From assembly GCA_943331345.2 (NCBI GenBank), contig CALQLF020000009.1:1-55766 (forward strand): a DNA stretch of 55,766 nt, in the 5' to 3' direction. Below the pieces are notes generated by a model that was not told the DNA's origin, did not search any database, and worked only from the letters and a program-made list of their open reading frames with translations. The position numbers and the translations under genes are program-made. Of this stretch, positions 1-55,766 are shown in pieces. Every line of letters starts with the position of its first letter. The stretch's first letter is position 1. This DNA comes from Candidatus Planktophila lacus. GTDB taxonomy: Bacteria > Pseudomonadota > Gammaproteobacteria > Steroidobacterales > Steroidobacteraceae.

Positions 1-127
1 CGGCCTGCTTGGCCTCCACGGCGGGGGGCGGCGTTTCTTCCGCGCTGGCAGGGGGCAGCCAGCACAGACTGGCCGCCAAGCTCGCGGCAAGCAGCGGCAG
101 CAAACCGCGCAAAGACTTCAGGGACAT
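1..127 (-). CDS. Secreted protein, N-terminal fragment only
   Basis: An ATG at 127..125 on the minus strand opens a frame that runs off the window edge. The visible 42 codons give a positively charged start (MSLKSLRG), a leucine/alanine core and an Ala-Ser-Ala-Glu junction near residue 29, which together look like a Sec signal peptide with signal peptidase I cleavage. The mature part begins with a proline- and alanine-rich stretch. A GGAGAG element lies about 9 nt upstream of the ATG. The function cannot be told from this fragment. Confidence 0.7.
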   Translation of the reverse strand, partial: MSLKSLRGLLPLLAASLAASLCWLPPASAEETPPPAVEAKQA

Positions 128-387
128 GTCCTAACTCTCCATGTAACCCAAGGATGGGGGCATCCCGGTGTTAACGTAATGTTAGGTGAACGCCGGAAGC
201 GGTTCCGGTATTGGCGCACAGATTGGTACGGTGCCGGAGGGGGCGAAACCCGCGAAAAACGCGAAACAGCCCACGAAAACGCGCTTTCCAAGCCTGCAGG
301 GGCTGGCGGACCGGGCTGGCAGGGCTACGAGGCCAACCCGCAAGGGCTTTCTCGCGAGGACCACGCGGAAAGTTGAACGAATAGAAA
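128..387. other. Intergenic, upstream of the secreted-protein gene and downstream of tRNA-Glu
   Basis: No convincing gene. Short frames here are GC-rich shadows. It must hold the promoter of the minus-strand secreted-protein gene and the 3' end of the tRNA transcript. A hairpin can form around 346-372 (CTTTC/GAAAG outer arms with CGCG/CGCG inside). It has no T-run, so it may be a processing or weak termination structure rather than a classical terminator. Confidence 0.4.
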
Positions 388-463
388 TGGCGTCCCTGAC
401 GGGATTCGAACCCGTGTCGCCACCTTGAAAGGGTGGGGTCCTAGGCCTCTAGACGACAGGGAC
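388..463 (-). tRNA. tRNA-Glu (anticodon TTC)
   Basis: Read on the minus strand it forms a full cloverleaf: acceptor arms GTCCCTG/CAGGGAC, D-arm, anticodon loop with TTC, a T-arm containing GGTTCGAATCC, discriminator G and an encoded CCA at 390..388. It lies behind tRNA-Ala on the same strand, 37 nt away, so both probably come from one precursor. Its charging enzyme gltX is the next gene upstream on the same strand. Confidence 0.97.
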
Positions 464-500
464 GCTGCCGACCGAACGGCTGGGCCGGACGGGAGGAGAG

Positions 501-576
<76 letters not shown>

Positions 577-594
577 ACTCGAGGTGAGCCCGGT

Positions 595-623
595 AATTTA
601 GGGATTTACCCCTTTCCTGTCAA
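595..623 (-). promoter_or_regulatory. Promoter of the tRNA-Ala/tRNA-Glu transcript
   Basis: On the minus strand there is a perfect -35 box TTGACA (623..618), a 17-nt spacer and a -10 like TAAATT (600..595). The expected start is about 10 nt before the tRNA-Ala 5' end at 576. Behind it, 613-645 carries two near-identical copies of TTCCTGTCAATACCC (one mismatch), so the upstream part of this promoter is a short duplication. Confidence 0.75.
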
Positions 624-653
624 TACCCTTTTCCTGTCTATACCCAAGGGGTC

Positions 654-2075
654 TCAGCCCTGCGCCACCGCGGCGCGCGCGAGGCGCGTGAGCGTTTCCG
701 CACGGCCGAGAATGGCCAAAGTGGCGTCGATGGGCGGGGAAATACTGCCACCCGAGACCGCCACACGGACCGGTTGCGCCAGCTTGCCAAGGCCCACGCC
801 CTGCGCCGCAGCGAGCGCATTGATGGCTTCATGGATGGCAGGGCCATTCCACTCCGGAAGAACTTCCAACACACCAATGACGGCCTGCAAGGCTGCCTGC
901 CCTTCGGCCGCCAAGTGCTTTTTGGCGGCTTTTTCTTCGTAGGCCTGCGGCGCCTCGAAGAAAAAGCGGCTGGCCGTAGCCATCTCGCGCAGCGTTTTCG
1001 AGCGTTCCTTCTGGCACGCCACGATAGCTACCAGGTCCGTATCCGCCGGCACTTCCAGCCCGGCAGCAGCCAACTGCGGCCGCAGCATGGCGGCAAGGCG
1101 CGTGTTGTCTGCCAGCAGCATGTGCTGCTGGTTCAGCCAAGCGAGCTTGTCGGGGTTGATGGCCGAGGCGGACTTGTTCACATCCTCGATATCGAACAGT
1201 TCCACCATCTCCGCGAGCGTGAACACTTCTTGGTCGCCATGGCTCCAGCCCAACCGCGCCAGATAGTTCAGCAGCGCCTCGGGCAGGAAGCCTTCGCGGT
1301 CGTATTCCAGCACGCTCACGGCACCGTGGCGCTTGGACAGCTTGGTACCGTCCGGGCCGAGAATCATCGGCAGATGCGCGTAAACGGGCACTGGGCCGCC
1401 CTCGCCCACCATCGCACGCAGCATATTCAGCTGGCGCGGCGTGTTGTTCAGGTGGTCGTCGCCGCGGATGACATGGGTGATTGCCATGTCGTGGTCGTCC
1501 ACCACCACGCAGAAGTTGTAAGTGGGGTTACCATCCGAGCGCTGGATAATGAGGTCGTCGAGTTCCTTGTTCTGGAACACCACGCGGCCGTGGACAGCGT
1601 CTTCGACAACCACCTCGCCTTCGTGCGGGTTCTTGAAGCGCACTACCGGCGTAACGCCCGCTACCGGCGGCTTGCCATGGCGGCAGCGGCCGTCATAGCG
1701 CGGCTTGTCGCCACGGGCCTGCTGCTCCGCCCGCATGGTGTCGAGCTCTTCTTTGGAGCAATAGCAGTGGTAGGCCTTGTCCGTTTGCAGCCAGTTGGCA
1801 ATCACCTCGCGGTAACGGTCGTAGCGCTTCGTCTGGTAAAACGGGCCTTCATCCGGGTTCAGGCCAAGCCAAGCCATGCCTTCCAGAATGACGCGAACCG
1901 CTTCATCAGTGGAACGTTCGCGGTCCGTGTCCTCCACGCGCAGGACAAAGGTGCCACCGTGACGCCGGGCATAGAGCCAACAGAACAGGGCCGTGCGGAC
2001 ACCCCCGATGTGCAGCAGGCCGGTAGGACTCGGGGCAAAGCGCGTGCGCACAGTGCCAGGGGAAGGCTTGGTCAT
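654..2075 (-). CDS. gltX: Glutamyl-tRNA synthetase
   Basis: Charges tRNA-Glu with glutamate in the cytoplasm. It has the class I signature HIGG at residues 22-25 and the KLSKR loop (KMSKS equivalent) at 245-249. The zinc-binding set of the bacterial discriminating type is present: C104, C106, C131 and H133, which match the E. coli cluster in spacing. Length 473 aa is normal (E. coli 471). The chosen ATG gives the standard N-terminus TVRTRFAPSPTGLLHIGG; only a weak GGA lies before it. It sits on the same strand as, and just upstream of, a tRNA-Ala/tRNA-Glu unit that has its own promoter. High certainty. Confidence 0.97.
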   Translation of the reverse strand: MTKPSPGTVRTRFAPSPTGLLHIGGVRTALFCWLYARRHGGTFVLRVEDTDRERSTDEAVRVILEGMAWLGLNPDEGPFYQTKRYDRYREVIANWLQTDKAYHCYCSKEELDTMRAEQQARGDKPRYDGRCRHGKPPVAGVTPVVRFKNPHEGEVVVEDAVHGRVVFQNKELDDLIIQRSDGNPTYNFCVVVDDHDMAITHVIRGDDHLNNTPRQLNMLRAMVGEGGPVPVYAHLPMILGPDGTKLSKRHGAVSVLEYDREGFLPEALLNYLARLGWSHGDQEVFTLAEMVELFDIEDVNKSASAINPDKLAWLNQQHMLLADNTRLAAMLRPQLAAAGLEVPADTDLVAIVACQKERSKTLREMATASRFFFEAPQAYEEKAAKKHLAAEGQAALQAVIGVLEVLPEWNGPAIHEAINALAAAQGVGLGKLAQPVRVAVSGGSISPPIDATLAILGRAETLTRLARAAVAQG

Positions 2076-2144
2076 GTCCGTTTCTTATTCTCGGCGGCGA
2101 AAAACCAATGCTAGCAGAGCACGCCTAGCGCGGGATATCCACGG

Positions 2145-2173
2145 TTGACCGTCACGCCCTGCCCCGCTATAGT
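2145..2173 (+). promoter_or_regulatory. Promoter of tRNA-Val
   Basis: TTGACC at 2145-2150, a 17-nt spacer and TATAGT at 2168-2173 form a near-consensus sigma-70 promoter. The predicted start is about 8 nt before the tRNA 5' end. Confidence 0.85.
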
Positions 2174-2187
2174 TCGCGGCTCTTGGC

Positions 2188-2262
2188 GGGCGGTTAGCTC
2201 AGCGGTAGAGCACTGCTTTCACACGGCAGGGGTCACAGGTTCAAATCCTGTACCGCCCACCA
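2188..2262 (+). tRNA. tRNA-Val (anticodon CAC)
   Basis: Plus-strand cloverleaf: acceptor arms GGGCGGT/ACCGCCC, D-arm TAGCTCAGCGGTAGAGCA, anticodon loop TTCACAC (anticodon CAC), T-arm GGTTCAAATCC, discriminator A and encoded CCA. It stands alone with its own promoter and is followed by two hairpins. Confidence 0.97.
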
Positions 2263-2266
2263 CTTA

Positions 2267-2314
2267 TCCCTGAAAACCTCAGGGAGTTACAAGAACAGCT
2301 CCGCAGCTTGTAAC
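2267..2314 (+). terminator. Two consecutive hairpins after tRNA-Val
   Basis: TCCCTGA/TCAGGGA (2267-2273 with 2279-2285, loop AAACC) is followed directly by GTTACAAG/CTTGTAAC (2286-2293 with 2307-2314). They probably end or process the tRNA transcript. Neither has a good T-run, so factor-assisted ending is possible. From here to the receptor start at 2467 I see no gene. Confidence 0.45.
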
Positions 2315-2466
2315 GCTCAGCTCCGCCGAGCTCCTGCCTCTCTCCCCGCTGCTCCCCGAATCTCCTACTGCGCAAGCGTTTCGTCGCGCAGCATGCGCTA
2401 TTGCAGTACCCTGCCTTCCACTCCATTAGCTCACCCCGTTCCCTAGGTTCGGGAAAAAAGGCTGCC

Positions 2467-5313
2467 ATGAACTCTCGCACTCTCCCGGTCGCCACTTGCG
2501 CGCTGCTGGTTTCCTTGGTGGCAAACACAGCCATGGCGGCCGAGGACGACTCTCCCGACCTCGAAGAAGTGGTGGTCATCGGCTCCCGCATCCGCACCAG
2601 CCCTTTACTGCGCAGTCAGCCCGTGGTCGAACTCGACACCGCAACCATTGCCAAGCAGGGGCTCACCTCCACCGTCGATGTGCTGCAACGCATCCCGTCA
2701 GCCTCCGGTGGCCTGAACACGAAGTTCAACAATTCGGGCAACGTGGGCAACCCGCCCGACGGTGGTGGTGTGGGTGCCGGGTCTGCAGAAATCGACCTGC
2801 GCTACTTGAGTTCACGTCGCGTGCTCGTCATGGTCGACGGGTTGCGCTGGGTGCCAGGCAGCGCCGCTTCGGGGGTGCCAGGTTCCGTGGACCTCAACAC
2901 CATTCCCACAGCCATGATCAGCCGCATGGAAGTGTTGCAAGAAGGCGCCTCCCCCATCTATGGCTCCGACGCCATCGCCGGCGTGGTCAACATCATCACC
3001 AAAGTCCGGCAAAAAGGGCTGACGGCCAATTTGCAGGTGGGCCAATCCGATCATGGTGATGGCTTGGCTCAGGACTACAACCTCTCCTGGGGCGGCGGCG
3101 CCGAGAACACGCACTGGGTTGTAGGCGGCGGCTACTTCAAGCAAGCGCCCATCTTCGCGGGCCAGCGCGCCATTAGCCGGTTCCCTGCGCCATACGCAAC
3201 CTCCTGCCTTCCCGGCGGCTGCAGTTCTGCCACGCTACTGGGTCGATTCATCGTCAGCGACCCGAATTCCGGCCGCGACCTAGACCTCACCTTGAAGCAG
3301 GCGCTCCAGCCTGGCCAGAACGCCGCCTACCTGCCGGGCGACCCGACGGGTCCGGCTTCCGGCTTCAAGGACTTCACCACCGCAGACCGGTTCAACTTCC
3401 AGCCCTACAACTATCTTTCCACCCCCATGTCGCGTGCCAGCGGGTTCGGGTCGCTGGAACACGAATTCAGCGATGCCTTGCGCCTACGCGTCCGGGCCAG
3501 CTACGTGCAGCGCAAGTCCGCCAATCAGGCCGCCCCGTTGCCGCTGTTCATCGGCCCGGATGCCGGCAACGGCAACTTGCTGGACACCATTCGCGTGGAT
3601 GCCAGCAACCCCTACAACCCGTTCGGCTTCACGCTGGAACCGGGCACCTATAACTTCATTGGACGGCGTCTTATCGAAAACGGCCCGCGCCACTATGAGC
3701 AAACGGTGGACACCTGGAACCTCACGGCCATGCTGTCCGGAGAGTTCACGGTGGCCAACAAGGAATGGCACTGGGATGTGAACGCCCTGCAGTCCACCAA
3801 CCGCGCGCAGCAGGTGTTCACTGGCAACGTCAACGCACAGCGCGTGCAGCAGGCGCTCGGGCCTGTCACCCAATGCACCGGAGCCTGCGTCCCGCTCAAC
3901 CTCTTCGGTGGCGCCGGTACCATCACGCCCGCCATGCTGGCCTTCATCGGCTTCACCCAGCACGACTCCTCGCAGCAGCAGTTGTCGGCGTTCTCGGCCA
4001 ACCTCACCGGCGACCTCCTCGACCTGCCAGCCGGCGCTCTGGCCTTCGCCGCGGGGCTTGAACACCGACGTACCGAAGGCTATTTCCGGCCCGACCCCAT
4101 CGTGGCTGCCGGTTTTTCCGCAGATATTCCCGCACAGCCAACGCAAGGACAAATCACCGTCAACGAAGCGTATGGCGAGCTACGTCTGCCGTTGCTGGCC
4201 GACCGTCCGCTGGTGCAGCAACTGGAAGCCTCGGTAGCGGCACGCGTCTTTGACTATTCCACCTCCGGTAGCGGGCAGACCTACAAGGCCGGCCTGTCTT
4301 GGCGCCCGCTGGAAGAAGTGTTGTTCCGCGGCTCCTACGGCGAGGGCTTCCGCAGCCCTTCCATCGGCGAGTTGTTCGGCACGGCATCGCGCTTCGACCA
4401 GGAAATTGCCGACCCGTGCTCGAGCTTCCTCACGAATGGCGCCAGCGCCACGGTTCGCGCCAACTGCATCGCCCGCGGAGTTCCCGCGAGCGGCAGCTAC
4501 ACGCAATTGGGTTCGCAGATTGGCGTCACCACCAGTGGCAACCGGCAACTCCAACCGGAAACCAGCAAGAGTTGGAATGTCAGCGGCGTCTGGGAGCCCG
4601 CAGCATTCACGGACACCACGTGGTCACGCCAGCTGTCGCTGGAAGTTGCCTACTCCGATATCAAGCTGGACCAAGCCATTCAGGCGCAGAACGGCCAGAC
4701 CTTGTTGGACCGCTGCGCACAGACTGGCGATGCCTTGTCCTGCGCCGCCATTACGCGCGCCGCCTCCGGGCAAGTCACTGCCATCGCCAATCCGCTCATC
4801 AATATCGGCGGTGTACGTACGCGCGCACTGGATATGAACGTGCATTGGGAGGCACCTGAGGGTGCCGCTGGACAGTTCGCGGCGTCTTGGTACACCACGC
4901 GTCTGCTGGAGTACACGGAATACGTTCCCACCTCTTCGGGTCTGGCCCCCATCCCGCGGCTCGGCACTGAAAGAGGCAGTCCGGACCAGGCCTTTCCGCG
5001 AACCAAGTCCAATCTCCTCGTGGATTGGAACAAGGGCGAGTTGGGTGCAACGTTGACGGGGCGCTACTTGTCAGCCGTCCGGGAAGCCGGAAACCCGCAA
5101 GCACTGGGGGCACGCACCTATGTCGATGCGCAACTGCGCTGGACACCCAGCGCTCTCGCGGATGGCTTTGTCGTCGCTCTGGGCGTGAACAACCTGCTGG
5201 GCAAAGCGCCTCCCGGCTGCGTCACCTGCGCCATGAACAACTTCGACCCCAACGCCTACGACACACCCGGCCGCTTGGTGTACCTGCGACTGGGTTACCA
5301 GCAGAACCCCTAG
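2467..5313 (+). CDS. TonB-dependent outer-membrane receptor
   Basis: A 948-aa outer-membrane receptor that takes up a ligand at the cost of TonB/ExbBD energy. The open frame reaches back to 2401, but the ATG at 2467 is preferred because it starts a clean signal peptide ([14 protein letters not shown]..., cleavage near AMA-AED). A TonB-box-like stretch ([11 protein letters not shown]) follows, then a plug domain ([10 protein letters not shown], the [13 protein letters not shown] region, [17 protein letters not shown]), and a long beta-barrel with the conserved [13 protein letters not shown] segment. Extracellular loops contain paired cysteines, as in many Xanthomonas-type receptors. Ligand unknown. 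It is monocistronic: tRNA-Val lies before it and hairpins follow. Confidence 0.9.
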
Positions 5314-5367
5314 CCCGCAGGAACCGGTCGCCCACCGGCGACGTGCTGCGGGCGCACAGGTGTGCGC
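5314..5367 (+). terminator. Tandem hairpins after the TonB receptor gene
   Basis: Directly after the stop, CCCGCAG (5314-5320) pairs with CTGCGGG (5346-5352) around an inner GTCGCC/GGCGAC hairpin. The next bases form GCGCAC/GTGCGC with a 4-nt loop (5352-5367). GC-rich and stable, but no T-run follows. A transcription or mRNA-end structure separating the receptor from icd is likely. Confidence 0.4.
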
Positions 5368-5456
5368 TCCGCAAATCCCTAACCGTGGCCGTGGCCGTGC
5401 AAATGCTGCCAATTCAGGTAAAATTTACGCTTCTTTCCTGCAACAGAGGGACCTCC

Positions 5457-6755
<1,299 letters not shown>

Positions 6756-6762
6756 CGCCCAA

Positions 6763-6771
6763 GGGGGGGGG
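6763..6771 (+). repeat. Nine-G homopolymer in the aceK leader
   Basis: AAGGGGGGGGG lies between the icd stop and the aceK ATG at 6777, exactly where the Shine-Dalgarno should be. The tract supplies the SD, and a change in its length would alter SD spacing or the GTG at 6771. Confidence 0.8.
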
Positions 6772-6776
6772 TGGGC

Positions 6777-8528
6777 ATGACGACGACTGCATCCCCCTCC
6801 CCTGTCGACCACGTCCTCGCGCAGGCCTGCGCGATGGACGTGGCTGACGCTTTCGACGCCTACAACAGCGAATTCCGCGCCATCACCCGGCGCGCCCCGC
6901 AGCGGTTCGACGCACGGGAATGGCTGGCCAGCCAGAAAGATGCCGTGGAACGCATCGAGCTCTACGAGCGCTGCGTGGACCGCAGCGTGGCGGAGTTGCG
7001 ATTAAAGCTCGGCGAGGCGGCGCCCAGCCGTGGCCTGTGGAGCGCCCTCAAGGAACACTTCACGACGCTCATCGCCAGACGCCCAGACGTCGAGTTCAGC
7101 AAGACCTTCTTCAATTCCATCACCCGTAGCTTCTTCGGCACGGTCGGTGTCGACGAGGATATCGAGTTCGTGGCCCTGGATCTGGACCCGCTCGCGGGCA
7201 TCTCGGGCCAGGTCGGCACTAACAACTACGTCAACCGTGGTTCTGTCGAGCTGCTATTCGAGGAGGTGCTGGCAGATTTCCGCACCCGCGCCACGTGGCG
7301 GAATTTCGAAGCAAGCGTCATGCACGTCGCGCGCGAGGTCGAGGCTTTCCTGGACTTCAAGGGCGAGCGTCGCGCCATCCGTGAGGTGGAGATTATCCGC
7401 CCCGTGTTCTGGCAGATGACACGCGCCTATCTGGTCGGGCGTATCGTCAGCCGCGACGGGATTACGCCACTGGTCATCTCGCTCAAGAACTCCGACCACG
7501 GTGTATTGGTCGATGCCGTGCTACTGAAGGAGAGCGATGTCTCCATCCTGTTCAGTTTCACGCGCTCCTACTTCCACGTTGACCTGGACCGCGTGGGCGA
7601 GGCCGTGCTGTTCCTGAAGCAGCTCATGCCACGCAAGGCGACTTCCGAGCTGTTCACGGTGCTGGGCCGGGCACGTCAGGGCAAGACAGAGCGCTTCCGC
7701 GAGCTGTTCCGCCACATGGGCCAGACGGACGACCAGTTCACGCTGGCCGCAGGCGAACGCGGCCTGGTCATGGTCTGCTTCACGCTGCCGTCCTACGACC
7801 TCGTGTTCAAGCTCATCCGCAACAAGTTCCCGTACCAGAAGAACATCTTGCGCGGCGACGTGCTCAAGAAGTACGAGTTCGTGTTCAAGCACGACCGTGC
7901 CGGCCGGCTGGTCGACGCACAGGAGTTCAAGCGCCTGCGCTTCCCGCGCCACCGCTTCGACGAGGCGCTGCTCAAGGAACTGCTCACCGAGACCTCGAAC
8001 ACAGTGCACGAAGACGGCGATGACCTGATCATTGACCACTGCTACATCGAGCGGCGCATGACGCCACTCAACTTGTTCGTCCGCAGCGCCACGCCCGAGC
8101 AGGCCGCCGATGCCGTCATCGAGTACGGCCAGTGCATCCGCGATCTGGCTGCTACCAACATCTTCGCTGGCGACTTGCTGCTGAAGAACTTCGGCGTCAC
8201 CCGGCATGGCCGCGTCATCTTCTACGACTACGACGAGTTGTGCCTCACCACCGAGTGCCGCTTCCGCGACCAGCCGGCCGCGCAGTCCCACGAGGACGAG
8301 ATGAGCGCGGACACCTGGTACTACGTGGCCGACAACGACGTGTTCCCCGAGACCTTCCTGGGCTTCCTCGGCTTCGACGCGCACTTGAAGGAAGTCTTCC
8401 TGCGACACCACGCGGAGATACTTACCGCACAGTGGTGGCGCGACATGCAGGCGCGCCACCAGCAGGGCGAAGTGCTCGAGGTGCTGCCCTACGGCCCGCA
8501 CCGCGTGCGGGTGGCTTCGTCGCTATAG
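6777..8528 (+). CDS. aceK: Isocitrate dehydrogenase kinase/phosphatase
   Basis: A bifunctional enzyme that phosphorylates and inactivates Icd, and reverses it, to steer isocitrate toward the glyoxylate shunt. It is 583 aa, as in E. coli (578). The C-terminal kinase half carries the nucleotide-binding stretch GLVMVCFTLPSYDLVFKLIR and the acidic FYDYDELCLTT segment expected of AceK. The start could be GTG 6771 or ATG 6777; the ATG is better spaced from the poly-G tract. The usual aceBA partners are absent, but the target icd lies 21 nt upstream, giving a simple icd-aceK unit. It ends flush with the convergent GST gene, with no terminator between. Confidence 0.95.
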   Translation: MTTTASPSPVDHVLAQACAMDVADAFDAYNSEFRAITRRAPQRFDAREWLASQKDAVERIELYERCVDRSVAELRLKLGEAAPSRGLWSALKEHFTTLIARRPDVEFSKTFFNSITRSFFGTVGVDEDIEFVALDLDPLAGISGQVGTNNYVNRGSVELLFEEVLADFRTRATWRNFEASVMHVAREVEAFLDFKGERRAIREVEIIRPVFWQMTRAYLVGRIVSRDGITPLVISLKNSDHGVLVDAVLLKESDVSILFSFTRSYFHVDLDRVGEAVLFLKQLMPRKATSELFTVLGRARQGKTERFRELFRHMGQTDDQFTLAAGERGLVMVCFTLPSYDLVFKLIRNKFPYQKNILRGDVLKKYEFVFKHDRAGRLVDAQEFKRLRFPRHRFDEALLKELLTETSNTVHEDGDDLIIDHCYIERRMTPLNLFVRSATPEQAADAVIEYGQCIRDLAATNIFAGDLLLKNFGVTRHGRVIFYDYDELCLTTECRFRDQPAAQSHEDEMSADTWYYVADNDVFPETFLGFLGFDAHLKEVFLRHHAEILTAQWWRDMQARHQQGEVLEVLPYGPHRVRVASSL

Positions 8529-9404
8529 GCTTGCCGCCGGCGCCAGCTTGTCCTGCGTCCGCAGCTCGAAGTCACTGGCGTCGTGGCGCTCGTGAAGTTG
8601 GTCGGCCAGCGGACCCATCAGGCGGTTAACCTTGCGACCCCGCTGTACCGCGGGCCGCGCCAGAATCGCGTCCGTCCAGCGCTGCACGTTCCGGTATTCG
8701 TGCACGGACAGGAACTCGACGGCATCGTACATCGGCCCCTTCACCAGCGCGCCGTACCAGGGGAACACCGCGATGTCGGCAATGGAGTACTCGCTGCCGC
8801 CGAGGTACTCGCTCTCGGCCAGCCGGCGGTCCAGCACATCCAGCTGCCGCTTCGCCTCCATCGCGAAGCGGTCAATCGCGTATTCAATCTTCACCGGCGC
8901 ATAGGCGTAGAAGTGCCCGAAGCCGCCGCCCAAGTAGGGCGCACTGCCCATCTGCCAGAACAGCCAGTTCAGCGTCTCGGTCCGGGCGGCGTGCTCGCGC
9001 GGCAGGAACGCACCGAACTTCTCGGCCAGGTAGAGCAGAATCGCCCCGGACTCGAACACCCGGACCGGCTCGGGAAGGCTACGGTCCAGCAGGGCCGGAA
9101 TCTTGGAATTGGGGTTCACCTGCACGAAGCCCGAGCCGAACTGGTCGCCGTTGTAGATGGTGATGAGCCAAGCGTCGTACTCGGCGCCCACATAGCCCAG
9201 CGCGAGCAACTCCTCCAGCAGGATGGTGACCTTCTGGCCGTTCGGCGTGCCCAGCGAATACAACTGCAGCGGATGGCGGCCGACCGGCAGTTCCTTGTCG
9301 TGCGTCGGCCCGGCGACCGGCCGGTTGATGCTGGCGAACTTGCCGCCGCTGGCCTTGTCCCAGGTCCAGACCTTCGGCGGGGAGTATTCGGGGGTGGCGG
9401 TCAT
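8523..9404 (-). CDS. yghU: YghU-like glutathione S-transferase (disulfide reductase type)
   Basis: A Nu-class glutathione transferase. From residue ~8 onward it follows E. coli YghU closely (KVWTWDKASGGKFA.INRP, GPTHDKELPVGRHPLQLYSLGTPNG, VNPNSKIPAL, ESGAILLYLAEKFG, LGGGFGHFYAYAPVKIEYAIDRF, LHERHDASDFE). The thioredoxin-fold domain comes first and the helical domain second. YghU proteins bind two glutathione molecules and reduce disulfides and peroxides. The start at 9404 (second of two adjacent ATGs) is chosen because GGAG sits 6 nt before it. It is the last gene of the run that begins with the TonB receptor at 16396, 39 nt behind the hydrolase, so it may protect against or conjugate a reactive intermediate. 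Confidence 0.9.
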   Translation of the reverse strand: MTATPEYSPPKVWTWDKASGGKFASINRPVAGPTHDKELPVGRHPLQLYSLGTPNGQKVTILLEELLALGYVGAEYDAWLITIYNGDQFGSGFVQVNPNSKIPALLDRSLPEPVRVFESGAILLYLAEKFGAFLPREHAARTETLNWLFWQMGSAPYLGGGFGHFYAYAPVKIEYAIDRFAMEAKRQLDVLDRRLAESEYLGGSEYSIADIAVFPWYGALVKGPMYDAVEFLSVHEYRNVQRWTDAILARPAVQRGRKVNRLMGPLADQLHERHDASDFELRTQDKLAPAASL

Positions 9405-9443
9405 CATCTTCTCCGTCAGACGCGGTAGGGGCCCGACCGCCAT

Positions 9444-10343
9444 TCACCGCGGCCGGGGAAGGAAGCCTAGCAAGGCCTCGGCCGTCTCGCCCGGAGATTC
9501 TTCCTGCAGCGTGTGCCCGCCGGACACCGCGTGGCCCCGCACCTCCAAGGCCTTCTCGCGCCAGGTGTCCAGCACGTCGTAGAGCTTTCCAACCACGCTA
9601 TCCCTGCCCCACAAGACCAGTAGTGGCGCTTGCACGCGCGCAGCGTTGTCCGCGGCGTCGTGCTCCAGGTCGATGCCAGCCGCGGCCCGGTAGTCCTCGC
9701 AGATGGCGTGAACCGTTCCCGGCCTCCGGTAGCAGCGCAGGTATTCCTGAATCAGCGGTTCGCTGGGTACGCCCGACGTACGGCTCTGCGCCTGCAAGTG
9801 CATGCGCAGGAAGGCCTCCGGGTCGCCCTCGATCAGCCGTTCGGGCAACGGCGCGGGCTGAATAAAGAAGAACCACCAGAAGTACCGCGTCGCGAACTCG
9901 CGGTCCGTCCGCGCGTACATCGTCGCGGTGGGCGCGATGTCGAGGACCACGAGGCGCTCCACCGCGTCCGGGTAATCGAGCGCCATACGATGCGCCACAC
10001 GGCCACCGCGATCGTGCCCGACCACCGCGAAGCGCGAGTGTCCCAGCGCCTGCATAACAGCCATCTGGTCACGCGCCATGAGGCGCTTCGAGTAGTTGAT
10101 GTGTTGCTCGCCGCCGGGTGGCCGACTGGAGTCGCCGTAGCCGCGCAGATCGGTAGCGACGACGCGGTAGCCGGCCTCGACCAGTCGCGGCGCCACGGCG
10201 TGCCAGGTCGACAGCGTCTGCGGATGACCATGCAACAGCAGCACGGGCGGGCCATTGCCCGCCGCCACGCCGTGAATAGCGACGCCCTCCTCGACCGGAA
10301 TGTCGAAGGGCTCAAAGCCGGGAAGGAAACTAGGGTGCGTCAT
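9444..10343 (-). CDS. Alpha/beta hydrolase, haloacetate-dehalogenase-like
   Basis: A 299-aa cytoplasmic alpha/beta hydrolase. The oxyanion-hole motif HGHPQT is at residues 38-43. The nucleophile elbow is GHDRGGR with Asp111 and Arg112/Arg115. His277 is the likely catalytic base. The segment EDYRAAAGIDLEHD and the order of motifs match fluoroacetate/haloacetate dehalogenases, which displace halide through an Asp nucleophile. The His of the fluoride pocket (His155 in the Rhodopseudomonas enzyme) appears as Trp156 here, while the neighbouring Trp157 and Tyr218 are kept, so defluorination is doubtful. An epoxide hydrolase-type activity is also possible. It lies 28 nt after leuD in the same transcription unit. 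Confidence 0.8.
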   Translation of the reverse strand: MTHPSFLPGFEPFDIPVEEGVAIHGVAAGNGPPVLLLHGHPQTLSTWHAVAPRLVEAGYRVVATDLRGYGDSSRPPGGEQHINYSKRLMARDQMAVMQALGHSRFAVVGHDRGGRVAHRMALDYPDAVERLVVLDIAPTATMYARTDREFATRYFWWFFFIQPAPLPERLIEGDPEAFLRMHLQAQSRTSGVPSEPLIQEYLRCYRRPGTVHAICEDYRAAAGIDLEHDAADNAARVQAPLLVLWGRDSVVGKLYDVLDTWREKALEVRGHAVSGGHTLQEESPGETAEALLGFLPRPR

Positions 10344-10371
10344 GGGCAGTATTCTGCACCAGACCCAACAC

Positions 10372-10998
10372 TCATTCGCCGGCTAACTTTGGCGCGAGCC
10401 AAGGATGCTGGCGCCAGTGACTATGCTCGAAAGCATCGATCTCGGCCGCAAACTGCAGTGTCGATGCGATTGCATCCCGTCCATTCAGCAAGTCTTCGCG
10501 CCGCAAGGCGTCGATGGAAAACGCTATGCGCGAACCATCAGGGAGCTCGACCATCTGTTCCAGCAGGTCGACCCGCAACTGGGCACAGTCAGCGTCGGCG
10601 CACAGGACGAGCAGGCGCTGCACCTCATGCGGCAGCAGGCAGATAGGCAGCAACCCATTCCGATAGCAGTTGTCCTGAAAGATGCTACCAAAGCTGCTGC
10701 CGATGATGGCGCGGATGCCCAGTTGCGACAGGCCCCACACGGCATGTTCGCGGCTCGAGCCGCAGCCGAAATTCGGCCCGACCACCAGAAAGCGGCTCTG
10801 CCGATAGGCGGGCTGATTGAGCACGAACTCGGTGCGCTCGGCGCCGTGGGCATCGAAACGCAAATCAAAGAACACACCGCGCGCGAGGTCGTCACGGGTG
10901 ATGCCCTTGAGGAACTGCTTGGGCATGATGACATCGGTGTCGAGATTGGCTTGCGGCAACGGCGCGGCCACTCCACTGACGGAGGTGAACACTGCCAT
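10372..10998 (-). CDS. leuD: 3-isopropylmalate dehydratase small subunit (or related dehydratase)
   Basis: Small (swivel) subunit of a LeuCD-type aconitase-family isomerase, 208 aa (E. coli LeuD 201). Family motifs are present: NLDTDVIMPKQFLKG near the N-terminus and GPNFGCGSSREHAVWGL in the middle. The frame is open to 11028, but the ATG at 10998 gives the usual N-terminus, lies 4 nt after the leuC stop and has GGAG 9 nt before it. It acts with the upstream LeuC partner. No leuA or leuB is near; the pair is embedded in a catabolic-looking operon, so its substrate may be a different hydroxy-diacid. Confidence 0.88.
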   Translation of the reverse strand: MAVFTSVSGVAAPLPQANLDTDVIMPKQFLKGITRDDLARGVFFDLRFDAHGAERTEFVLNQPAYRQSRFLVVGPNFGCGSSREHAVWGLSQLGIRAIIGSSFGSIFQDNCYRNGLLPICLLPHEVQRLLVLCADADCAQLRVDLLEQMVELPDGSRIAFSIDALRREDLLNGRDAIASTLQFAAEIDAFEHSHWRQHPWLAPKLAGE

Positions 10999-11002
10999 TG
11001 CC

Positions 11003-12427
11003 TCAGGCTCCGCCAACGCTACGGACATCGGCGAGGTAGCCGGCCACGGCGGCGGCGGCCACCATCGCCGGGCTCATCAGATGCGTTCGCCCACCGCGCC
11101 CCTGCCGCCCCTCGAAGTTGCGGTTGGTGCTGGAAGCGCAGCGCTCACCCGGCCCGAGCACATCGTCGTTCATGGCCAGGCACATTGAGCAGCCGGACTG
11201 GCGCCATTCGAAACCCGCGTCGGTGAAGATTTGGTGCAGACCTTCGCGTTCCGCGTCGCGGCGGACTTGGCTTGAGCCGGGCACGATCATGGCGCGCACA
11301 TGCGGCGCCACCTTGCGCCCAGCGAGTACCTGCGCGGCCGCGCGAAGGTCCTCGAGCCGACCGTTAGTACACGAACCGATGAAGGCGCGGTCAATACGCA
11401 GGGATTGCATCGGCGCACCGGCAGCAATTCCCATGTAGGCAAGCGCCTGCTCCATCGCGCGTCGTCGCTCCGGGTTGGGCTCCTCGCGTGGATCCGGAGC
11501 CATGGCAGTAATAGGAACCGACTGGTCCGGGCTCGTCCCCCAAGTGACCAGCGGCGCAACGTCTGCCGCATCGAGTTGCAAGTCTTGTTCGAACCACGCG
11601 TCGTCGTCAGAGCGCAGGCCCTGCCAGTCCGCCTGTGCAGCCAGCCAATTCGCGCCACGAGGCGCATGGGGCCGACCCTGCAAGAAGGCAGCCACGGCTT
11701 CGTCTGGCGCCATCACGGCACCGCGCGCACCCGCCTCAACAATCATGTTGCAGAGGGTCATTCGGCCAGCCACATCAAGCCGCTGCACGGCCTCGCCTGC
11801 GAATTCCACAGCGTAACCCGTCGCCCCGGCCACACCGATACGGCGGATGATCGCCATGATTAGATCCTTGGCGCTTACGCCGGGCGCTAACTCGCCGTCG
11901 ATACGGATACGCATATTGCGTAGCGGTCGGTAAACGATGCACTGGGTGGCCAGCACGTGCTCGACGTCCGAGGTGCCAATGCCAAACCCGAGTGCGCCCA
12001 GCGCACCATAGGTGGTGGTGTGACTGTCCCCGCAGGCGATGACCATGCCGGGCAGCGCGATACCCTGCTCCGGCACCACCACGTGCTCGATGCCTTGGCG
12101 AGCATCTAGCAGACCGAACATCTCGATGCCCTCTGCACGGCAGTTCTCGCCGAAATACTCCACTTGGCGCGCTGCCTGCGAGTCAGCGATGTACGCGGTG
12201 CGGGCCGGGAGCGTCGGATTCACGTGGTCGACGACGCCGAAATTCGCTGCCGGACGCCGAACGCGGCGGCCGGCGGTAGCCAGCCCGGAGAAGGCCTGCG
12301 GGCTCGTGTATTCATTCAGGATGTGCCGATCGATATAGAGCAGCACGTGCGCTTCGTCGATTCGGCGAACCGTGTGTGCAGCAACAATCTTGTCGTATAG
12401 CGTCAACGCCGCCGCACCAGCACTCAC
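11003..12427 (-). CDS. leuC: 3-isopropylmalate dehydratase large subunit (or related dehydratase)
   Basis: Large iron-sulfur subunit, 474 aa (E. coli LeuC 466). The three Fe4S4 ligands are in place: Cys353 in GSCTNG and Cys413/Cys416 in GCSMCLAMN, matching E. coli spacing. The N-terminal half has DEAHVLLYIDRHILNEYTSP and CGDSHTTTYGALGALGFGIGTSDVEH. The open frame extends to 12487, but the GTG at 12427 is chosen: it overlaps the esterase stop as GTGA and yields the standard start (LTLYDKIVAAHTV). The overlap implies translational coupling with the secreted carboxylesterase, an unusual partner for leucine biosynthesis. Confidence 0.9.
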   Translation of the reverse strand: MSAGAAALTLYDKIVAAHTVRRIDEAHVLLYIDRHILNEYTSPQAFSGLATAGRRVRRPAANFGVVDHVNPTLPARTAYIADSQAARQVEYFGENCRAEGIEMFGLLDARQGIEHVVVPEQGIALPGMVIACGDSHTTTYGALGALGFGIGTSDVEHVLATQCIVYRPLRNMRIRIDGELAPGVSAKDLIMAIIRRIGVAGATGYAVEFAGEAVQRLDVAGRMTLCNMIVEAGARGAVMAPDEAVAAFLQGRPHAPRGANWLAAQADWQGLRSDDDAWFEQDLQLDAADVAPLVTWGTSPDQSVPITAMAPDPREEPNPERRRAMEQALAYMGIAAGAPMQSLRIDRAFIGSCTNGRLEDLRAAAQVLAGRKVAPHVRAMIVPGSSQVRRDAEREGLHQIFTDAGFEWRQSGCSMCLAMNDDVLGPGERCASSTNRNFEGRQGRGGRTHLMSPAMVAAAAVAGYLADVRSVGGA

Positions 12428-14037
12428 TCGCCGTTGTCCTGCAACAAGCGCCACGCGACGTCCTTGCCCGGCAGCACCCCGCCCCAAGCTTTGCGCTGCT
12501 CGCCGAGTGGATCATCGACGAGCCGGCTTTCCGGTCCCAGTTCCATCGTCTGGCGCGAGTGGCTGGCGTAGGGCTGCCAGCGCGGTTCGCCCCGCAGCGA
12601 CGGGTCACCATGACGCGCGAACGCCGCCCAGTGGTCCATCATCCGTGCCGCGAGTGCCGCCCGATAAGGTGCGCGCCCAGTGAAGGCAATGACCTCCGGA
12701 AGGTCGACCACACCAAACACAAACGGAATCTCCATGGCGTGCGCCGAGCCGAAGGGCTTGAAGGTGGACGTCGACTGGTAGGTGAACAAGTACATGTAGA
12801 CCGGATGGTAAGCGGCCGCAGCCTCTGCCGTCCGTACCGTGGGCAGCAGGAAAAAGGCGTCGGACGACAACTGCACCACCCTATCGCCCCAGTCCGGATA
12901 CAACCGGCCGTAGGTCGAAAGTAGCTGGGCGGTAACTGCAGGACCGACGGACTCCTCCAACTGACGTTGCAGTAGTTCCCGCGGCTTGCGCTCGAGGCCT
13001 AAGTCCTCCACGGTCGAGAAGTAGCGCATCTCCTCACGATTCATGCCGATGAGCACGGGGACCCTACTGCCACGGCCTTCCGCGACGACAGTGAACGGCG
13101 TCTCCTTCAGCGTCACGCCGTCAATCTGTGGGCCGAAGGTACCCAGCTCGCTGTGCTCCGCGAACAACTGCTGCTGTGCGTTCAACAGGTCCTGCATGGA
13201 CTTCGTGGCCAGTTGCGCGGGCGACTCTACCCCGGCGAGCTTAAGGAACTGCCCGGCGAGGCGCACGCTGCGCTGCAAAGCCTGCGAAGTCAGCGTTGTA
13301 GGTGTGCCGCTCTGCAGGATAGCCTTGGCGAAGAGACCATCGGCTGCGGGCAGCGAGAGCAGTGCGCCGACGCTGGATGCACCAGCCGATTCGCCGAAGA
13401 TAGTCACATTGCTCGGATCGCCGCCGAACTTGGCAATGTTGTCGCGCACCCAGCGCAGAGCAGCGACTTGGTCGAGCAAACCTACGTTCGCGCTCTCGGC
13501 GTAGTCCGCGCCAAACTCGCCCAATGCCAGAAAGCCCCAGGCACCCAATCGGTAGTTGACGGTCACCATCACGACATCACCACGCGCGGCTAGCCTTGCG
13601 CCGTCGTAATAAGTGTTGCGGGTCGACCCCACTACAAATGCACCACCGTGAATCCAGACCATCACGGGCCGCTTGCGTGCGTCCACCCGGGGCGTCCAGA
13701 CATTGAGAGACAGACAGTCCTCCGCCATGACGGCGTTATTGTTCTCGGTGAGGTCGGCATCAATGAGCTGCGGGCAGGCGGGACCAAAGTCTTGCGCCAT
13801 GCGCACGCCGGTCCAAGCAACGGGCGCCTGCGGCCCGCGGAACCGCGCCGCCCCCGTGGGCGGAGCGGCGTAAGGAATACCGCGAAAAGCCGTAACACGC
13901 CCGGCGGTCTCGCCCTCGAGCATGCCCTGCTCGATCGTCACCCGAACTGGCGCGTGCGATGGCCTGGCCTCAGCGGGCACGACCGCTGGCAGCGCCGAGA
14001 GCGCCAGCACCAAGACGAATGTCGAGCATCGAAACAC
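12424..14037 (-). CDS. Secreted type-B carboxylesterase
   Basis: A 537-aa esterase of the carboxylesterase/cholinesterase alpha/beta-hydrolase family, probably periplasmic. Starting from GTG 14037 (AGGA 6 nt upstream), the first 24 residues form a signal peptide ending PAEA. Family marks are FRGIPYAAPPTG, the EDCLSLNVW segment (106-114), the oxyanion loop HGGAFVVGS, and GESAG with the nucleophile Ser217 inside GGDPSNVTIFGESAGA. It is likely to cleave a carboxylic ester before or after TonB-mediated uptake. The start lies 7 nt after the TonB receptor stop and its own stop overlaps leuC, so all are in one operon. The longer open frame to 14139 would remove the signal peptide from the N-terminus and is not preferred. 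Confidence 0.88.
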   Translation of the reverse strand: MFRCSTFVLVLALSALPAVVPAEARPSHAPVRVTIEQGMLEGETAGRVTAFRGIPYAAPPTGAARFRGPQAPVAWTGVRMAQDFGPACPQLIDADLTENNNAVMAEDCLSLNVWTPRVDARKRPVMVWIHGGAFVVGSTRNTYYDGARLAARGDVVMVTVNYRLGAWGFLALGEFGADYAESANVGLLDQVAALRWVRDNIAKFGGDPSNVTIFGESAGASSVGALLSLPAADGLFAKAILQSGTPTTLTSQALQRSVRLAGQFLKLAGVESPAQLATKSMQDLLNAQQQLFAEHSELGTFGPQIDGVTLKETPFTVVAEGRGSRVPVLIGMNREEMRYFSTVEDLGLERKPRELLQRQLEESVGPAVTAQLLSTYGRLYPDWGDRVVQLSSDAFFLLPTVRTAEAAAAYHPVYMYLFTYQSTSTFKPFGSAHAMEIPFVFGVVDLPEVIAFTGRAPYRAALAARMMDHWAAFARHGDPSLRGEPRWQPYASHSRQTMELGPESRLVDDPLGEQRKAWGGVLPGKDVAWRLLQDNGE

Positions 14038-14044
14038 GGGCGTC

Positions 14045-16396
14045 CTAGAAGCGATAGGTGCCGGTGATCCCGATAGTCCGCGGCCGCACCGTGGTCGCAA
14101 AGTACAACGGATCGCCGACACCGTCATGTCCCCGTCCAAGCAGCGGCGTCTTGTTCAGCAAGTTACGGCCGTAGAGGGAAAGATCGAACTCGCCCCAACG
14201 CATGCCGAGCCGTGCGCCGAGCAAGGCCACCGCGGGGTCCGCCAACAGGTCGGGGTCGTACGTCGTGGTGCGTGGGTCGCGTTGCGGCGTGACGCCGGTG
14301 TCCTTCGCCGTATAGCTGTAGTCTACGCGGAAGTAAGCGCCATGCTCCCACGCGAGGAACTCGTATTCGCTGGAGAAGGTCGCGTTCCACGGCGAGATGC
14401 CGAGCGAGTTGCCATCCGCAGCCACCACGGAACGCAAACCCGTGCCACTGGCCGGTGCACCCAGCGCCGTCGACGAAAAGCGCGACTTGGTGTAGCCACC
14501 CGACATCGCAAGCGTTAGCCCCTTCACTGGGTGGAACTCGGCAGCGAGGTCGAACCCAGTCACCTTCGCGCTACCGAGATTGTCCTTGTAAGAAGAGGTG
14601 AAGCAGCCGTTGGCCGACACCGACTGCTGGATGTCCTTCCAGTCGATGTAAAACACACTGGCCTGCATACGAACCTTGCCGTCAGCAAACTGGTTCTTGG
14701 CGCCAATCTCATAGCTCCACAGCTTGTCGGAGTCGAACGTCTCCGGTGCCTGTAGGCCGCCGGGGCAACCAGGGCGGTCGGTCGCAGTGGATGGGTTGTT
14801 GACGCCACCCACACGGAAGCCCTTACCGGCGGAGAAATAATAAAGGCCGCCGGCCTCCGGCTCATACGAGAGCCCGACCCGCGGCGTGACTGGCTTCGCT
14901 GCTGGCGTCGACCCTTGGGTCGACTCCACCGAACCATCACAAGTCACACAAAGGAGTGGTCCGCCGAATTCACGGAAGAACTTCAGCGTGGTCCGCGCCA
15001 CGCGCAAGCCCAGCGTGCCCTTCAGCCGTGGGGTGAAGGCGAAGTCCACTTGGCCGAACAACGCGGTCTGCTCGTCCTTCGCCCACTGGTCAATCGTGGC
15101 GCTGTACTGGCCACCGATCAGCCCGACACCGAAGATGTCCTCGATGGGAGCGCCGTACACGTCCGTGGACAACTGCGGGAGCTTCGGGTCCACCACATAC
15201 TGGTTCGTGTACAGACGCGAAGACTGGAAGAGCGCACCGACCACCCATTGCAGTCGAGCGTCGTTATCCGTCGACTGAAGACGAATCTCTTGAGTGAATG
15301 AGTTCTGCCGAACCTGCGCATTGGAGACCGCACGGTAGTCCGACACGGGGGCCGTCGGCGTCGGGTCACCGACCAGCGCGAACCAAAGATAAGTCGAGTA
15401 GTCCGACGAACGATCCAGACCGCGGTACAGATAAGAAGAATTGGACACCAATTCCACATCCGCGAACTTCCAGCGCACGTTGACAGACGGGAGCGTGAAG
15501 GTGTCGTTCGACGGCTGCGGTTGATCCCAGCCCACGCGGAAGCGCGAGTTACCGGCGTCCGAGAGGGATTCCCAGAAATAGCCGTCGTTCTTGCGCTTGC
15601 GCTGGTGAAAGATGGCCGGCGTGATTGTGATGTCGTCGCCAAGGGCGAACTTCAGCGACCCGCGTAGCGCCGTGGTCTTCTCGGAGTTGATGGCCTTGTC
15701 GGTGACAGCCGTGCCAGAGAATGGCTGGCGATCCACGAAACCACCAACATCGGAATAGAAGCCGCTCAGGCGGAAGCCCAGCTTGCCATCAATAATCGGT
15801 CCGCCCACCGATGCGCCCGCCTCATAGCCGGCATCGCCGCCATCGACTTGGCTGCCCTCGGCGCGTGCATAACCGGAATAGCTCTCAAGACTGGGCTCCG
15901 GCGTGATGAACCGCACCGTGCCGCCCATGGACCCCGTGCCGAACAGCGTGCCCTGCGGTCCGCGCAGAACCTCGACGCGTTCCAGATCGAACACCTGCGG
16001 GTAAACGTTCTCGGTAACAACACCCGTGCCAGAGCGCACCTGAACCGGCGTGTCGTCGATGTAAATACCCGTGGTGGAGGCACCGACGCCGGAAGCCACA
16101 CCGCGAATAGCGATGGAACTGGTCAAGCCATCCGTGGAGGGAGCGAACGTCAGGCCGGGTGTGAAACGCGCGACATCGTCGATGGACTTGATGCCCTGCT
16201 GGTCCATCTGCTCCTGCGAGTAGGCGCTGACGCTGAGCGGGACCTTGTCGAGGGATACCGCGCGACGGGTGGCAGTGACCACAATCTCGGCGAGTTCCTC
16301 AGCGCCCCCCGTTGGCGGACTCGCTGTCTGCGCCGCCACCAAAGCGGGAGCACCGAGACCCAGCAACAAACCCGCAACGCGACTCTTTCCAGCCAT
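14045..16396 (-). CDS. TonB-dependent outer-membrane receptor, first gene of the catabolic operon
   Basis: A 783-aa receptor. The signal peptide (MAGKSRVAGLLLGLGAPALVAAQ) is followed by a TonB-box-like EEIVVTATRR-type segment and a plug (SIDDVARFTPGLTF, IAIRGVASG, VEVLRGPQGTLFGTGSMGGTVRFIT). The barrel resembles the FyuA/FhuE-like and sphingomonad/xanthomonad catabolic receptors that have RGPQGTLFG plugs. GGAG sits 7 nt before the ATG. It heads a six-gene run (receptor, esterase, leuC, leuD, hydrolase, GST), so its ligand is probably the organic substrate of that pathway rather than iron, though this is inference. An operator-like region lies immediately upstream. Confidence 0.9.
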   Translation of the reverse strand: MAGKSRVAGLLLGLGAPALVAAQTASPPTGGAEELAEIVVTATRRAVSLDKVPLSVSAYSQEQMDQQGIKSIDDVARFTPGLTFAPSTDGLTSSIAIRGVASGVGASTTGIYIDDTPVQVRSGTGVVTENVYPQVFDLERVEVLRGPQGTLFGTGSMGGTVRFITPEPSLESYSGYARAEGSQVDGGDAGYEAGASVGGPIIDGKLGFRLSGFYSDVGGFVDRQPFSGTAVTDKAINSEKTTALRGSLKFALGDDITITPAIFHQRKRKNDGYFWESLSDAGNSRFRVGWDQPQPSNDTFTLPSVNVRWKFADVELVSNSSYLYRGLDRSSDYSTYLWFALVGDPTPTAPVSDYRAVSNAQVRQNSFTQEIRLQSTDNDARLQWVVGALFQSSRLYTNQYVVDPKLPQLSTDVYGAPIEDIFGVGLIGGQYSATIDQWAKDEQTALFGQVDFAFTPRLKGTLGLRVARTTLKFFREFGGPLLCVTCDGSVESTQGSTPAAKPVTPRVGLSYEPEAGGLYYFSAGKGFRVGGVNNPSTATDRPGCPGGLQAPETFDSDKLWSYEIGAKNQFADGKVRMQASVFYIDWKDIQQSVSANGCFTSSYKDNLGSAKVTGFDLAAEFHPVKGLTLAMSGGYTKSRFSSTALGAPASGTGLRSVVAADGNSLGISPWNATFSSEYEFLAWEHGAYFRVDYSYTAKDTGVTPQRDPRTTTYDPDLLADPAVALLGARLGMRWGEFDLSLYGRNLLNKTPLLGRGHDGVGDPLYFATTVRPRTIGITGTYRF

Positions 16397-16408
16397 GACC
16401 GCTCTCCA

Positions 16409-16494
16409 AACACAGAATTGACCCCATCATCCGCGCGATGCGCGAACGGGAGCAGAGGGGTAAGGCTTAATTCTGTGTTAAGTAATAACTTAAC
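16409..16494 (-). promoter_or_regulatory. Palindrome cluster upstream of the TonB/esterase/leuCD operon
   Basis: This 112-nt gap is AT-rich compared with its surroundings. TGTTAAG-N6-CTTAACA (16476-16495) is a perfect 7-bp inverted repeat. CTTAA-N7-TTAAG (16466-16482) overlaps it. An 11-bp arm AACACAGAATT (16409-16419) is repeated inverted as AATTCTGTGTT (16469-16479). Such T-rich interrupted dyads are typical LysR-type binding sites; the LysR gene ends 16 nt away and is the natural candidate regulator. The operon promoter should also lie here. Confidence 0.65.
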
Positions 16495-16508
16495 ATAAGG
16501 GTCGACGG

Positions 16509-17429
16509 CTACTTGGGCAGCGCGTCCCCTTGGCGCCAGGGCACCGGCTTCAGACTGTCCTGCAGCAGGCCAAGGAAGGTACTGGCGCGCGCCGTTCGGC
16601 CGCCGCGCTTGTTGAGCAGCACCACCACGTCCGCCGACGGCAGGCGCAGATGCGGCAATACCCGGACCAAACGGCCGCTGCGGAGGTCATCCGCCACATC
16701 CCACTCCGACCGCACCACCAAGCCGCAGCCGCGCAGCGCCCAAGTGCGCACCACTTCGCCATCGTTGCTCGACATGACCGGCGCAATGCGCACCGGGACG
16801 GTACGGCGCTGCTGGTCGACGAAACGCCAGAGCGTCACGTCTTCCTCGTTCTGTCGGAGTGCCAGACAATCGTGCCGCAAAAGATCCGCCGGCTCGGCAG
16901 GTTCGCCGCGCGCCGCCAAGTAGGCCGGCGAGGCCACCAAAAAGCGCTCATTCGCGGCGAGGCGCACCATGACCATCGACGAGTCCTTCAACTCCCCAAT
17001 GTGGATGATGAGGTCCCAGTGACCGTCCTCGGCTGCCACCGGTCGGTCCGTCAACGTCAGGCTGACTTGCACCGACGGGTGCTGCTCCCTGAAGTGCGCG
17101 AGCAACGGAGTAATGAAACGGCGCCCGAAGCCGAGCGGAGCCGCAATCCGCAGGTTACCGCTGATGACATTGCGGCGCAGATTCAATAGGCCCGTGATGT
17201 CGTCCAGATCGTCAAGCAAGGTACGAGAACGATCGAGGAGCAGTCGCCCCTCCTCCGTCAAGCGGAGACGTCGCGTGGAACGCTCCAGCAGCAGACAGCC
17301 AACCCGCGATTCCAACTGGCGCAGGCGCTGCGTCACCGCCGAGCGGGAAACCCCCAACTCACGCGCCGCTGCCGCCAGCGAAGGCGCGTCTGCGACCGTG
17401 ACAAAGAACCGCAGATCCGCGGAGTTCAG
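16509..17429 (-). CDS. LysR-type transcriptional regulator, CTG start
   Basis: A 306-aa DNA-binding regulator. The winged HTH occupies residues ~1-60 (LRFFVTVADAPSLAAAARELGVSRSAVTQRLRQLE), and the inducer-binding domain fills the rest, with a GNLRIAAPLGFG strand at its start. The only ATG/GTG/TTG option in frame is TTG 17357, which would delete helix 1 of the HTH. The frame upstream is closed by a TGA at 17459. By homology the start is CTG 17429, with GGAG 8 nt before it and overlapping the stop of the cysteine hydrolase as CTGA. It is third in a nitrilase-hydrolase-LysR unit and probably controls the operon beyond it. Confidence 0.88.
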   Translation of the reverse strand: MNSADLRFFVTVADAPSLAAAARELGVSRSAVTQRLRQLESRVGCLLLERSTRRLRLTEEGRLLLDRSRTLLDDLDDITGLLNLRRNVISGNLRIAAPLGFGRRFITPLLAHFREQHPSVQVSLTLTDRPVAAEDGHWDLIIHIGELKDSSMVMVRLAANERFLVASPAYLAARGEPAEPADLLRHDCLALRQNEEDVTLWRFVDQQRRTVPVRIAPVMSSNDGEVVRTWALRGCGLVVRSEWDVADDLRSGRLVRVLPHLRLPSADVVVLLNKRGGRTARASTFLGLLQDSLKPVPWRQGDALPK

Positions 17430-18136
17430 GGGTTTGGCTCCGCCAAGTTCCCTGCCTCATTCCCCTGCAGGGCCGCCCGCAATTGCTGCGCTGTCAGCGT
17501 CCAGCCGAAGAAACTTTCGACGTTGAAGATCGTGGCCTCATGCGCGGCCGGCGGGCCTGCCTGCATGGTGCCGTCCGTCACCAGCACCGGCCAGTACTCA
17601 TGAAAATACGCATCGCGCAGCGTGGACTCCACGCACACGTTCGTGGCGATGCCCACGAAGAATAAATAACGAATGTCCCGCACACGCAGCACCGAATCCA
17701 ACTGCGTGCCAGCAAAGCCGCTATAGCGCGTCTTGAGCACCACCAAGTCATCGGGCTCCGGCGCCAGCTCCGGCACAATCTCGAAGTCCCAAGTGCCCTC
17801 CACCAGCAACTGCCCCTTCAATTCGGGGCGCTGCCGCATCAGGCACAGGGCGGTTTCCTTGCGCGGGTTGGGCGAGGCGGCTCCACCGCCGTTGCTCAGG
17901 TCGGGCTTGTAGCCGGTTTGCAGGTACACCACCGGCACGCCGCGCTGGCGGGCATCCGTGAGAATGGGCGCCAGCGTGGCTACCACCTGCCCTGCCGCCG
18001 AAATATCCACCCCGGCGAGATCGAGCAACCCCTTGGGGCTGGCGAAAGCGTTCTGCATGTCCACCACGATGATGGCAGAGCGCGCGAGGTCGAGTTCGAG
18101 CGGCTCGGGGCGTGTGGGGAGCGTGGTGGTGGGCAT
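17426..18136 (-). CDS. Isochorismatase-family cysteine hydrolase, RutB-like
   Basis: A 236-aa cysteine hydrolase. The catalytic triad is Asp26 (VVDMQNAF), Lys135 (LKTRYSGF) and Cys168 (GIATNVCVEST). Residue numbers and many flanking blocks (DLAGVDIS, SPNPRK, GTWDFEIV, FNVESFFGW) agree with RutB, the ureidoacrylate amidohydrolase of pyrimidine breakdown. No other rut gene is near, so the substrate is probably another amide or carbamate. It follows the nitrilase by 22 nt and its stop overlaps the LysR start. A nitrilase product or a released amide could be its substrate (inference). Confidence 0.85.
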   Translation of the reverse strand: MPTTTLPTRPEPLELDLARSAIIVVDMQNAFASPKGLLDLAGVDISAAGQVVATLAPILTDARQRGVPVVYLQTGYKPDLSNGGGAASPNPRKETALCLMRQRPELKGQLLVEGTWDFEIVPELAPEPDDLVVLKTRYSGFAGTQLDSVLRVRDIRYLFFVGIATNVCVESTLRDAYFHEYWPVLVTDGTMQAGPPAAHEATIFNVESFFGWTLTAQQLRAALQGNEAGNLAEPNP

Positions 18137-18158
18137 GGTAGTTGCTGTCCTCAGTGTT

Positions 18159-19208
18159 TCAGTCGTCTACAGCAACCAGTATCCCGGCAGGCGGCTCAGT
18201 ACCCGTGGTACCACCCAACTCAGCGGCGCTCACAGGAAACTGTTGCACCACACCTACATGCTGGCCCGCCAAGGGTACCTGTGGCGTACGGTTAATGCCG
18301 AACGAGAAAACGTCCGGGCGTGAATAATGCCCGGCGGCGTCCGCAAAGTACTTGGCAAAAGCGATGATGCCGAGGTCAAGGTCCGCATACAACACGGCTT
18401 CTTCGTCACGGTGCGGCGGCGCCAACCACTTGCCGTCCGGCCCCATGAAGCCTGTAAGCCCACCACCAAGCGACGGCGCATCGAGCCCAGCCGGAACGCC
18501 CAAGCGATCGATGACTTCCTGGCTCACCCGCCCCTGTACTACCACCACGTAAGTCTGGGCGCAGATGGCATGAGCACTGGCCAGCGTGGTCGAGTAGTGA
18601 TCGAAATTCCCGGCGTTGGGGTCGGCATGGGTAGCGCTGATAGCCGGCCACGCAGAGATATGAATTTGCTCGCCCAGCGCAGCCAGCGCATAACGCGCCA
18701 GGTCCATACTGTGTTCGAAACAAATAAGCCCGCCTACTTTCGCGAACCCCGTGTCCACCACGAAGACGTCGCGACCATCGCCTCGCCCCCAGACCGTCCT
18801 CTCGGCATTCGTCGGATGCAGCTTGCGGTGACGCGCGACCAACTCGCCACCCGGTGAAAAATAAGCTTGGGTGTTGTAGAGCGTGCCACCGTCGCGCTCG
18901 TCAACGCCGAGGACCACCCACACCCCTGCGGCACGTGCCGCCTCGCCAATCCGCCTTGACTCCTTGCTCGGGAGTTCGATGGAGTTGTGATACAGCTCGG
19001 CGAATAGAGGTGCCCCGTACTTGGTGGTGTGCGACCAGATCCAATACGGGTAGCCAGGCAGGTACGTTTCGGGGAAAGCGACTAGCTTCGCGCCATTGCG
19101 GCCTGCCTCGAGAATCAGTTCACAGGTTCTTTCTACGCCGGCCTGAAGGTCGAGAAACGGCGCGGCGCCGTGGACGGCGGCAACCTTCGCGATGTTCGAT
19201 GCGCTCAT
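18159..19208 (-). CDS. Nitrilase (carbon-nitrogen hydrolase family)
   Basis: A 349-aa cytoplasmic nitrilase that would hydrolyse a nitrile to a carboxylic acid and ammonia. The Glu47-Lys129-Cys163 triad is intact: FPETYLPGYP, HRKLHPTNAER, LICFEH. The WSHTTKYGAPLFAELYHNSI and HISAWPAIS segments are typical of true nitrilases rather than amidases; Cys is followed by Phe instead of the more usual Trp. A GAGGAGCAG element before the ATG gives an SD. It is the first gene of the nitrilase, RutB-like, LysR unit. Whether the substrate is aliphatic or aromatic cannot be read from the sequence. Confidence 0.9.
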   Translation of the reverse strand: MSASNIAKVAAVHGAAPFLDLQAGVERTCELILEAGRNGAKLVAFPETYLPGYPYWIWSHTTKYGAPLFAELYHNSIELPSKESRRIGEAARAAGVWVVLGVDERDGGTLYNTQAYFSPGGELVARHRKLHPTNAERTVWGRGDGRDVFVVDTGFAKVGGLICFEHSMDLARYALAALGEQIHISAWPAISATHADPNAGNFDHYSTTLASAHAICAQTYVVVVQGRVSQEVIDRLGVPAGLDAPSLGGGLTGFMGPDGKWLAPPHRDEEAVLYADLDLGIIAFAKYFADAAGHYSRPDVFSFGINRTPQVPLAGQHVGVVQQFPVSAAELGGTTGTEPPAGILVAVDD

Positions 19209-19263
19209 GGACTGCTCCTCGGGATGCCTTCAACCCGAACAGCATAACGCGAGTCAGCCGACC

Positions 19264-20814
19264 TCAGCGCGGCTTCCCGTATTCATGCATCACCTGCGGC
19301 ATGGGCAAGGCCTCAAGCGGTGCCTGAATCTCCAGCGGCAACTGCACCGGGGGGCCGCCGCCCAAGCTGTTCTCCATGCCGTACCAGAACGGGGCCGCGG
19401 TATCGACCACGCCGCGAATGGGCCGAACAATGCGCGGCGTAATCGACAAGACAATCTCGGTCTTTTCGCCGTCCTTCTTCTTGGTACCAAATAATCTGCC
19501 CAACAAGGGAATGTCGCCGAGGCCGGGGATGCGGTCGGCCGTGCCACGTTCGGTGTCGCTGATCAAGCCGCCGAGAATTTGCGTCTCGCCATTCTTCAAG
19601 CGCAAGGAAGTGGTCGCGGTGCGAGTGCCCATCTGGTAGGCCAAGGTTCCCGAAACCGCCGAGGTCACTTCCTTGATGATGGAACTCACCTCGAGATTGA
19701 TCCGCATGGAGACATCGCCGTCCCGGTAGATGGTGGGCTCCACATCCAGCGTCAAGCCGGCGTCCACATACTGCACACTGCCGGTGACTACCGGTTGCAG
19801 CGACGTTGCCGTGACGGTATTCGTGATGACCGGAACGCGAGTACCGATGAGAATGCGCGCCTTTTCATGGTTGCGCGCGCGAATGCGCGGGCTGGCCAGC
19901 AAATTGCTGTTGCTTAGCACTCGCTTGAAATCGACCGTGACAGGTACGTTCGATATCTGCAAAGTGTTGGAGTTCTGGTACTGGAGGTCGGCCATCACCA
20001 GGTTCTGCCCGGCCAATGCCGTCGGCGTTGCGGTGACCAACTCCGGGTACCGAATGCCCAATTGCTCCAAGCGCCCGCGCGATATTTCCAGCACCTCCAG
20101 CTCCATCATCACTTCGGCCTCGGGCACATCCAGCGACGAGAGCAAGCGTCGCGCCATCTCGATGGTCTCCGGCGTATCGCGGATGAGCACGGCCGAAGAC
20201 ACATCGTCTACATACAAGGTGCGAACATTCAACATGGTGCGCAGCATCTCCGCTGCCTTGCGCGGATCAATGTTGGTCAAGTAAAAGGTTTGGACCATCT
20301 GCTGCTGGTAGTCGCGCTGTTTCTCCAGCGTATTCGGGTAGACGACCACCATGTTGTCGGACAGCACTTGCCGCGCCAATTGCAACTGCACCAGCACCAG
20401 ATCCATGGCAGCAGCCACGGGTAACCGTTCCGCCACGAGTGTCACCGATCGCTCCTGCTTCACCGCATCATCGAAGATAAAACGCACCCCGGTCTGTTGG
20501 GTTAACACCCCGAATACCTCACGGAGCGAAACGTTGGACACGTCCAGAGAAACGACTTTTCCGCCCAGCACTCGCAAGGAAAATGGCGTGGCTGGTGGCG
20601 GCACTGCAGGGGACTGTGCAGGGATGGAACCACCGGGATAGCTGAAGGTGTCCATCAGTGCCGCTGTCGGCGGCGGCACCTGTAAGGGCGGCACCGGCTC
20701 CAAGCCCGCGGTTGGGTGGAGGACAGAGTCGTGGATGCTGCCTCCACCCGTACACCCCGCCAGTGCTGCACCTAGTGTGCAGCCCACCAGCCAGCGGGGT
20801 GTTCGGTGACGCAC
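19264..20814 (-). CDS. Secretin, lipoprotein of the type II/MSHA pilus superfamily
   Basis: An outer-membrane secretin channel of 516 aa. From the GTG at 20814 the N-terminus is a lipoprotein signal with lipobox LAGC (Cys21). A proline-rich stretch follows, then an STN-type domain (FSLRVLGGKVVSLDVSNVSL), an N-domain (TFYLTNIDPRKAAEMLRTML), and the secretin C-domain with VPVITNT and the closing GGLISDTERGTADRIPGLGDIPLLGRLFG block. It resembles MshL/PilQ/GspD. The open frame reaches 20877 inside the glycanase gene, so the start is not certain; the SD before GTG is close (AGGG 2 nt away). No other secretion or pilus gene is in the window. It follows the GH5 gene by 4 nt. Confidence 0.85.
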   Translation of the reverse strand: MRHRTPRWLVGCTLGAALAGCTGGGSIHDSVLHPTAGLEPVPPLQVPPPTAALMDTFSYPGGSIPAQSPAVPPPATPFSLRVLGGKVVSLDVSNVSLREVFGVLTQQTGVRFIFDDAVKQERSVTLVAERLPVAAAMDLVLVQLQLARQVLSDNMVVVYPNTLEKQRDYQQQMVQTFYLTNIDPRKAAEMLRTMLNVRTLYVDDVSSAVLIRDTPETIEMARRLLSSLDVPEAEVMMELEVLEISRGRLEQLGIRYPELVTATPTALAGQNLVMADLQYQNSNTLQISNVPVTVDFKRVLSNSNLLASPRIRARNHEKARILIGTRVPVITNTVTATSLQPVVTGSVQYVDAGLTLDVEPTIYRDGDVSMRINLEVSSIIKEVTSAVSGTLAYQMGTRTATTSLRLKNGETQILGGLISDTERGTADRIPGLGDIPLLGRLFGTKKKDGEKTEIVLSITPRIVRPIRGVVDTAAPFWYGMENSLGGGPPVQLPLEIQAPLEALPMPQVMHEYGKPR

Positions 20815-20818
20815 GGCC

Positions 20819-22729
20819 CTAGCGGACCGTGAATGGGGTCGGGGTATAAACCACGCCCGTGTTGGAGTAGAGCCCAATCGCTGCCGTGGTGGCTCCGGCC
20901 GGCAACACCAGCACCAACCGCGAGTCGCTGAGCACGCTCACCTTGATGTTGGTCGCCGTGCCCACCGAGGCGTACTTCACGCTACTGAGCCCGCGACCAC
21001 CGATAGTAATCTTCGTGCCTACGCCACCCGCCCAAGGGCTGAAACTGGTAATGGCCAACACGGTCGGGTCGAAGCGGATTCCCTGCACCGTGAACGAAGT
21101 GGCGCTCCAGGACTGGTATTTCGGGTTGAACAGACCAATGGCGCCGGTGGTTGCCTCAGCCGGCACAGTCACCTGCACCTGCGCATCACTCAGCACCTTC
21201 ACCTTGGCGTTCAGGGCCTTGCCAATCTTGGCGTAAGCCAACCCCGTGAATCCCCGACCGTTCATGGTGACCACGGTGCCTACCGGGCCCGCACTCGGCG
21301 CGAAGTTCTGAATGTAGGGCTGCGCATAGGTGCCAACGGGCAGCGGCGGCGGCGGCGGAACCGGGGTCGGCGTCGGAGTGGGAGTCGGGGTCGGGGTTGG
21401 CGTCGGCACCGGGACCGGCACAGGAACCGGGACCGGCGTCGGAATGGGCGTGGCACCAGGCGCCGTTCCCCACAACTTGCGCAGCAGCGCCATCTTGTCT
21501 TCGCGGACTGCAAGCTTGTCGTCCAAGATGCCGCCCGTGTCGCCGCTGTTGGGCGTATAGCACCAGTAGAAGGTACTGCGCATGTTCTTGGAGATGAGGT
21601 AGTCCACCAAGGTGTTCTGCCAAATGATATCCAACGCACCGCCAGTGCCGTTGCCGTACTTGCCGCCCCACTCTCCGAGTACCACCGGGTGCGTGGTAGA
21701 AAACTTGCCGAACAGCGTCTCCCACTGCACGGCCAAGTTCGTCGGATAAATGGGTGCGGTAAACGTGGACTTCATGAACACGTCCGGTCCATACGTATGG
21801 GGCGACAGCACCAGCTTGTATGCCGGAATATTCAACGGCTGATATGCCTGTGGTTGGAAGTCTTCGCCCCAGTTCATCGGCAGCCGCGAATCTTCGCGGC
21901 CATCCCAGTTGCCGTTGATGCCCTCCACGAAGATAAGCAAGCGCGGATTGGCAGCGAGGATGGCAGCAGCGGCCTGCTCGACTGCCGGCTTCCAGTAGTT
22001 GGCACTGTTGGTCATGTTCGGGTCGCCAGCGGCCCAACGCACTACGCCATAGGGCTCGTTGAACACGTCGATGCCCATAAACATCGGTAGCGCCGCATAG
22101 CGGTTCGCCACGAACACCAGGTCACGTACCCAGTTGTCCTGCGTGTAGGCCTGCTTGTTGTAGATGAGATAGAAGTCCGCGGGGTTCGTGACGAACCAGG
22201 TCTGGTAGCCGCCTTTGGTGGAGATGCCATGCATGTCCAGCAGCACGTACAGCCCTTGTCGATTGGCCTCGGCCATCCACAAGTCGAGTACCTGCAGCGG
22301 CGTCTTGCCAATCAGCTCCGCGTTCTTGTTGGGCTCCATGTAGCTCAGCGTATTGACGGGGGTGGTCACGTAGAGCGTGTCGGGCGCAATGGGTACGCGC
22401 ACGGCATTGAAGCCCAGCGCCTTGATCTGCGCTATCTGCTCTTTCCAGCCCATGGACCACAGATACTGCGGCTGCATGATGGGCGTGTTGAAGCCGAAGT
22501 GGTTGATGCCACGCAACTGAATCTCGCGGTTCGAATCGTCGTAAAGACGTCCGCCCTGAGCAAAGTAGCCAGCGGCACTCGCGGGACCCGCAAGAATGAG
22601 TCCCAGCGTTGTGACAAGAGCGAAACTCGCGAGTTCGCGGCAACGCCGCGGGAACGCCCGGAGCGCATCGCGAAGCGACGCTCTGGACAAGGCATGGCGC
22701 AAGGCCATGAAAGAGGACACGTGGTACAT
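20819..22729 (-). CDS. Secreted GH5-family glycanase with two IPT/TIG domains
   Basis: A 636-aa secreted glycoside hydrolase. A long-n-region signal peptide ends near ASA (residue 52). The catalytic GH5 domain (about 55-415) has RGINHFGF, NAVRVPI, acid/base Glu225 in DVFNEP, HTYGPD and nucleophile Glu353 in LGEWGGKYG. A Pro/Val/Thr linker (about 425-465, encoded by a GC-rich microsatellite at 21366-21440) leads to two IPT/TIG immunoglobulin-like repeats, each with SAGPVGT/AGGVGT-type and ATTGAIGLF/ATTAAIGLY motifs. Likely an endo-beta-1,4-glucanase or relative. GGGAG sits 6 nt before the ATG at 22729. Coupled to the secretin gene, so the two may be secreted or act together; it also borders the polysaccharide region. 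Confidence 0.88.
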   Translation of the reverse strand: MYHVSSFMALRHALSRASLRDALRAFPRRCRELASFALVTTLGLILAGPASAAGYFAQGGRLYDDSNREIQLRGINHFGFNTPIMQPQYLWSMGWKEQIAQIKALGFNAVRVPIAPDTLYVTTPVNTLSYMEPNKNAELIGKTPLQVLDLWMAEANRQGLYVLLDMHGISTKGGYQTWFVTNPADFYLIYNKQAYTQDNWVRDLVFVANRYAALPMFMGIDVFNEPYGVVRWAAGDPNMTNSANYWKPAVEQAAAAILAANPRLLIFVEGINGNWDGREDSRLPMNWGEDFQPQAYQPLNIPAYKLVLSPHTYGPDVFMKSTFTAPIYPTNLAVQWETLFGKFSTTHPVVLGEWGGKYGNGTGGALDIIWQNTLVDYLISKNMRSTFYWCYTPNSGDTGGILDDKLAVREDKMALLRKLWGTAPGATPIPTPVPVPVPVPVPTPTPTPTPTPTPTPVPPPPPLPVGTYAQPYIQNFAPSAGPVGTVVTMNGRGFTGLAYAKIGKALNAKVKVLSDAQVQVTVPAEATTGAIGLFNPKYQSWSATSFTVQGIRFDPTVLAITSFSPWAGGVGTKITIGGRGLSSVKYASVGTATNIKVSVLSDSRLVLVLPAGATTAAIGLYSNTGVVYTPTPFTVR

Positions 22730-22926
22730 GACAGACTCCCGAGGAAACAATATCCAGTGGCGGCAACCTACGCCCGCGGCGTAGCCGTGGTCGGTTCGCA
22801 CGGACACGCTTTCTGGGATGGAACCGTCCGACCGCCGGAAACTGCGACCCACGTACAGGCTGCGGGCGGCGCGGGCAGGTACGCTTGCCCCGGTATCTGG
22901 TCGCCCCCGGCCAGGGCAGTGGTCAA
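22730..22926. other. Divergent intergenic region between glycanase and flippase
   Basis: About 200 nt that must carry promoters in both directions. I see no strong consensus promoter, repeat or small gene. Confidence 0.4.
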
Positions 22927-24372
22927 GTGCGCAAGAAAATCCTCATCCAGTTCCTGGTCTCGAACCTGTCGACGGTGGCGACCTTCGCCCTGACGGTCGT
23001 CTTGTCGCGCCTGCTCACCCCGGGCGAGATTGGCCTGTTTTCCATGGGCGCCGTGCTGGTGGGTTTTTCCCACGTGTTCCGCGACTTCGGCGTCGCCAGT
23101 TACATCAAACGCCAACCAGTGCTATCGCCAGAAGTGCTGCGCCCGGCAGCCGGATTGCTCTACACCACCTGCTGGAGCATGGCGGCGCTACTCTTCTTCG
23201 GCTCCAACCTCTGGGCACAGTTCCTCGGGCATGCTGAAGTGGCCAAGGTAGTCCGGGTGCTCGCCATCGGCTTCCTATTCATTCCCTTCGGTGCCTTGCC
23301 ACAAGCGGTGCTGGGGCGCGAAATGCGTATCGAGATCTCGGCATACGTCACCCTCACCGCCGCTGCCGCCTATGTCACGGCGTCCATCCTCTTTGCGCGC
23401 GCCGGCTTCGGCTACATGACCATGCCGTGGGCAAATCTGGTCAACATCCTCGTCACCGGCATCGGCTTCCAGTTAGCCAAGCCGGCCGGCGTCGACACCC
23501 GCCCCGTCTTCCATGGCTGGGGACGCGTCATCGGCTTCGGTAGCGGTGCCGTTCTGGAACCAGCGCTGAAAGCACTCGATGCCAGCCTGCCCGATGTCCT
23601 GCTCGGTCGCATGGCGACACCGCGCCTGGTCGGCCTGCACAGCCGCGCCAACTCCACGGTCGGCATGATCAATACCGCCATCGGCCCGTCCGTGCAGTAC
23701 TTTGCGCTGCCTTATCTGGCCAAGAAATTCCATGAACAAGCGCCACTCGGCGACGAGATTCGTCGTGGCATGGCGCTGCTTACGGGCATCATCTGGCCTG
23801 CGCTCGCCTTCACGGCCAGTCTGGCGACGGCCATCGTCACCTTTCTCTACGGCTCCCAGTGGGTGCCTTCGGCAGTCGCCATTCCTTGGCTTTGCCTCGC
23901 CGCAGCGTCAGCGTGTTGGTTCTCTTTGGTGGCGCCCGCTCTTACGGGCATGGGCCGTCCCTATCTCGCTGCGCTTCCCTTGGCCATTTCAGTCACTGGC
24001 AAGGCCTGCCTCGCCTATGCCCTCTATGACGGTACCTTGGGTGGCTTCGCGCGGGGCATGGGCTTCGGTGAACTGCTGTCCATTCCGTTCTATCTCTGGC
24101 TACTACAGCGCTTCGTACACGTCAGCCCACAGTCCTACCTGCGCGCCGCCTTGCCTTCCGCTGGCGTTGGGCTGGCGGTTGCCGCTACTTGCGCTGCAGT
24201 CACCCACTGGCTGCCCAGCGGTACTGCTTTGCCGGTGTTGCTCCTCGTGGCCGTGGTGAGCTGTTTCCTCGTCTGGCTGCTTACTGGCAAATGGCTACAG
24301 CTCGCCGCCATCACCGAACTGCATTCGCTGCTGGTCGCACGCCGCCCACCGGAAAGCACTGCGAAGCTATGA
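22927..24372 (+). CDS. Wzx-like polysaccharide flippase (MOP superfamily)
   Basis: A 481-aa inner-membrane protein with about 12-14 hydrophobic segments. It begins KKILIQFLVSNLSTVATFALTVVLSRLLTPGEIGLFSM, the usual opening of lipopolysaccharide/EPS repeat-unit flippases. It would move undecaprenyl-linked oligosaccharide across the inner membrane. The frame opens at 22885, but the GTG at 22927 gives the family N-terminus and has AGGG nearby. Its stop overlaps the next gene as ATGA, so it is the first gene of a flippase, pyruvyl transferase, GT2 operon. Confidence 0.85.
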   Translation: MRKKILIQFLVSNLSTVATFALTVVLSRLLTPGEIGLFSMGAVLVGFSHVFRDFGVASYIKRQPVLSPEVLRPAAGLLYTTCWSMAALLFFGSNLWAQFLGHAEVAKVVRVLAIGFLFIPFGALPQAVLGREMRIEISAYVTLTAAAAYVTASILFARAGFGYMTMPWANLVNILVTGIGFQLAKPAGVDTRPVFHGWGRVIGFGSGAVLEPALKALDASLPDVLLGRMATPRLVGLHSRANSTVGMINTAIGPSVQYFALPYLAKKFHEQAPLGDEIRRGMALLTGIIWPALAFTASLATAIVTFLYGSQWVPSAVAIPWLCLAAASACWFSLVAPALTGMGRPYLAALPLAISVTGKACLAYALYDGTLGGFARGMGFGELLSIPFYLWLLQRFVHVSPQSYLRAALPSAGVGLAVAATCAAVTHWLPSGTALPVLLLVAVVSCFLVWLLTGKWLQLAAITELHSLLVARRPPESTAKL

Positions 24373-25610
24373 GTCCTCCATTCTCTTCGCCGCAGTTCGT
24401 GCCACAAACGTTGGTCGCCTATGGTGCCGCTGCGGAGCGCCCCGCAAGACCCAGCACTGCCTGGCGCCTGCGCGAATGGGCGCGGCGGGAGTTCTATGCG
24501 CAGCGTGCCCTTGCCGCCATACGCCGTACCGGCCACCTGCCTGCACTGGTTTACCACGACCATAGCTGCGATTGGTTCGTGAACCATGGCGATGTGGCCA
24601 TTGCCGACACGCTGGTGAACCATGTCGTTCCGCGCGGTCGGGTTCACGTGGAACGCCGCAACTGGCGACCCGCAGGCAGTACTGGCTGGCTTGATGAAAT
24701 GACCACCCCTCTAACCATCATGGTTTGTGGTGGTGGTTACGTGTTTCTGGATGCCGCTGGCAAGTTGTCACCGCGATTGGCTTCAGATCTCGCCGAGTTC
24801 CGTCGCAAAGGCGCGGCGTTTGGCTTGGTGGGCGTCGGCGTGAACCAGTTGACGGAAAATGCCACGCGCCGCGACCTGCAGCCCGACGCTGGAGACATGG
24901 ACACCCTTCTGGGTCTTTTTGGCGAGGCCGCCTTCGCCAGCGTGCGCGATACGGCCACTCAGGAGTACATCCGCCGCGCCACAGGTCTTGAGATACCCCT
25001 CAGTGGAGACCCGGCGCTATTCATGCTGGACCCCGACCACCAAACGGCGCAACGGCCTCACCATGGTCAACGCTTGCAGGTCGGCCTTAGCTTGCCTTTC
25101 CACGGCGCCGTGGTGGACCGCCACCTCAACCGCTGCCTGCCGGCTATCGTCGCTGCCCTACGGGAAACACAAGTCAGCCTGAATTGTGATTTCCACTACT
25201 TTGCCCACTTCGACAGCGAACACGTATTGCCGCGCCTCCTGGCACAGTTCGGCCTGCATTTCACGGTACATGGCGGCAGTGTTCCTGCCCTGCTGCAGGG
25301 CTACGGGCAGTTGGACGCACACATCGGCGGCATGCTGCATTCCTGCATTCTGGCAACCAACCACAACGTGCCCTTGATTGGCCTCGCCTACGACGCCAAG
25401 CACGCAGGACTATTCAATGTGCTCGGTCTGCCAGAGCAAAAGCTGGACATGGACCCGGACGCTCTTCGGGAACTGCCAGCGCTGCTCTCATCCACCCTGC
25501 AGCGAGGCAACTTCATCGCCGCACAGTTGCTGCGCGCACGCCGTTCCCTGTTGGTTCCCTATCGGCAGGTCATCGCCAAAGCACAAGCACAGCTAGGCGT
25601 ACAACCATGA
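24369..25610 (+). CDS. Polysaccharide pyruvyl transferase family protein
   Basis: A 413-aa enzyme resembling the CsaB/WcaK/AmsJ family, which adds pyruvate ketals to sugars or cell-wall polymers. Typical signs are the N-terminal NHGDVAIADTL (glycosyltransferase-like fold), VCGGGYVFLD, the EYIRRATGLEIPLSGDPALFM block (VxxVxDPA-type), and near the C-terminus DAHIGGMLHSCILATNHNVPLIGLAYDAKH, with HIGG-LHS matching the family's R/H-hH-like end motif. The ATG at 24369 overlaps the flippase stop. The open frame further upstream is a shadow of the flippase gene. Confidence 0.8.
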   Translation: MSPPFSSPQFVPQTLVAYGAAAERPARPSTAWRLREWARREFYAQRALAAIRRTGHLPALVYHDHSCDWFVNHGDVAIADTLVNHVVPRGRVHVERRNWRPAGSTGWLDEMTTPLTIMVCGGGYVFLDAAGKLSPRLASDLAEFRRKGAAFGLVGVGVNQLTENATRRDLQPDAGDMDTLLGLFGEAAFASVRDTATQEYIRRATGLEIPLSGDPALFMLDPDHQTAQRPHHGQRLQVGLSLPFHGAVVDRHLNRCLPAIVAALRETQVSLNCDFHYFAHFDSEHVLPRLLAQFGLHFTVHGGSVPALLQGYGQLDAHIGGMLHSCILATNHNVPLIGLAYDAKHAGLFNVLGLPEQKLDMDPDALRELPALLSSTLQRGNFIAAQLLRARRSLLVPYRQVIAKAQAQLGVQP

Positions 25611-26554
25611 ACCAGGCACCGTGCGTTTCGTGCGTCATGCCCGTGCGCAATGGGCGTGCCTTCATCCAGGAGGCTGTCACCAGCATCCTGTCACAGGATT
25701 ACCAAGACTTAGAACTACTGGTGATTGACGACGGCTCCAGTGATTGGGACTACCGAGAACTGGAGCAGCAGGACTCCCGAGTGCGGGTAATCCGCCTTGA
25801 AGGCCGCGGCGTTTCATTTGCTCGTAACACTGGCATTGCGGCGGCACGCGGCCGCTATATCGCTTTCCTGGACGCCGATGATTACTGGTTTCCCGGCAAG
25901 CTGGGCGCGCAGGTGCGTTACTTCGAAAACCATCCCGAAGCCGGGGTGGTATTTGGTGGGTTTGTGCGCTGGTACCCCGATACAACCGGGCATTTCACGC
26001 CACCCGCCACGCTCGCCCACGACTGCAGCCAGACAACCAAAGCTAACCCGGAACGCTCTGGATGGCTCTATTCAAGGCTGTTGCAGGGCCTGCTGGTCGG
26101 CATGAATACGGCCGTAGTGCGGCGTGAGCTACTGGAGCGCATAGGCGGCTTCGATACTGCCCGGCGGCTAGGGGAAGACTACGACCTGTGGCTACGCGCC
26201 TCGCAGGTCACCGAACTGCACGCGCTGGCCGATACCTTGGCGCTGTACCGCATTCATTCGGCCAGCGCCATGCACAGGCCGGAAGAGCGCAACGGCCTGG
26301 CAGAACTACTGGTAAGCGCCAAAGAACGCTGGGGGCTGGGCAACGCCCAAGGGCCATCGCTACAGCCGGCCGAGTTCGCGTGCCGCCTAGGCCAAGTGCA
26401 CTTCGACCACGGCTACACGCATTATTGGCACGGCAGCGCACGGGTGGCGCAGCGCGAATTCACCGCGGCATTTCTCGCCGGCTTTCGCCGTGGCCGCAGC
26501 GCAGCCTACGTAGCGCTGGCCCTGCTGAAAGCACTGGGCCAGCGGCAGCGTTAA
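25607..26554 (+). CDS. Glycosyltransferase family 2
   Basis: A 315-aa GT-A fold transferase. The N-terminus CVMPVRNGRAFIQEAVTSIL, the nucleotide-binding VIDDGSSD and the metal-binding AFLDADD are intact, and the acceptor region has RRLGEDYDLWLRA (ED-W catalytic-base motif). It should add a sugar to the repeat unit on the cytoplasmic side. The ATG overlaps the pyruvyl transferase stop as ATGA. Its own stop abuts the convergent CDGSH gene with no gap. Confidence 0.9.
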   Translation: MNQAPCVSCVMPVRNGRAFIQEAVTSILSQDYQDLELLVIDDGSSDWDYRELEQQDSRVRVIRLEGRGVSFARNTGIAAARGRYIAFLDADDYWFPGKLGAQVRYFENHPEAGVVFGGFVRWYPDTTGHFTPPATLAHDCSQTTKANPERSGWLYSRLLQGLLVGMNTAVVRRELLERIGGFDTARRLGEDYDLWLRASQVTELHALADTLALYRIHSASAMHRPEERNGLAELLVSAKERWGLGNAQGPSLQPAEFACRLGQVHFDHGYTHYWHGSARVAQREFTAAFLAGFRRGRSAAYVALALLKALGQRQR

Positions 26555-26797
26555 TTAAGGCAATTGGCGATGGCTGCCATCGCACAGAGGCGCCTTCGTG
26601 CTGTGCTTGCAACCGCAGAAATAGGCCTTGCCAGACACTTCCGGGGTGTAGGCCTGCGGCGCAAATTCCGAGCCCTTGTGCGTACCGTCGCAGAACGGCT
26701 GCTTTGTGGACTTGCCACAGGTGCACCAGTAATAGGTCTTGCCGGCCTCCACTTCCACGGGAATGGGGGTGCGGGATGCGATGACGGGGTCGGCCAT
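26555..26797 (-). CDS. Double CDGSH iron-sulfur protein
   Basis: An 80-aa protein with two CDGSH-type 2Fe-2S sites: Cys25, Cys27, Cys36, His40 and Cys61, Cys63, Cys72, His76 (C-x-C-x8-C-D-G-T/S-H). This is the bacterial two-motif (mitoNEET-like) type, thought to serve in redox or iron-sulfur handling. The ATG at 26797 is preferred over the longer frame because AGGAG lies 7 nt upstream. A promoter with TATACT (26832..26827) and TTGTCG 16 nt further lies behind it. It is unrelated in function to its polysaccharide neighbours as far as I can tell. Confidence 0.9.
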   Translation of the reverse strand: MADPVIASRTPIPVEVEAGKTYYWCTCGKSTKQPFCDGTHKGSEFAPQAYTPEVSGKAYFCGCKHSTKAPLCDGSHRQLP

Positions 26798-26826
26798 GTG
26801 AGTTCTCCTGAGTAAACCTACGTTGG

Positions 26827-26854
26827 AGTATAGCCCCCGCGCTCGGACCGACAA
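26827..26854 (-). promoter_or_regulatory. Promoter of the CDGSH gene
   Basis: Minus-strand TTGTCG (26854..26849), 16-nt spacer and TATACT (26832..26827), followed by AGGAG and the ATG at 26797. Confidence 0.5.
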
Positions 26855-26917
26855 TGGCAGCGGGGCATTTGCCTAGGTGAGGCCACGGCCTGCGAGAGGC
26901 AGTTATATACTCCCGCT

Positions 26918-28150
26918 ATGAACCCTATCGTCTACGCCATTCCAGTCTTCATGGCCTCCATCCTGCTGGAGATTGTCGTCGCCCGCTGGAAGCGCGTGCC
27001 CACCTACGACATCCCGGATGCGCTCACCAGCCTGCACTTTGGCACGCTCAGCCAGACCATAGGCGCCTTCGTGAAGGTACTGGGCTTCGGTCTCTATGTG
27101 GCTGTCTATGAACGCTGGCACGCCATGGAACTGCCCGCCAATGCTTGGTGGGTGTGGGTGGCGGCGCTGGTGGTCTACGACCTCATCTACTACTGGATCC
27201 ATCGCTTCGGCCACGAAGTGAACTGCCTTTGGGCGGCGCACCAGGTGCACCACTCCTCTGAGTACTACAACCTCTCCACCGCGCTGCGGCAAAGCTCTAC
27301 GGGTGCCGTGGTGGGCTGGCCGTTCTATCTCGTAATGGCCGTAGCGGGCGTACCGCCACTGGTGTTCGGCGTAGTGGCCTTAATCGACCTGCTGTACCAG
27401 TACTGGGTCCACACCGAACTGGTGCGCAAGCTGGGCTGGTTCGACCGCGTGTTCGTTTCGCCTTCGAACCATCGCGTGCACCATGGGCAGAACGACTACT
27501 GCATCGACCGCAATTATGGCGGCATCTTCATCGTCTGGGACCGCCTCTTCGGCACGTTCCAGGAAGAGCGCGATGACGAGCCCGTGGTGTACGGCATCCG
27601 CAAGCCGCTGCAAAGCTACAACGCCGTGTGGGGCAACCTGCACGTGTGGAAAGAACTTTTCGCGAACAGTTGGCAAGCGCTGCGCCGCGGCAAGCTAGGC
27701 GATGCTGTAGCTGTGTTCTTCGCTCCGCCCGCGGGCTGGGGCCAGCACGTGGAACACCTCGACCCCGCCAGCGTGCGGCGGTTCGACACGGGCGCCCCGC
27801 GCACCGTGCGCCGCTATGCGCTGGTGCAGTACGGGCTGCTAAGCCTCTATGCCACGCACTTCATCGCTGTGGCCCCACAGCTGCCATTGGGAACGCGCGC
27901 GCTCTACGCCTGCGTTATCGCGGCAGCCACCGTGTCGGCCGGCTGGTTGATGGAAGGGCGCAAGTTCGCTCCCGCCGTGGAGGCACTGCGCTTGGTTCTG
28001 CTCGGTGGCGCCTTCCTGCTGCTGCCCGACTGGTTCGGCTGGGTGCCCACACAGCAAGTGAAGCTGGCGGTGGTAGCGCTGCTTGCTACGTCTTTGGTGT
28101 GGCTAGGCTTGGGGCTGGTGAAAGCCCCGGAAGAGTCGCCCACCCTGTAG
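26918..28150 (+). CDS. Sterol desaturase / fatty acid hydroxylase family membrane protein
   Basis: A 410-aa integral membrane di-iron oxygenase. The His clusters of the family are present: HRFGH (H95, H99), HQVHH (H108, H111, H112), an additional His165 and NHRVHH (H185, H188, H189). The C-terminal third is a further set of hydrophobic helices, as in alkylglycerol monooxygenase-like bacterial members. It probably hydroxylates or desaturates a lipid. No Shine-Dalgarno is visible; instead TATATA at 26904-26909 lies about one promoter-to-start distance from the ATG, so the message may be leaderless. REP repeats follow directly after the stop. Confidence 0.85.
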   Translation: MNPIVYAIPVFMASILLEIVVARWKRVPTYDIPDALTSLHFGTLSQTIGAFVKVLGFGLYVAVYERWHAMELPANAWWVWVAALVVYDLIYYWIHRFGHEVNCLWAAHQVHHSSEYYNLSTALRQSSTGAVVGWPFYLVMAVAGVPPLVFGVVALIDLLYQYWVHTELVRKLGWFDRVFVSPSNHRVHHGQNDYCIDRNYGGIFIVWDRLFGTFQEERDDEPVVYGIRKPLQSYNAVWGNLHVWKELFANSWQALRRGKLGDAVAVFFAPPAGWGQHVEHLDPASVRRFDTGAPRTVRRYALVQYGLLSLYATHFIAVAPQLPLGTRALYACVIAAATVSAGWLMEGRKFAPAVEALRLVLLGGAFLLLPDWFGWVPTQQVKLAVVALLATSLVWLGLGLVKAPEESPTL

Positions 28151-28279
28151 GAGCGAGCTTGCTCCCGGCCGTCGCCATCCTGTAGGAGCGAGCTTGCTCG
28201 CGACTCTTGGAATCGGGAGCAAGCTCCCTCCTACAAGCAACCCACTGCCGCTGTGGGAGCGAGCTTGCTCGCGACTCTT
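28146..28279. repeat. REP-like palindromic repeat cluster, four copies
   Basis: Copies of the element TGTAGGAGCGAGCTTGCTC(GCGAC) lie at 28146-28168, 28181-28208 and 28252-28279 in one orientation and at 28214-28235 inverted. Each contains the palindrome GAGCAAGCTC or GAGCGAGCTTGCTCGC. The cluster fills the space between two convergent genes, a classical REP/REPIN position, and its last copy touches the manB stop codon. Confidence 0.9.
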
Positions 28280-29663
28280 AATGGTCGGCGCGCACGCCAC
28301 CGCGAGCCGCGAGGAACGCCAGCACTTCGGCGGTCTTGGCATTCATCAACGCAATATCGCCACGGCTTTCCACGTTCAGCCGCAACAAGGGCTCGGTGTT
28401 CGAGGTGCGCAGGTTCATGCGCCACTCGGCGTGCGCAATGCTTACGCCGTCGGTGAAGTCCAGCTCCGCGCCGGGACCGAAATGCTCTTGCACAGCCGCA
28501 ATTACGGCCTTGGCATCCGGAATCCGCAAATTGATTTCGCCGCTAGCCGGGAAGGCAGCAATACGCTCCTGCACCAATTGGCCGAGCGTCTTGCCGGTCT
28601 GGCTCACCAACTGCGCCACCAGCAGCCAGGGCACCATGCCGCTATCGCAATAGAAGAAGCGGCGGAAGTAATGGTGCGCGCTCATCTCGCCGCCATAAGC
28701 AGCATCTTGCTCGCGCATCTTCGCCTTCATGAAGGCGTGCCCGCTCTTGCACATGACCGGCATACCACCGGCTTGCTCGGCAATAGCAATGGTGTTCCAC
28801 GTAAGGCGCGGGTCGTACAGCACCCGCGCGCCCGGCTCCTTCGCAATGAAGGACTGCGCCAGCAAACCGACGATGTAGTAGCCCTCCAGGAAGGTGCCAT
28901 GCTCGTCGAAGAAGAAGCAGCGGTCGTAGTCGCCGTCCCAGGCAATGCCGAAGTCGGCACCAGAAGAGCGCACCAACTCCGCCACGCGGCCTTGGTTAAC
29001 CACGAGCATGGGGTTCGGCACGCCATTCGGGAACGTTCCATCGGGAGCATGGTCGAGCTTCGTCCAGCGGAACGGCAGACGGCCTTCGAGTTCGTCCACA
29101 ATGAGACCAGCACCGCCATTGCCCGCGTGGCATACCAAGTGCAGCGGCTTCAACGTCGCCACGTTCACGTAGGACATGAGGTGGTCGAGGTAGTCCGCCA
29201 TGGCGTTTACGGGCGTTACTTTGCCCGGCGCTGCGGGCTCGGCAAACTCGCCCGCCTCGGCCAACGCACGGATATCCTGCAGGCCCGTGTCGCCGCTCAC
29301 CGGCTTCGACTGCTCGCGCACGAACTTCATGCCGTTGTAGTCCGGCGGGTTGTGGCTAGCGGTCACCATGATGCCGCCATCAGCGCCCAAGTGGCCCGTA
29401 GCGAAGTAGACGCCTTCCGTGCCGCACAGGCCAATGTCCTCGACATCGCAGCCTTGGTCCGTTAGACCCCGGATGAGCGCACTGCAAAGCTCCGCACTGG
29501 AAAGACGAATGTCGCGGCCAACCACAACACGCTTGCAACCCAACCAGACGGCATAGGCACGGCCGACGCGATAAGCCACGTCCGGGTTCAGTTCATCCGG
29601 AATACGCCCGCGAAGGTCGTAGGCCTTGAAACCGGAAATGCTAATGCGTCCAAGCGATGCCAT
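28278..29663 (-). CDS. manB: Phosphomannomutase / phosphoglucomutase
   Basis: Interconverts mannose-6-P and mannose-1-P (and probably the glucose pair, as in AlgC) for sugar-nucleotide synthesis. It is 461 aa. All four family motifs are visible: phosphoserine loop TASHNPPDYNG with Ser103, metal loop DGDYDR (243-248), sugar-binding GEMSAHHYF (326-334) and the phosphate-binding RTSNTEP near the C-terminus. Together with manC at 32639-34063 it would supply GDP-mannose. It is the last gene on the minus-strand side of the polysaccharide cluster. Confidence 0.93.
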   Translation of the reverse strand: MASLGRISISGFKAYDLRGRIPDELNPDVAYRVGRAYAVWLGCKRVVVGRDIRLSSAELCSALIRGLTDQGCDVEDIGLCGTEGVYFATGHLGADGGIMVTASHNPPDYNGMKFVREQSKPVSGDTGLQDIRALAEAGEFAEPAAPGKVTPVNAMADYLDHLMSYVNVATLKPLHLVCHAGNGGAGLIVDELEGRLPFRWTKLDHAPDGTFPNGVPNPMLVVNQGRVAELVRSSGADFGIAWDGDYDRCFFFDEHGTFLEGYYIVGLLAQSFIAKEPGARVLYDPRLTWNTIAIAEQAGGMPVMCKSGHAFMKAKMREQDAAYGGEMSAHHYFRRFFYCDSGMVPWLLVAQLVSQTGKTLGQLVQERIAAFPASGEINLRIPDAKAVIAAVQEHFGPGAELDFTDGVSIAHAEWRMNLRTSNTEPLLRLNVESRGDIALMNAKTAEVLAFLAARGGVRADH

Positions 29664-29717
29664 GGGGGAAATTCCTGAAGGAAAAGTCGGTGAGGAAAGA
29701 ATGCTAGCGAAGTAAGC

Positions 29718-31055
29718 TCAAGCGGGTGGTGTCGAGTCCAACGACGTACTGCCCGCCACCAGCAGTTCTACCGGCCCGCGATGACTGAGGAAGCCGCGCG
29801 GACTGGCCGTGGCGCCATACGCGCCCGACATGCCGATGACGACAAAGTCGCCTTCCGACGCTACTGGCAGTTCTACACGTTGTGCGAGTACATCGAGCGG
29901 TGTGCACAAGGGACCGCAGATGGTGACAGTTTCGGTGGCAGCGCCTGACGGAAGAGTCGCGAGCAAGCTCGCTCCCACAGGAGAATCCTCTCCCTTGTGG
30001 GAGGGAGCTTGCTCCCGACTTTCTTGTGGGAGGTAGCTGGCTGCCTCTACCACTTGCACCGGGAAATTGCGACGTAACACTTGGCCCAAGTTGCCGCTGG
30101 CTGCCAAGTGGTGGTTCATGCCGCCATCGCACACCAGGAACACTTCGCCACGCGAGACCTTGCGGTCGACGACGCGAGTGACGTAGCGCCCGGCAGGCGC
30201 CACCAAATAGCGGCCGAGTTCCAGCACCAAGTGCGCGTCCGGGAAATCGGTCGCCGCGCGCACCACCAACTGGTGCAGGGCTGCGCCAATCGGCGCAAGT
30301 TCGAGCGCCTGCTCACCCGCGTGGTACGGCACACCAAAACCACCGCCGAGGTTCAACACGCGTACTGGTGCGGGTGCATGCGGCGCGAGCGCCACCGCGG
30401 AGGCATAGCAATGTTCCAGCAAGGCCACCACGGTGGCCGCGTCCAGCATCTGCGAACCGGCATAGAAATGAAAACCAGCGAACTCCACCGGGAGCGTCGC
30501 CATTAACTGCAACACCTCCGGCGCAGCTTCGGCGTCGATGCCGAACGGCCGCGGCCCGCCGCCCATGCGCTGGCCTGCACCGCGCAAGGTAATATCAGGA
30601 TTGATACGCAGCGCCACACGCGGACGAACACCAGCGGCTTGACCCGCTACAGCAATCGCTCGTAGTTCGCGAACGCTTTCGCACTGGAACAAGACAGCGG
30701 CAGCTACACCGGCACGAATGTCCTCCAGCGACTTGCCTGGGCCGGCAAAACCAATATCGAAGCCACGCGGCAAATGGCCTTCCAAAGCTACTGCCAGTTC
30801 ACCACCGGAGGCCACATCGAAGCCATCCACTCGTTGCGCGATGTATTCCACGAGGGCCGGTAACGGGTTGGCCTTCACCGCATAGTGCAGGCGCACTTCG
30901 GTGGGCAATACGGCACGCAGGGCGGCCAACTGCGCGTCAATCACGGCAGTGTTGTAGACATAGAAAGGCGTCCGTCCTGCGCGCGCCGCCAAGGCTTGCA
31001 ATTCCGTAGCCGTCTCTGCGGTGGCCACAGCAGCAGGGTTCATGCCTTCGATCAT
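29718..31055 (-). CDS. PLP-dependent decarboxylase, exosortase-A-associated type, with REP insertion
   Basis: A fold III (alanine racemase-like) decarboxylase of the ornithine/diaminopimelate type, 445 aa. Lys61 in HYAVKANP binds PLP; HFYAGSQ (196-202), LGGGFGVPYH (237-245), ELGRYLVAP and CGPLCTPLD with Cys384 complete the active site. The overall form and the partner ligase gene fit the family found with exosortase/EPS loci (TIGR03099, from memory). The ATG overlaps the ligase stop as ATGA. Residues about 337-371 (29943-30047) are encoded by REP-like repeats and replace a short linker just before the active-site cysteine. The frame is kept, so the protein may still work. The natural substrate is not known. 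Confidence 0.82.
   Translation of the reverse strand: MIEGMNPAAVATAETATELQALAARAGRTPFYVYNTAVIDAQLAALRAVLPTEVRLHYAVKANPLPALVEYIAQRVDGFDVASGGELAVALEGHLPRGFDIGFAGPGKSLEDIRAGVAAAVLFQCESVRELRAIAVAGQAAGVRPRVALRINPDITLRGAGQRMGGGPRPFGIDAEAAPEVLQLMATLPVEFAGFHFYAGSQMLDAATVVALLEHCYASAVALAPHAPAPVRVLNLGGGFGVPYHAGEQALELAPIGAALHQLVVRAATDFPDAHLVLELGRYLVAPAGRYVTRVVDRKVSRGEVFLVCDGGMNHHLAASGNLGQVLRRNFPVQVVEAASYLPQESREQAPSHKGEDSPVGASLLATLPSGAATETVTICGPLCTPLDVLAQRVELPVASEGDFVVIGMSGAYGATASPRGFLSHRGPVELLVAGSTSLDSTPPA
29952..30050. repeat. REP-like repeats inside the decarboxylase coding sequence
   Basis: An inverted copy (29952-29979, AAGAGTCGCGAGCAAGCTCG...), a direct copy (29995-30024, TTGTGGGAGGGAGCTTGCTC...) and a decayed third copy (30025-30050) match the REP family seen elsewhere in the window. 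They lie wholly within an open gene. Confidence 0.88.
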
Positions 31056-32635
31056 GCCAAACCCTTCATGGCTTGGCCCGCCTCAGCGGCAAGCATTACA
31101 CGGTCAAACTTGCCATGCGCTGTCCGCGGCAGTGCCGAGCGCCAGACGATAGCGGCCGGGTACAGATAGGCGGGCAATGCCGTACGCAATGCTTGCTCAA
31201 GAGCGTCCTGATCACTTTCCTTGGATCTCGGCGCCGTCACGAACAACACCAGTTCATGGCCCAGACGTTCATGGGGCAACCCCACCAACACGGCATCACC
31301 GACCAGCCCGGTGCTGTAAGCCACCTCCTCCACTTCGGTGGGGCTCACGCGATAACCGGACGTCTTGAGCTGGCTATCGCGTCGGCCAGAGAAAAACAGG
31401 AAACCTTCATCATTACGCCAGACGGTATCACCGGACCACACGGCGCGACTGCCTTGCATGAATTCCGGGGCAGGCCGAAAACGGGCCGCCGTGGCCATCG
31501 AGTCGCCCCAGTAGCCCTGTGCAACGAGCGGCCCCGAGTGCACCAGTTCGCCTGGTTCACCCGCGGCACATTCCGAACCATCCTCGCGCAGCACACGCAC
31601 ATCGGCATTCGGAATCGCTATACCGATACTGTCGGGGTGTTGGTCAATGTGTTCGGCAGGAAGATAGGTGCTGCGGAAAGCTTCCGTCAGGCCATACATC
31701 AGGAACACTTTCGTCCGCGGCCAATGCTGGCGTAGTTTTCCCAGTACCGCTTGCGGCAACACACCGCCGGAGTTGGTGACATAGCGCAGGTGCTCACCCA
31801 CGCTGGTCGGCCAGTCCTGCCCCACCAGTGCACTCCACAAGGGCGGCACGCCGGCCAAACCCGTGATGCTCTCGCGGGAGATGGCCGTCACCACGTCGCG
31901 GGGCAGTAGGTAGTCGTGCAGCACGACCGCGGCGCCGGAAATAAACGCGGTGGTGAACTGACTGAATCCATAGTCAAAGCTGAATGGCAGCACCGCGAGC
32001 AGACGGTCTTCCTTGGTGTTACCAAGATACTGCGCGACGCTCACAGCGCCGACACAAAGATTCAAGTGACTGAGCATGACGCCCTTCGGCCGACCTGTGC
32101 TGCCCGAGGTATAGAACAAGGCAGCGAGATGGTCAGGCCCGACCGCCGGCAAGGCAGAACCGTCTTCGAGTTCGGCGGCCACGAAGGGCAGCACACGCAG
32201 CGAAGGGGGCAACAGCGCTGGAAGTTCCGGCACGGTGTCGGCATCGACCAGCAACACCAAACGCAAGGCCGGCAGCGTTACCAACTCCGGCGCCAACTGC
32301 GCCAAGCGCGCGGCAGAAGTGACCAGCAGTACTGCGCCGGAATCCCGCAGGACATGGGCAGCCTGTGCCGGCTTCAACACGGAATTCACCGGAACGAACA
32401 CGCCGCCGGCTGCCGCAGTGCCAAAAGCTGCGACCACTTGCTCCACTTGCTTGGGCAACCAAATCGCCACTCGTTCGCCAGCTTGCAGGCCGAGCGCTAC
32501 GGCGCCGCGGGCAAAGGCCTCCACGCGCCAGGCCAGCACTCCGTAAGTGACTGGACGCCCTGCTGCCACCACCGCCACACGGTCGGGGTAGCGGTGGGCC
32601 GAGCCCAGCACCAGCGAGTGCAGGCTGGTGGACAC
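31052..32635 (-). CDS. AMP-forming acyl/amino acid ligase, exosortase-A-associated type
   Basis: A 527-aa ANL-superfamily enzyme that activates a carboxylic acid as an adenylate. The P-loop-like A3 motif YTSGSTGRPKGVMLSH, the aromatic VLPFSFDYGFSQ segment, the MYGLTEAFRSTYL motif, SGDTVWRNDEGFLFFSGRRDSQLKTSGYRVSPTE (A7-A8) and a late catalytic Lys in HGKFDR are all present. It is coupled to the PLP decarboxylase. This ligase plus decarboxylase pair is known next to exosortase EPS loci (TIGR03098/03099, from memory), where a carrier protein gene is normally close; none is visible here. Start is a GTG 3 nt after the manC stop. Confidence 0.85.
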   Translation of the reverse strand: MSTSLHSLVLGSAHRYPDRVAVVAAGRPVTYGVLAWRVEAFARGAVALGLQAGERVAIWLPKQVEQVVAAFGTAAAGGVFVPVNSVLKPAQAAHVLRDSGAVLLVTSAARLAQLAPELVTLPALRLVLLVDADTVPELPALLPPSLRVLPFVAAELEDGSALPAVGPDHLAALFYTSGSTGRPKGVMLSHLNLCVGAVSVAQYLGNTKEDRLLAVLPFSFDYGFSQFTTAFISGAAVVLHDYLLPRDVVTAISRESITGLAGVPPLWSALVGQDWPTSVGEHLRYVTNSGGVLPQAVLGKLRQHWPRTKVFLMYGLTEAFRSTYLPAEHIDQHPDSIGIAIPNADVRVLREDGSECAAGEPGELVHSGPLVAQGYWGDSMATAARFRPAPEFMQGSRAVWSGDTVWRNDEGFLFFSGRRDSQLKTSGYRVSPTEVEEVAYSTGLVGDAVLVGLPHERLGHELVLFVTAPRSKESDQDALEQALRTALPAYLYPAAIVWRSALPRTAHGKFDRVMLAAEAGQAMKGLA

Positions 32636-32638
32636 GCG

Positions 32639-34063
32639 CTAGCCCTGCGTGCCCTGTCGGCCGTAAGTATCCTCGAACCGGACGATGTCGTCCTCGCCCA
32701 GATAGCTGCCCGACTGCACCTCAACGATGTGCAGGTCCACCTTGCCCGGGTTCTCGATACGGTGCACCGCGCCGATGGGAATGTAGGTGGATTCGTTCTC
32801 GCTCATCAGGAACACCTTGTCGTTGCAGGTGACCCGAGCCGTACCTTGCACGACGATCCAATGCTCGGCGCGGTGATGATGCATCTGCAGGCTGAGCGTC
32901 GCACCCGGCTTCACTGTCAGACGCTTCACCTGATGGCGTTCGCCGTTGTCGACGCTGTCGTAACTACCCCAAGGGCGGAACACTTCGCGGTGCAGCAGGT
33001 GCTCACCACGGCCATTGGCCTTGATGTGCTCCACAATTTTTTTCACGTCCTGCGCACGCGAACGCGGCATGACGAGCACGGCGTCCTTCGTCTCCACCAC
33101 CACATGGTCTTGCAGGCCTACCGTAGCCACCAAGCGGCTCTCGGAATACACATAGTTGCCATGCGAGTCGTGGGTGACCACATCGCCACGCACTACGTTG
33201 CCTTCAGCATCGGGCGTGTGCGCATCGAATAGGCTGTCCCAACTGCCCACGTCGCTCCAGCCCGCATCCAACGGCACTACGGCAGCATCACGAGTCTTTT
33301 CCATCACGGCATAGTCGATGGAATCCGCAGGGCAAGCCTCGAAAGCAGCCTTGTCCAAACGGCAGAAGTCGAGGTCGGGCTTGGCACCGGTATAGGCCGC
33401 TTCCACCGCCGCCAACATGGCCGGCGCGTGAACCGCCAACTCCTGCAGGTAGCGCCGCGCGCCCAGCAAGAACATACCGCTGTTCCAAAGGTAGTTGCCG
33501 GAAGCCACGTATTCTGCGGCGCGCTCGGCATTGGGCTTTTCCACGAAAGCTTCCACAGCATGAACGGGGCCAGCGCCACCGGCATGGCGGATATAGCCGT
33601 AACCCGTTTCCGCGCGCGTAGGCACCACGCCGAACGTGACCAACTTACCCGAAGCGGCTGCCTGCATACCCGCCTGCACAGCGCGTTCAAAGGCAGCCAC
33701 ATTCTTCAGCACGTGGTCCGCCGGCATGACGAGCAGCAAAGCGCCCTCGCCTGCCAACTGCAGCGCGGACAGCGCCGCGGCCGCCACGGCAGGCGCGGTG
33801 TTGCGCCCGACGGGCTCGAGAATGAGCGCCGCCGCAGGCAAACCTACTTGGCGCAGTTGTTCCGCGACAATGAACCGGTGGTGTTCGTTGCTGACGACCA
33901 CTGGCGCCTGCACGCCGGGCCACTTAGCCACGCGCAGCGCCGTTTCCTGCAGCATGGTGTGTTCGCCCGTGAGCGGCAGCAACTGCTTGGGAAACTGTTC
34001 GCGGGAAAGCGGCCACAGGCGTGAGCCTGCACCGCCGGAAAGGATGACCGGGACGAGTGTCAT
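32639..34063 (-). CDS. manC: Mannose-1-phosphate guanylyltransferase / mannose-6-phosphate isomerase
   Basis: A bifunctional type II enzyme (474 aa) making GDP-mannose. The N-terminal nucleotidyltransferase has [17 protein letters not shown] (pyrophosphorylase signature), and [10 protein letters not shown] binds the sugar phosphate. The C-terminal cupin/PMI domain carries [20 protein letters not shown] (metal ligands) and [16 protein letters not shown] 34063 is chosen over 34078 because GGAG precedes it by about 9 nt. It works with manB. AlgA/XanB/CpsB-like. Confidence 0.95.
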
Positions 34064-34084
34064 TCCGTGAAACTCCATCGAAAG

Positions 34085-35248
34085 TTAGGAGTAGAACGCG
34101 GAAATGCAGGCGACCACGTAGGCCAGCTGCTCTTCCTGCAGTTCCGAGAAGATGGGAAGCGCCAGCGTTTCGTTGGCAGCGCGCTCGCTTTCAGGGCAGT
34201 CGCCAGGCTTGTAACCCAGGTAGGCGAAACAGCCCTGCAAGTGCAACGGCACGGGGTAGTAGATTTCCGTGCCGACGCCGTTTTCTGCCAGGTATTGGCG
34301 CAGTTCATCGCGGCGCGGCACGCGCACGATGTACTGGTTCCACACGTGCCGGTACCCCGCCTGCGCCTGCGGAATGCGCACCTTGCCGGCCAGGCCCGCA
34401 GCCGTGAAGGCCCGTTCATAGAACTGCGCGTTCTTCTGGCGACCGCGCGTCCAGCTGTCCAAGTGGCGCAGCTTGATGTTCAACACCGCCGCTTGCAGTT
34501 CATCGATACGGAAGTTGCCACCAATCATGCTGTGGTAATACTTCGGCTTGCCGCCATGCACGCGCATGACGCGCAGACGTTCCGCCAGGTCGCCGTCCTG
34601 TGCCGTGCACAAGCCAGCGTCGCCAAAGGCGCCGAGGTTCTTGGTGGGGAAGAAACTGAGGCAGCCCACATCGCCCAAGCTGCCAGCGCGCTTGCCGTGC
34701 AGGTATTCGGCGCCAATGGCCTGGGCCGCGTCCTCGATGACTTTCAGCCCATAGCGACGCGCTATTTCCAGCAGCGGCGCCATGTCGGAAATTTGCCCGT
34801 ACAAGTGCACCGGCATGATGGCCTTGATGATGCCACCGGTCTGGCGGTTCACCAGTTCGCCATGGGCACGCTCGCAGTGGTTGTCGATGAACGCCTGTAC
34901 CGCCTTGGGGCTCAGGTTGAACGTGGCAGGGTCGATGTCCACGAACAGCGGCCGCGCGCCTACGCGCGCAATGGTGCCGCCGGTGGCGAAGAACGTGTAA
35001 GGGCTCGTGATGACTTCGTGCTCGGGGCCGATGTCGAGGGCCATCAGCGCCAACAGCAGCGCGTCCGTGCCGGAACTGACGCCAATGCCATGCGCCGACT
35101 GGCAATACTCGGCGCAGGCTTTTTCCAGCGCCGTGACATTGGGGCCGAGGATGAACATCTGCGAATCGCAGACGCTCTCGATGGCTGCCATGATTTCCGC
35201 CTTCAGCGGCGCAAACTGCGGCTTCAGGTCCAGCAGGGGGACAGTCAT
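34085..35248 (-). CDS. DegT/DnrJ/EryC1 family sugar aminotransferase
   Basis: A 387-aa PLP enzyme converting a nucleotide keto-sugar to an amino sugar with glutamate. GVSSGTDALLLAL binds the PLP phosphate, Asp173 in IEDAAQAIGA contacts the pyridine N, and Lys203 in SFFPTKNLGAFGDAG forms the Schiff base. The EIYYPVPLHLQGCFAYLGY block is typical of WbpE/WlbC-like enzymes acting on UDP-sugars. ATG 35248 is preferred to the TTG three codons earlier. It lies between manC and ugd in the same orientation; a 3-keto uronic acid derived from a UDP-GlcNAc/ManNAc route is a possible substrate, but the matching dehydrogenase is not seen. Confidence 0.88.
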   Translation of the reverse strand: MTVPLLDLKPQFAPLKAEIMAAIESVCDSQMFILGPNVTALEKACAEYCQSAHGIGVSSGTDALLLALMALDIGPEHEVITSPYTFFATGGTIARVGARPLFVDIDPATFNLSPKAVQAFIDNHCERAHGELVNRQTGGIIKAIMPVHLYGQISDMAPLLEIARRYGLKVIEDAAQAIGAEYLHGKRAGSLGDVGCLSFFPTKNLGAFGDAGLCTAQDGDLAERLRVMRVHGGKPKYYHSMIGGNFRIDELQAAVLNIKLRHLDSWTRGRQKNAQFYERAFTAAGLAGKVRIPQAQAGYRHVWNQYIVRVPRRDELRQYLAENGVGTEIYYPVPLHLQGCFAYLGYKPGDCPESERAANETLALPIFSELQEEQLAYVVACISAFYS

Positions 35249-35278
35249 CTGTTCCAAGGTATTTCCTTCGCGGTATCG

Positions 35279-36628
35279 TCAGGCTGCCGGCACGCGGTCA
35301 CCGCGGCCGATGGCGTAGTAAGTAAAGCCCTGGCGGCGCATGAGCGCCGGGTCGTAGAGGTTGCGGCCATCGAACACCACGGGCGTGGCCAACGCGGCCT
35401 TCAAGCCGTCGAAGTCCGGGCTGCGGAATTCCTTCCACTCGGTGAGGATGGCCAGCGCGTCGGCGCCAGCCACCGCTTCTTCACCAACGGTGCAGAGCAC
35501 CAGCCTGCCATCGGCCAACTGTGCTTCATAGAGGCGCTGCGTTTCTTCCATGGCTACCGGGTCGTAGGCACGCACCTTGGCACCTGCGGCCCACAGCGCT
35601 TCCATCACGACGCGGCTCGGGGCCTCGCGCATGTCGTCGGTGTTCGGCTTGAACGCCAAACCCCATAGCGCAAACCTTTTGCCGGCGAGGTTCTTGCCGA
35701 AGTGCGCCTGAATTTTTTCCACCAGCACGCTCTTCTGGCGACGGTTGCGCTCTTCTACGGCAGCGAGGATGAGGGCCTCGAAACCGTATTCGCGCGCGCT
35801 GCGCTCGAGCGCCTGCACGTCCTTCGGGAAGCAGCTGCCACCGTAGCCCGCGCCCGGGTAGATGAAGTGGTAGCCAATACGCGGGTCCGAACCGATGCCG
35901 ATACGCACCTTTTCAATGTCAGCGCCCATGCGCTCGGCGAGGTTCGCCAGTTCATTCATGAAGCTGATCTTGGTGGCCAACATGGCATTGGCTGCGTACT
36001 TGGTCAGCTCCGCCGAGCGGATATCCATGACGATGAGGCGGTCGTGGTTGCGCGTGAACGGCTCGTAGAGCGCACGCAGCAGTTCCGTGGTGCGCGGGTT
36101 GTCCGTACCCACCACAATGCGGTCTGGCTTCATGAAGTCGCTGATGGCAGCGCCTTCCTTCAGGAACTCCGGGTTCGACACCACGTCGAATTCCGGCGCC
36201 GTTTCACGGGTAGCGAGCGTTTGCTCCAGTCGCGCGCGCACTTTGTCGGCAGTGCCCACCGGCACGGTGCTCTTGGTGATGACGACCTTGTAGCCGTCCA
36301 TGTGCTTGCCGATGGTTTCGGCCACGGCGAGCACGTAGCGCAGGTCCGCGCTGCCGTCTTCGTCCGGGGGCGTGCCCACAGCGATGAACTGGAACAAGCC
36401 ATGGTCCACGCCGGCCTTCGCATCGGTGGTGAACTTCAAGCGGCCCTTCGCCATGTTGCTGGCGATGAGTTCGTCGAGGCCCGGCTCATGGATGGGCACG
36501 CCGCCTGCATTCAGCAGGTCGATCTTGCGCGGGTCTACGTCCACGCAGACCACGTGGTTGCCCATTTCCGCCAAGCAGGCGCCCGTTACCAGCCCCACAT
36601 AACCGGAGCCGAAGATGGTGAGTTTCAT
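35279..36628 (-). CDS. ugd: UDP-glucose 6-dehydrogenase
   Basis: Oxidises UDP-glucose to UDP-glucuronate with two NAD. It is 449 aa. The N-terminal Rossmann motif is [18 protein letters not shown]; the central block KSTVPVGTA and NPEFLKEG lead to catalytic Cys266 in [10 protein letters not shown]; the C-terminal NAD domain has [16 protein letters not shown]. Supplies an acidic sugar to the polysaccharide. The 65-nt region upstream (36629-36693), with an AT-rich stretch, may hold a promoter. Confidence 0.94.
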
Positions 36629-36693
36629 AGCGTCAGTTTACCCGTAAAATGTCTTTCAAAACCGTGAATTGCAGCCGTTTTAGCTAAGCGGAC

Positions 36694-38031
36694 TCAACTA
36701 GCGGCTGCCCCCAATACCGTTGCCAGTTCCGCGGTGCGGCCAGCACGTGAAAAATTCTTGGCCCGCGCCGCCGGCATGACCGGCGCGATGCCTGCCACCA
36801 CTTGCTTCAGGAACGCGCCTAGCGCGGCTTCGATGGCAGCCTCGTCTTCGAGCGGCGCGGTGGTGCCCAGTCCTTCAGCAGCCAGCAGGCGTGTGCACTC
36901 GCTGCCCTCGCCCACTAGCCCGAGCACGGGCCGACCAGCGCGGAAATATTCGTAAACCTTCGCCGGCACTTGCGGGTTGTTTTGCTCGCCTTGCAGGAGC
37001 AGTAAACCGTCCGCCTGCAGCATTTCCAGCAGCGCCTCGCGGTAAGGCAAGGCTGGCCGCCAAGCCACCCAGCGCTCCAGCCCCAGCGCCGCCGTCAGCG
37101 GGCGATACGTCGCTTCCGCCTGCGAGCCGCGGAACACCACGCGCACCGGGCGGCCGTCGAACTCGCCTTCCGGTAAAGCCTGAGCCAAGGCCTGCAACAA
37201 GGCGCGGGGCGTACGTACCGCATCACTCACCAGCCCGCTGTGCAGCAACAACAAGGGCTTCTGGGGCGGCGCAGCCGAAGATGACTGAGCGACCGAAGGG
37301 GCACCCGCCACCAATGTCTCGGCCGCTAGTGCAGGCGCCAACAATGCCGCGTCTAGTGCTTCGGCCGCCAGAAAATCGCCTTCGTCGTAGCCGTTCTCCA
37401 CCACATGCAGACGCGCGAGTGGCAGCGCCGGGTAGCGGCTGTGGAAATCGGCGCGGGCTGCAGAAGTGGTGAAGACGATGTGCGCGGCGCGGCGCGCGAC
37501 GCAGCGTTCCACGAAGACTTGGGCGCGGTGGCGCAGTCCACGCGTTGCCGCGGAAGCACGCCCCGTGAGCGGGTCGCGCAAGTCTGCGACCCACGGCAAA
37601 CCCGTGGCGCGGTGCAAGGCCCAGCCCACCAATTGTGCGGAAGGAATAGGCGAAGTGGAATAGAGAACAGCCGGGCGTGAGCGGCGGATAGCCCGCAAGC
37701 CCGTGAAGAAAGCCGGCACCACCCAAGTCCACCAGCGGTCGGGCAAAGCCATGGCGCCAAGATATTTCCCGCGAATGGCCAAGTGCCGTGCAGTGTCCAG
37801 CGCGAAAGCGCGCAGCACCGGCACGTCGGCGGGAATCTCCGCGAGCTGATCGTCGGCGCATTCGGCGTAGGCGCGTTCGTGAGCCGTGAGCACCGTCGGC
37901 GCCCAGCCCAGCCCGCGCAGGTGTTGCACGAAGCGCAACGTGCGCTGCAAGCCGCTGCTGCCCTTCTGTGGTGGAAAGTGGAAGGCCACCATCAGCACAC
38001 CGCGTAAAGGAGCTTGCTCTTGACTGGCCAT
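36694..38031 (-). CDS. Glycosyltransferase family 4
   Basis: A 445-aa GT-B transferase. The N-terminus has VAFHFPPQKGSSGLQRTLRFVQHL (G-rich donor/acceptor loop), VADLRDPLTG in the middle, and the C-domain has PQVPAKVYEYFRAGRPVLGLVGEGSECTRLL, where the E-x7-E region binds the nucleotide sugar. ATG 38031 overlaps the wecB stop by one base (TGATG). Codons 2-8 (ASQEQAP) are encoded by a decayed REP-like element at 38004-38025, so the present N-terminus may be a late addition. Between 37223 and 37330 the sequence is Ala/Ser-rich and probably a surface loop. Confidence 0.87.
   Translation of the reverse strand: MASQEQAPLRGVLMVAFHFPPQKGSSGLQRTLRFVQHLRGLGWAPTVLTAHERAYAECADDQLAEIPADVPVLRAFALDTARHLAIRGKYLGAMALPDRWWTWVVPAFFTGLRAIRRSRPAVLYSTSPIPSAQLVGWALHRATGLPWVADLRDPLTGRASAATRGLRHRAQVFVERCVARRAAHIVFTTSAARADFHSRYPALPLARLHVVENGYDEGDFLAAEALDAALLAPALAAETLVAGAPSVAQSSSAAPPQKPLLLLHSGLVSDAVRTPRALLQALAQALPEGEFDGRPVRVVFRGSQAEATYRPLTAALGLERWVAWRPALPYREALLEMLQADGLLLLQGEQNNPQVPAKVYEYFRAGRPVLGLVGEGSECTRLLAAEGLGTTAPLEDEAAIEAALGAFLKQVVAGIAPVMPAARAKNFSRAGRTAELATVLGAAAS
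38004..38025. repeat. Decayed REP-like element at the GT4 5' end
   Basis: GTAAAGGAGCTTGCTCTTGACT resembles GTAGGAGCGAGCTTGCTCGCGACT of the REP family with a 2-nt deletion and few changes. It lies in codons 3-9 of the GT4 gene. Confidence 0.55.
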
Positions 38032-39128
38032 CAACCCAACCCCGCGCGACGCTGCAGGGCGGCCACGCAACGCTCGGCCGTGTGACCATCCCACAGCGCC
38101 GGCCGCTGGCCCTTGGGCCAGCGGCCAGCCATCACGTCTTCGAGACGCGCGGCCAGCTCTGCCGGCTGCACAAGCCGGTTGGTGCCTTCGCTTACGGTGA
38201 TCGGGCGCTCCGTATTTTCACGGAGCGTCAGGCAAGGAATGCCGAGGTACGTGGTCTCTTCCTGCACACCACCGGAATCGGTGACCACTGCCACGGCGCC
38301 TGTCACCAGGTTCATGAACTGCACATAGCCCAGTGGTTCGGTGAGCGTAATGCCCGCGGCGCCTTCCAGCGCTGCCATCAAGCCGAACTCCTGCAGACAC
38401 TGGCGCGTGCGCGGATGCACCGCGAACACCAACTGCAGGCGCATGGACACGGCCACGAGTTGTTCCACCAACGGCCGCAAGGCCACCGCGGTATCGACGT
38501 TCGAAGGCCGGTGCAGCGTAACCACCGCATAAGGCCCACAGCCCAAACCCAGCGCTTCGCGCGTCGGGTCCGCAGCGATGGCCTCGCGCAGTAGTTCATA
38601 GCTGTCGAGCATGATGTTGCCGACAAAGTCGACTTTCGCCATGTCCACGCCTTCCCGGCGCAAATGCGCATCGGCGTCGGGCGAAGGGGTCCAGTAAACG
38701 TCGCAGATGGCGTCCGTCACCAAACGGTTGATCTCTTCCGGCATGCGGCGGTCGCCGCTGCGCAGGCCCGCTTCGAGGTGTACCACGGGAATGCCCAGCT
38801 TCGTGCCCACCAGCGCACAAGCGGCGGTGCTGTTCACGTCGCCCACCACCACAATCCAATCGGGGCGTTCGGTCAGCGCCACTTTTTCGTAGGCCACCAT
38901 CACGCCGCCCAATTGCGCGGCATGCGAACCGCTGCCCACCTCAAGGTGAAAATGCGGCTGGGGCATGCCCAAGTCGCGGAAAAACGCGTCCGACATGTTC
39001 GGGTCGTAGTGCTGCCCGGTGTGCACGATTTGCGGCTGCGCCCAGGCCGTGGCTGCCAACGCGTGGTACAGCGGGGCCACCTTCATGAAATTCGGGCGAG
39101 CAGCGGCAATGAGATGGATTTTCAGCAC
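38031..39128 (-). CDS. wecB: UDP-N-acetylglucosamine 2-epimerase (non-hydrolysing)
   Basis: Converts UDP-GlcNAc to UDP-ManNAc. It is 365 aa. Family features are RPNFMKVAPLYHAL, HTGQHYDPNMSDAFF, VVGDVNSTAA, HLEAGLRSGDRRMPEEINR, VTDSGGVQEETTYLGIPCLTLRENTERP and the C-terminal EGTNRLV. Start is GTG 39128. A UDP-ManNAc dehydrogenase (wecC) is not present; the neighbouring ugd does not look like it. Divergent from the DegT-like gene across 86 nt. Confidence 0.93.
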   Translation of the reverse strand: MLKIHLIAAARPNFMKVAPLYHALAATAWAQPQIVHTGQHYDPNMSDAFFRDLGMPQPHFHLEVGSGSHAAQLGGVMVAYEKVALTERPDWIVVVGDVNSTAACALVGTKLGIPVVHLEAGLRSGDRRMPEEINRLVTDAICDVYWTPSPDADAHLRREGVDMAKVDFVGNIMLDSYELLREAIAADPTREALGLGCGPYAVVTLHRPSNVDTAVALRPLVEQLVAVSMRLQLVFAVHPRTRQCLQEFGLMAALEGAAGITLTEPLGYVQFMNLVTGAVAVVTDSGGVQEETTYLGIPCLTLRENTERPITVSEGTNRLVQPAELAARLEDVMAGRWPKGQRPALWDGHTAERCVAALQRRAGLG

Positions 39129-39214
39129 TGACGGGTCCGGAATTAAGTCAAACCGAACTTTAGTGCCATTCGCGCACCCATTTCGGTGTCAAAATCACAG
39201 TTCCAGTACACGCC

Positions 39215-40414
39215 GTGGACAAAAACACCAAAACCCGCATGGCCTTGCCCCGCGCCCCTGTCGTCTCACGCCAGTCGCCCAGTGCCTGGTGGCAAGCATC
39301 CCGCCCGCCCGGGGTGCCCACGCTGCCGCACCGGCAGTGGACCTCTAGCGGTCGTGCGGCGCTTTGGCATGCCATCCGTTTGGCTGGCGAAAGCCGTCAG
39401 GCGCTGTCGCCCAGCGCCGTGGGTGGCGTACTGGTGCCCACCTACCACCCGCGCACGCTCATCGCCCCCGTGGTGGCGCAAGGCTTGCGCACGGACTTCT
39501 ACCCCATCACCGCCGAAGGCCTACCGGACCTGAACCAACTCGACGCCTACGCGCGGCTCGACACTTTCGCGCTCGTGCTGCCGCATTTCTTCGGCGCGGG
39601 GCGTTCGCTGGCCGGCGTTCGCAAGTGGTGTACCACGCGTGGCATTGCGCTAATCGAAGACTGCGCCCACGCCTTGTTCGGCCCCGCTGGAGAACGCCCC
39701 GTAGGCCACTGGGGCGACTACGCCACCGCCAGCCTGTCGAAGTTTTCGCCTACGCCTGAAGCCGGCCTGCTCGCTTCGGGAACCCATGCCCTTGCGCCGC
39801 TGCGCCTAGCGCCAGCGCCGTGGCGGGACCAACTAAAAATAGCCAAGGACTTGTGGGACTACCGCCAACTGGCGCGGCAGACGGACGATGACCTGGTCGG
39901 CCTGTGCCGGCGCGCGGACAGTGGCGTGGTGCCTTTGGCGCGGCTCGAACCGGACCCGGTGTCCACGGTGCCGGAAGCGTTAGAGGACGGCCGCCTCGGT
40001 GGCGCCATGTACGCCGCGCCGTGGCTGGCGCACTTGGTGGCGCGCGAAGCCACCAGCCCCATCGCCGCTGCGCAGCGACGCGCGCATTTCACTACCTATG
40101 CGCACTACCTAGGCGGCATGCCCGAACTGCAGTGCCCGGTGCCCGCGCCCGCGGCCGAAAGCGCGCCTTATGTTTACCCCGTGTGGTTCCCCGAAGCCGC
40201 GGCTGCCACCACCGCCTACCGCGCGCTGCTTGGCGCCGGAGCTGCGGTGTTCCGCTGGGACAGGCCGTGGCCCGGCACACCGCGGCTGGACGACGACTAC
40301 GGCGGCCGTTGGGCAGAAGAAGTCTTGCAACTTCCCTGTCACCCGTCACTGACTCAGCCCCAAGTGGAACGCACCGCGCTGGCCGTGGCTGCACTAGCGA
40401 GGCATTGCTTGTGA
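39215..40414 (+). CDS. DegT-like PLP-fold protein with displaced lysine
   Basis: A 399-aa protein with the DegT/DnrJ aminotransferase fold: SSGRAALWHAI (phosphate loop) and LIEDCAHALFG (Asp for the pyridine N). Where normal members have S-F-x-P-T-K, this one reads ASLSKFSPTPEAGLLAS, so the Schiff-base Lys position holds Ser and a Lys lies two residues earlier. The start may be GTG 39215 or ATG 39239; neither has a clear SD. Its stop overlaps the GNAT gene as GTGA. It may be a shifted-Lys aminotransferase or a non-transaminating relative. Confidence 0.7.
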   Translation: MDKNTKTRMALPRAPVVSRQSPSAWWQASRPPGVPTLPHRQWTSSGRAALWHAIRLAGESRQALSPSAVGGVLVPTYHPRTLIAPVVAQGLRTDFYPITAEGLPDLNQLDAYARLDTFALVLPHFFGAGRSLAGVRKWCTTRGIALIEDCAHALFGPAGERPVGHWGDYATASLSKFSPTPEAGLLASGTHALAPLRLAPAPWRDQLKIAKDLWDYRQLARQTDDDLVGLCRRADSGVVPLARLEPDPVSTVPEALEDGRLGGAMYAAPWLAHLVAREATSPIAAAQRRAHFTTYAHYLGGMPELQCPVPAPAAESAPYVYPVWFPEAAAATTAYRALLGAGAAVFRWDRPWPGTPRLDDDYGGRWAEEVLQLPCHPSLTQPQVERTALAVAALARHCL

Positions 40415-41640
40415 GCGAACGTAGACGCACCCAGCGGCATGGCAGCCAAGAACGGTCTGAACGCAGCGAGCACCGTCGTACACGCAGCCGCAGTCACACC
40501 ACAGCACCCGTATTACTCACCTGGCAACGCTTGCCGGCCAAGCATCTGTTCGACACGGTGGCGCATAGCGAAGCGTGGGACCGGCTGAACGCTGCGCGGG
40601 GTGCCCTGCCCTTTCTCGACACCGACGTGCTGCGCCTCGCGTTCCAATCCTTTCGCCCGCAGGGCGTGGAATTGTTGGTGGGCCAAACCGCCGGACAAAC
40701 GCAGTGCATGTTGCTGGTTCAGCGCATGGGCTTCGGCCGCTGGCAGCTCTACCAGCCTGCGCAAATTCCCTTGGGGCCGCTGGTGGCCGCCACAAACCTG
40801 CCTCTCGATGGCATCGCGCGTTCGGCGTTGAAGGCCTTGCCGTTCAGCACATTGGTGCTGTCGTTCACGCAGCTAGACCCGCGGCATTGGCCACCACCGC
40901 AAACCGAATCTGCCTGTGTGGTGAAGCGCTACATCAGCACCGGGTGGATCGATTGCGCACAGGACTTCGACAGCTACTGGGCGGCACGCAGTGCCAACTT
41001 GCGCGCCAGCGTCGGCAAAGCCCAACGACGTCTGGAAGCGGAAGGCCGCACCCTGCGCATGCGTGTGCTCACAGCCCCTGAGGACATGGCTGAGGCTGTG
41101 GCGCGCTACGGCGCGCTGGAAACCAGTGGCTGGAAAGGCCGTAAAGGCACGGCCGTAGCCGCGGGAACGCCCCAGGGCGATTTCTACAAGAACTGGCTGC
41201 AGGAAGCCGCCGCGCGTGGCGAAGCGTGCGTGTATGAGTTACTGGTGAGCGAACCGGTAACGAATACTTCGCCGGGCAATGCGAACCCTGAACCCACTGG
41301 CGCCGCTGCAGACACAACTGGCGCCGCTGTAGAGCCAACTGGCGCTGCTGCCGAAAAAACCATCGCTGCGGATTTGTGCGTGGTGCGCGGCGATGCGCTC
41401 ATTCTGCTGAAGATTGCCTACGACGAAGCTTTCGAGCGCTATTCACCGTCCACGTTGTTGCGGCGGGAATTCATGCAAGACCTGCTAGGCACTGGCCGGG
41501 TGCGCCGCGTGGAATTCTTTGGGCGCTTGATGGACTGGCATCGCAGGTGGACGGGCGAACAACGCAGCCTTTACCACCTAACCACGTTCCGTTGGCGCTG
41601 GTTGGCAAAGCTACGCGCACCGGCCTCGGACAGGTTGTAG
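40411..41640 (+). CDS. FemAB/BioF2-like GNAT acetyltransferase
   Basis: A 409-aa cytoplasmic acyltransferase of the double-GNAT (Acetyltransf_6) type common in polysaccharide clusters. Recognisable blocks are FDSYWAARSANLRASVGKAQRRLEAEG, the ETSGWKGRKGTA segment, and LLKIAYDEAFERYSPSTLLRREFMQDL near the C-terminus. GTG 40411 overlaps the DegT-like stop; the longer frame back to 39904 is a shadow. The first 35 residues are Arg/Ser-rich. In the middle, 41293-41355 holds three 21-bp repeats encoding PTGAAAD-like units, an insertion that homologues would not be expected to share. Probably N-acetylates the amino sugar made by its neighbour. Confidence 0.78.
   Translation: MSERRRTQRHGSQERSERSEHRRTRSRSHTTAPVLLTWQRLPAKHLFDTVAHSEAWDRLNAARGALPFLDTDVLRLAFQSFRPQGVELLVGQTAGQTQCMLLVQRMGFGRWQLYQPAQIPLGPLVAATNLPLDGIARSALKALPFSTLVLSFTQLDPRHWPPPQTESACVVKRYISTGWIDCAQDFDSYWAARSANLRASVGKAQRRLEAEGRTLRMRVLTAPEDMAEAVARYGALETSGWKGRKGTAVAAGTPQGDFYKNWLQEAAARGEACVYELLVSEPVTNTSPGNANPEPTGAAADTTGAAVEPTGAAAEKTIAADLCVVRGDALILLKIAYDEAFERYSPSTLLRREFMQDLLGTGRVRRVEFFGRLMDWHRRWTGEQRSLYHLTTFRWRWLAKLRAPASDRL
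41293..41355 (+). repeat. Three 21-bp tandem repeats in the GNAT gene
   Basis: Three in-frame copies of a unit reading (C/A)C(C/A)ACTGGCGC(C/T)GCTGxxGAx, encoding PTGAAAD, TTGAAVE and PTGAAAE. Confidence 0.85.
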
Positions 41641-41717
41641 CGCCGCGCTAAATGCTGCGCCGGGGACAAGGCAAGAATGCCCCAACCCTGCATGCCGCCT
41701 TCAGGCAGCGGTACGGC

Positions 41718-42794
41718 TCAAGCCCAGTTTTGGTGTTCGCGGTGCCAGCCGTGCGGCAGAAATGCCGCTACGCGGTGGGCTACCGCCACGAAGCCCATCC
41801 ACAGCGCAAACAGCAAGCAGAACCCGGCAAACAACCCACTCTCAGGCATATCCGTACGACAGCCATAGATGCCAATAGCGACACTACCCAGCGTAAAGCT
41901 GAAGTAGGTGAAGAAAATGCCACGCACCGAAAAACCGGCAGCCAGCAAGCGGTGGTGAAAGTGGTCGTTGTCCGCAGCCAACGGCGACTTGCCTTGCAAA
42001 ACGCGGCGGGTGGTGGAGGCGAACAACTCGAAAATAGGAATGGGCATGAGCCACAGAATGCACACGGGGCTAACGGACCCGTGGCCCGGCTGAACCAAAG
42101 CCAACGCGAGCGCCGCGAGCACAAAGCCCAGCAAAGTGCTGCCGGCATCGCCCATGAAAGTGCGGACCCCGCGGTTGAATGAGGAAGGCACGTTGAAGAG
42201 CAGAAAGGCGGACAAGGCACCCACCATGCAGGTTGCCATGAGCAGTACCGCGGGCGAGCCATCTTGGCCGCCTACCAACACCACCATGCCAATACAAGCC
42301 ACCAGCGCCACGCCACCCGCCAAGCCGTCCATGCCATCGAGCATATTGAAGGCATTGATGAGCGCTATAGCGGCCAAAACCGTGAACGGCCAAGCCAGCA
42401 CGCCCAAGTTCACTTCGCCAAAACCGAACAAATCGCCCAGACCCGCGACCTTGTAGACACTACCGGAGACCAGTATGACGGCAGCTGTCAGGTGCCCCAT
42501 CAAGCGCACGCTAGCCGGCAAATCGAAGCGGTCGTCCACCACCCCGAGACCCACCAGCATGAAGCCCGTTACCAGCAGCATGACGGCATGGTGATCCAGG
42601 CCTTGGGCAGCAAGCGCCGCTACTGCAACACCCGCGAAAATGGCAATGCCGCCGACGACAGGGATTTCGCCGCGGTGCTGCTTGTGGCCGCCCGGACGGT
42701 CGAGTAGGCCCACGGCCACGGCCACTGGCCGCAACACGAAGAGCAAGGTGGTACACACCAGAAACGCCGCTACAGCAGCTGTTAGCAAATCCAC
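41718..42794 (-). CDS. wecA: Undecaprenyl-phosphate sugar-1-phosphate transferase, WecA-like
   Basis: Starts the lipid-linked repeat unit by moving a (GlcNAc-)1-phosphate from the UDP-sugar to undecaprenyl phosphate. It is a 358-aa MraY/WecA-superfamily membrane protein with about 10-11 transmembrane helices. VDDRFDLP (Asp87/Asp88), NAFNMLDGMDGLAGG (150-161), FMGDAGSTLLG and the cytoplasmic HIHH-like DNDHFHHRLL loop are typical of WecA rather than MraY. It lies convergent to the GNAT gene. Upstream, an ACAGCTT/AAGCTGT hairpin (42860-42877) could sit in its leader. Confidence 0.9.
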   Translation of the reverse strand: MDLLTAAVAAFLVCTTLLFVLRPVAVAVGLLDRPGGHKQHRGEIPVVGGIAIFAGVAVAALAAQGLDHHAVMLLVTGFMLVGLGVVDDRFDLPASVRLMGHLTAAVILVSGSVYKVAGLGDLFGFGEVNLGVLAWPFTVLAAIALINAFNMLDGMDGLAGGVALVACIGMVVLVGGQDGSPAVLLMATCMVGALSAFLLFNVPSSFNRGVRTFMGDAGSTLLGFVLAALALALVQPGHGSVSPVCILWLMPIPIFELFASTTRRVLQGKSPLAADNDHFHHRLLAAGFSVRGIFFTYFSFTLGSVAIGIYGCRTDMPESGLFAGFCLLFALWMGFVAVAHRVAAFLPHGWHREHQNWA

Positions 42795-43170
42795 GAAGGC
42801 CTACCTTTTACGATTCAATCCCTGAAGTGACCGCCCGACCCCTTCCCGGAGGCCCTGAGACAGCTTGCCGAAGCTGTGTGCAGATAAAGAGGGCTTAGTT
42901 CACAATTATTTTACTGCACCCTGCCCTTTGGTGCAAAAAACACTGTGTCTGCGGATAGCGACAGGTGAGACGCCTTGCCCCACGGAATGCCAACCAGAAT
43001 CGTCACGCATATTTGGAGTGCATTTCAAAACAAAATGACCAATAACTAGTTAATGATTTCGTGATACATTTCCCGCCTGTGTTCGGTAACCCACCGAATT
43101 ACTTTTAATGTTTTTTGATTATTGCGTTCCGCGCTGGCGAAAACCGCCACGCATTGATAGGAGATTTACC
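42795..43170. promoter_or_regulatory. AT-rich divergent control region between wecA and the H-NS-like gene
   Basis: A 376-nt gap without a gene and clearly richer in A/T than its surroundings. It holds ACAGCTT-gccg-AAGCTGT (42860-42877), the palindrome TAACTAGTTA (43043-43052) and a hairpin TTCGGT-aaccc-ACCGAA (43082-43098) followed by a T-rich stretch ending TTTTTT. The last looks like an attenuator or operator in the leader of the H-NS-like gene. Such AT-rich, curved-looking DNA before an H-NS gene would suit autoregulation. Confidence 0.5.
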
Positions 43171-43530
43171 ATGCCCAAGCTTTCCGAATCGGCCCTGAAG
43201 GCCAAGATTGCCGAACTCCAGAAGAATCTGGACGATCTGAACAAGCGCAAGAAGCCCGCTATCGACAAGATCCTCGCGATCATGTCCGAGCAAGGCCTAA
43301 CGCTGGCCGACCTGCAGGGCGCTGCCCCGAAGACCGCTACCCGCGGCCGCAAGAAGGGCGCTGCCAAGCCGGCCGCCGCCAAGGGCAAGGTAGAAGCCAA
43401 GTTCCGTGATGCCGCCACCGGCGCCACGTGGACCGGCCGTGGCAAGACGCCGCGTTGGCTGGTAGATGCAGAAGCTGGCGGCCGCAGCCGCGAAGAGTTC
43501 CGTATCGTTGCCGAGGTAGCCGCGGCCTAA
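43171..43530 (+). CDS. H-NS family nucleoid-associated protein
   Basis: A 119-aa histone-like silencer. The N-terminal coiled-coil (LKAKIAELQKNLDDLNKRKK) should dimerise. A Lys/Ala-rich linker (TRGRKKGAAKPAAAKGK) follows. The C-terminal DNA-binding domain KFRDAATGATWTGRGKTPRWL contains the H-NS core TWTGRGKTPRWL. AGGAG lies 7 nt before the ATG at 43171; the frame extension to 43108 is spurious. It may silence the AT-rich control regions nearby, including the polysaccharide genes (inference). Confidence 0.93.
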   Translation: MPKLSESALKAKIAELQKNLDDLNKRKKPAIDKILAIMSEQGLTLADLQGAAPKTATRGRKKGAAKPAAAKGKVEAKFRDAATGATWTGRGKTPRWLVDAEAGGRSREEFRIVAEVAAA

Positions 43531-43548
43531 ACCGCGCCTACCCGTGCC

Positions 43549-43595
43549 TGCTCCGGGTTAATTCACACGGCGTTTACCGTGTAAACTCCGGAGCA
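43549..43595 (+). promoter_or_regulatory. Nested, alternative hairpins between H-NS gene and barrel gene
   Basis: TGCTCCGG (43549-43556) pairs with CCGGAGCA (43588-43595), covering the GGAG and the A of the next start codon. Inside it two stems compete: ACACGG/CCGTGT (43565-43570 with 43577-43582) and GTTTAC/GTAAAC (43572-43577 with 43581-43586). It may end the H-NS transcript or control translation of the next gene. Confidence 0.6.
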
Positions 43596-45142
43596 TGCAC
43601 AAGATAATCCCGGCGGCTGTTTTGGCCGCCCTCCCCGTTACCGCCCTGGCAGAAAATACTGCCACCCCGGTTTCGGTTCCTTTTGAAATCCGTGGCGACT
43701 ACGAAAGCTGGGTTCTGCCCGGTAGCGAAGCCATGGGCATGGCTGGCGTAGGCGTCCGCCGGCAAGTGGGCGAACACGGCTTTCTGGGTGTAGACCTTTA
43801 CGGCGCCGTCCGTGGCGAGCGCGGCGGCTTCATCACCTTGGGCGGTACCGGCGGTTTTCGCTGGCCCCTAAGCGACCGTCTTTCGCTGGAAACTAGCCTG
43901 CACCTTGGTGCCGGCGGTGGGCGGGGTGGTCGCGCCCTTTCGGGTGGCGGCCTGCTCCTGCGGGAAAGCGCCGGCCTGCGTTACGAATTCCCTGGCCTAG
44001 GCACGGTGCACGCGGGCATAAGCCACGTGGACTTCCCGGACGGCGGCGTTATCCACAGCACCCAGGCTTATGCCGGGTTCAGCTTGCCGTTCAGCGCGCT
44101 GTTGCAGGCCGGTGGCCCGGCTACTGCCTGGCAAATGCCCGCGGCATTCGACGCCGGCGGCTACCGCGCGCAGCCCCAAGCCTTCAGCGCGGTGGTGCGT
44201 GAAGTATTCGTCGATGGCGGCTCGCGCATGGACGATGGCCGCGTCCAACAGGACTTCACCCTCATCGGCGCCGAGTGGCGCACGGCGTTTGGGGAACACG
44301 TCTTCACGCGTATCGAAGCTTCCGCCGCCATGCGCGGCGGCGTAGCCGGCTACATGCAAGTGCTAGGGGGCCTCGGGTTGCAGTACCCGGTCAACCAAAG
44401 CGTCACGGTGCATGGTGCCCTTTCCGGCGGCTTTGGCGGTGGTGGCGGCGTAGACACTGCTGGCGGTTTGCTGGCAGCCGCGGATGTCGGCTTGCAATGG
44501 GAAGTGGCACCGGCGTGGCAGGTGGATGTGGCCGCCGGCTACTTCGCCGCACCCGAAGGCAGCTTGCGCGCCAAGACGCTAACGCTGCGCGTGGCGCATG
44601 CGTTTGGCGGGCTGCCCGCGGGTAGCAGTAAAGCCGCTAGCGACAGCAATGGTGGGCTGACCAGTTCGTTGGCCGGCGTGGAATTCGAACCCCGCGCCCT
44701 GCGCGTGCGTTTCGCGGAACAGCATTACTTCAAGGGCAACGCCGATTGGCGCAGCCTGCCGCAAGTGGAAGTGGGCAACCTCGGCTTCCAGTTCGACTAT
44801 TTTCTGAACCCCGAGTGGTACCTCACGGGCCAGGGCCTCGGTGCGTATACCGGCAAGGCCGGCGCTTACATGACCGGCCAACTGGGTGTGGGCACACACC
44901 GTGCGCTAAGCACAAACACTTTCTTTGAAGTGGAAGCGCTGGCAGGTGCGGCAGGCGGTGGCGGCCTTCGCACCGGTGGCGGGCTGGTTTACCAGCTGAA
45001 CGCCAACCTGGGCTGGCAGGTGAACGAGCACACCGCGGTGCTGCTGGGTGCGGGTGAACTGAAAGCGGCGAATGGCAACTTGCGGGCGCATGTGGCGGGC
45101 CTGAGCGTGGCCTACCGGTTCAACGCGTTCACGCCGCGCTAA
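43595..45142 (+). CDS. Unknown outer-membrane beta-barrel protein
   Basis: A 515-aa protein I do not recognise. A signal peptide (MHKIIPAAVLAALPVTALAE) is followed by alternating glycine-rich amphipathic strands throughout, such as GFLGVDLYGAVRGERGGF, VAGYMQVLGGLGLQYPV and LRAHVAGLSVAYRF, and it ends in a strand (SVAYRFNAFTPR). This pattern is that of an outer-membrane barrel, perhaps built of two similar halves, since similar strand sets occur before and after residue ~340. The start ATG is inside a hairpin and only 1 nt from a GGAG, an abnormal ribosome-site spacing; no better start codon is visible. Its proximity to the polysaccharide cluster allows an export or anchoring role, but that is a guess. 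Confidence 0.65.
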   Translation: MHKIIPAAVLAALPVTALAENTATPVSVPFEIRGDYESWVLPGSEAMGMAGVGVRRQVGEHGFLGVDLYGAVRGERGGFITLGGTGGFRWPLSDRLSLETSLHLGAGGGRGGRALSGGGLLLRESAGLRYEFPGLGTVHAGISHVDFPDGGVIHSTQAYAGFSLPFSALLQAGGPATAWQMPAAFDAGGYRAQPQAFSAVVREVFVDGGSRMDDGRVQQDFTLIGAEWRTAFGEHVFTRIEASAAMRGGVAGYMQVLGGLGLQYPVNQSVTVHGALSGGFGGGGGVDTAGGLLAAADVGLQWEVAPAWQVDVAAGYFAAPEGSLRAKTLTLRVAHAFGGLPAGSSKAASDSNGGLTSSLAGVEFEPRALRVRFAEQHYFKGNADWRSLPQVEVGNLGFQFDYFLNPEWYLTGQGLGAYTGKAGAYMTGQLGVGTHRALSTNTFFEVEALAGAAGGGGLRTGGGLVYQLNANLGWQVNEHTAVLLGAGELKAANGNLRAHVAGLSVAYRFNAFTPR

Positions 45143-45184
45143 ATCGGGGCATGAACGCTTAGTGCGTTGAGCGGTGCTTGCTCG

Positions 45185-46039
45185 CTAGCGCACTGCCGTT
45201 AGCGCGGGAGTTTCTGCCGCGCGCTTGCGCGGCGGCGTTACGTCGAGAAACGTCCACACGGTCTCTTCGCGCTCCGCGCCCACGCGTACCGCGCACAGGT
45301 CCACCAACAGCGGTGTTCCATCCTTGCGCTGCATTTCTACCCGCGCGCGATAGCGTTCGCCCAAGGCCAACGCAGTAGCAGCAGCATTCGTGGTTTCCGT
45401 GAACTGCTGTTCAGAGCAATACAAGGCGCGCAGCGTAGGCCCACGCAGTTCGCCTTGTGCATAACCGAACAAGCGTTCCAGCGTGCGGTTTTTCCACACC
45501 ATGCGGTTGCCGGCCACTTTCACCACGCCGAGCAAGTCGTTGTCGAGCACAGCGCGTTGTTCTGCCGCCAGCACCTGCAAGCGGCTTCGCGCGCGAACCA
45601 GTTCGGTCACGTCGTGCAGCATGCAGACGCTTTGGCGCAGCAGGCCGCGGTTGTCGTAAGCCGCCGTGGCGTAAAGCCACACCCGCCGCGTGGCGCCGCG
45701 ACGCGTCACCATCTCAAACTCCAGGCCATCGATATGCCCGTGCACCTGTAGCACAGCGAGGCAGCCCGGAAACTGCTCACGACTTTCGGCAGAAAGGAAC
45801 TGGGCGGGACCGCACAGACCCACCACCTGCTCTGCTTCACAGTCGAACCACTCGAGTGCCTTGGCATTCAGTTGCACAAAGTGGCCAGCGGCATCCAGCG
45901 TGAAGTGCGCACAAGGCGCGTGGGCGTACGGGTCCGGTGTGGGCGAAGGTTCGCTCCGCGAAAGGATGCGAGATACGCCGTGGGAAATACGGTGGCCCAG
46001 CGACTGCAGAGGCTGCAGCCAATTGCGCATGTGGTTCAT
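45185..46039 (-). CDS. Two-PAS-domain protein without output domain
   Basis: A 284-aa protein. PAS 1 spans about residues 40-140 (FTLDAAGHFVQLNAKALEWFDCEAEQVVG, then the PAC part RVWLYATAAYDNRGLLRQSVCMLHDVTEL). A short coiled linker (RARSRLQVLAAEQRAV) leads to PAS 2 at ~165-275 (MVWKNRTLERLFGYAQGELRG, ALGERYRARVEMQRKDGTPLLVDL, WTFLDVTP). No kinase, GGDEF/EAL, HTH or methyl-accepting part follows, so it must act through a partner. GAGG lies 8 nt before the ATG. Ligand unknown. Confidence 0.82.
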   Translation of the reverse strand: MNHMRNWLQPLQSLGHRISHGVSRILSRSEPSPTPDPYAHAPCAHFTLDAAGHFVQLNAKALEWFDCEAEQVVGLCGPAQFLSAESREQFPGCLAVLQVHGHIDGLEFEMVTRRGATRRVWLYATAAYDNRGLLRQSVCMLHDVTELVRARSRLQVLAAEQRAVLDNDLLGVVKVAGNRMVWKNRTLERLFGYAQGELRGPTLRALYCSEQQFTETTNAAATALALGERYRARVEMQRKDGTPLLVDLCAVRVGAEREETVWTFLDVTPPRKRAAETPALTAVR

Positions 46040-46098
46040 GCAGCAAGCCTCGCGTAAAGCCCGCTAAGGAATCCCCTGATTACGCCAATGAACCCCGT

Positions 46099-46137
46099 GA
46101 TTCAGTTCGCGGATTCAGCTCGCAGGTTCACTTCGTA
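46099..46137. repeat. Three 13-bp tandem repeats
   Basis: GATTCAGTTCGCG, GATTCAGCTCGCA and GGTTCACTTCGTA stand head to tail between the PAS gene and the NYN gene. Perhaps a protein-binding iteron set or decayed satellite; the rest of this 114-nt gap shows nothing. Confidence 0.6.
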
Positions 46138-46153
46138 AATCAAGCGGGCCCCT

Positions 46154-47041
46154 TCAACCCTCGCTCACCACCGACACATGGCCACCCGCATCGCGGTCTA
46201 CCCATTGCAGCAGTTCAGGGAACCGGTCCAGGAAGGCGCTGAAACTGGTGCAGCCCAAGGCGCGTTCATCGAACGCCGGTAGCAAACGCACCAGCAACTG
46301 CTTCAACAAACCACAGGGAATGTAGTTCTCGCCGCGGCGCTCCACGCATTGGCGCAAGGCACGCTGCAAGGCGGCGCGCGCTTCGTCCATGGTGGGCGCG
46401 GCGGTGGCTTCAGGGGCGTGCGCAGGTGGCTGCATGACCACGTGTGGCGATGGGGCTGCAGCCACGTTCCCCGCAACGGCGGGCGAATCCCCGGCGGGAA
46501 CCCCCTGCTCGCTCTGCGGCGGCTGCGGGAACAGGTTGTGATAGAACTTGAATTCGTTGCACGAAGCGACGAGGAAGCGGTTCGAGAAGCCCGCTACGCC
46601 CACGCCGGCAATGAACCGTCCGCTCTGCTTCACCTTCTGCGCCAGGCTGATGAAGTCGCTGTCGCTAGACACCACCACGATGTGCGTCAAGTGCTGGTGC
46701 GTGTGCACATCGCTTAGCGCATCCAGCGCCATACGAATGTCCGCGCTGTTCTTCATATTCTGGCCGCGCGGGAACATCTGGATAAGATCCACGCCCGCGA
46801 TGTTCAGCTGGTGCCGGTAGTTGGCGAACCACTGCCAGTTGCCATAAGCGCGGTTGATGGTGATGTCGCCGAGTGAAGCGGCGTATTCCAGCACCGGCGA
46901 GAGGTCCACGATGGGCGGCTGCGGCGTGAACCGGTTTTCGCGGTACCACTGCTCGCCATATTCTAGGTTCCCCAAGATGGCGTGGAAGTTTTCGAAGTCC
47001 CAGTAAAGGGCGACTTTCGGGGTGGATTCGCGTTCGGCCAT
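46154..47041 (-). CDS. NYN-domain nuclease with C-terminal OST-HTH/LOTUS-like domain
   Basis: A 295-aa protein. The N-terminal NYN (LabA/DUF88, PIN-like) domain has the acidic residues expected of a metal-dependent RNase: Asp15 and Glu17 in LYWDFENFH, the Asp in KNSADIRMALDAL and VVVSSDSDF. A Pro/Ala-rich linker (about 185-215) leads to a C-terminal winged-helix of the OST-HTH type (ALRQCVERRGENYIPCGLLKQLLVRLLPAFDERALGCTSFSAFLDRFPELLQW), which binds RNA or G-quadruplexes in other systems. ATG 47041 is chosen, since GAGG lies 8 nt upstream. Target unknown. Confidence 0.85.
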   Translation of the reverse strand: MAERESTPKVALYWDFENFHAILGNLEYGEQWYRENRFTPQPPIVDLSPVLEYAASLGDITINRAYGNWQWFANYRHQLNIAGVDLIQMFPRGQNMKNSADIRMALDALSDVHTHQHLTHIVVVSSDSDFISLAQKVKQSGRFIAGVGVAGFSNRFLVASCNEFKFYHNLFPQPPQSEQGVPAGDSPAVAGNVAAAPSPHVVMQPPAHAPEATAAPTMDEARAALQRALRQCVERRGENYIPCGLLKQLLVRLLPAFDERALGCTSFSAFLDRFPELLQWVDRDAGGHVSVVSEG

Positions 47042-47178
47042 GGAAAAAACCTCGGCAATAGAAAAGCCGGGCCCGCGGACAAACAACATGATGAACCGCA
47101 CAGTCCCGACGCTAGGGAGTTTACGCCTGTGCCGGCTGCAGCCTAAAGTAAGCCAGTCGGTGCCTCTGCCGACAGGCC

Positions 47179-48327
47179 ATGGAGCGCGGCTTGGGCTGGT
47201 TCACCAGACATTTCGAACTGGCCCGCGATGGCGGCCGCGGCAACCTGCCGGCCATGGAAGGGCTGCGCGGCTTGGCCGTGTTTCTGGTGTTCCTGACGCA
47301 CTACGTCACGCTGTCCCGGCCGTGGGTGGCCGCTGACGGCATCACCGCAACCGTGGCGCATGGCCTGCACACTGTCGGCAATGTCGGTGTAGATCTGTTC
47401 TTCGTGCTGAGCGGCTACCTTATCTACGGCGCCTTGCTGCGGCGCCAGCAACCCTTCTTACCTTACCTCGGGCGGCGCATACGCCGGCTTTACCCGGTGT
47501 TCATCGCGGTGTTCGTTCTCTACCTGGTACTCACCTTCCTATTCCCAGCCGAGAGCAAAGTGCCACCCGGTATGGGGCCTGCTGCAGCTTGGCTGCTCGC
47601 GAATTTCCTGCTGCTGCCCGGCTTGTTTCCCATCACGCCGCTCATTACGGTGGCATGGTCGCTCAGCTATGAGTTTTTCTTTTACCTAACCGTGCCAGTG
47701 CTTATAGGTGTTGGCGGCTTGCGCCAGTGGGCCAGCTGGCAGCGTGTGCTGCTGTTCTGCGGCATGGGCGTGGGTTGGCTGGTGCTGGCACCCCATGGCG
47801 GCAATGCCCTGCGCATGGTCATGTTCGCGGCTGGCATGGTGCTTTACGAAGCGCTGGCAGCCAGCAGTGCCGCAGTGAGGGCAGCAAAAGACGCTAGCGC
47901 TCCGTCGATGAATACGGCGGATAACCGTGGAAGCTGGATCGGCGCCTTCGCGTTAGCCGCGGGGCTGGGCTGCACGCTGCTTGCACTGCCCGGCCATAGC
48001 GGCGCCATCTTCCGCACGGCGGTGATGGCAGTGGCGTTTGGCGTGCTCTGTTATGTGTGTTTAGGCGCGTGGGCTGAAGGCTGGCTCGGCCGCGCTTTCA
48101 GCGTGGCACCTGTGCGTTGGCTCGGCAATGCCAGCTATTCGTACTACCTCATCCACGGGCTGGCTTTGAAAGCCGCGTTCATGGTGCTGGCTTGGGTGTT
48201 GCCACCCACGGCCGCGCCCGGCGACTGGTTGTTCTGGGCGCTCTTGTTGCCGTTTTTCGCGGCCACGCTGGTGCCCGCGGCTGCGCTATTCCTGTGGGTG
48301 GAAAAGCGTTGGTCGCTCACCATGTAA
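47179..48327 (+). CDS. Acyltransferase-3 family membrane protein
   Basis: A 382-aa inner-membrane acyltransferase (OafA/NodX-like) with about 10 helices. The N-terminal MEGLRGLAVFLVFLTHY has the conserved R-G-L-A and catalytic His. VDLFFVLSGYLIYG and LPYLGRRIRRLYPVF (R-x10-H-region Arg) follow, and AWSLSYEFFFYL lies further on. These enzymes O-acetylate polysaccharide or lipids. It would suit modification of the surface polymer made by the nearby cluster. REP copies follow the stop. Confidence 0.88.
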   Translation: MERGLGWFTRHFELARDGGRGNLPAMEGLRGLAVFLVFLTHYVTLSRPWVAADGITATVAHGLHTVGNVGVDLFFVLSGYLIYGALLRRQQPFLPYLGRRIRRLYPVFIAVFVLYLVLTFLFPAESKVPPGMGPAAAWLLANFLLLPGLFPITPLITVAWSLSYEFFFYLTVPVLIGVGGLRQWASWQRVLLFCGMGVGWLVLAPHGGNALRMVMFAAGMVLYEALAASSAAVRAAKDASAPSMNTADNRGSWIGAFALAAGLGCTLLALPGHSGAIFRTAVMAVAFGVLCYVCLGAWAEGWLGRAFSVAPVRWLGNASYSYYLIHGLALKAAFMVLAWVLPPTAAPGDWLFWALLLPFFAATLVPAAALFLWVEKRWSLTM

Positions 48328-48329
48328 GT

Positions 48330-48419
48330 TGTAGGAGCGAGCTTGCTCGCGACTCTTGCAGTCGGCAGCAAGCTGCCTCCCACAAGCTCGCGACTGTCGG
48401 CAGCAAGCTGCCTCCTACA
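48330..48419. repeat. REP-like repeats, three copies
   Basis: A direct copy at 48330-48357 and two inverted GTCGGCAGCAAGCTGCCTCC-type copies at 48361-48385 and 48395-48419, placed between two convergent genes. The inverted copies use GCAGC...GCTGC arms instead of GAGC...GCTC, showing paired compensating changes that keep the palindrome. Confidence 0.88.
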
Positions 48420-48428
48420 AATTCAAGG

Positions 48429-48734
48429 CTACAGCCCGAACGACTCCGCCAGGTCTACTTCTTCTTCGACGCGAGCTTCCGCGCCGGCAAGCCGCACATG
48501 CAGATGCAGGTGCGTGGCACCGGCCTGCTTGGCCACGAACCGCGTGGAACCAGAACGGTGTTCCGCGGCCAAATCGTCCACATGACCCAGCGCCACAGGC
48601 ACCCAGCCCGGGCCATCCTGACGGCAATAGATGAACACGCCCGGTTGCATGGGCGGCGCAGCGCTGTCGAGTGGCGCCACACGGAAGCAATAGCGGCGCC
48701 CGCTGGCCCCGCGCCATTCGTGAACCTGAGTCAT
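48429..48734 (-). CDS. Small conserved-looking protein of unknown function
   Basis: A 101-aa protein from the ATG at 48734 (the frame to 48770 gives a Cys-rich extension without SD). It starts MTQVHEWRGASGRRYCFRVAPLD, has an alternating pattern suited to a small beta-sheet fold (GVFIYCRQDGPGWVPVALGHVDDLAAE), a THLHLHVRL strand and an acidic tail. No signal peptide, membrane segment or known motif. Third-position GC bias matches neighbours, which supports it being real. Confidence 0.6.
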   Translation of the reverse strand: MTQVHEWRGASGRRYCFRVAPLDSAAPPMQPGVFIYCRQDGPGWVPVALGHVDDLAAEHRSGSTRFVAKQAGATHLHLHVRLAGAEARVEEEVDLAESFGL

Positions 48735-49063
48735 CTCGAACCGTCCCCGTCTTTTGGTGCAGCAGGCCAAACCCGGCTGCCAAATCTTGTACTAGGGAAA
48801 ATCCCTCATTTGGCCCCTTGGTGCAAGGGGTCTGCGTCACAAGTACACAGCCAAAGCATGTCGACCACATGACATAACTTGTAAGACCGCCAAAAGACCC
48901 CGCGCAAAGGCGCCATCACGCATCCATGATGATGACCTTAACCAATCCTTTACATTTCATGCGCTTCTTCGGGGCAGCGAGTTGCTTCACGCTTTTTTTC
49001 CAGCCGCCGCACTAGGCTTGCAGAACGACTGCAACCCATGCGCCCACCTCGCCCACTCACCCC
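48735..49063. other. Divergent intergenic region with several dyads
   Basis: No gene seen. It holds AGGGA-aaa-TCCCT, a strong hairpin CCCCTTG-gtg-CAAGGGG (48814-48830) and ATGTC-N8-GACAT around 48858-48875. The 48.8-48.95 kb part is AT-richer and probably contains the promoter of the plus-strand acyltransferase. A run of seven T at about 48992-48998 has no good stem before it. Confidence 0.4.
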
Positions 49064-50185
49064 GTGCCGGCAGCCCGCCTCGGGTCCATTGAAGCGGCCC
49101 GCGGGCTGGCAGCACTGGCCGTGGCGTTGATGCATGTGGCCAGCCTCATGAACGTGCCGAACTTCTCCGGCCATGTCGGCTTGGGTGGGGTTTTCGCCTT
49201 CGGCTATGTGGGCGTGGATTTCTTCTTCGTGCTGAGTGGTTTCATCATCACGTACGTGCACCACCACGAACTCGGCAAGGCGACCGCCCTGCCGCGTTAT
49301 TTGTGGCGACGCTTCTCGCGCATCTTCCCCATCTACTGGTTCGTGCTGTTGCTGGCTGTTGCTGCCACTGCTGCAGCCCGCTTTGTGGCTGGGCAACCAG
49401 TGGGTATCGACATCGGCGTAGCAGACCTTCCCGGCACCGTATTTCTGCTCATGCCGTTCCATGGCCCAGCCGTGGAGCCGAAGTACATCGGCGTAGCGTG
49501 GACACTGCAGTTCGAAGTGTTGTTCTACCTGGCCTTCTGCGTGGTACTGCTGCACAGGCGTTGGGGCTTTGGCTTGCTGGCGGTTTGGGCCGCTTATTTG
49601 CTGGCGCACATAGCCGGTGTGGTGAATAGCGAACTGCCACTGCACCTTGGCAGCGCGCATTGCTTGCAGTTCTTGCTGGGCGTGGGCGTGGCGCTGTTAG
49701 CCCGCAGTGGTGCTTTAAACAGAACGGTAGTGGCTTCTCGTCCGGCTTTGGTTGTAGCAGTGCTAGCGTTTGTCGGCGCTGTGGTATTCGAGATGGTTGG
49801 GCCACAAGGCCTACATTCCGGCTACGGGCGTTTGGCGCTGGGGCTGGCTTCAGCGATGGTGCTAGCGGTACTGGTGGCGCTCGAGCAAAGCACTGGCTCC
49901 GTGCTGCCAAACACGGGCAAGGCGCCGCAGGCATTGCAGCCCCTGCGTTGCCCCGCGTGGCTAGTGAAATTCGGCTCGGCCTCGTATTCGGTTTACTTGG
50001 CGCACATCTTGCTGGCGAGCATTGCCTACACCGTGTTGCTGCGCGCGGGGCTCTATAACCGCTTGCCCGAAATTTTGGACTATGGCTTTGCGCTTGCGGT
50101 AGCGCTGGGTGGCGCCATGGCTATCGGGTATCTAGTGGAACTGCCAGCCGTTGCATGGCTGAAGGAAAGGACGCGGCGCGGGTAA
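49064..50185 (+). CDS. Acyltransferase-3 family membrane protein (second)
   Basis: A 373-aa OafA-like membrane acyltransferase. Typical landmarks are SIEAARGLAALAVALMHV with R-G-L-A and His, GYVGVDFFFVLSGFIITYVH, LPRYLWRRFSRIFPIYW and VAWTLQFEVLFYLAF. It has about 10 hydrophobic helices. Start is GTG 49064; the ATG at 49038 is out of frame. It resembles the 47179 gene in plan but is clearly diverged, so the two probably modify different sites or polymers. Confidence 0.87.
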   Translation: MPAARLGSIEAARGLAALAVALMHVASLMNVPNFSGHVGLGGVFAFGYVGVDFFFVLSGFIITYVHHHELGKATALPRYLWRRFSRIFPIYWFVLLLAVAATAAARFVAGQPVGIDIGVADLPGTVFLLMPFHGPAVEPKYIGVAWTLQFEVLFYLAFCVVLLHRRWGFGLLAVWAAYLLAHIAGVVNSELPLHLGSAHCLQFLLGVGVALLARSGALNRTVVASRPALVVAVLAFVGAVVFEMVGPQGLHSGYGRLALGLASAMVLAVLVALEQSTGSVLPNTGKAPQALQPLRCPAWLVKFGSASYSVYLAHILLASIAYTVLLRAGLYNRLPEILDYGFALAVALGGAMAIGYLVELPAVAWLKERTRRG

Positions 50186-50247
50186 TGTTGCAAGTAGTGG
50201 CGCGATTGGTTTTTGAAGTCGAGTCGCGCGTAAGCCCGCACGGACAT

Positions 50248-50667
50248 TTACGAGTGGTCGTCCCAAGGATTCAGCAAGCGAACGCCCAAGCCGGCGAAGT
50301 CGCGGACATTACGCGTTACCAGCACCAGATCGTGCTGGAGTGCAGTAGCCGCGAGTAGGCCATCGACCGAAGGCACTGGGCGGCCTGCTGACGCGGTCAC
50401 CCTACCCCAGCGTTCTGCGGTGGCCGCGTCAATGCCGAGTACGCGCCCCCGAAAGAAGCGCGGCAACTGGATGTCTAACCATTCCTGCAACGCCGCCTTG
50501 CGCGCGTCGGCCGGACGAAGCTCAACGCCTTTGCGAATCTCGCCCAGCGTTAACACGCTTAGGTAAAGCAATTCCGCTGAGAGTTGCTCGAACCAACGCA
50601 CGACGTTTGCATCCGGCTTGGCGCCGCGCAGTTCGGAAAGTACGTTGGTGTCGATAAGGTAGTTCAG
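50248..50667 (-). CDS. VapC-family PIN-domain toxin, CTG start
   Basis: A 139-aa PIN RNase toxin. The acidic set is complete: Asp6 (YLIDTNVLSEL), Glu43 (LGEIRKGVEL), Asp102 (SVDGLLAATA) and Asp123 (TRNVRDF). It resembles FitB-type VapC. The only start that gives the family N-terminus MNYLIDTNVLSEL is a CTG at 50667, overlapping the antitoxin stop as CTGA; no ATG, GTG or TTG lies nearby in frame. Coupled to the Phd-like antitoxin. Confidence 0.9.
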   Translation of the reverse strand: MNYLIDTNVLSELRGAKPDANVVRWFEQLSAELLYLSVLTLGEIRKGVELRPADARKAALQEWLDIQLPRFFRGRVLGIDAATAERWGRVTASAGRPVPSVDGLLAATALQHDLVLVTRNVRDFAGLGVRLLNPWDDHS

Positions 50668-50951
50668 AGGTCCACCGGGCGCGGGAGGCTGCGGTCGCGC
50701 TCGAACTCGAGGACGTCCATGCCGACGAGCGGCGATTTGCGCATGAACGCCGCCAGCGATTCGCCGGTACCGCTCAACTGGTCGAAGAGTTCCCGCGAGA
50801 CGACTACTGCCACCGAGCGGCCGTGCACCGTGATGTCTTGTGGGCCTTCCCGGGCAGCTTCGCGGACCAATTCCGAGAACCGTGCCTTCGCGGCCTGCAA
50901 TTGCCGGCCTGCGGCGACGTGCCGGACCCCAAGGATTCGCGAAAACGGCAA
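50664..50951 (-). CDS. Phd/YefM-family antitoxin
   Basis: A 95-aa antitoxin. QLQAAKARFSELVREAAREGPQDITVHGRSVAVVVSRELFDQL is the standard Phd/YefM DNA-binding dimer core (about residues 18-60), and the acidic C-terminal tail would wrap the toxin. The start is uncertain: TTG 50951 gives 17 residues more than usual, an in-frame TAG lies two codons before it, and a later TTG would cut into the core. Genes for the Fic protein lie divergently across a region with repeated operators. Confidence 0.85.
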   Translation of the reverse strand: MPFSRILGVRHVAAGRQLQAAKARFSELVREAAREGPQDITVHGRSVAVVVSRELFDQLSGTGESLAAFMRKSPLVGMDVLEFERDRSLPRPVDL

Positions 50952-51021
50952 CGGCTATGCATAGATGACAGGTATTCGTATCCTGTTTCGTCAAAAACAC
51001 GCGTTCTGTCACCCAACCCTA

Positions 51022-51070
51022 TTGCGCGCCAAATAAAATGGCGCGAGACTCTGTTGCGCGCCAAATAAAA
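51022..51070. promoter_or_regulatory. Operator region between VapBC and Fic genes
   Basis: TTGCGCGCCAAATAAAA occurs twice as an exact 17-bp direct repeat (51022-51038 and 51054-51070), 32 bp apart, i.e. about three helical turns. The first copy is part of an inverted repeat CGCGCCA-N7-TGGCGCG (51025-51045). The second copy ends 9 nt before the Fic ATG. Likely binding sites for the Phd antitoxin or the HTH of the Fic protein. Confidence 0.75.
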
Positions 51071-51079
51071 GAGTCGGCT

Positions 51080-52471
51080 ATGCCAAAAATTGTCCACCCT
51101 GAGGAATTCGACGAGATATCCGAGGCAATCGCCCGGCTGCCCGCCGGCGCCGCGCTCGAAGAGATAGCAGCGGTCATTAGTGGCGAACTCTCGCGTCGAA
51201 CGCTTCAGCGACGGCTCGCGGCGCTAGTTGCCGAGGGGCGCATCATTGGCGGGCGCGAAAAAAAGGCCTTCAAGTACCGGCTCGCCCCGGCACCAAGGGC
51301 GTTCATGGGCGTTGCGGAAAGCGATAGGCCGGCAACCCGGGGCGAGGCCTACGTGCCCCTCTCGGCCGAGGGCGCGGAGATAAAAGCCTACGTCCGTCGG
51401 CCCGTCCACGAGCGCCGGCCTGTCGGTTATGACTTGGCGTTTCTGGAAGCCTACAGCCCAAACGCCACCTGGTATCTGCCTACGAGGCTCCGCGAGGAAC
51501 TCCGCGTGTTGGGCCGTTCGCCGGCGGACCAACAGCCCGCAGGTACTTTCGCCCGCGACATACTGGGGCGTCTGCTCATCGACCTTTCCTGGGCATCTTC
51601 GCGCTTGGAGGGCAACACCTATAGCCGGCTTGATACGGAGCGGCTCATCCACTTCGGTGAGGTAGCAGAAGGCAAAGACGCCATCGAAACGCAAATGATT
51701 TTGAACCACAAGGCGGCTATCGAATATCTGGTTCACGAAGTGGACCGTGTTAGCGTGACCGCTGAAACCATCATCGCCATTCATGCCTTGCTCTCGGACC
51801 GTCTGCTGCCGGACCCGCTGGCATGCGGGCGGCTGCGCAACCATGCCGTCGGCATCGGCGGGAGCGTCTACTTGCCGCTGGCCTTGCCGCAGCCCATCGC
51901 GGAGATATTCGGAATCGTCGTCGACATGGCCGCCGAAATCCAAGACCCGTTCGAACAGGCATTTTTCCTGATGGTGCACCTGCCCCATCTCCAGCCATTC
52001 GAAGACGTGAACAAACGCGTTTCACGCCTCGCGGCAAATATTCCGCTTATCAAACACAACCTTTGCCCACTTTCGTTCATCGATGTGCCCGAGAAGGCCT
52101 ACGTCGATGCCTTGCTCGGGGTATACGAACTGAACCGCGTCGAACTGCTCCGCGACGTGTTCGTCTCTGCCTACGAACGTTCCTGCCAGCATTATGTCGC
52201 CGTCGTACCCCAGTTGGTGCCGCCCGACAAGTTCTGGCTGCGTTACCGCACTGCGCTGGCAGAAGTAGTACGTGCCATCGTCCGGGGTGGGTTGGCCGCC
52301 AACATCGAGACCATCCGCCAAGTTTTGCCCCCTGCGGTCGCCCCCCAAGACCATGAGCGCTTCACTCAATTGGTCGTGGACGAGTTCAAGGCGCTGCACG
52401 CTGGAAACGCTATCCGCTTCGGTATTCGCCCACTGGAACTTGAAGCGTGGAGCGCGACTGTAATGCGGTGA
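51080..52471 (+). CDS. Fic-domain protein with N-terminal HTH and altered catalytic motif
   Basis: A 463-aa protein. Residues ~25-68 form a winged-helix-like domain (SGELSRRTLQRRLAALVAEGRIIGG). The inhibitory helix motif SSRLEGN is at 173-179, as in Fic proteins that block themselves. The Fic core motif, usually H-P-F-x-(D/E)-G-N-G-R, reads Q305-P-F-E-D-V-N-K-R313. The catalytic His is thus Gln and both glycines are replaced, so classical AMP transfer is unlikely. Start is ATG 51080; the extension to 51038 is inside the operator repeats. Divergent from VapBC; REP repeats follow. Confidence 0.85.
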   Translation: MPKIVHPEEFDEISEAIARLPAGAALEEIAAVISGELSRRTLQRRLAALVAEGRIIGGREKKAFKYRLAPAPRAFMGVAESDRPATRGEAYVPLSAEGAEIKAYVRRPVHERRPVGYDLAFLEAYSPNATWYLPTRLREELRVLGRSPADQQPAGTFARDILGRLLIDLSWASSRLEGNTYSRLDTERLIHFGEVAEGKDAIETQMILNHKAAIEYLVHEVDRVSVTAETIIAIHALLSDRLLPDPLACGRLRNHAVGIGGSVYLPLALPQPIAEIFGIVVDMAAEIQDPFEQAFFLMVHLPHLQPFEDVNKRVSRLAANIPLIKHNLCPLSFIDVPEKAYVDALLGVYELNRVELLRDVFVSAYERSCQHYVAVVPQLVPPDKFWLRYRTALAEVVRAIVRGGLAANIETIRQVLPPAVAPQDHERFTQLVVDEFKALHAGNAIRFGIRPLELEAWSATVMR

Positions 52472-52485
52472 AAGCCCGTTACCAG

Positions 52486-52607
52486 GAGTCGAGAGCAAGC
52501 TCCCTCCGACAGTGGCAAGGGTCGGGAGCAAGCTCCATCCGACATAGCATTTCAGAGCACCGATGGGAGCCATGTAGCCTTGTGGGAGCGAGCTTGCTCG
52601 CGACTCT
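52486..52607. repeat. REP-like repeats, three copies
   Basis: Two inverted copies (52486-52511, 52521-52544; GAGCAAGCTCC cores) and a direct full copy (52580-52607, TTGTGGGAGCGAGCTTGCTC...). They fill much of the 253-nt gap between the Fic gene and the nuclease gene; the remaining part (52608-52724) holds the nuclease leader with AGGAG. Confidence 0.88.
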
Positions 52608-52724
52608 CCCCGCTACTCCGCCCCCTTATTGTGAAATTACCTACCCCATTTGGGGAATACCAACGCGTGCCATTCCGGCGCACCATTGGCCAAAGCCGTT
52701 CAAACGGCTGCAGGAGATAGGGAA

Positions 52725-53513
52725 ATGCCCCGGCAGATTTATCACAAGCCAGTTCGTGAATTACTCCGCGACATGCTCGCCGAATGGAACCTGAAGCCGG
52801 GGCAGGTCTTCACCACTCAGCGCGCCGTCGACTGGTTTGCCGACCGCTACCCCAAACTTCGGCACACAGGCATCCGCGCGCACCTGACGATGGCGTCGGT
52901 CAACGACCCGAACCGCTTGCACTATTCAGAACTGAAAGAATCCGACGACCTGCTGTTCAAGATCGCTAGCGGTCAGTACCGGCGTTATGAAGCGGACAAA
53001 GATCCGTCGCCCATCCACGAACGTTTCGCGGGAGACGTTGCGCTTGAGGAATCTTCTGAGGAATTGGACGATGGCGAAAGCGGAGGCTTCAACGAAGCAG
53101 CGCCGGGGTCTTCGGAGTTCCTGCTGGAGCGGGACCTTCAGCTCTACCTAGAGAAGAACCTCGAATGTATCGAAATGGGCTTGAAGCTCTACGAAGATGA
53201 TGGCATTCGCGGGTTCGAATTCGACGCTGGCGGTCGACGAATCGACTTATTGGCGCTCGACCGAAGTGGCAGTTTTGTCGTTATTGAACTCAAGGTATCG
53301 AAAGGCTACGACAGGGTCGTGGGGCAACTGCTCCGCTACATGAACTGGGTCCGGCGTGAACTCGCGGAACCCGGCCAGCGGGTGCGCGGAATAATCATCT
53401 GCCGTGCAATGTCCGAAGACTTGCGCTTGGCCTGCGCGTCTCTGCCGGATGTTGAACTGCGTGAATACCGCTTGTCTGTCACTGTGACGGAGGTTCCGGC
53501 GCTCGCACGGTAA
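52725..53513 (+). CDS. PD-(D/E)XK nuclease, NucS/DUF91-like, with N-terminal helical domain
   Basis: A 262-aa protein. The N-terminal ~90 residues (REL LRDMLAEWNLKPGQVFTTQRAVDWFADRYP, RAHLTMASVND) look like a winged-helix recognition domain. An acidic low-complexity linker (105-130) follows. The C-terminal domain has Asp174 (RRIDLLALD), Glu188-Leu-Lys190 (VVIELKVSKG) and Gln201 (GQLLRYMNWV), the E/D-EXK-Q core of NucS-like endonucleases. ATG 52725 has AGGAG 8 nt upstream. It could be a defence nuclease or a repair enzyme; no methylase is adjacent. Confidence 0.78.
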   Translation: MPRQIYHKPVRELLRDMLAEWNLKPGQVFTTQRAVDWFADRYPKLRHTGIRAHLTMASVNDPNRLHYSELKESDDLLFKIASGQYRRYEADKDPSPIHERFAGDVALEESSEELDDGESGGFNEAAPGSSEFLLERDLQLYLEKNLECIEMGLKLYEDDGIRGFEFDAGGRRIDLLALDRSGSFVVIELKVSKGYDRVVGQLLRYMNWVRRELAEPGQRVRGIIICRAMSEDLRLACASLPDVELREYRLSVTVTEVPALAR

Positions 53514-53714
53514 TCCCCCTACCACCCCGCCGCCGAAAACTGCATCGACGCTGTATCCCGCCGTAGCGTTACCTCGTGCCGCGATACAGCCATGAACCAA
53601 GTGACGCCCAGCCAGGACCCTAGATGGGACCGCGGGAAGCGTCCAGGTAGTGAACGACACGAACCAATCCTTCCGTCTGACGAATTCCCATTCCTTAGCG
53701 CGCAAGCGGCCTTT
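53514..53714. other. Intergenic between nuclease and RelE-type toxin genes
   Basis: A long-armed inverted repeat GCTGTATC (53550-53557) / GATACAGC (53583-53590) with a 25-nt loop is the only structure seen. It lies between two convergent genes and may be a terminator-like or small recombination element. No credible gene. Confidence 0.45.
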
Positions 53715-53990
53715 TCAAGGCCACTGCGTCGCGGTGCGAAGCACGGTCAGGATATGTACCTCTTCGCCGCGGACGCGGTAGACCGCGAGATAGTGGCGGT
53801 GCAAGACCAACTCGCGCGTTCCGTACACCCGGCCTGGCTTGTCCGGCAGGTGCAAAGCCAACACGCTCAGCTTCGCTCGGAGCTCGCCCACAAAACTAGC
53901 CGCGCGCAAGGGGTTTTCCGCAGCGATGTGGGCAGCAATTTCATCGAGGCGACGTAGAACGCGTCGCGTCCAGAGGACCGTACGCGCCAT
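53715..53990 (-). CDS. RelE/ParE-family toxin
   Basis: A 91-aa toxin. RRLDEIAAHIAAENPLRAASFVGELRAKLSVLALHLPDKPGRVYGTRELVLHRHYLAVYRVRGEEVHILTVLRTATQWP has the ParE/RelE fold order: two N-terminal helices, then sheet with the R-x-L-V-hhxYhhhYRV core. ParE members attack gyrase and RelE members cut mRNA; I cannot decide between them. The ATG at 53990 overlaps the antitoxin reading frame by about 50 nt, long but needed for helix 1. Confidence 0.85.
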   Translation of the reverse strand: MARTVLWTRRVLRRLDEIAAHIAAENPLRAASFVGELRAKLSVLALHLPDKPGRVYGTRELVLHRHYLAVYRVRGEEVHILTVLRTATQWP

Positions 53991-54240
53991 ACCGCTGATA
54001 GACAGCTTCGACCTCGGCTTCGCTGGCAAATTCGCCGCGGTCCGCTTCGGTGAGCCCAGCCTGAATGTCCTGCACCTGCCATTGTTCGGTCTGCAGGTAA
54101 GCGGACAACGCTTCCACGGTAACGAAGCTTTTGGTACGTGCCGTGGCTTTGGCCAGGCTTTCCAGCTGCTGGTAAAGCCCCATAGGCACCCGCACATTGA
54201 TAGTGCGGCTTGGTGGGTCGTTTTCGGGGGCCCCAGACAT
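53941..54240 (-). CDS. Ribbon-helix-helix antitoxin (CopG/ParD-like)
   Basis: A 99-aa antitoxin. The N-terminal RTINVRVPMGLYQQLESLAKATARTKSFVTVEALSAYL is a ribbon-helix-helix DNA-binding domain, and the C-terminal acidic part (ASEAEVEAVYQRYG) should bind the toxin. The length and the QVQDIQAGLTEADRGEFASEAEV block are typical for partners of RelE/ParE toxins. Start ATG 54240 is preferred over 54255. Upstream on the minus strand a TAATAC -10-like element is seen near 54265. Confidence 0.85.
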   Translation of the reverse strand: MSGAPENDPPSRTINVRVPMGLYQQLESLAKATARTKSFVTVEALSAYLQTEQWQVQDIQAGLTEADRGEFASEAEVEAVYQRYGAYGPLDATRSTSPR

Positions 54241-54410
54241 CGTCACACCGTGCATTGGCTGTATTACGCTCCATCATAAGCTTCAGATTGTTGGCGTCGA
54301 ACGAGCCGGCGCCCACGAGATACATTTTCATCCGTCGTGTCCCGAACGCCCATCCCCTATTCGTGCCGCGCTTCGCCAAAAACACGCTGTTCCGCGGGCC
54401 AGAAACGCAA

Positions 54411-54433
54411 AAAGGCCCTTGAACGGGGCCTTT
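54411..54433 (-). terminator. Intrinsic terminator of the nucleotidyltransferase gene
   Basis: AAAGGCCC/GGGCCTTT (54411-54418 with 54426-54433) has a 7-nt loop. Read on the minus strand the stem runs into five T residues. It lies 24 nt after the stop of the minus-strand gene at 54457, and it could also stop plus-strand transcripts. A decayed REP copy (54438-54456) lies between. Confidence 0.75.
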
Positions 54434-54456
54434 CTCATCGGCAGCAAGCTGCCCTT

Positions 54457-55500
54457 CTAAACCTGTAGCAAGCCCTGAATACCAAGGCCGGGGTATTGGC
54501 GCTGCAGTGCCAGTGCACCTTGCTCGGCACGCTCTCGCCAGCCCGGGCCCCGTCCGAGCAGGTTCTGCCACAACGCCTGCAGTTCCGCCGCGCGACGTTC
54601 CCGCAGCACCGCCAAAAGCATGGCCGCTTGGACCAGGTCCTTGGCTGCCTTGGCCTGAAAAGCGCCACGCCGCTCCGCTGCTACCAGCAGCTTGTGCAAG
54701 GCATAGCGCGCGGGATTCGGCAGGTTGACCACCACGGAAACCTCGCCTGCAAATAGCACCCCCTGCTCCACTTCTTCGAGCAGGAACTCCATGAAACGCA
54801 GCGGCTGCAACACTACGTGCAGGCGCGGATGCAAGTAGGGCTCATCAACACCACGGTGCAGCGTCGTCAGAAAATCCAGGCGGAACTCGGGGTCTCGCGG
54901 GTTCAACCAGCTGGCACCGCTGTTGCCGTCCAACCCTTGGATGGGCAACAACCCCATCTGCAGCGAGTCGATGGCGGCGACCGTATCGATACGAATATCC
55001 GAAGGCAGCGCCAAAGCCAGATTTTTACCGGCGTGTGCCAGGTCCACGTCCTGCGTACGTGAAACATCGCCCCAGCGAACCCCCTGTGAGTTACCGAAGG
55101 CCAGAAATGCATGCGTTCCCACCAAAACGCCGCCGGCCGAAAAAAAGCCGTAGTCCGCCAACCGGCTAAGCACCCGCAGATGCTTTGGCAGAACCTCAGC
55201 GCACCCCAGAACAGCGGCGGACCTAGCCAGTGGACCAAGAACCGCCGCGGCTGGTGGCTGGCTGCTTCCCTCGATAAGCGCCTTCACGGGGTCGCTATCC
55301 GGCCCGACATACAGTTGCCGCAACTTCCCCGATGGCTGGGTGAACTGGTAATACCAGTAGCGATGTCCCTTCACAGTCTTGGAAGCGAAAGATCCCGGCA
55401 GATCCGCTACCGTCCGGGCATGGTTCGCCGCCAGCGCACCCTGCAAAAGCTGGAGGTAGGCCGTCTGCGCCGTCAGGGACAAATCTAGGTAAGGGTGCAT
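54457..55500 (-). CDS. GSU2403-type nucleotidyltransferase-fold protein
   Basis: A 347-aa protein. GGVLVGTHAFLAFGNSQG followed by RTQDVDLAHAG is a Pol-beta-type nucleotidyltransferase core (hG-x9..., D-x-D), as in the NTP_transf_8/GSU2403 family. The N-terminal ~90 residues include KGHRYWYYQFTQPSGKLRQLYVGP, a small beta-rich domain typical of this family, and the C-terminus is helical (ARYALHKLLVAAERR). Relatives act in toxin or defence systems, though no clear antitoxin partner (such as HEPN) lies next to it. A 9-bp inverted repeat covers its promoter and a terminator follows. Confidence 0.75.
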   Translation of the reverse strand: MHPYLDLSLTAQTAYLQLLQGALAANHARTVADLPGSFASKTVKGHRYWYYQFTQPSGKLRQLYVGPDSDPVKALIEGSSQPPAAAVLGPLARSAAVLGCAEVLPKHLRVLSRLADYGFFSAGGVLVGTHAFLAFGNSQGVRWGDVSRTQDVDLAHAGKNLALALPSDIRIDTVAAIDSLQMGLLPIQGLDGNSGASWLNPRDPEFRLDFLTTLHRGVDEPYLHPRLHVVLQPLRFMEFLLEEVEQGVLFAGEVSVVVNLPNPARYALHKLLVAAERRGAFQAKAAKDLVQAAMLLAVLRERRAAELQALWQNLLGRGPGWRERAEQGALALQRQYPGLGIQGLLQV

Positions 55501-55506
55501 CGAGAA

Positions 55507-55539
55507 GTTATACTAGAATTTAGTAAAAGTTAGTATAAC
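55507..55539 (-). promoter_or_regulatory. Operator/promoter dyad of the nucleotidyltransferase gene
   Basis: GTTATACTA (55507-55515) and TAGTATAAC (55531-55539) are perfect 9-bp inverted arms around a 15-nt AT-rich spacer containing TTTAGTAAAAGT, so TTAGTA appears three times. TATACT on either strand can act as a -10 box. The gene starts 7 nt away at 55500, so a bound protein would block initiation. Confidence 0.7.
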
Positions 55540-55594
55540 CCGGCATTCCTACCGGGCGTATCAACACCGATAGAGTCGCGCCACCGGCTACGTT

Positions 55595-55766
55595 TGGTAA
55601 TCCCCCCACCAGATGGACGGTCTGAGAAGTAGAATTTTCTCGTTAGAGGGAGTTCTGCATGAAGAAGTCGAAGTTCACGGACAGCCAGATCTTGGCGGTG
55701 TTGAAGCAGGCGGAGGCCGGTGCCCCGGTCCCGGTTCTATGCCGGGAACATGGCATCAGCACCGCC
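55595..55766 (+). mobile_element. IS3-family insertion sequence, left end, cut by the window
   Basis: From about 55595 (TGGTAATCCCCCCACCAGATG...) the sequence changes character and leads with a typical 60-65 nt leader to an IS3-type orfA. The CCCCCC-containing end resembles IS407/IS51-group termini. The exact border, the right end and any target duplication are outside or not provable here. Confidence 0.7.
55659..55766 (+). CDS. IS3-family transposase OrfA, N-terminal fragment
   Basis: The ATG at 55659 has GAGGGAG upstream. The 36 visible codons read MKKSKFTDSQILAVLKQAEAG followed by PVPVLCREHGIST, the helix-turn-helix start of IS3-group OrfA proteins (KxRF-S/T-x-x-QI, then C-R-x-H-G-I-S). 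It continues beyond the window. Confidence 0.88.
   Translation, partial: MKKSKFTDSQILAVLKQAEAGAPVPVLCREHGISTA

Follow-up and report, generated by a model that had tools for sequence, protein, structure and literature searches.

Three REP units lie in frame inside a gene for a PLP-dependent decarboxylase and encode a long loop, and REP units fill the same site in two sister species. REPs are named for being extragenic. The gene sits in the window, by which we mean the whole stretch of 55,766 nucleotides analyzed here, and the genome to which it belongs is called the window genome below. In our judgment it is highly likely, going by the sequences, that GTAG-type REPs moved by a RAYT entered this loop in a common ancestor, that alleles with an intact frame were kept, and that the product probably works.

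The Decarboxylase Gene and Its REP Array

The gene, its neighbor and the parts of its array are these, with positions in the window.

31052..32635, minus strand: acyl-CoA ligase (AMP-forming), exosortase A system-associated (TIGR03098); upstream neighbor of the decarboxylase
29718..31055, minus strand: PLP-dependent decarboxylase, exosortase A system-associated (TIGR03099); a single open frame of 445 codons
30021..30045, plus strand: REP unit 3, degenerate, with 2 core mismatches; direct repeat copy 30023-30045; read as AASYLPQE
29991..30020, plus strand (opposite to the gene): REP unit 2, exact core, the inverted partner of unit 1; read as EQAPSHKG
29955..29984, minus strand (the gene's orientation): REP unit 1, exact core; read as VGASLLAT
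29937..30047, minus strand: long loop, codons 337-373, from loop lengths in 16 sequences and AlphaFold2 pLDDT
29892..29918, minus strand: motif CGPLCTPLD, codons 380-388, intact, downstream of the loop

The decarboxylase scores 490.5 bits against NCBIfam TIGR03099, above the curated cut-off of 478.45. Its REP cores lie at 29961-29978 and 29997-30014 (0 mismatches) and at 30026-30043 (2 mismatches), so that of the "two to three palindromes" of the original prediction two are good and one is degenerate. Units 1 and 2 form an inverted repeat whose 30-nt arms are 87% complementary. The frame is open across the array and runs on for 76 further codons beyond it. As had been claimed, the motif downstream, which we take to be the active-site segment, is intact and in frame: G381, P382, L383, C384, and D388 are invariant in an alignment of nine sequences.

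The array had been placed at 29943-30050, which is correct to a few bases; alignment with homologs delimits the longer stretch to residues 337-373 (29937-30047). Its description as Ser/Gly/Leu-rich fits only roughly, and by eye Ser, Ala, Leu, and Glu dominate.

In an AlphaFold2 model made with nine sequences the mean pLDDT is 75, and residues 340-371 fall below 50. The REP stretch is accordingly predicted to be disordered, flanked by strands 333-336 and 374-380. BtrK (7ru7) is both the best Foldseek match and the best PDB sequence match; BtrK (7ru7, 2j66) is thus the closest solved structure by sequence and by fold, GPLCTP motif included, but has 10 residues between the aligned parts where the decarboxylase has 37. 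At the level of the mRNA, the pair at 29955-30020 gives a predicted hairpin within the coding sequence (66 nt, -50.5 kcal/mol), which might form and slow translation.

GTAG-Type REPs and a Candidate Transposase

The original prediction was right to call the repeats REP-type. The window holds 15 matches to the REP core at 3 or fewer mismatches, as opposed to a mean of 0.68 and a maximum of 3 in 100 shuffles, and on this count a chance low-complexity loop was rejected. The 3.17 Mb genome contains 286 exact cores, and a reversed control gives 0. Within the family the core is present in five of 150 genomes, namely the window genome (286), its congeners G001 (22), G002 (12), and G003 (19), and one other (1). 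The repeats are GTAG-type REPs, with a palindrome and a GTAG-like tag, a high copy number, and an inverted pair. Among 50 units inside genes the tag is GTGG in 32 and GTAG in 14; among 159 other units the figures are 85 and 66.

An ordinary array for comparison also lies in the window.

28135..28282: intergenic REP array between two convergent genes

The first unit of this array (28147-28150, GTAGGAG) provides the TAG stop of ORF 26918-28150, of the fatty acid hydroxylase family.

A RAYT-like match to PF01797 was found at C19:320-541 (L048), with 28.1 bits against a cut-off of 23 bits. The ORF contains HAH and Y..NPVRAGL, and REP cores flank it at C19:74 and at 778 to 1067, so that the window genome appears to hold a RAYT gene with neighboring REPs. 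It is the only PF01797 gene found in that genome, and none was found in G001, G002, or G003 (the last being 75% complete).

The Decarboxylase Loop in Sister Species and Other Homologs

The congeners G001, G002, and G003 are taken to be the records CANIOW01, CAIOHZ01, and CALPVO02, all of them metagenome-assembled. CALPVO02 (L021) is titled Janthinobacterium lividum, and with a decarboxylase 86% identical to this genus's it is perhaps mislabeled. At the site of the array the G001 decarboxylase has one in-frame REP unit, PVGASLLAIP, and that of G002 has two, PVGAGLLATEKSAASGLPQ; the contig of G003 stops short of the site.

Loop length follows the number of units. Between the FPV and GPLC anchors there are 46 residues in the window species (three units), 37 in G002 (two), and 26 in G001 (one), whereas the same loop measures 13-19 residues, most commonly 16, in all 13 homologs outside the genus, a set that includes L018, a weaker relative (36% identical). 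The excess over 16 residues is thus +30, +21, and +10, or about 10 codons per unit. Relatives outside the genus therefore appear to lack the stretch, with absence of the REP core itself checked in G017 alone. The observation that the original prediction named as refuting it, an equal loop in REP-free relatives, did not turn up among these 13, nor did a close relative whose site is empty.

The rest of the gene behaves as a protein-coding sequence under purifying selection. Masking the loop gives dN/dS (NG86) values of 0.11 between the window genome and G002 (405 codons) and 0.12 between the window genome and G001 (394 codons). Restricted to the codons past the loop, the two comparisons yield 0.05 (71 codons) and 0.15 (61 codons), respectively. 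Such low values before and after the loop mean that the decarboxylase has been preserved as a protein on both sides of the array. The central claims of the original prediction, namely that REPs lie in frame within a working-looking gene and that they encode a longer loop ahead of CGPLCTPLD, are borne out by the open frame, the loop lengths, and these ratios.

REPs Coding in Other Genes

Two samples of the window genome, together 815 kb, were surveyed for REP clusters. Sample 1 consisted of the window and 20 stretches picked mostly for listed REPs (415,133 bases), and sample 2 of 20 stretches picked blind (400,000 bases). A cluster was called "in gene" when one frame was open across it and a codon-usage script gave a coding score on both sides. 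Automatic calls were made for 10 of 48 clusters in sample 1 and 5 of 19 in sample 2. In short stretches, mostly around congener REPs, the corresponding numbers were 2 of 14 in G001, 5 of 15 in G002, and 3 of 17 in G003. Two of the 25 automatic calls (L116 in G002 and L135 in G003) were dropped, being not REPs on reading, and the window-genome call at L088 18469-18611, which has no family match, was left out of the gene tally. L115 had no Pfam match, and L131 was excluded from the family scan.

Of the 52 clusters of the window genome that remained, 22 were set aside as convergent by their flanking coding scores and 30 were read by eye. Four of the latter proved to be in frame within genes: a glycerate kinase holds one, and the third E2-type acyltransferase holds the rest. 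The final tally is 18 of 67 clusters in frame in 16 genes (14 of 48 in sample 1, 4 of 19 in sample 2), and some of the 67 may be non-REP, as with the single genic unit at L083 1982-2023, which is unlike a REP on reading. Every one of the 16 genes either matches a known family or has an ortholog in a congener.

REP-bearing genes 1-8: the decarboxylase; three E2-type acyltransferases; lipoyl-E3; double ABC ATPase; ABC-F protein; YjjJ-like protein
REP-bearing genes 9-16: alcohol dehydrogenase-like enzyme (ADH); GluRS; TrpF; TilS; exosortase A; glucose-6-phosphate isomerase (GPI); phosphopantetheinyl transferase; glycerate kinase

Judged by their sequences, the decarboxylase and the 15 further genes can be regarded as encoding REP-decorated proteins, that is, as ORFs of known family with an in-frame REP and gene sequence flanking it. 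The original prediction had taken a REP-coding gene to be an exception, and this part of it falls: the sampled quarter of the genome has at least 16, and PMC3733652 had described GTAG REPs within genes as early as 2013.

The array lies between Pfam domains in six of the 16 genes (two E2s, lipoyl-E3, double ABC, TilS, and exosortase A); the other ten are unplaced relative to domains, apart from the loop of the decarboxylase. Reading 30 window-genome clusters by eye turned up no gene that a REP had broken; one of these clusters, at a contig end, could not be judged. Had insertions into genes been retained regardless of length, about one in three would be expected in frame, and the chance of 16 out of 16 would be near 2e-8; this figure supposes that the genes are independent and that broken genes are detected equally well, which may not hold, and it applies to a set selected mostly for its open frame. 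Units of the same orientation are a multiple of 3 apart in 14 of 16 cases in the automatic genic set versus 20 of 44 elsewhere, a weak test because the genic set was picked for its open frame.

Reading Frames

A REP unit contains no stop codon in five of its six frames, nor in any of the six when its tag is GTGG. Across the 16 genes, the 50 units are spread over five of the six frames (15, 10, 10, 9, and 6 units); the sixth, in which GTAG tags would give TAG and GTGG tags Trp, is used by none of the 50. The three decarboxylase units each use a different frame and so do not repeat any one peptide. What persists in genic REPs is the open frame rather than a peptide.

Sites of Different Age

Comparison with the congeners indicates that REP-coded sites in sister species are of different ages, some of them being altered relics. 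Each of the four species carries GSELARD or GSELARE in GluRS, and in the congeners the DNA encoding it has changed. The TilS unit is present in the window genome, altered in G002 and G003, and absent from G001. GPI has three units in the window genome and just GSSLPT in G002 and G003, and the double ABC protein has a shorter, altered array in G002 and none recognizable in G001. At several shared sites the arrays of the window genome exceed those of the congeners; E2b is the exception, with three units in G003 as opposed to two in the window genome. For ADH, two pieces from G001 (contig C49) are 88% and 96% identical to the window genome, above most pairs, so recent exchange or mis-binning is possible and the comparison of ADH with G001 is weak. 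Congeners in which no RAYT was detected still carry coding REPs, which therefore seem to outlast the detectable transposase.

Three further cases stand outside the 16-gene tally. In a beta-lactamase-like enzyme (Pfam Beta-lactamase2; L092 10808-10930), REP-like DNA encodes a hydrophobic N-terminal stretch in all four species, with an exact core in the window genome and changed forms in the congeners (L154, L149, and L144); this N-terminus is possibly the core of a signal peptide. A TPR protein (L088 5245-5426) has an N-terminus of four REP units ending VVGASLLATLLVACG, which is lipobox-like, and its orthologs in G002 and G001 differ there. A TrpC-like ORF (L047 3466-3613) extends into REP-coded C-terminal residues, directly before a TrpF with an array of its own.

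How the Array May Have Arisen

We propose that GTAG-type REPs mobilized by a RAYT inserted in the decarboxylase gene at a loop between two strands in the C-terminal part of the protein. The insertion would predate the split of at least three species and so belong to their common ancestor. Each unit would have contributed some 10 residues, stop-free in the frames used, and selection would have retained the alleles whose frame was intact. The array would later have diverged, leaving the window species with three units, G002 with two, and G001 with one, and the decarboxylase would probably still work, its loop longer, disordered, and mostly neutral. Many genes of the genus would have undergone this process, with old sites eroding like ordinary coding sequence.

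Other explanations have to be weighed against this. That the decarboxylase is dead or silent, and its array a harmless insertion in a pseudogene, is very improbable; the strong predicted mRNA hairpin would suit such a gene, but there is no internal stop or frameshift in the two species in which it could be read whole, the codons after the array are still in frame, dN/dS past the loop remains low, and the motif residues do not vary. An assembly or binning artefact is barely credible. The same gene lies on both flanks of the array, two other genomes, held as separate records, have REPs at the site, and the phenomenon is spread over many genes and many contigs, all of which count against the misjoins that repeats cause in material of this kind (the window genome is in draft form, with 184 contigs, and the congeners' records come from metagenomes). 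Each species may instead have acquired its REPs at this site on its own, with the site or a resident REP attracting insertion, a reading that we regard as unlikely. The G001 unit (L010 2557-2581) is identical to window 29957-29981 at 25 of 25 bases, whereas over the rest of the two decarboxylases the codons agree at only 143 of 303 shared amino acids (47%), so re-insertion or homogenization fits as well as plain descent. The order and orientation of the decarboxylase units vary between species, and the larger arrays of the window genome at several shared sites, E2b of G003 excepted, point in the same direction. However, with no RAYT found in the congeners (one of them incomplete) and few REPs there, repeated hits on a single site look unlikely, and the diverged relics in GluRS and the beta-lactamase-like enzyme are common to all four species.

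A further alternative is that the loop has been exapted, its REP-coded residues now aiding the enzyme through regulation, partner binding, or localization. We think this improbable. The loop has been retained in three species within a single open frame, and the hydrophobic stretch of an apparent signal peptide is built from a REP in a different gene of all four species; but the decarboxylase loop varies in sequence as well as in length, its three units are read in three frames, and the stretch is predicted to be disordered. On a wider scale, it is conceivable, if rather doubtful, that across the genus REP units of about 30 nt regularly supply new protein sequence by way of linkers and loops, multiply in frame, persist without a detectable transposase, and become ordinary protein, in some cases taking on a role like that of the signal-peptide core in the beta-lactamase-like enzyme.

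Comparison with Known Systems

Rickettsia palindromic elements, reportedly described by Ogata in 2000 and 2002, are in-frame palindromic repeats within many protein-coding genes. Likened by description, they share in-frame palindromic insertion with the window genome. Rickettsia are obligate intracellular bacteria and carry other repeat sequences. With about a quarter of one genome's sampled REP clusters coding, and sister species that hold these sites at different ages, the question of how non-coding repeats become protein is directly testable outside the intracellular Rickettsia. We would also caution annotators that masking REPs in such genomes can cut real genes. RPE-4 and RPE-6 are classed as CGTC repeats in the available text of PMC3733652.

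Two other systems can be compared from the portions of their papers that we consulted. Coxiella QMITEs (PMC5896051) resemble the window REPs in being short and mobile, with some in frame in ORFs, but they are longer MITEs and not REPs, and those in frame sit chiefly within hypothetical proteins or at the ends of genes. RAYT/REP systems (TnpAREP; PMC8266576) share the GTAG tag with a palindrome, the inverted pairs, and a Y1-type transposase gene near REPs; the REPs described there are mostly intergenic, whereas 18 of 67 sampled clusters are coding in the window genome.

The closest precedent is PMC3733652, again as far as its available text goes. In-frame intragenic GTAG REPs and "REP-decorated proteins" were reported there in 2013 from several species, with the highest number of GTAG ones in Opitutus terrae, so the window case belongs to a kind of event already described. 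REP-encoded regions of 43-82 residues are given for Thauera and R. conorii, GTAG REPs provide TAG stops, and linkers and loops are proposed as tolerant sites. Those REPs are like ours in being GTAG-type, in lying in genes of known families, and in occurring as singles, dimers, or clusters, and recB of two Xanthomonas species has REPs at about the same site. The emphasis in that text is on genes for DNA replication and repair, whereas the 16 genes of the window genome are mostly metabolic. Our search of the open-access literature found no study that follows coding REPs through the sister species of a comparable genus. Relative to that paper's available text, the present case adds another genus, the same sites across up to four species, gain and decay of units, a loop length tied to unit number, and a count of reading-frame use. 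What sets this case apart, to judge from the literature searched, is the presence of coding REP stretches at different ages in sister species.
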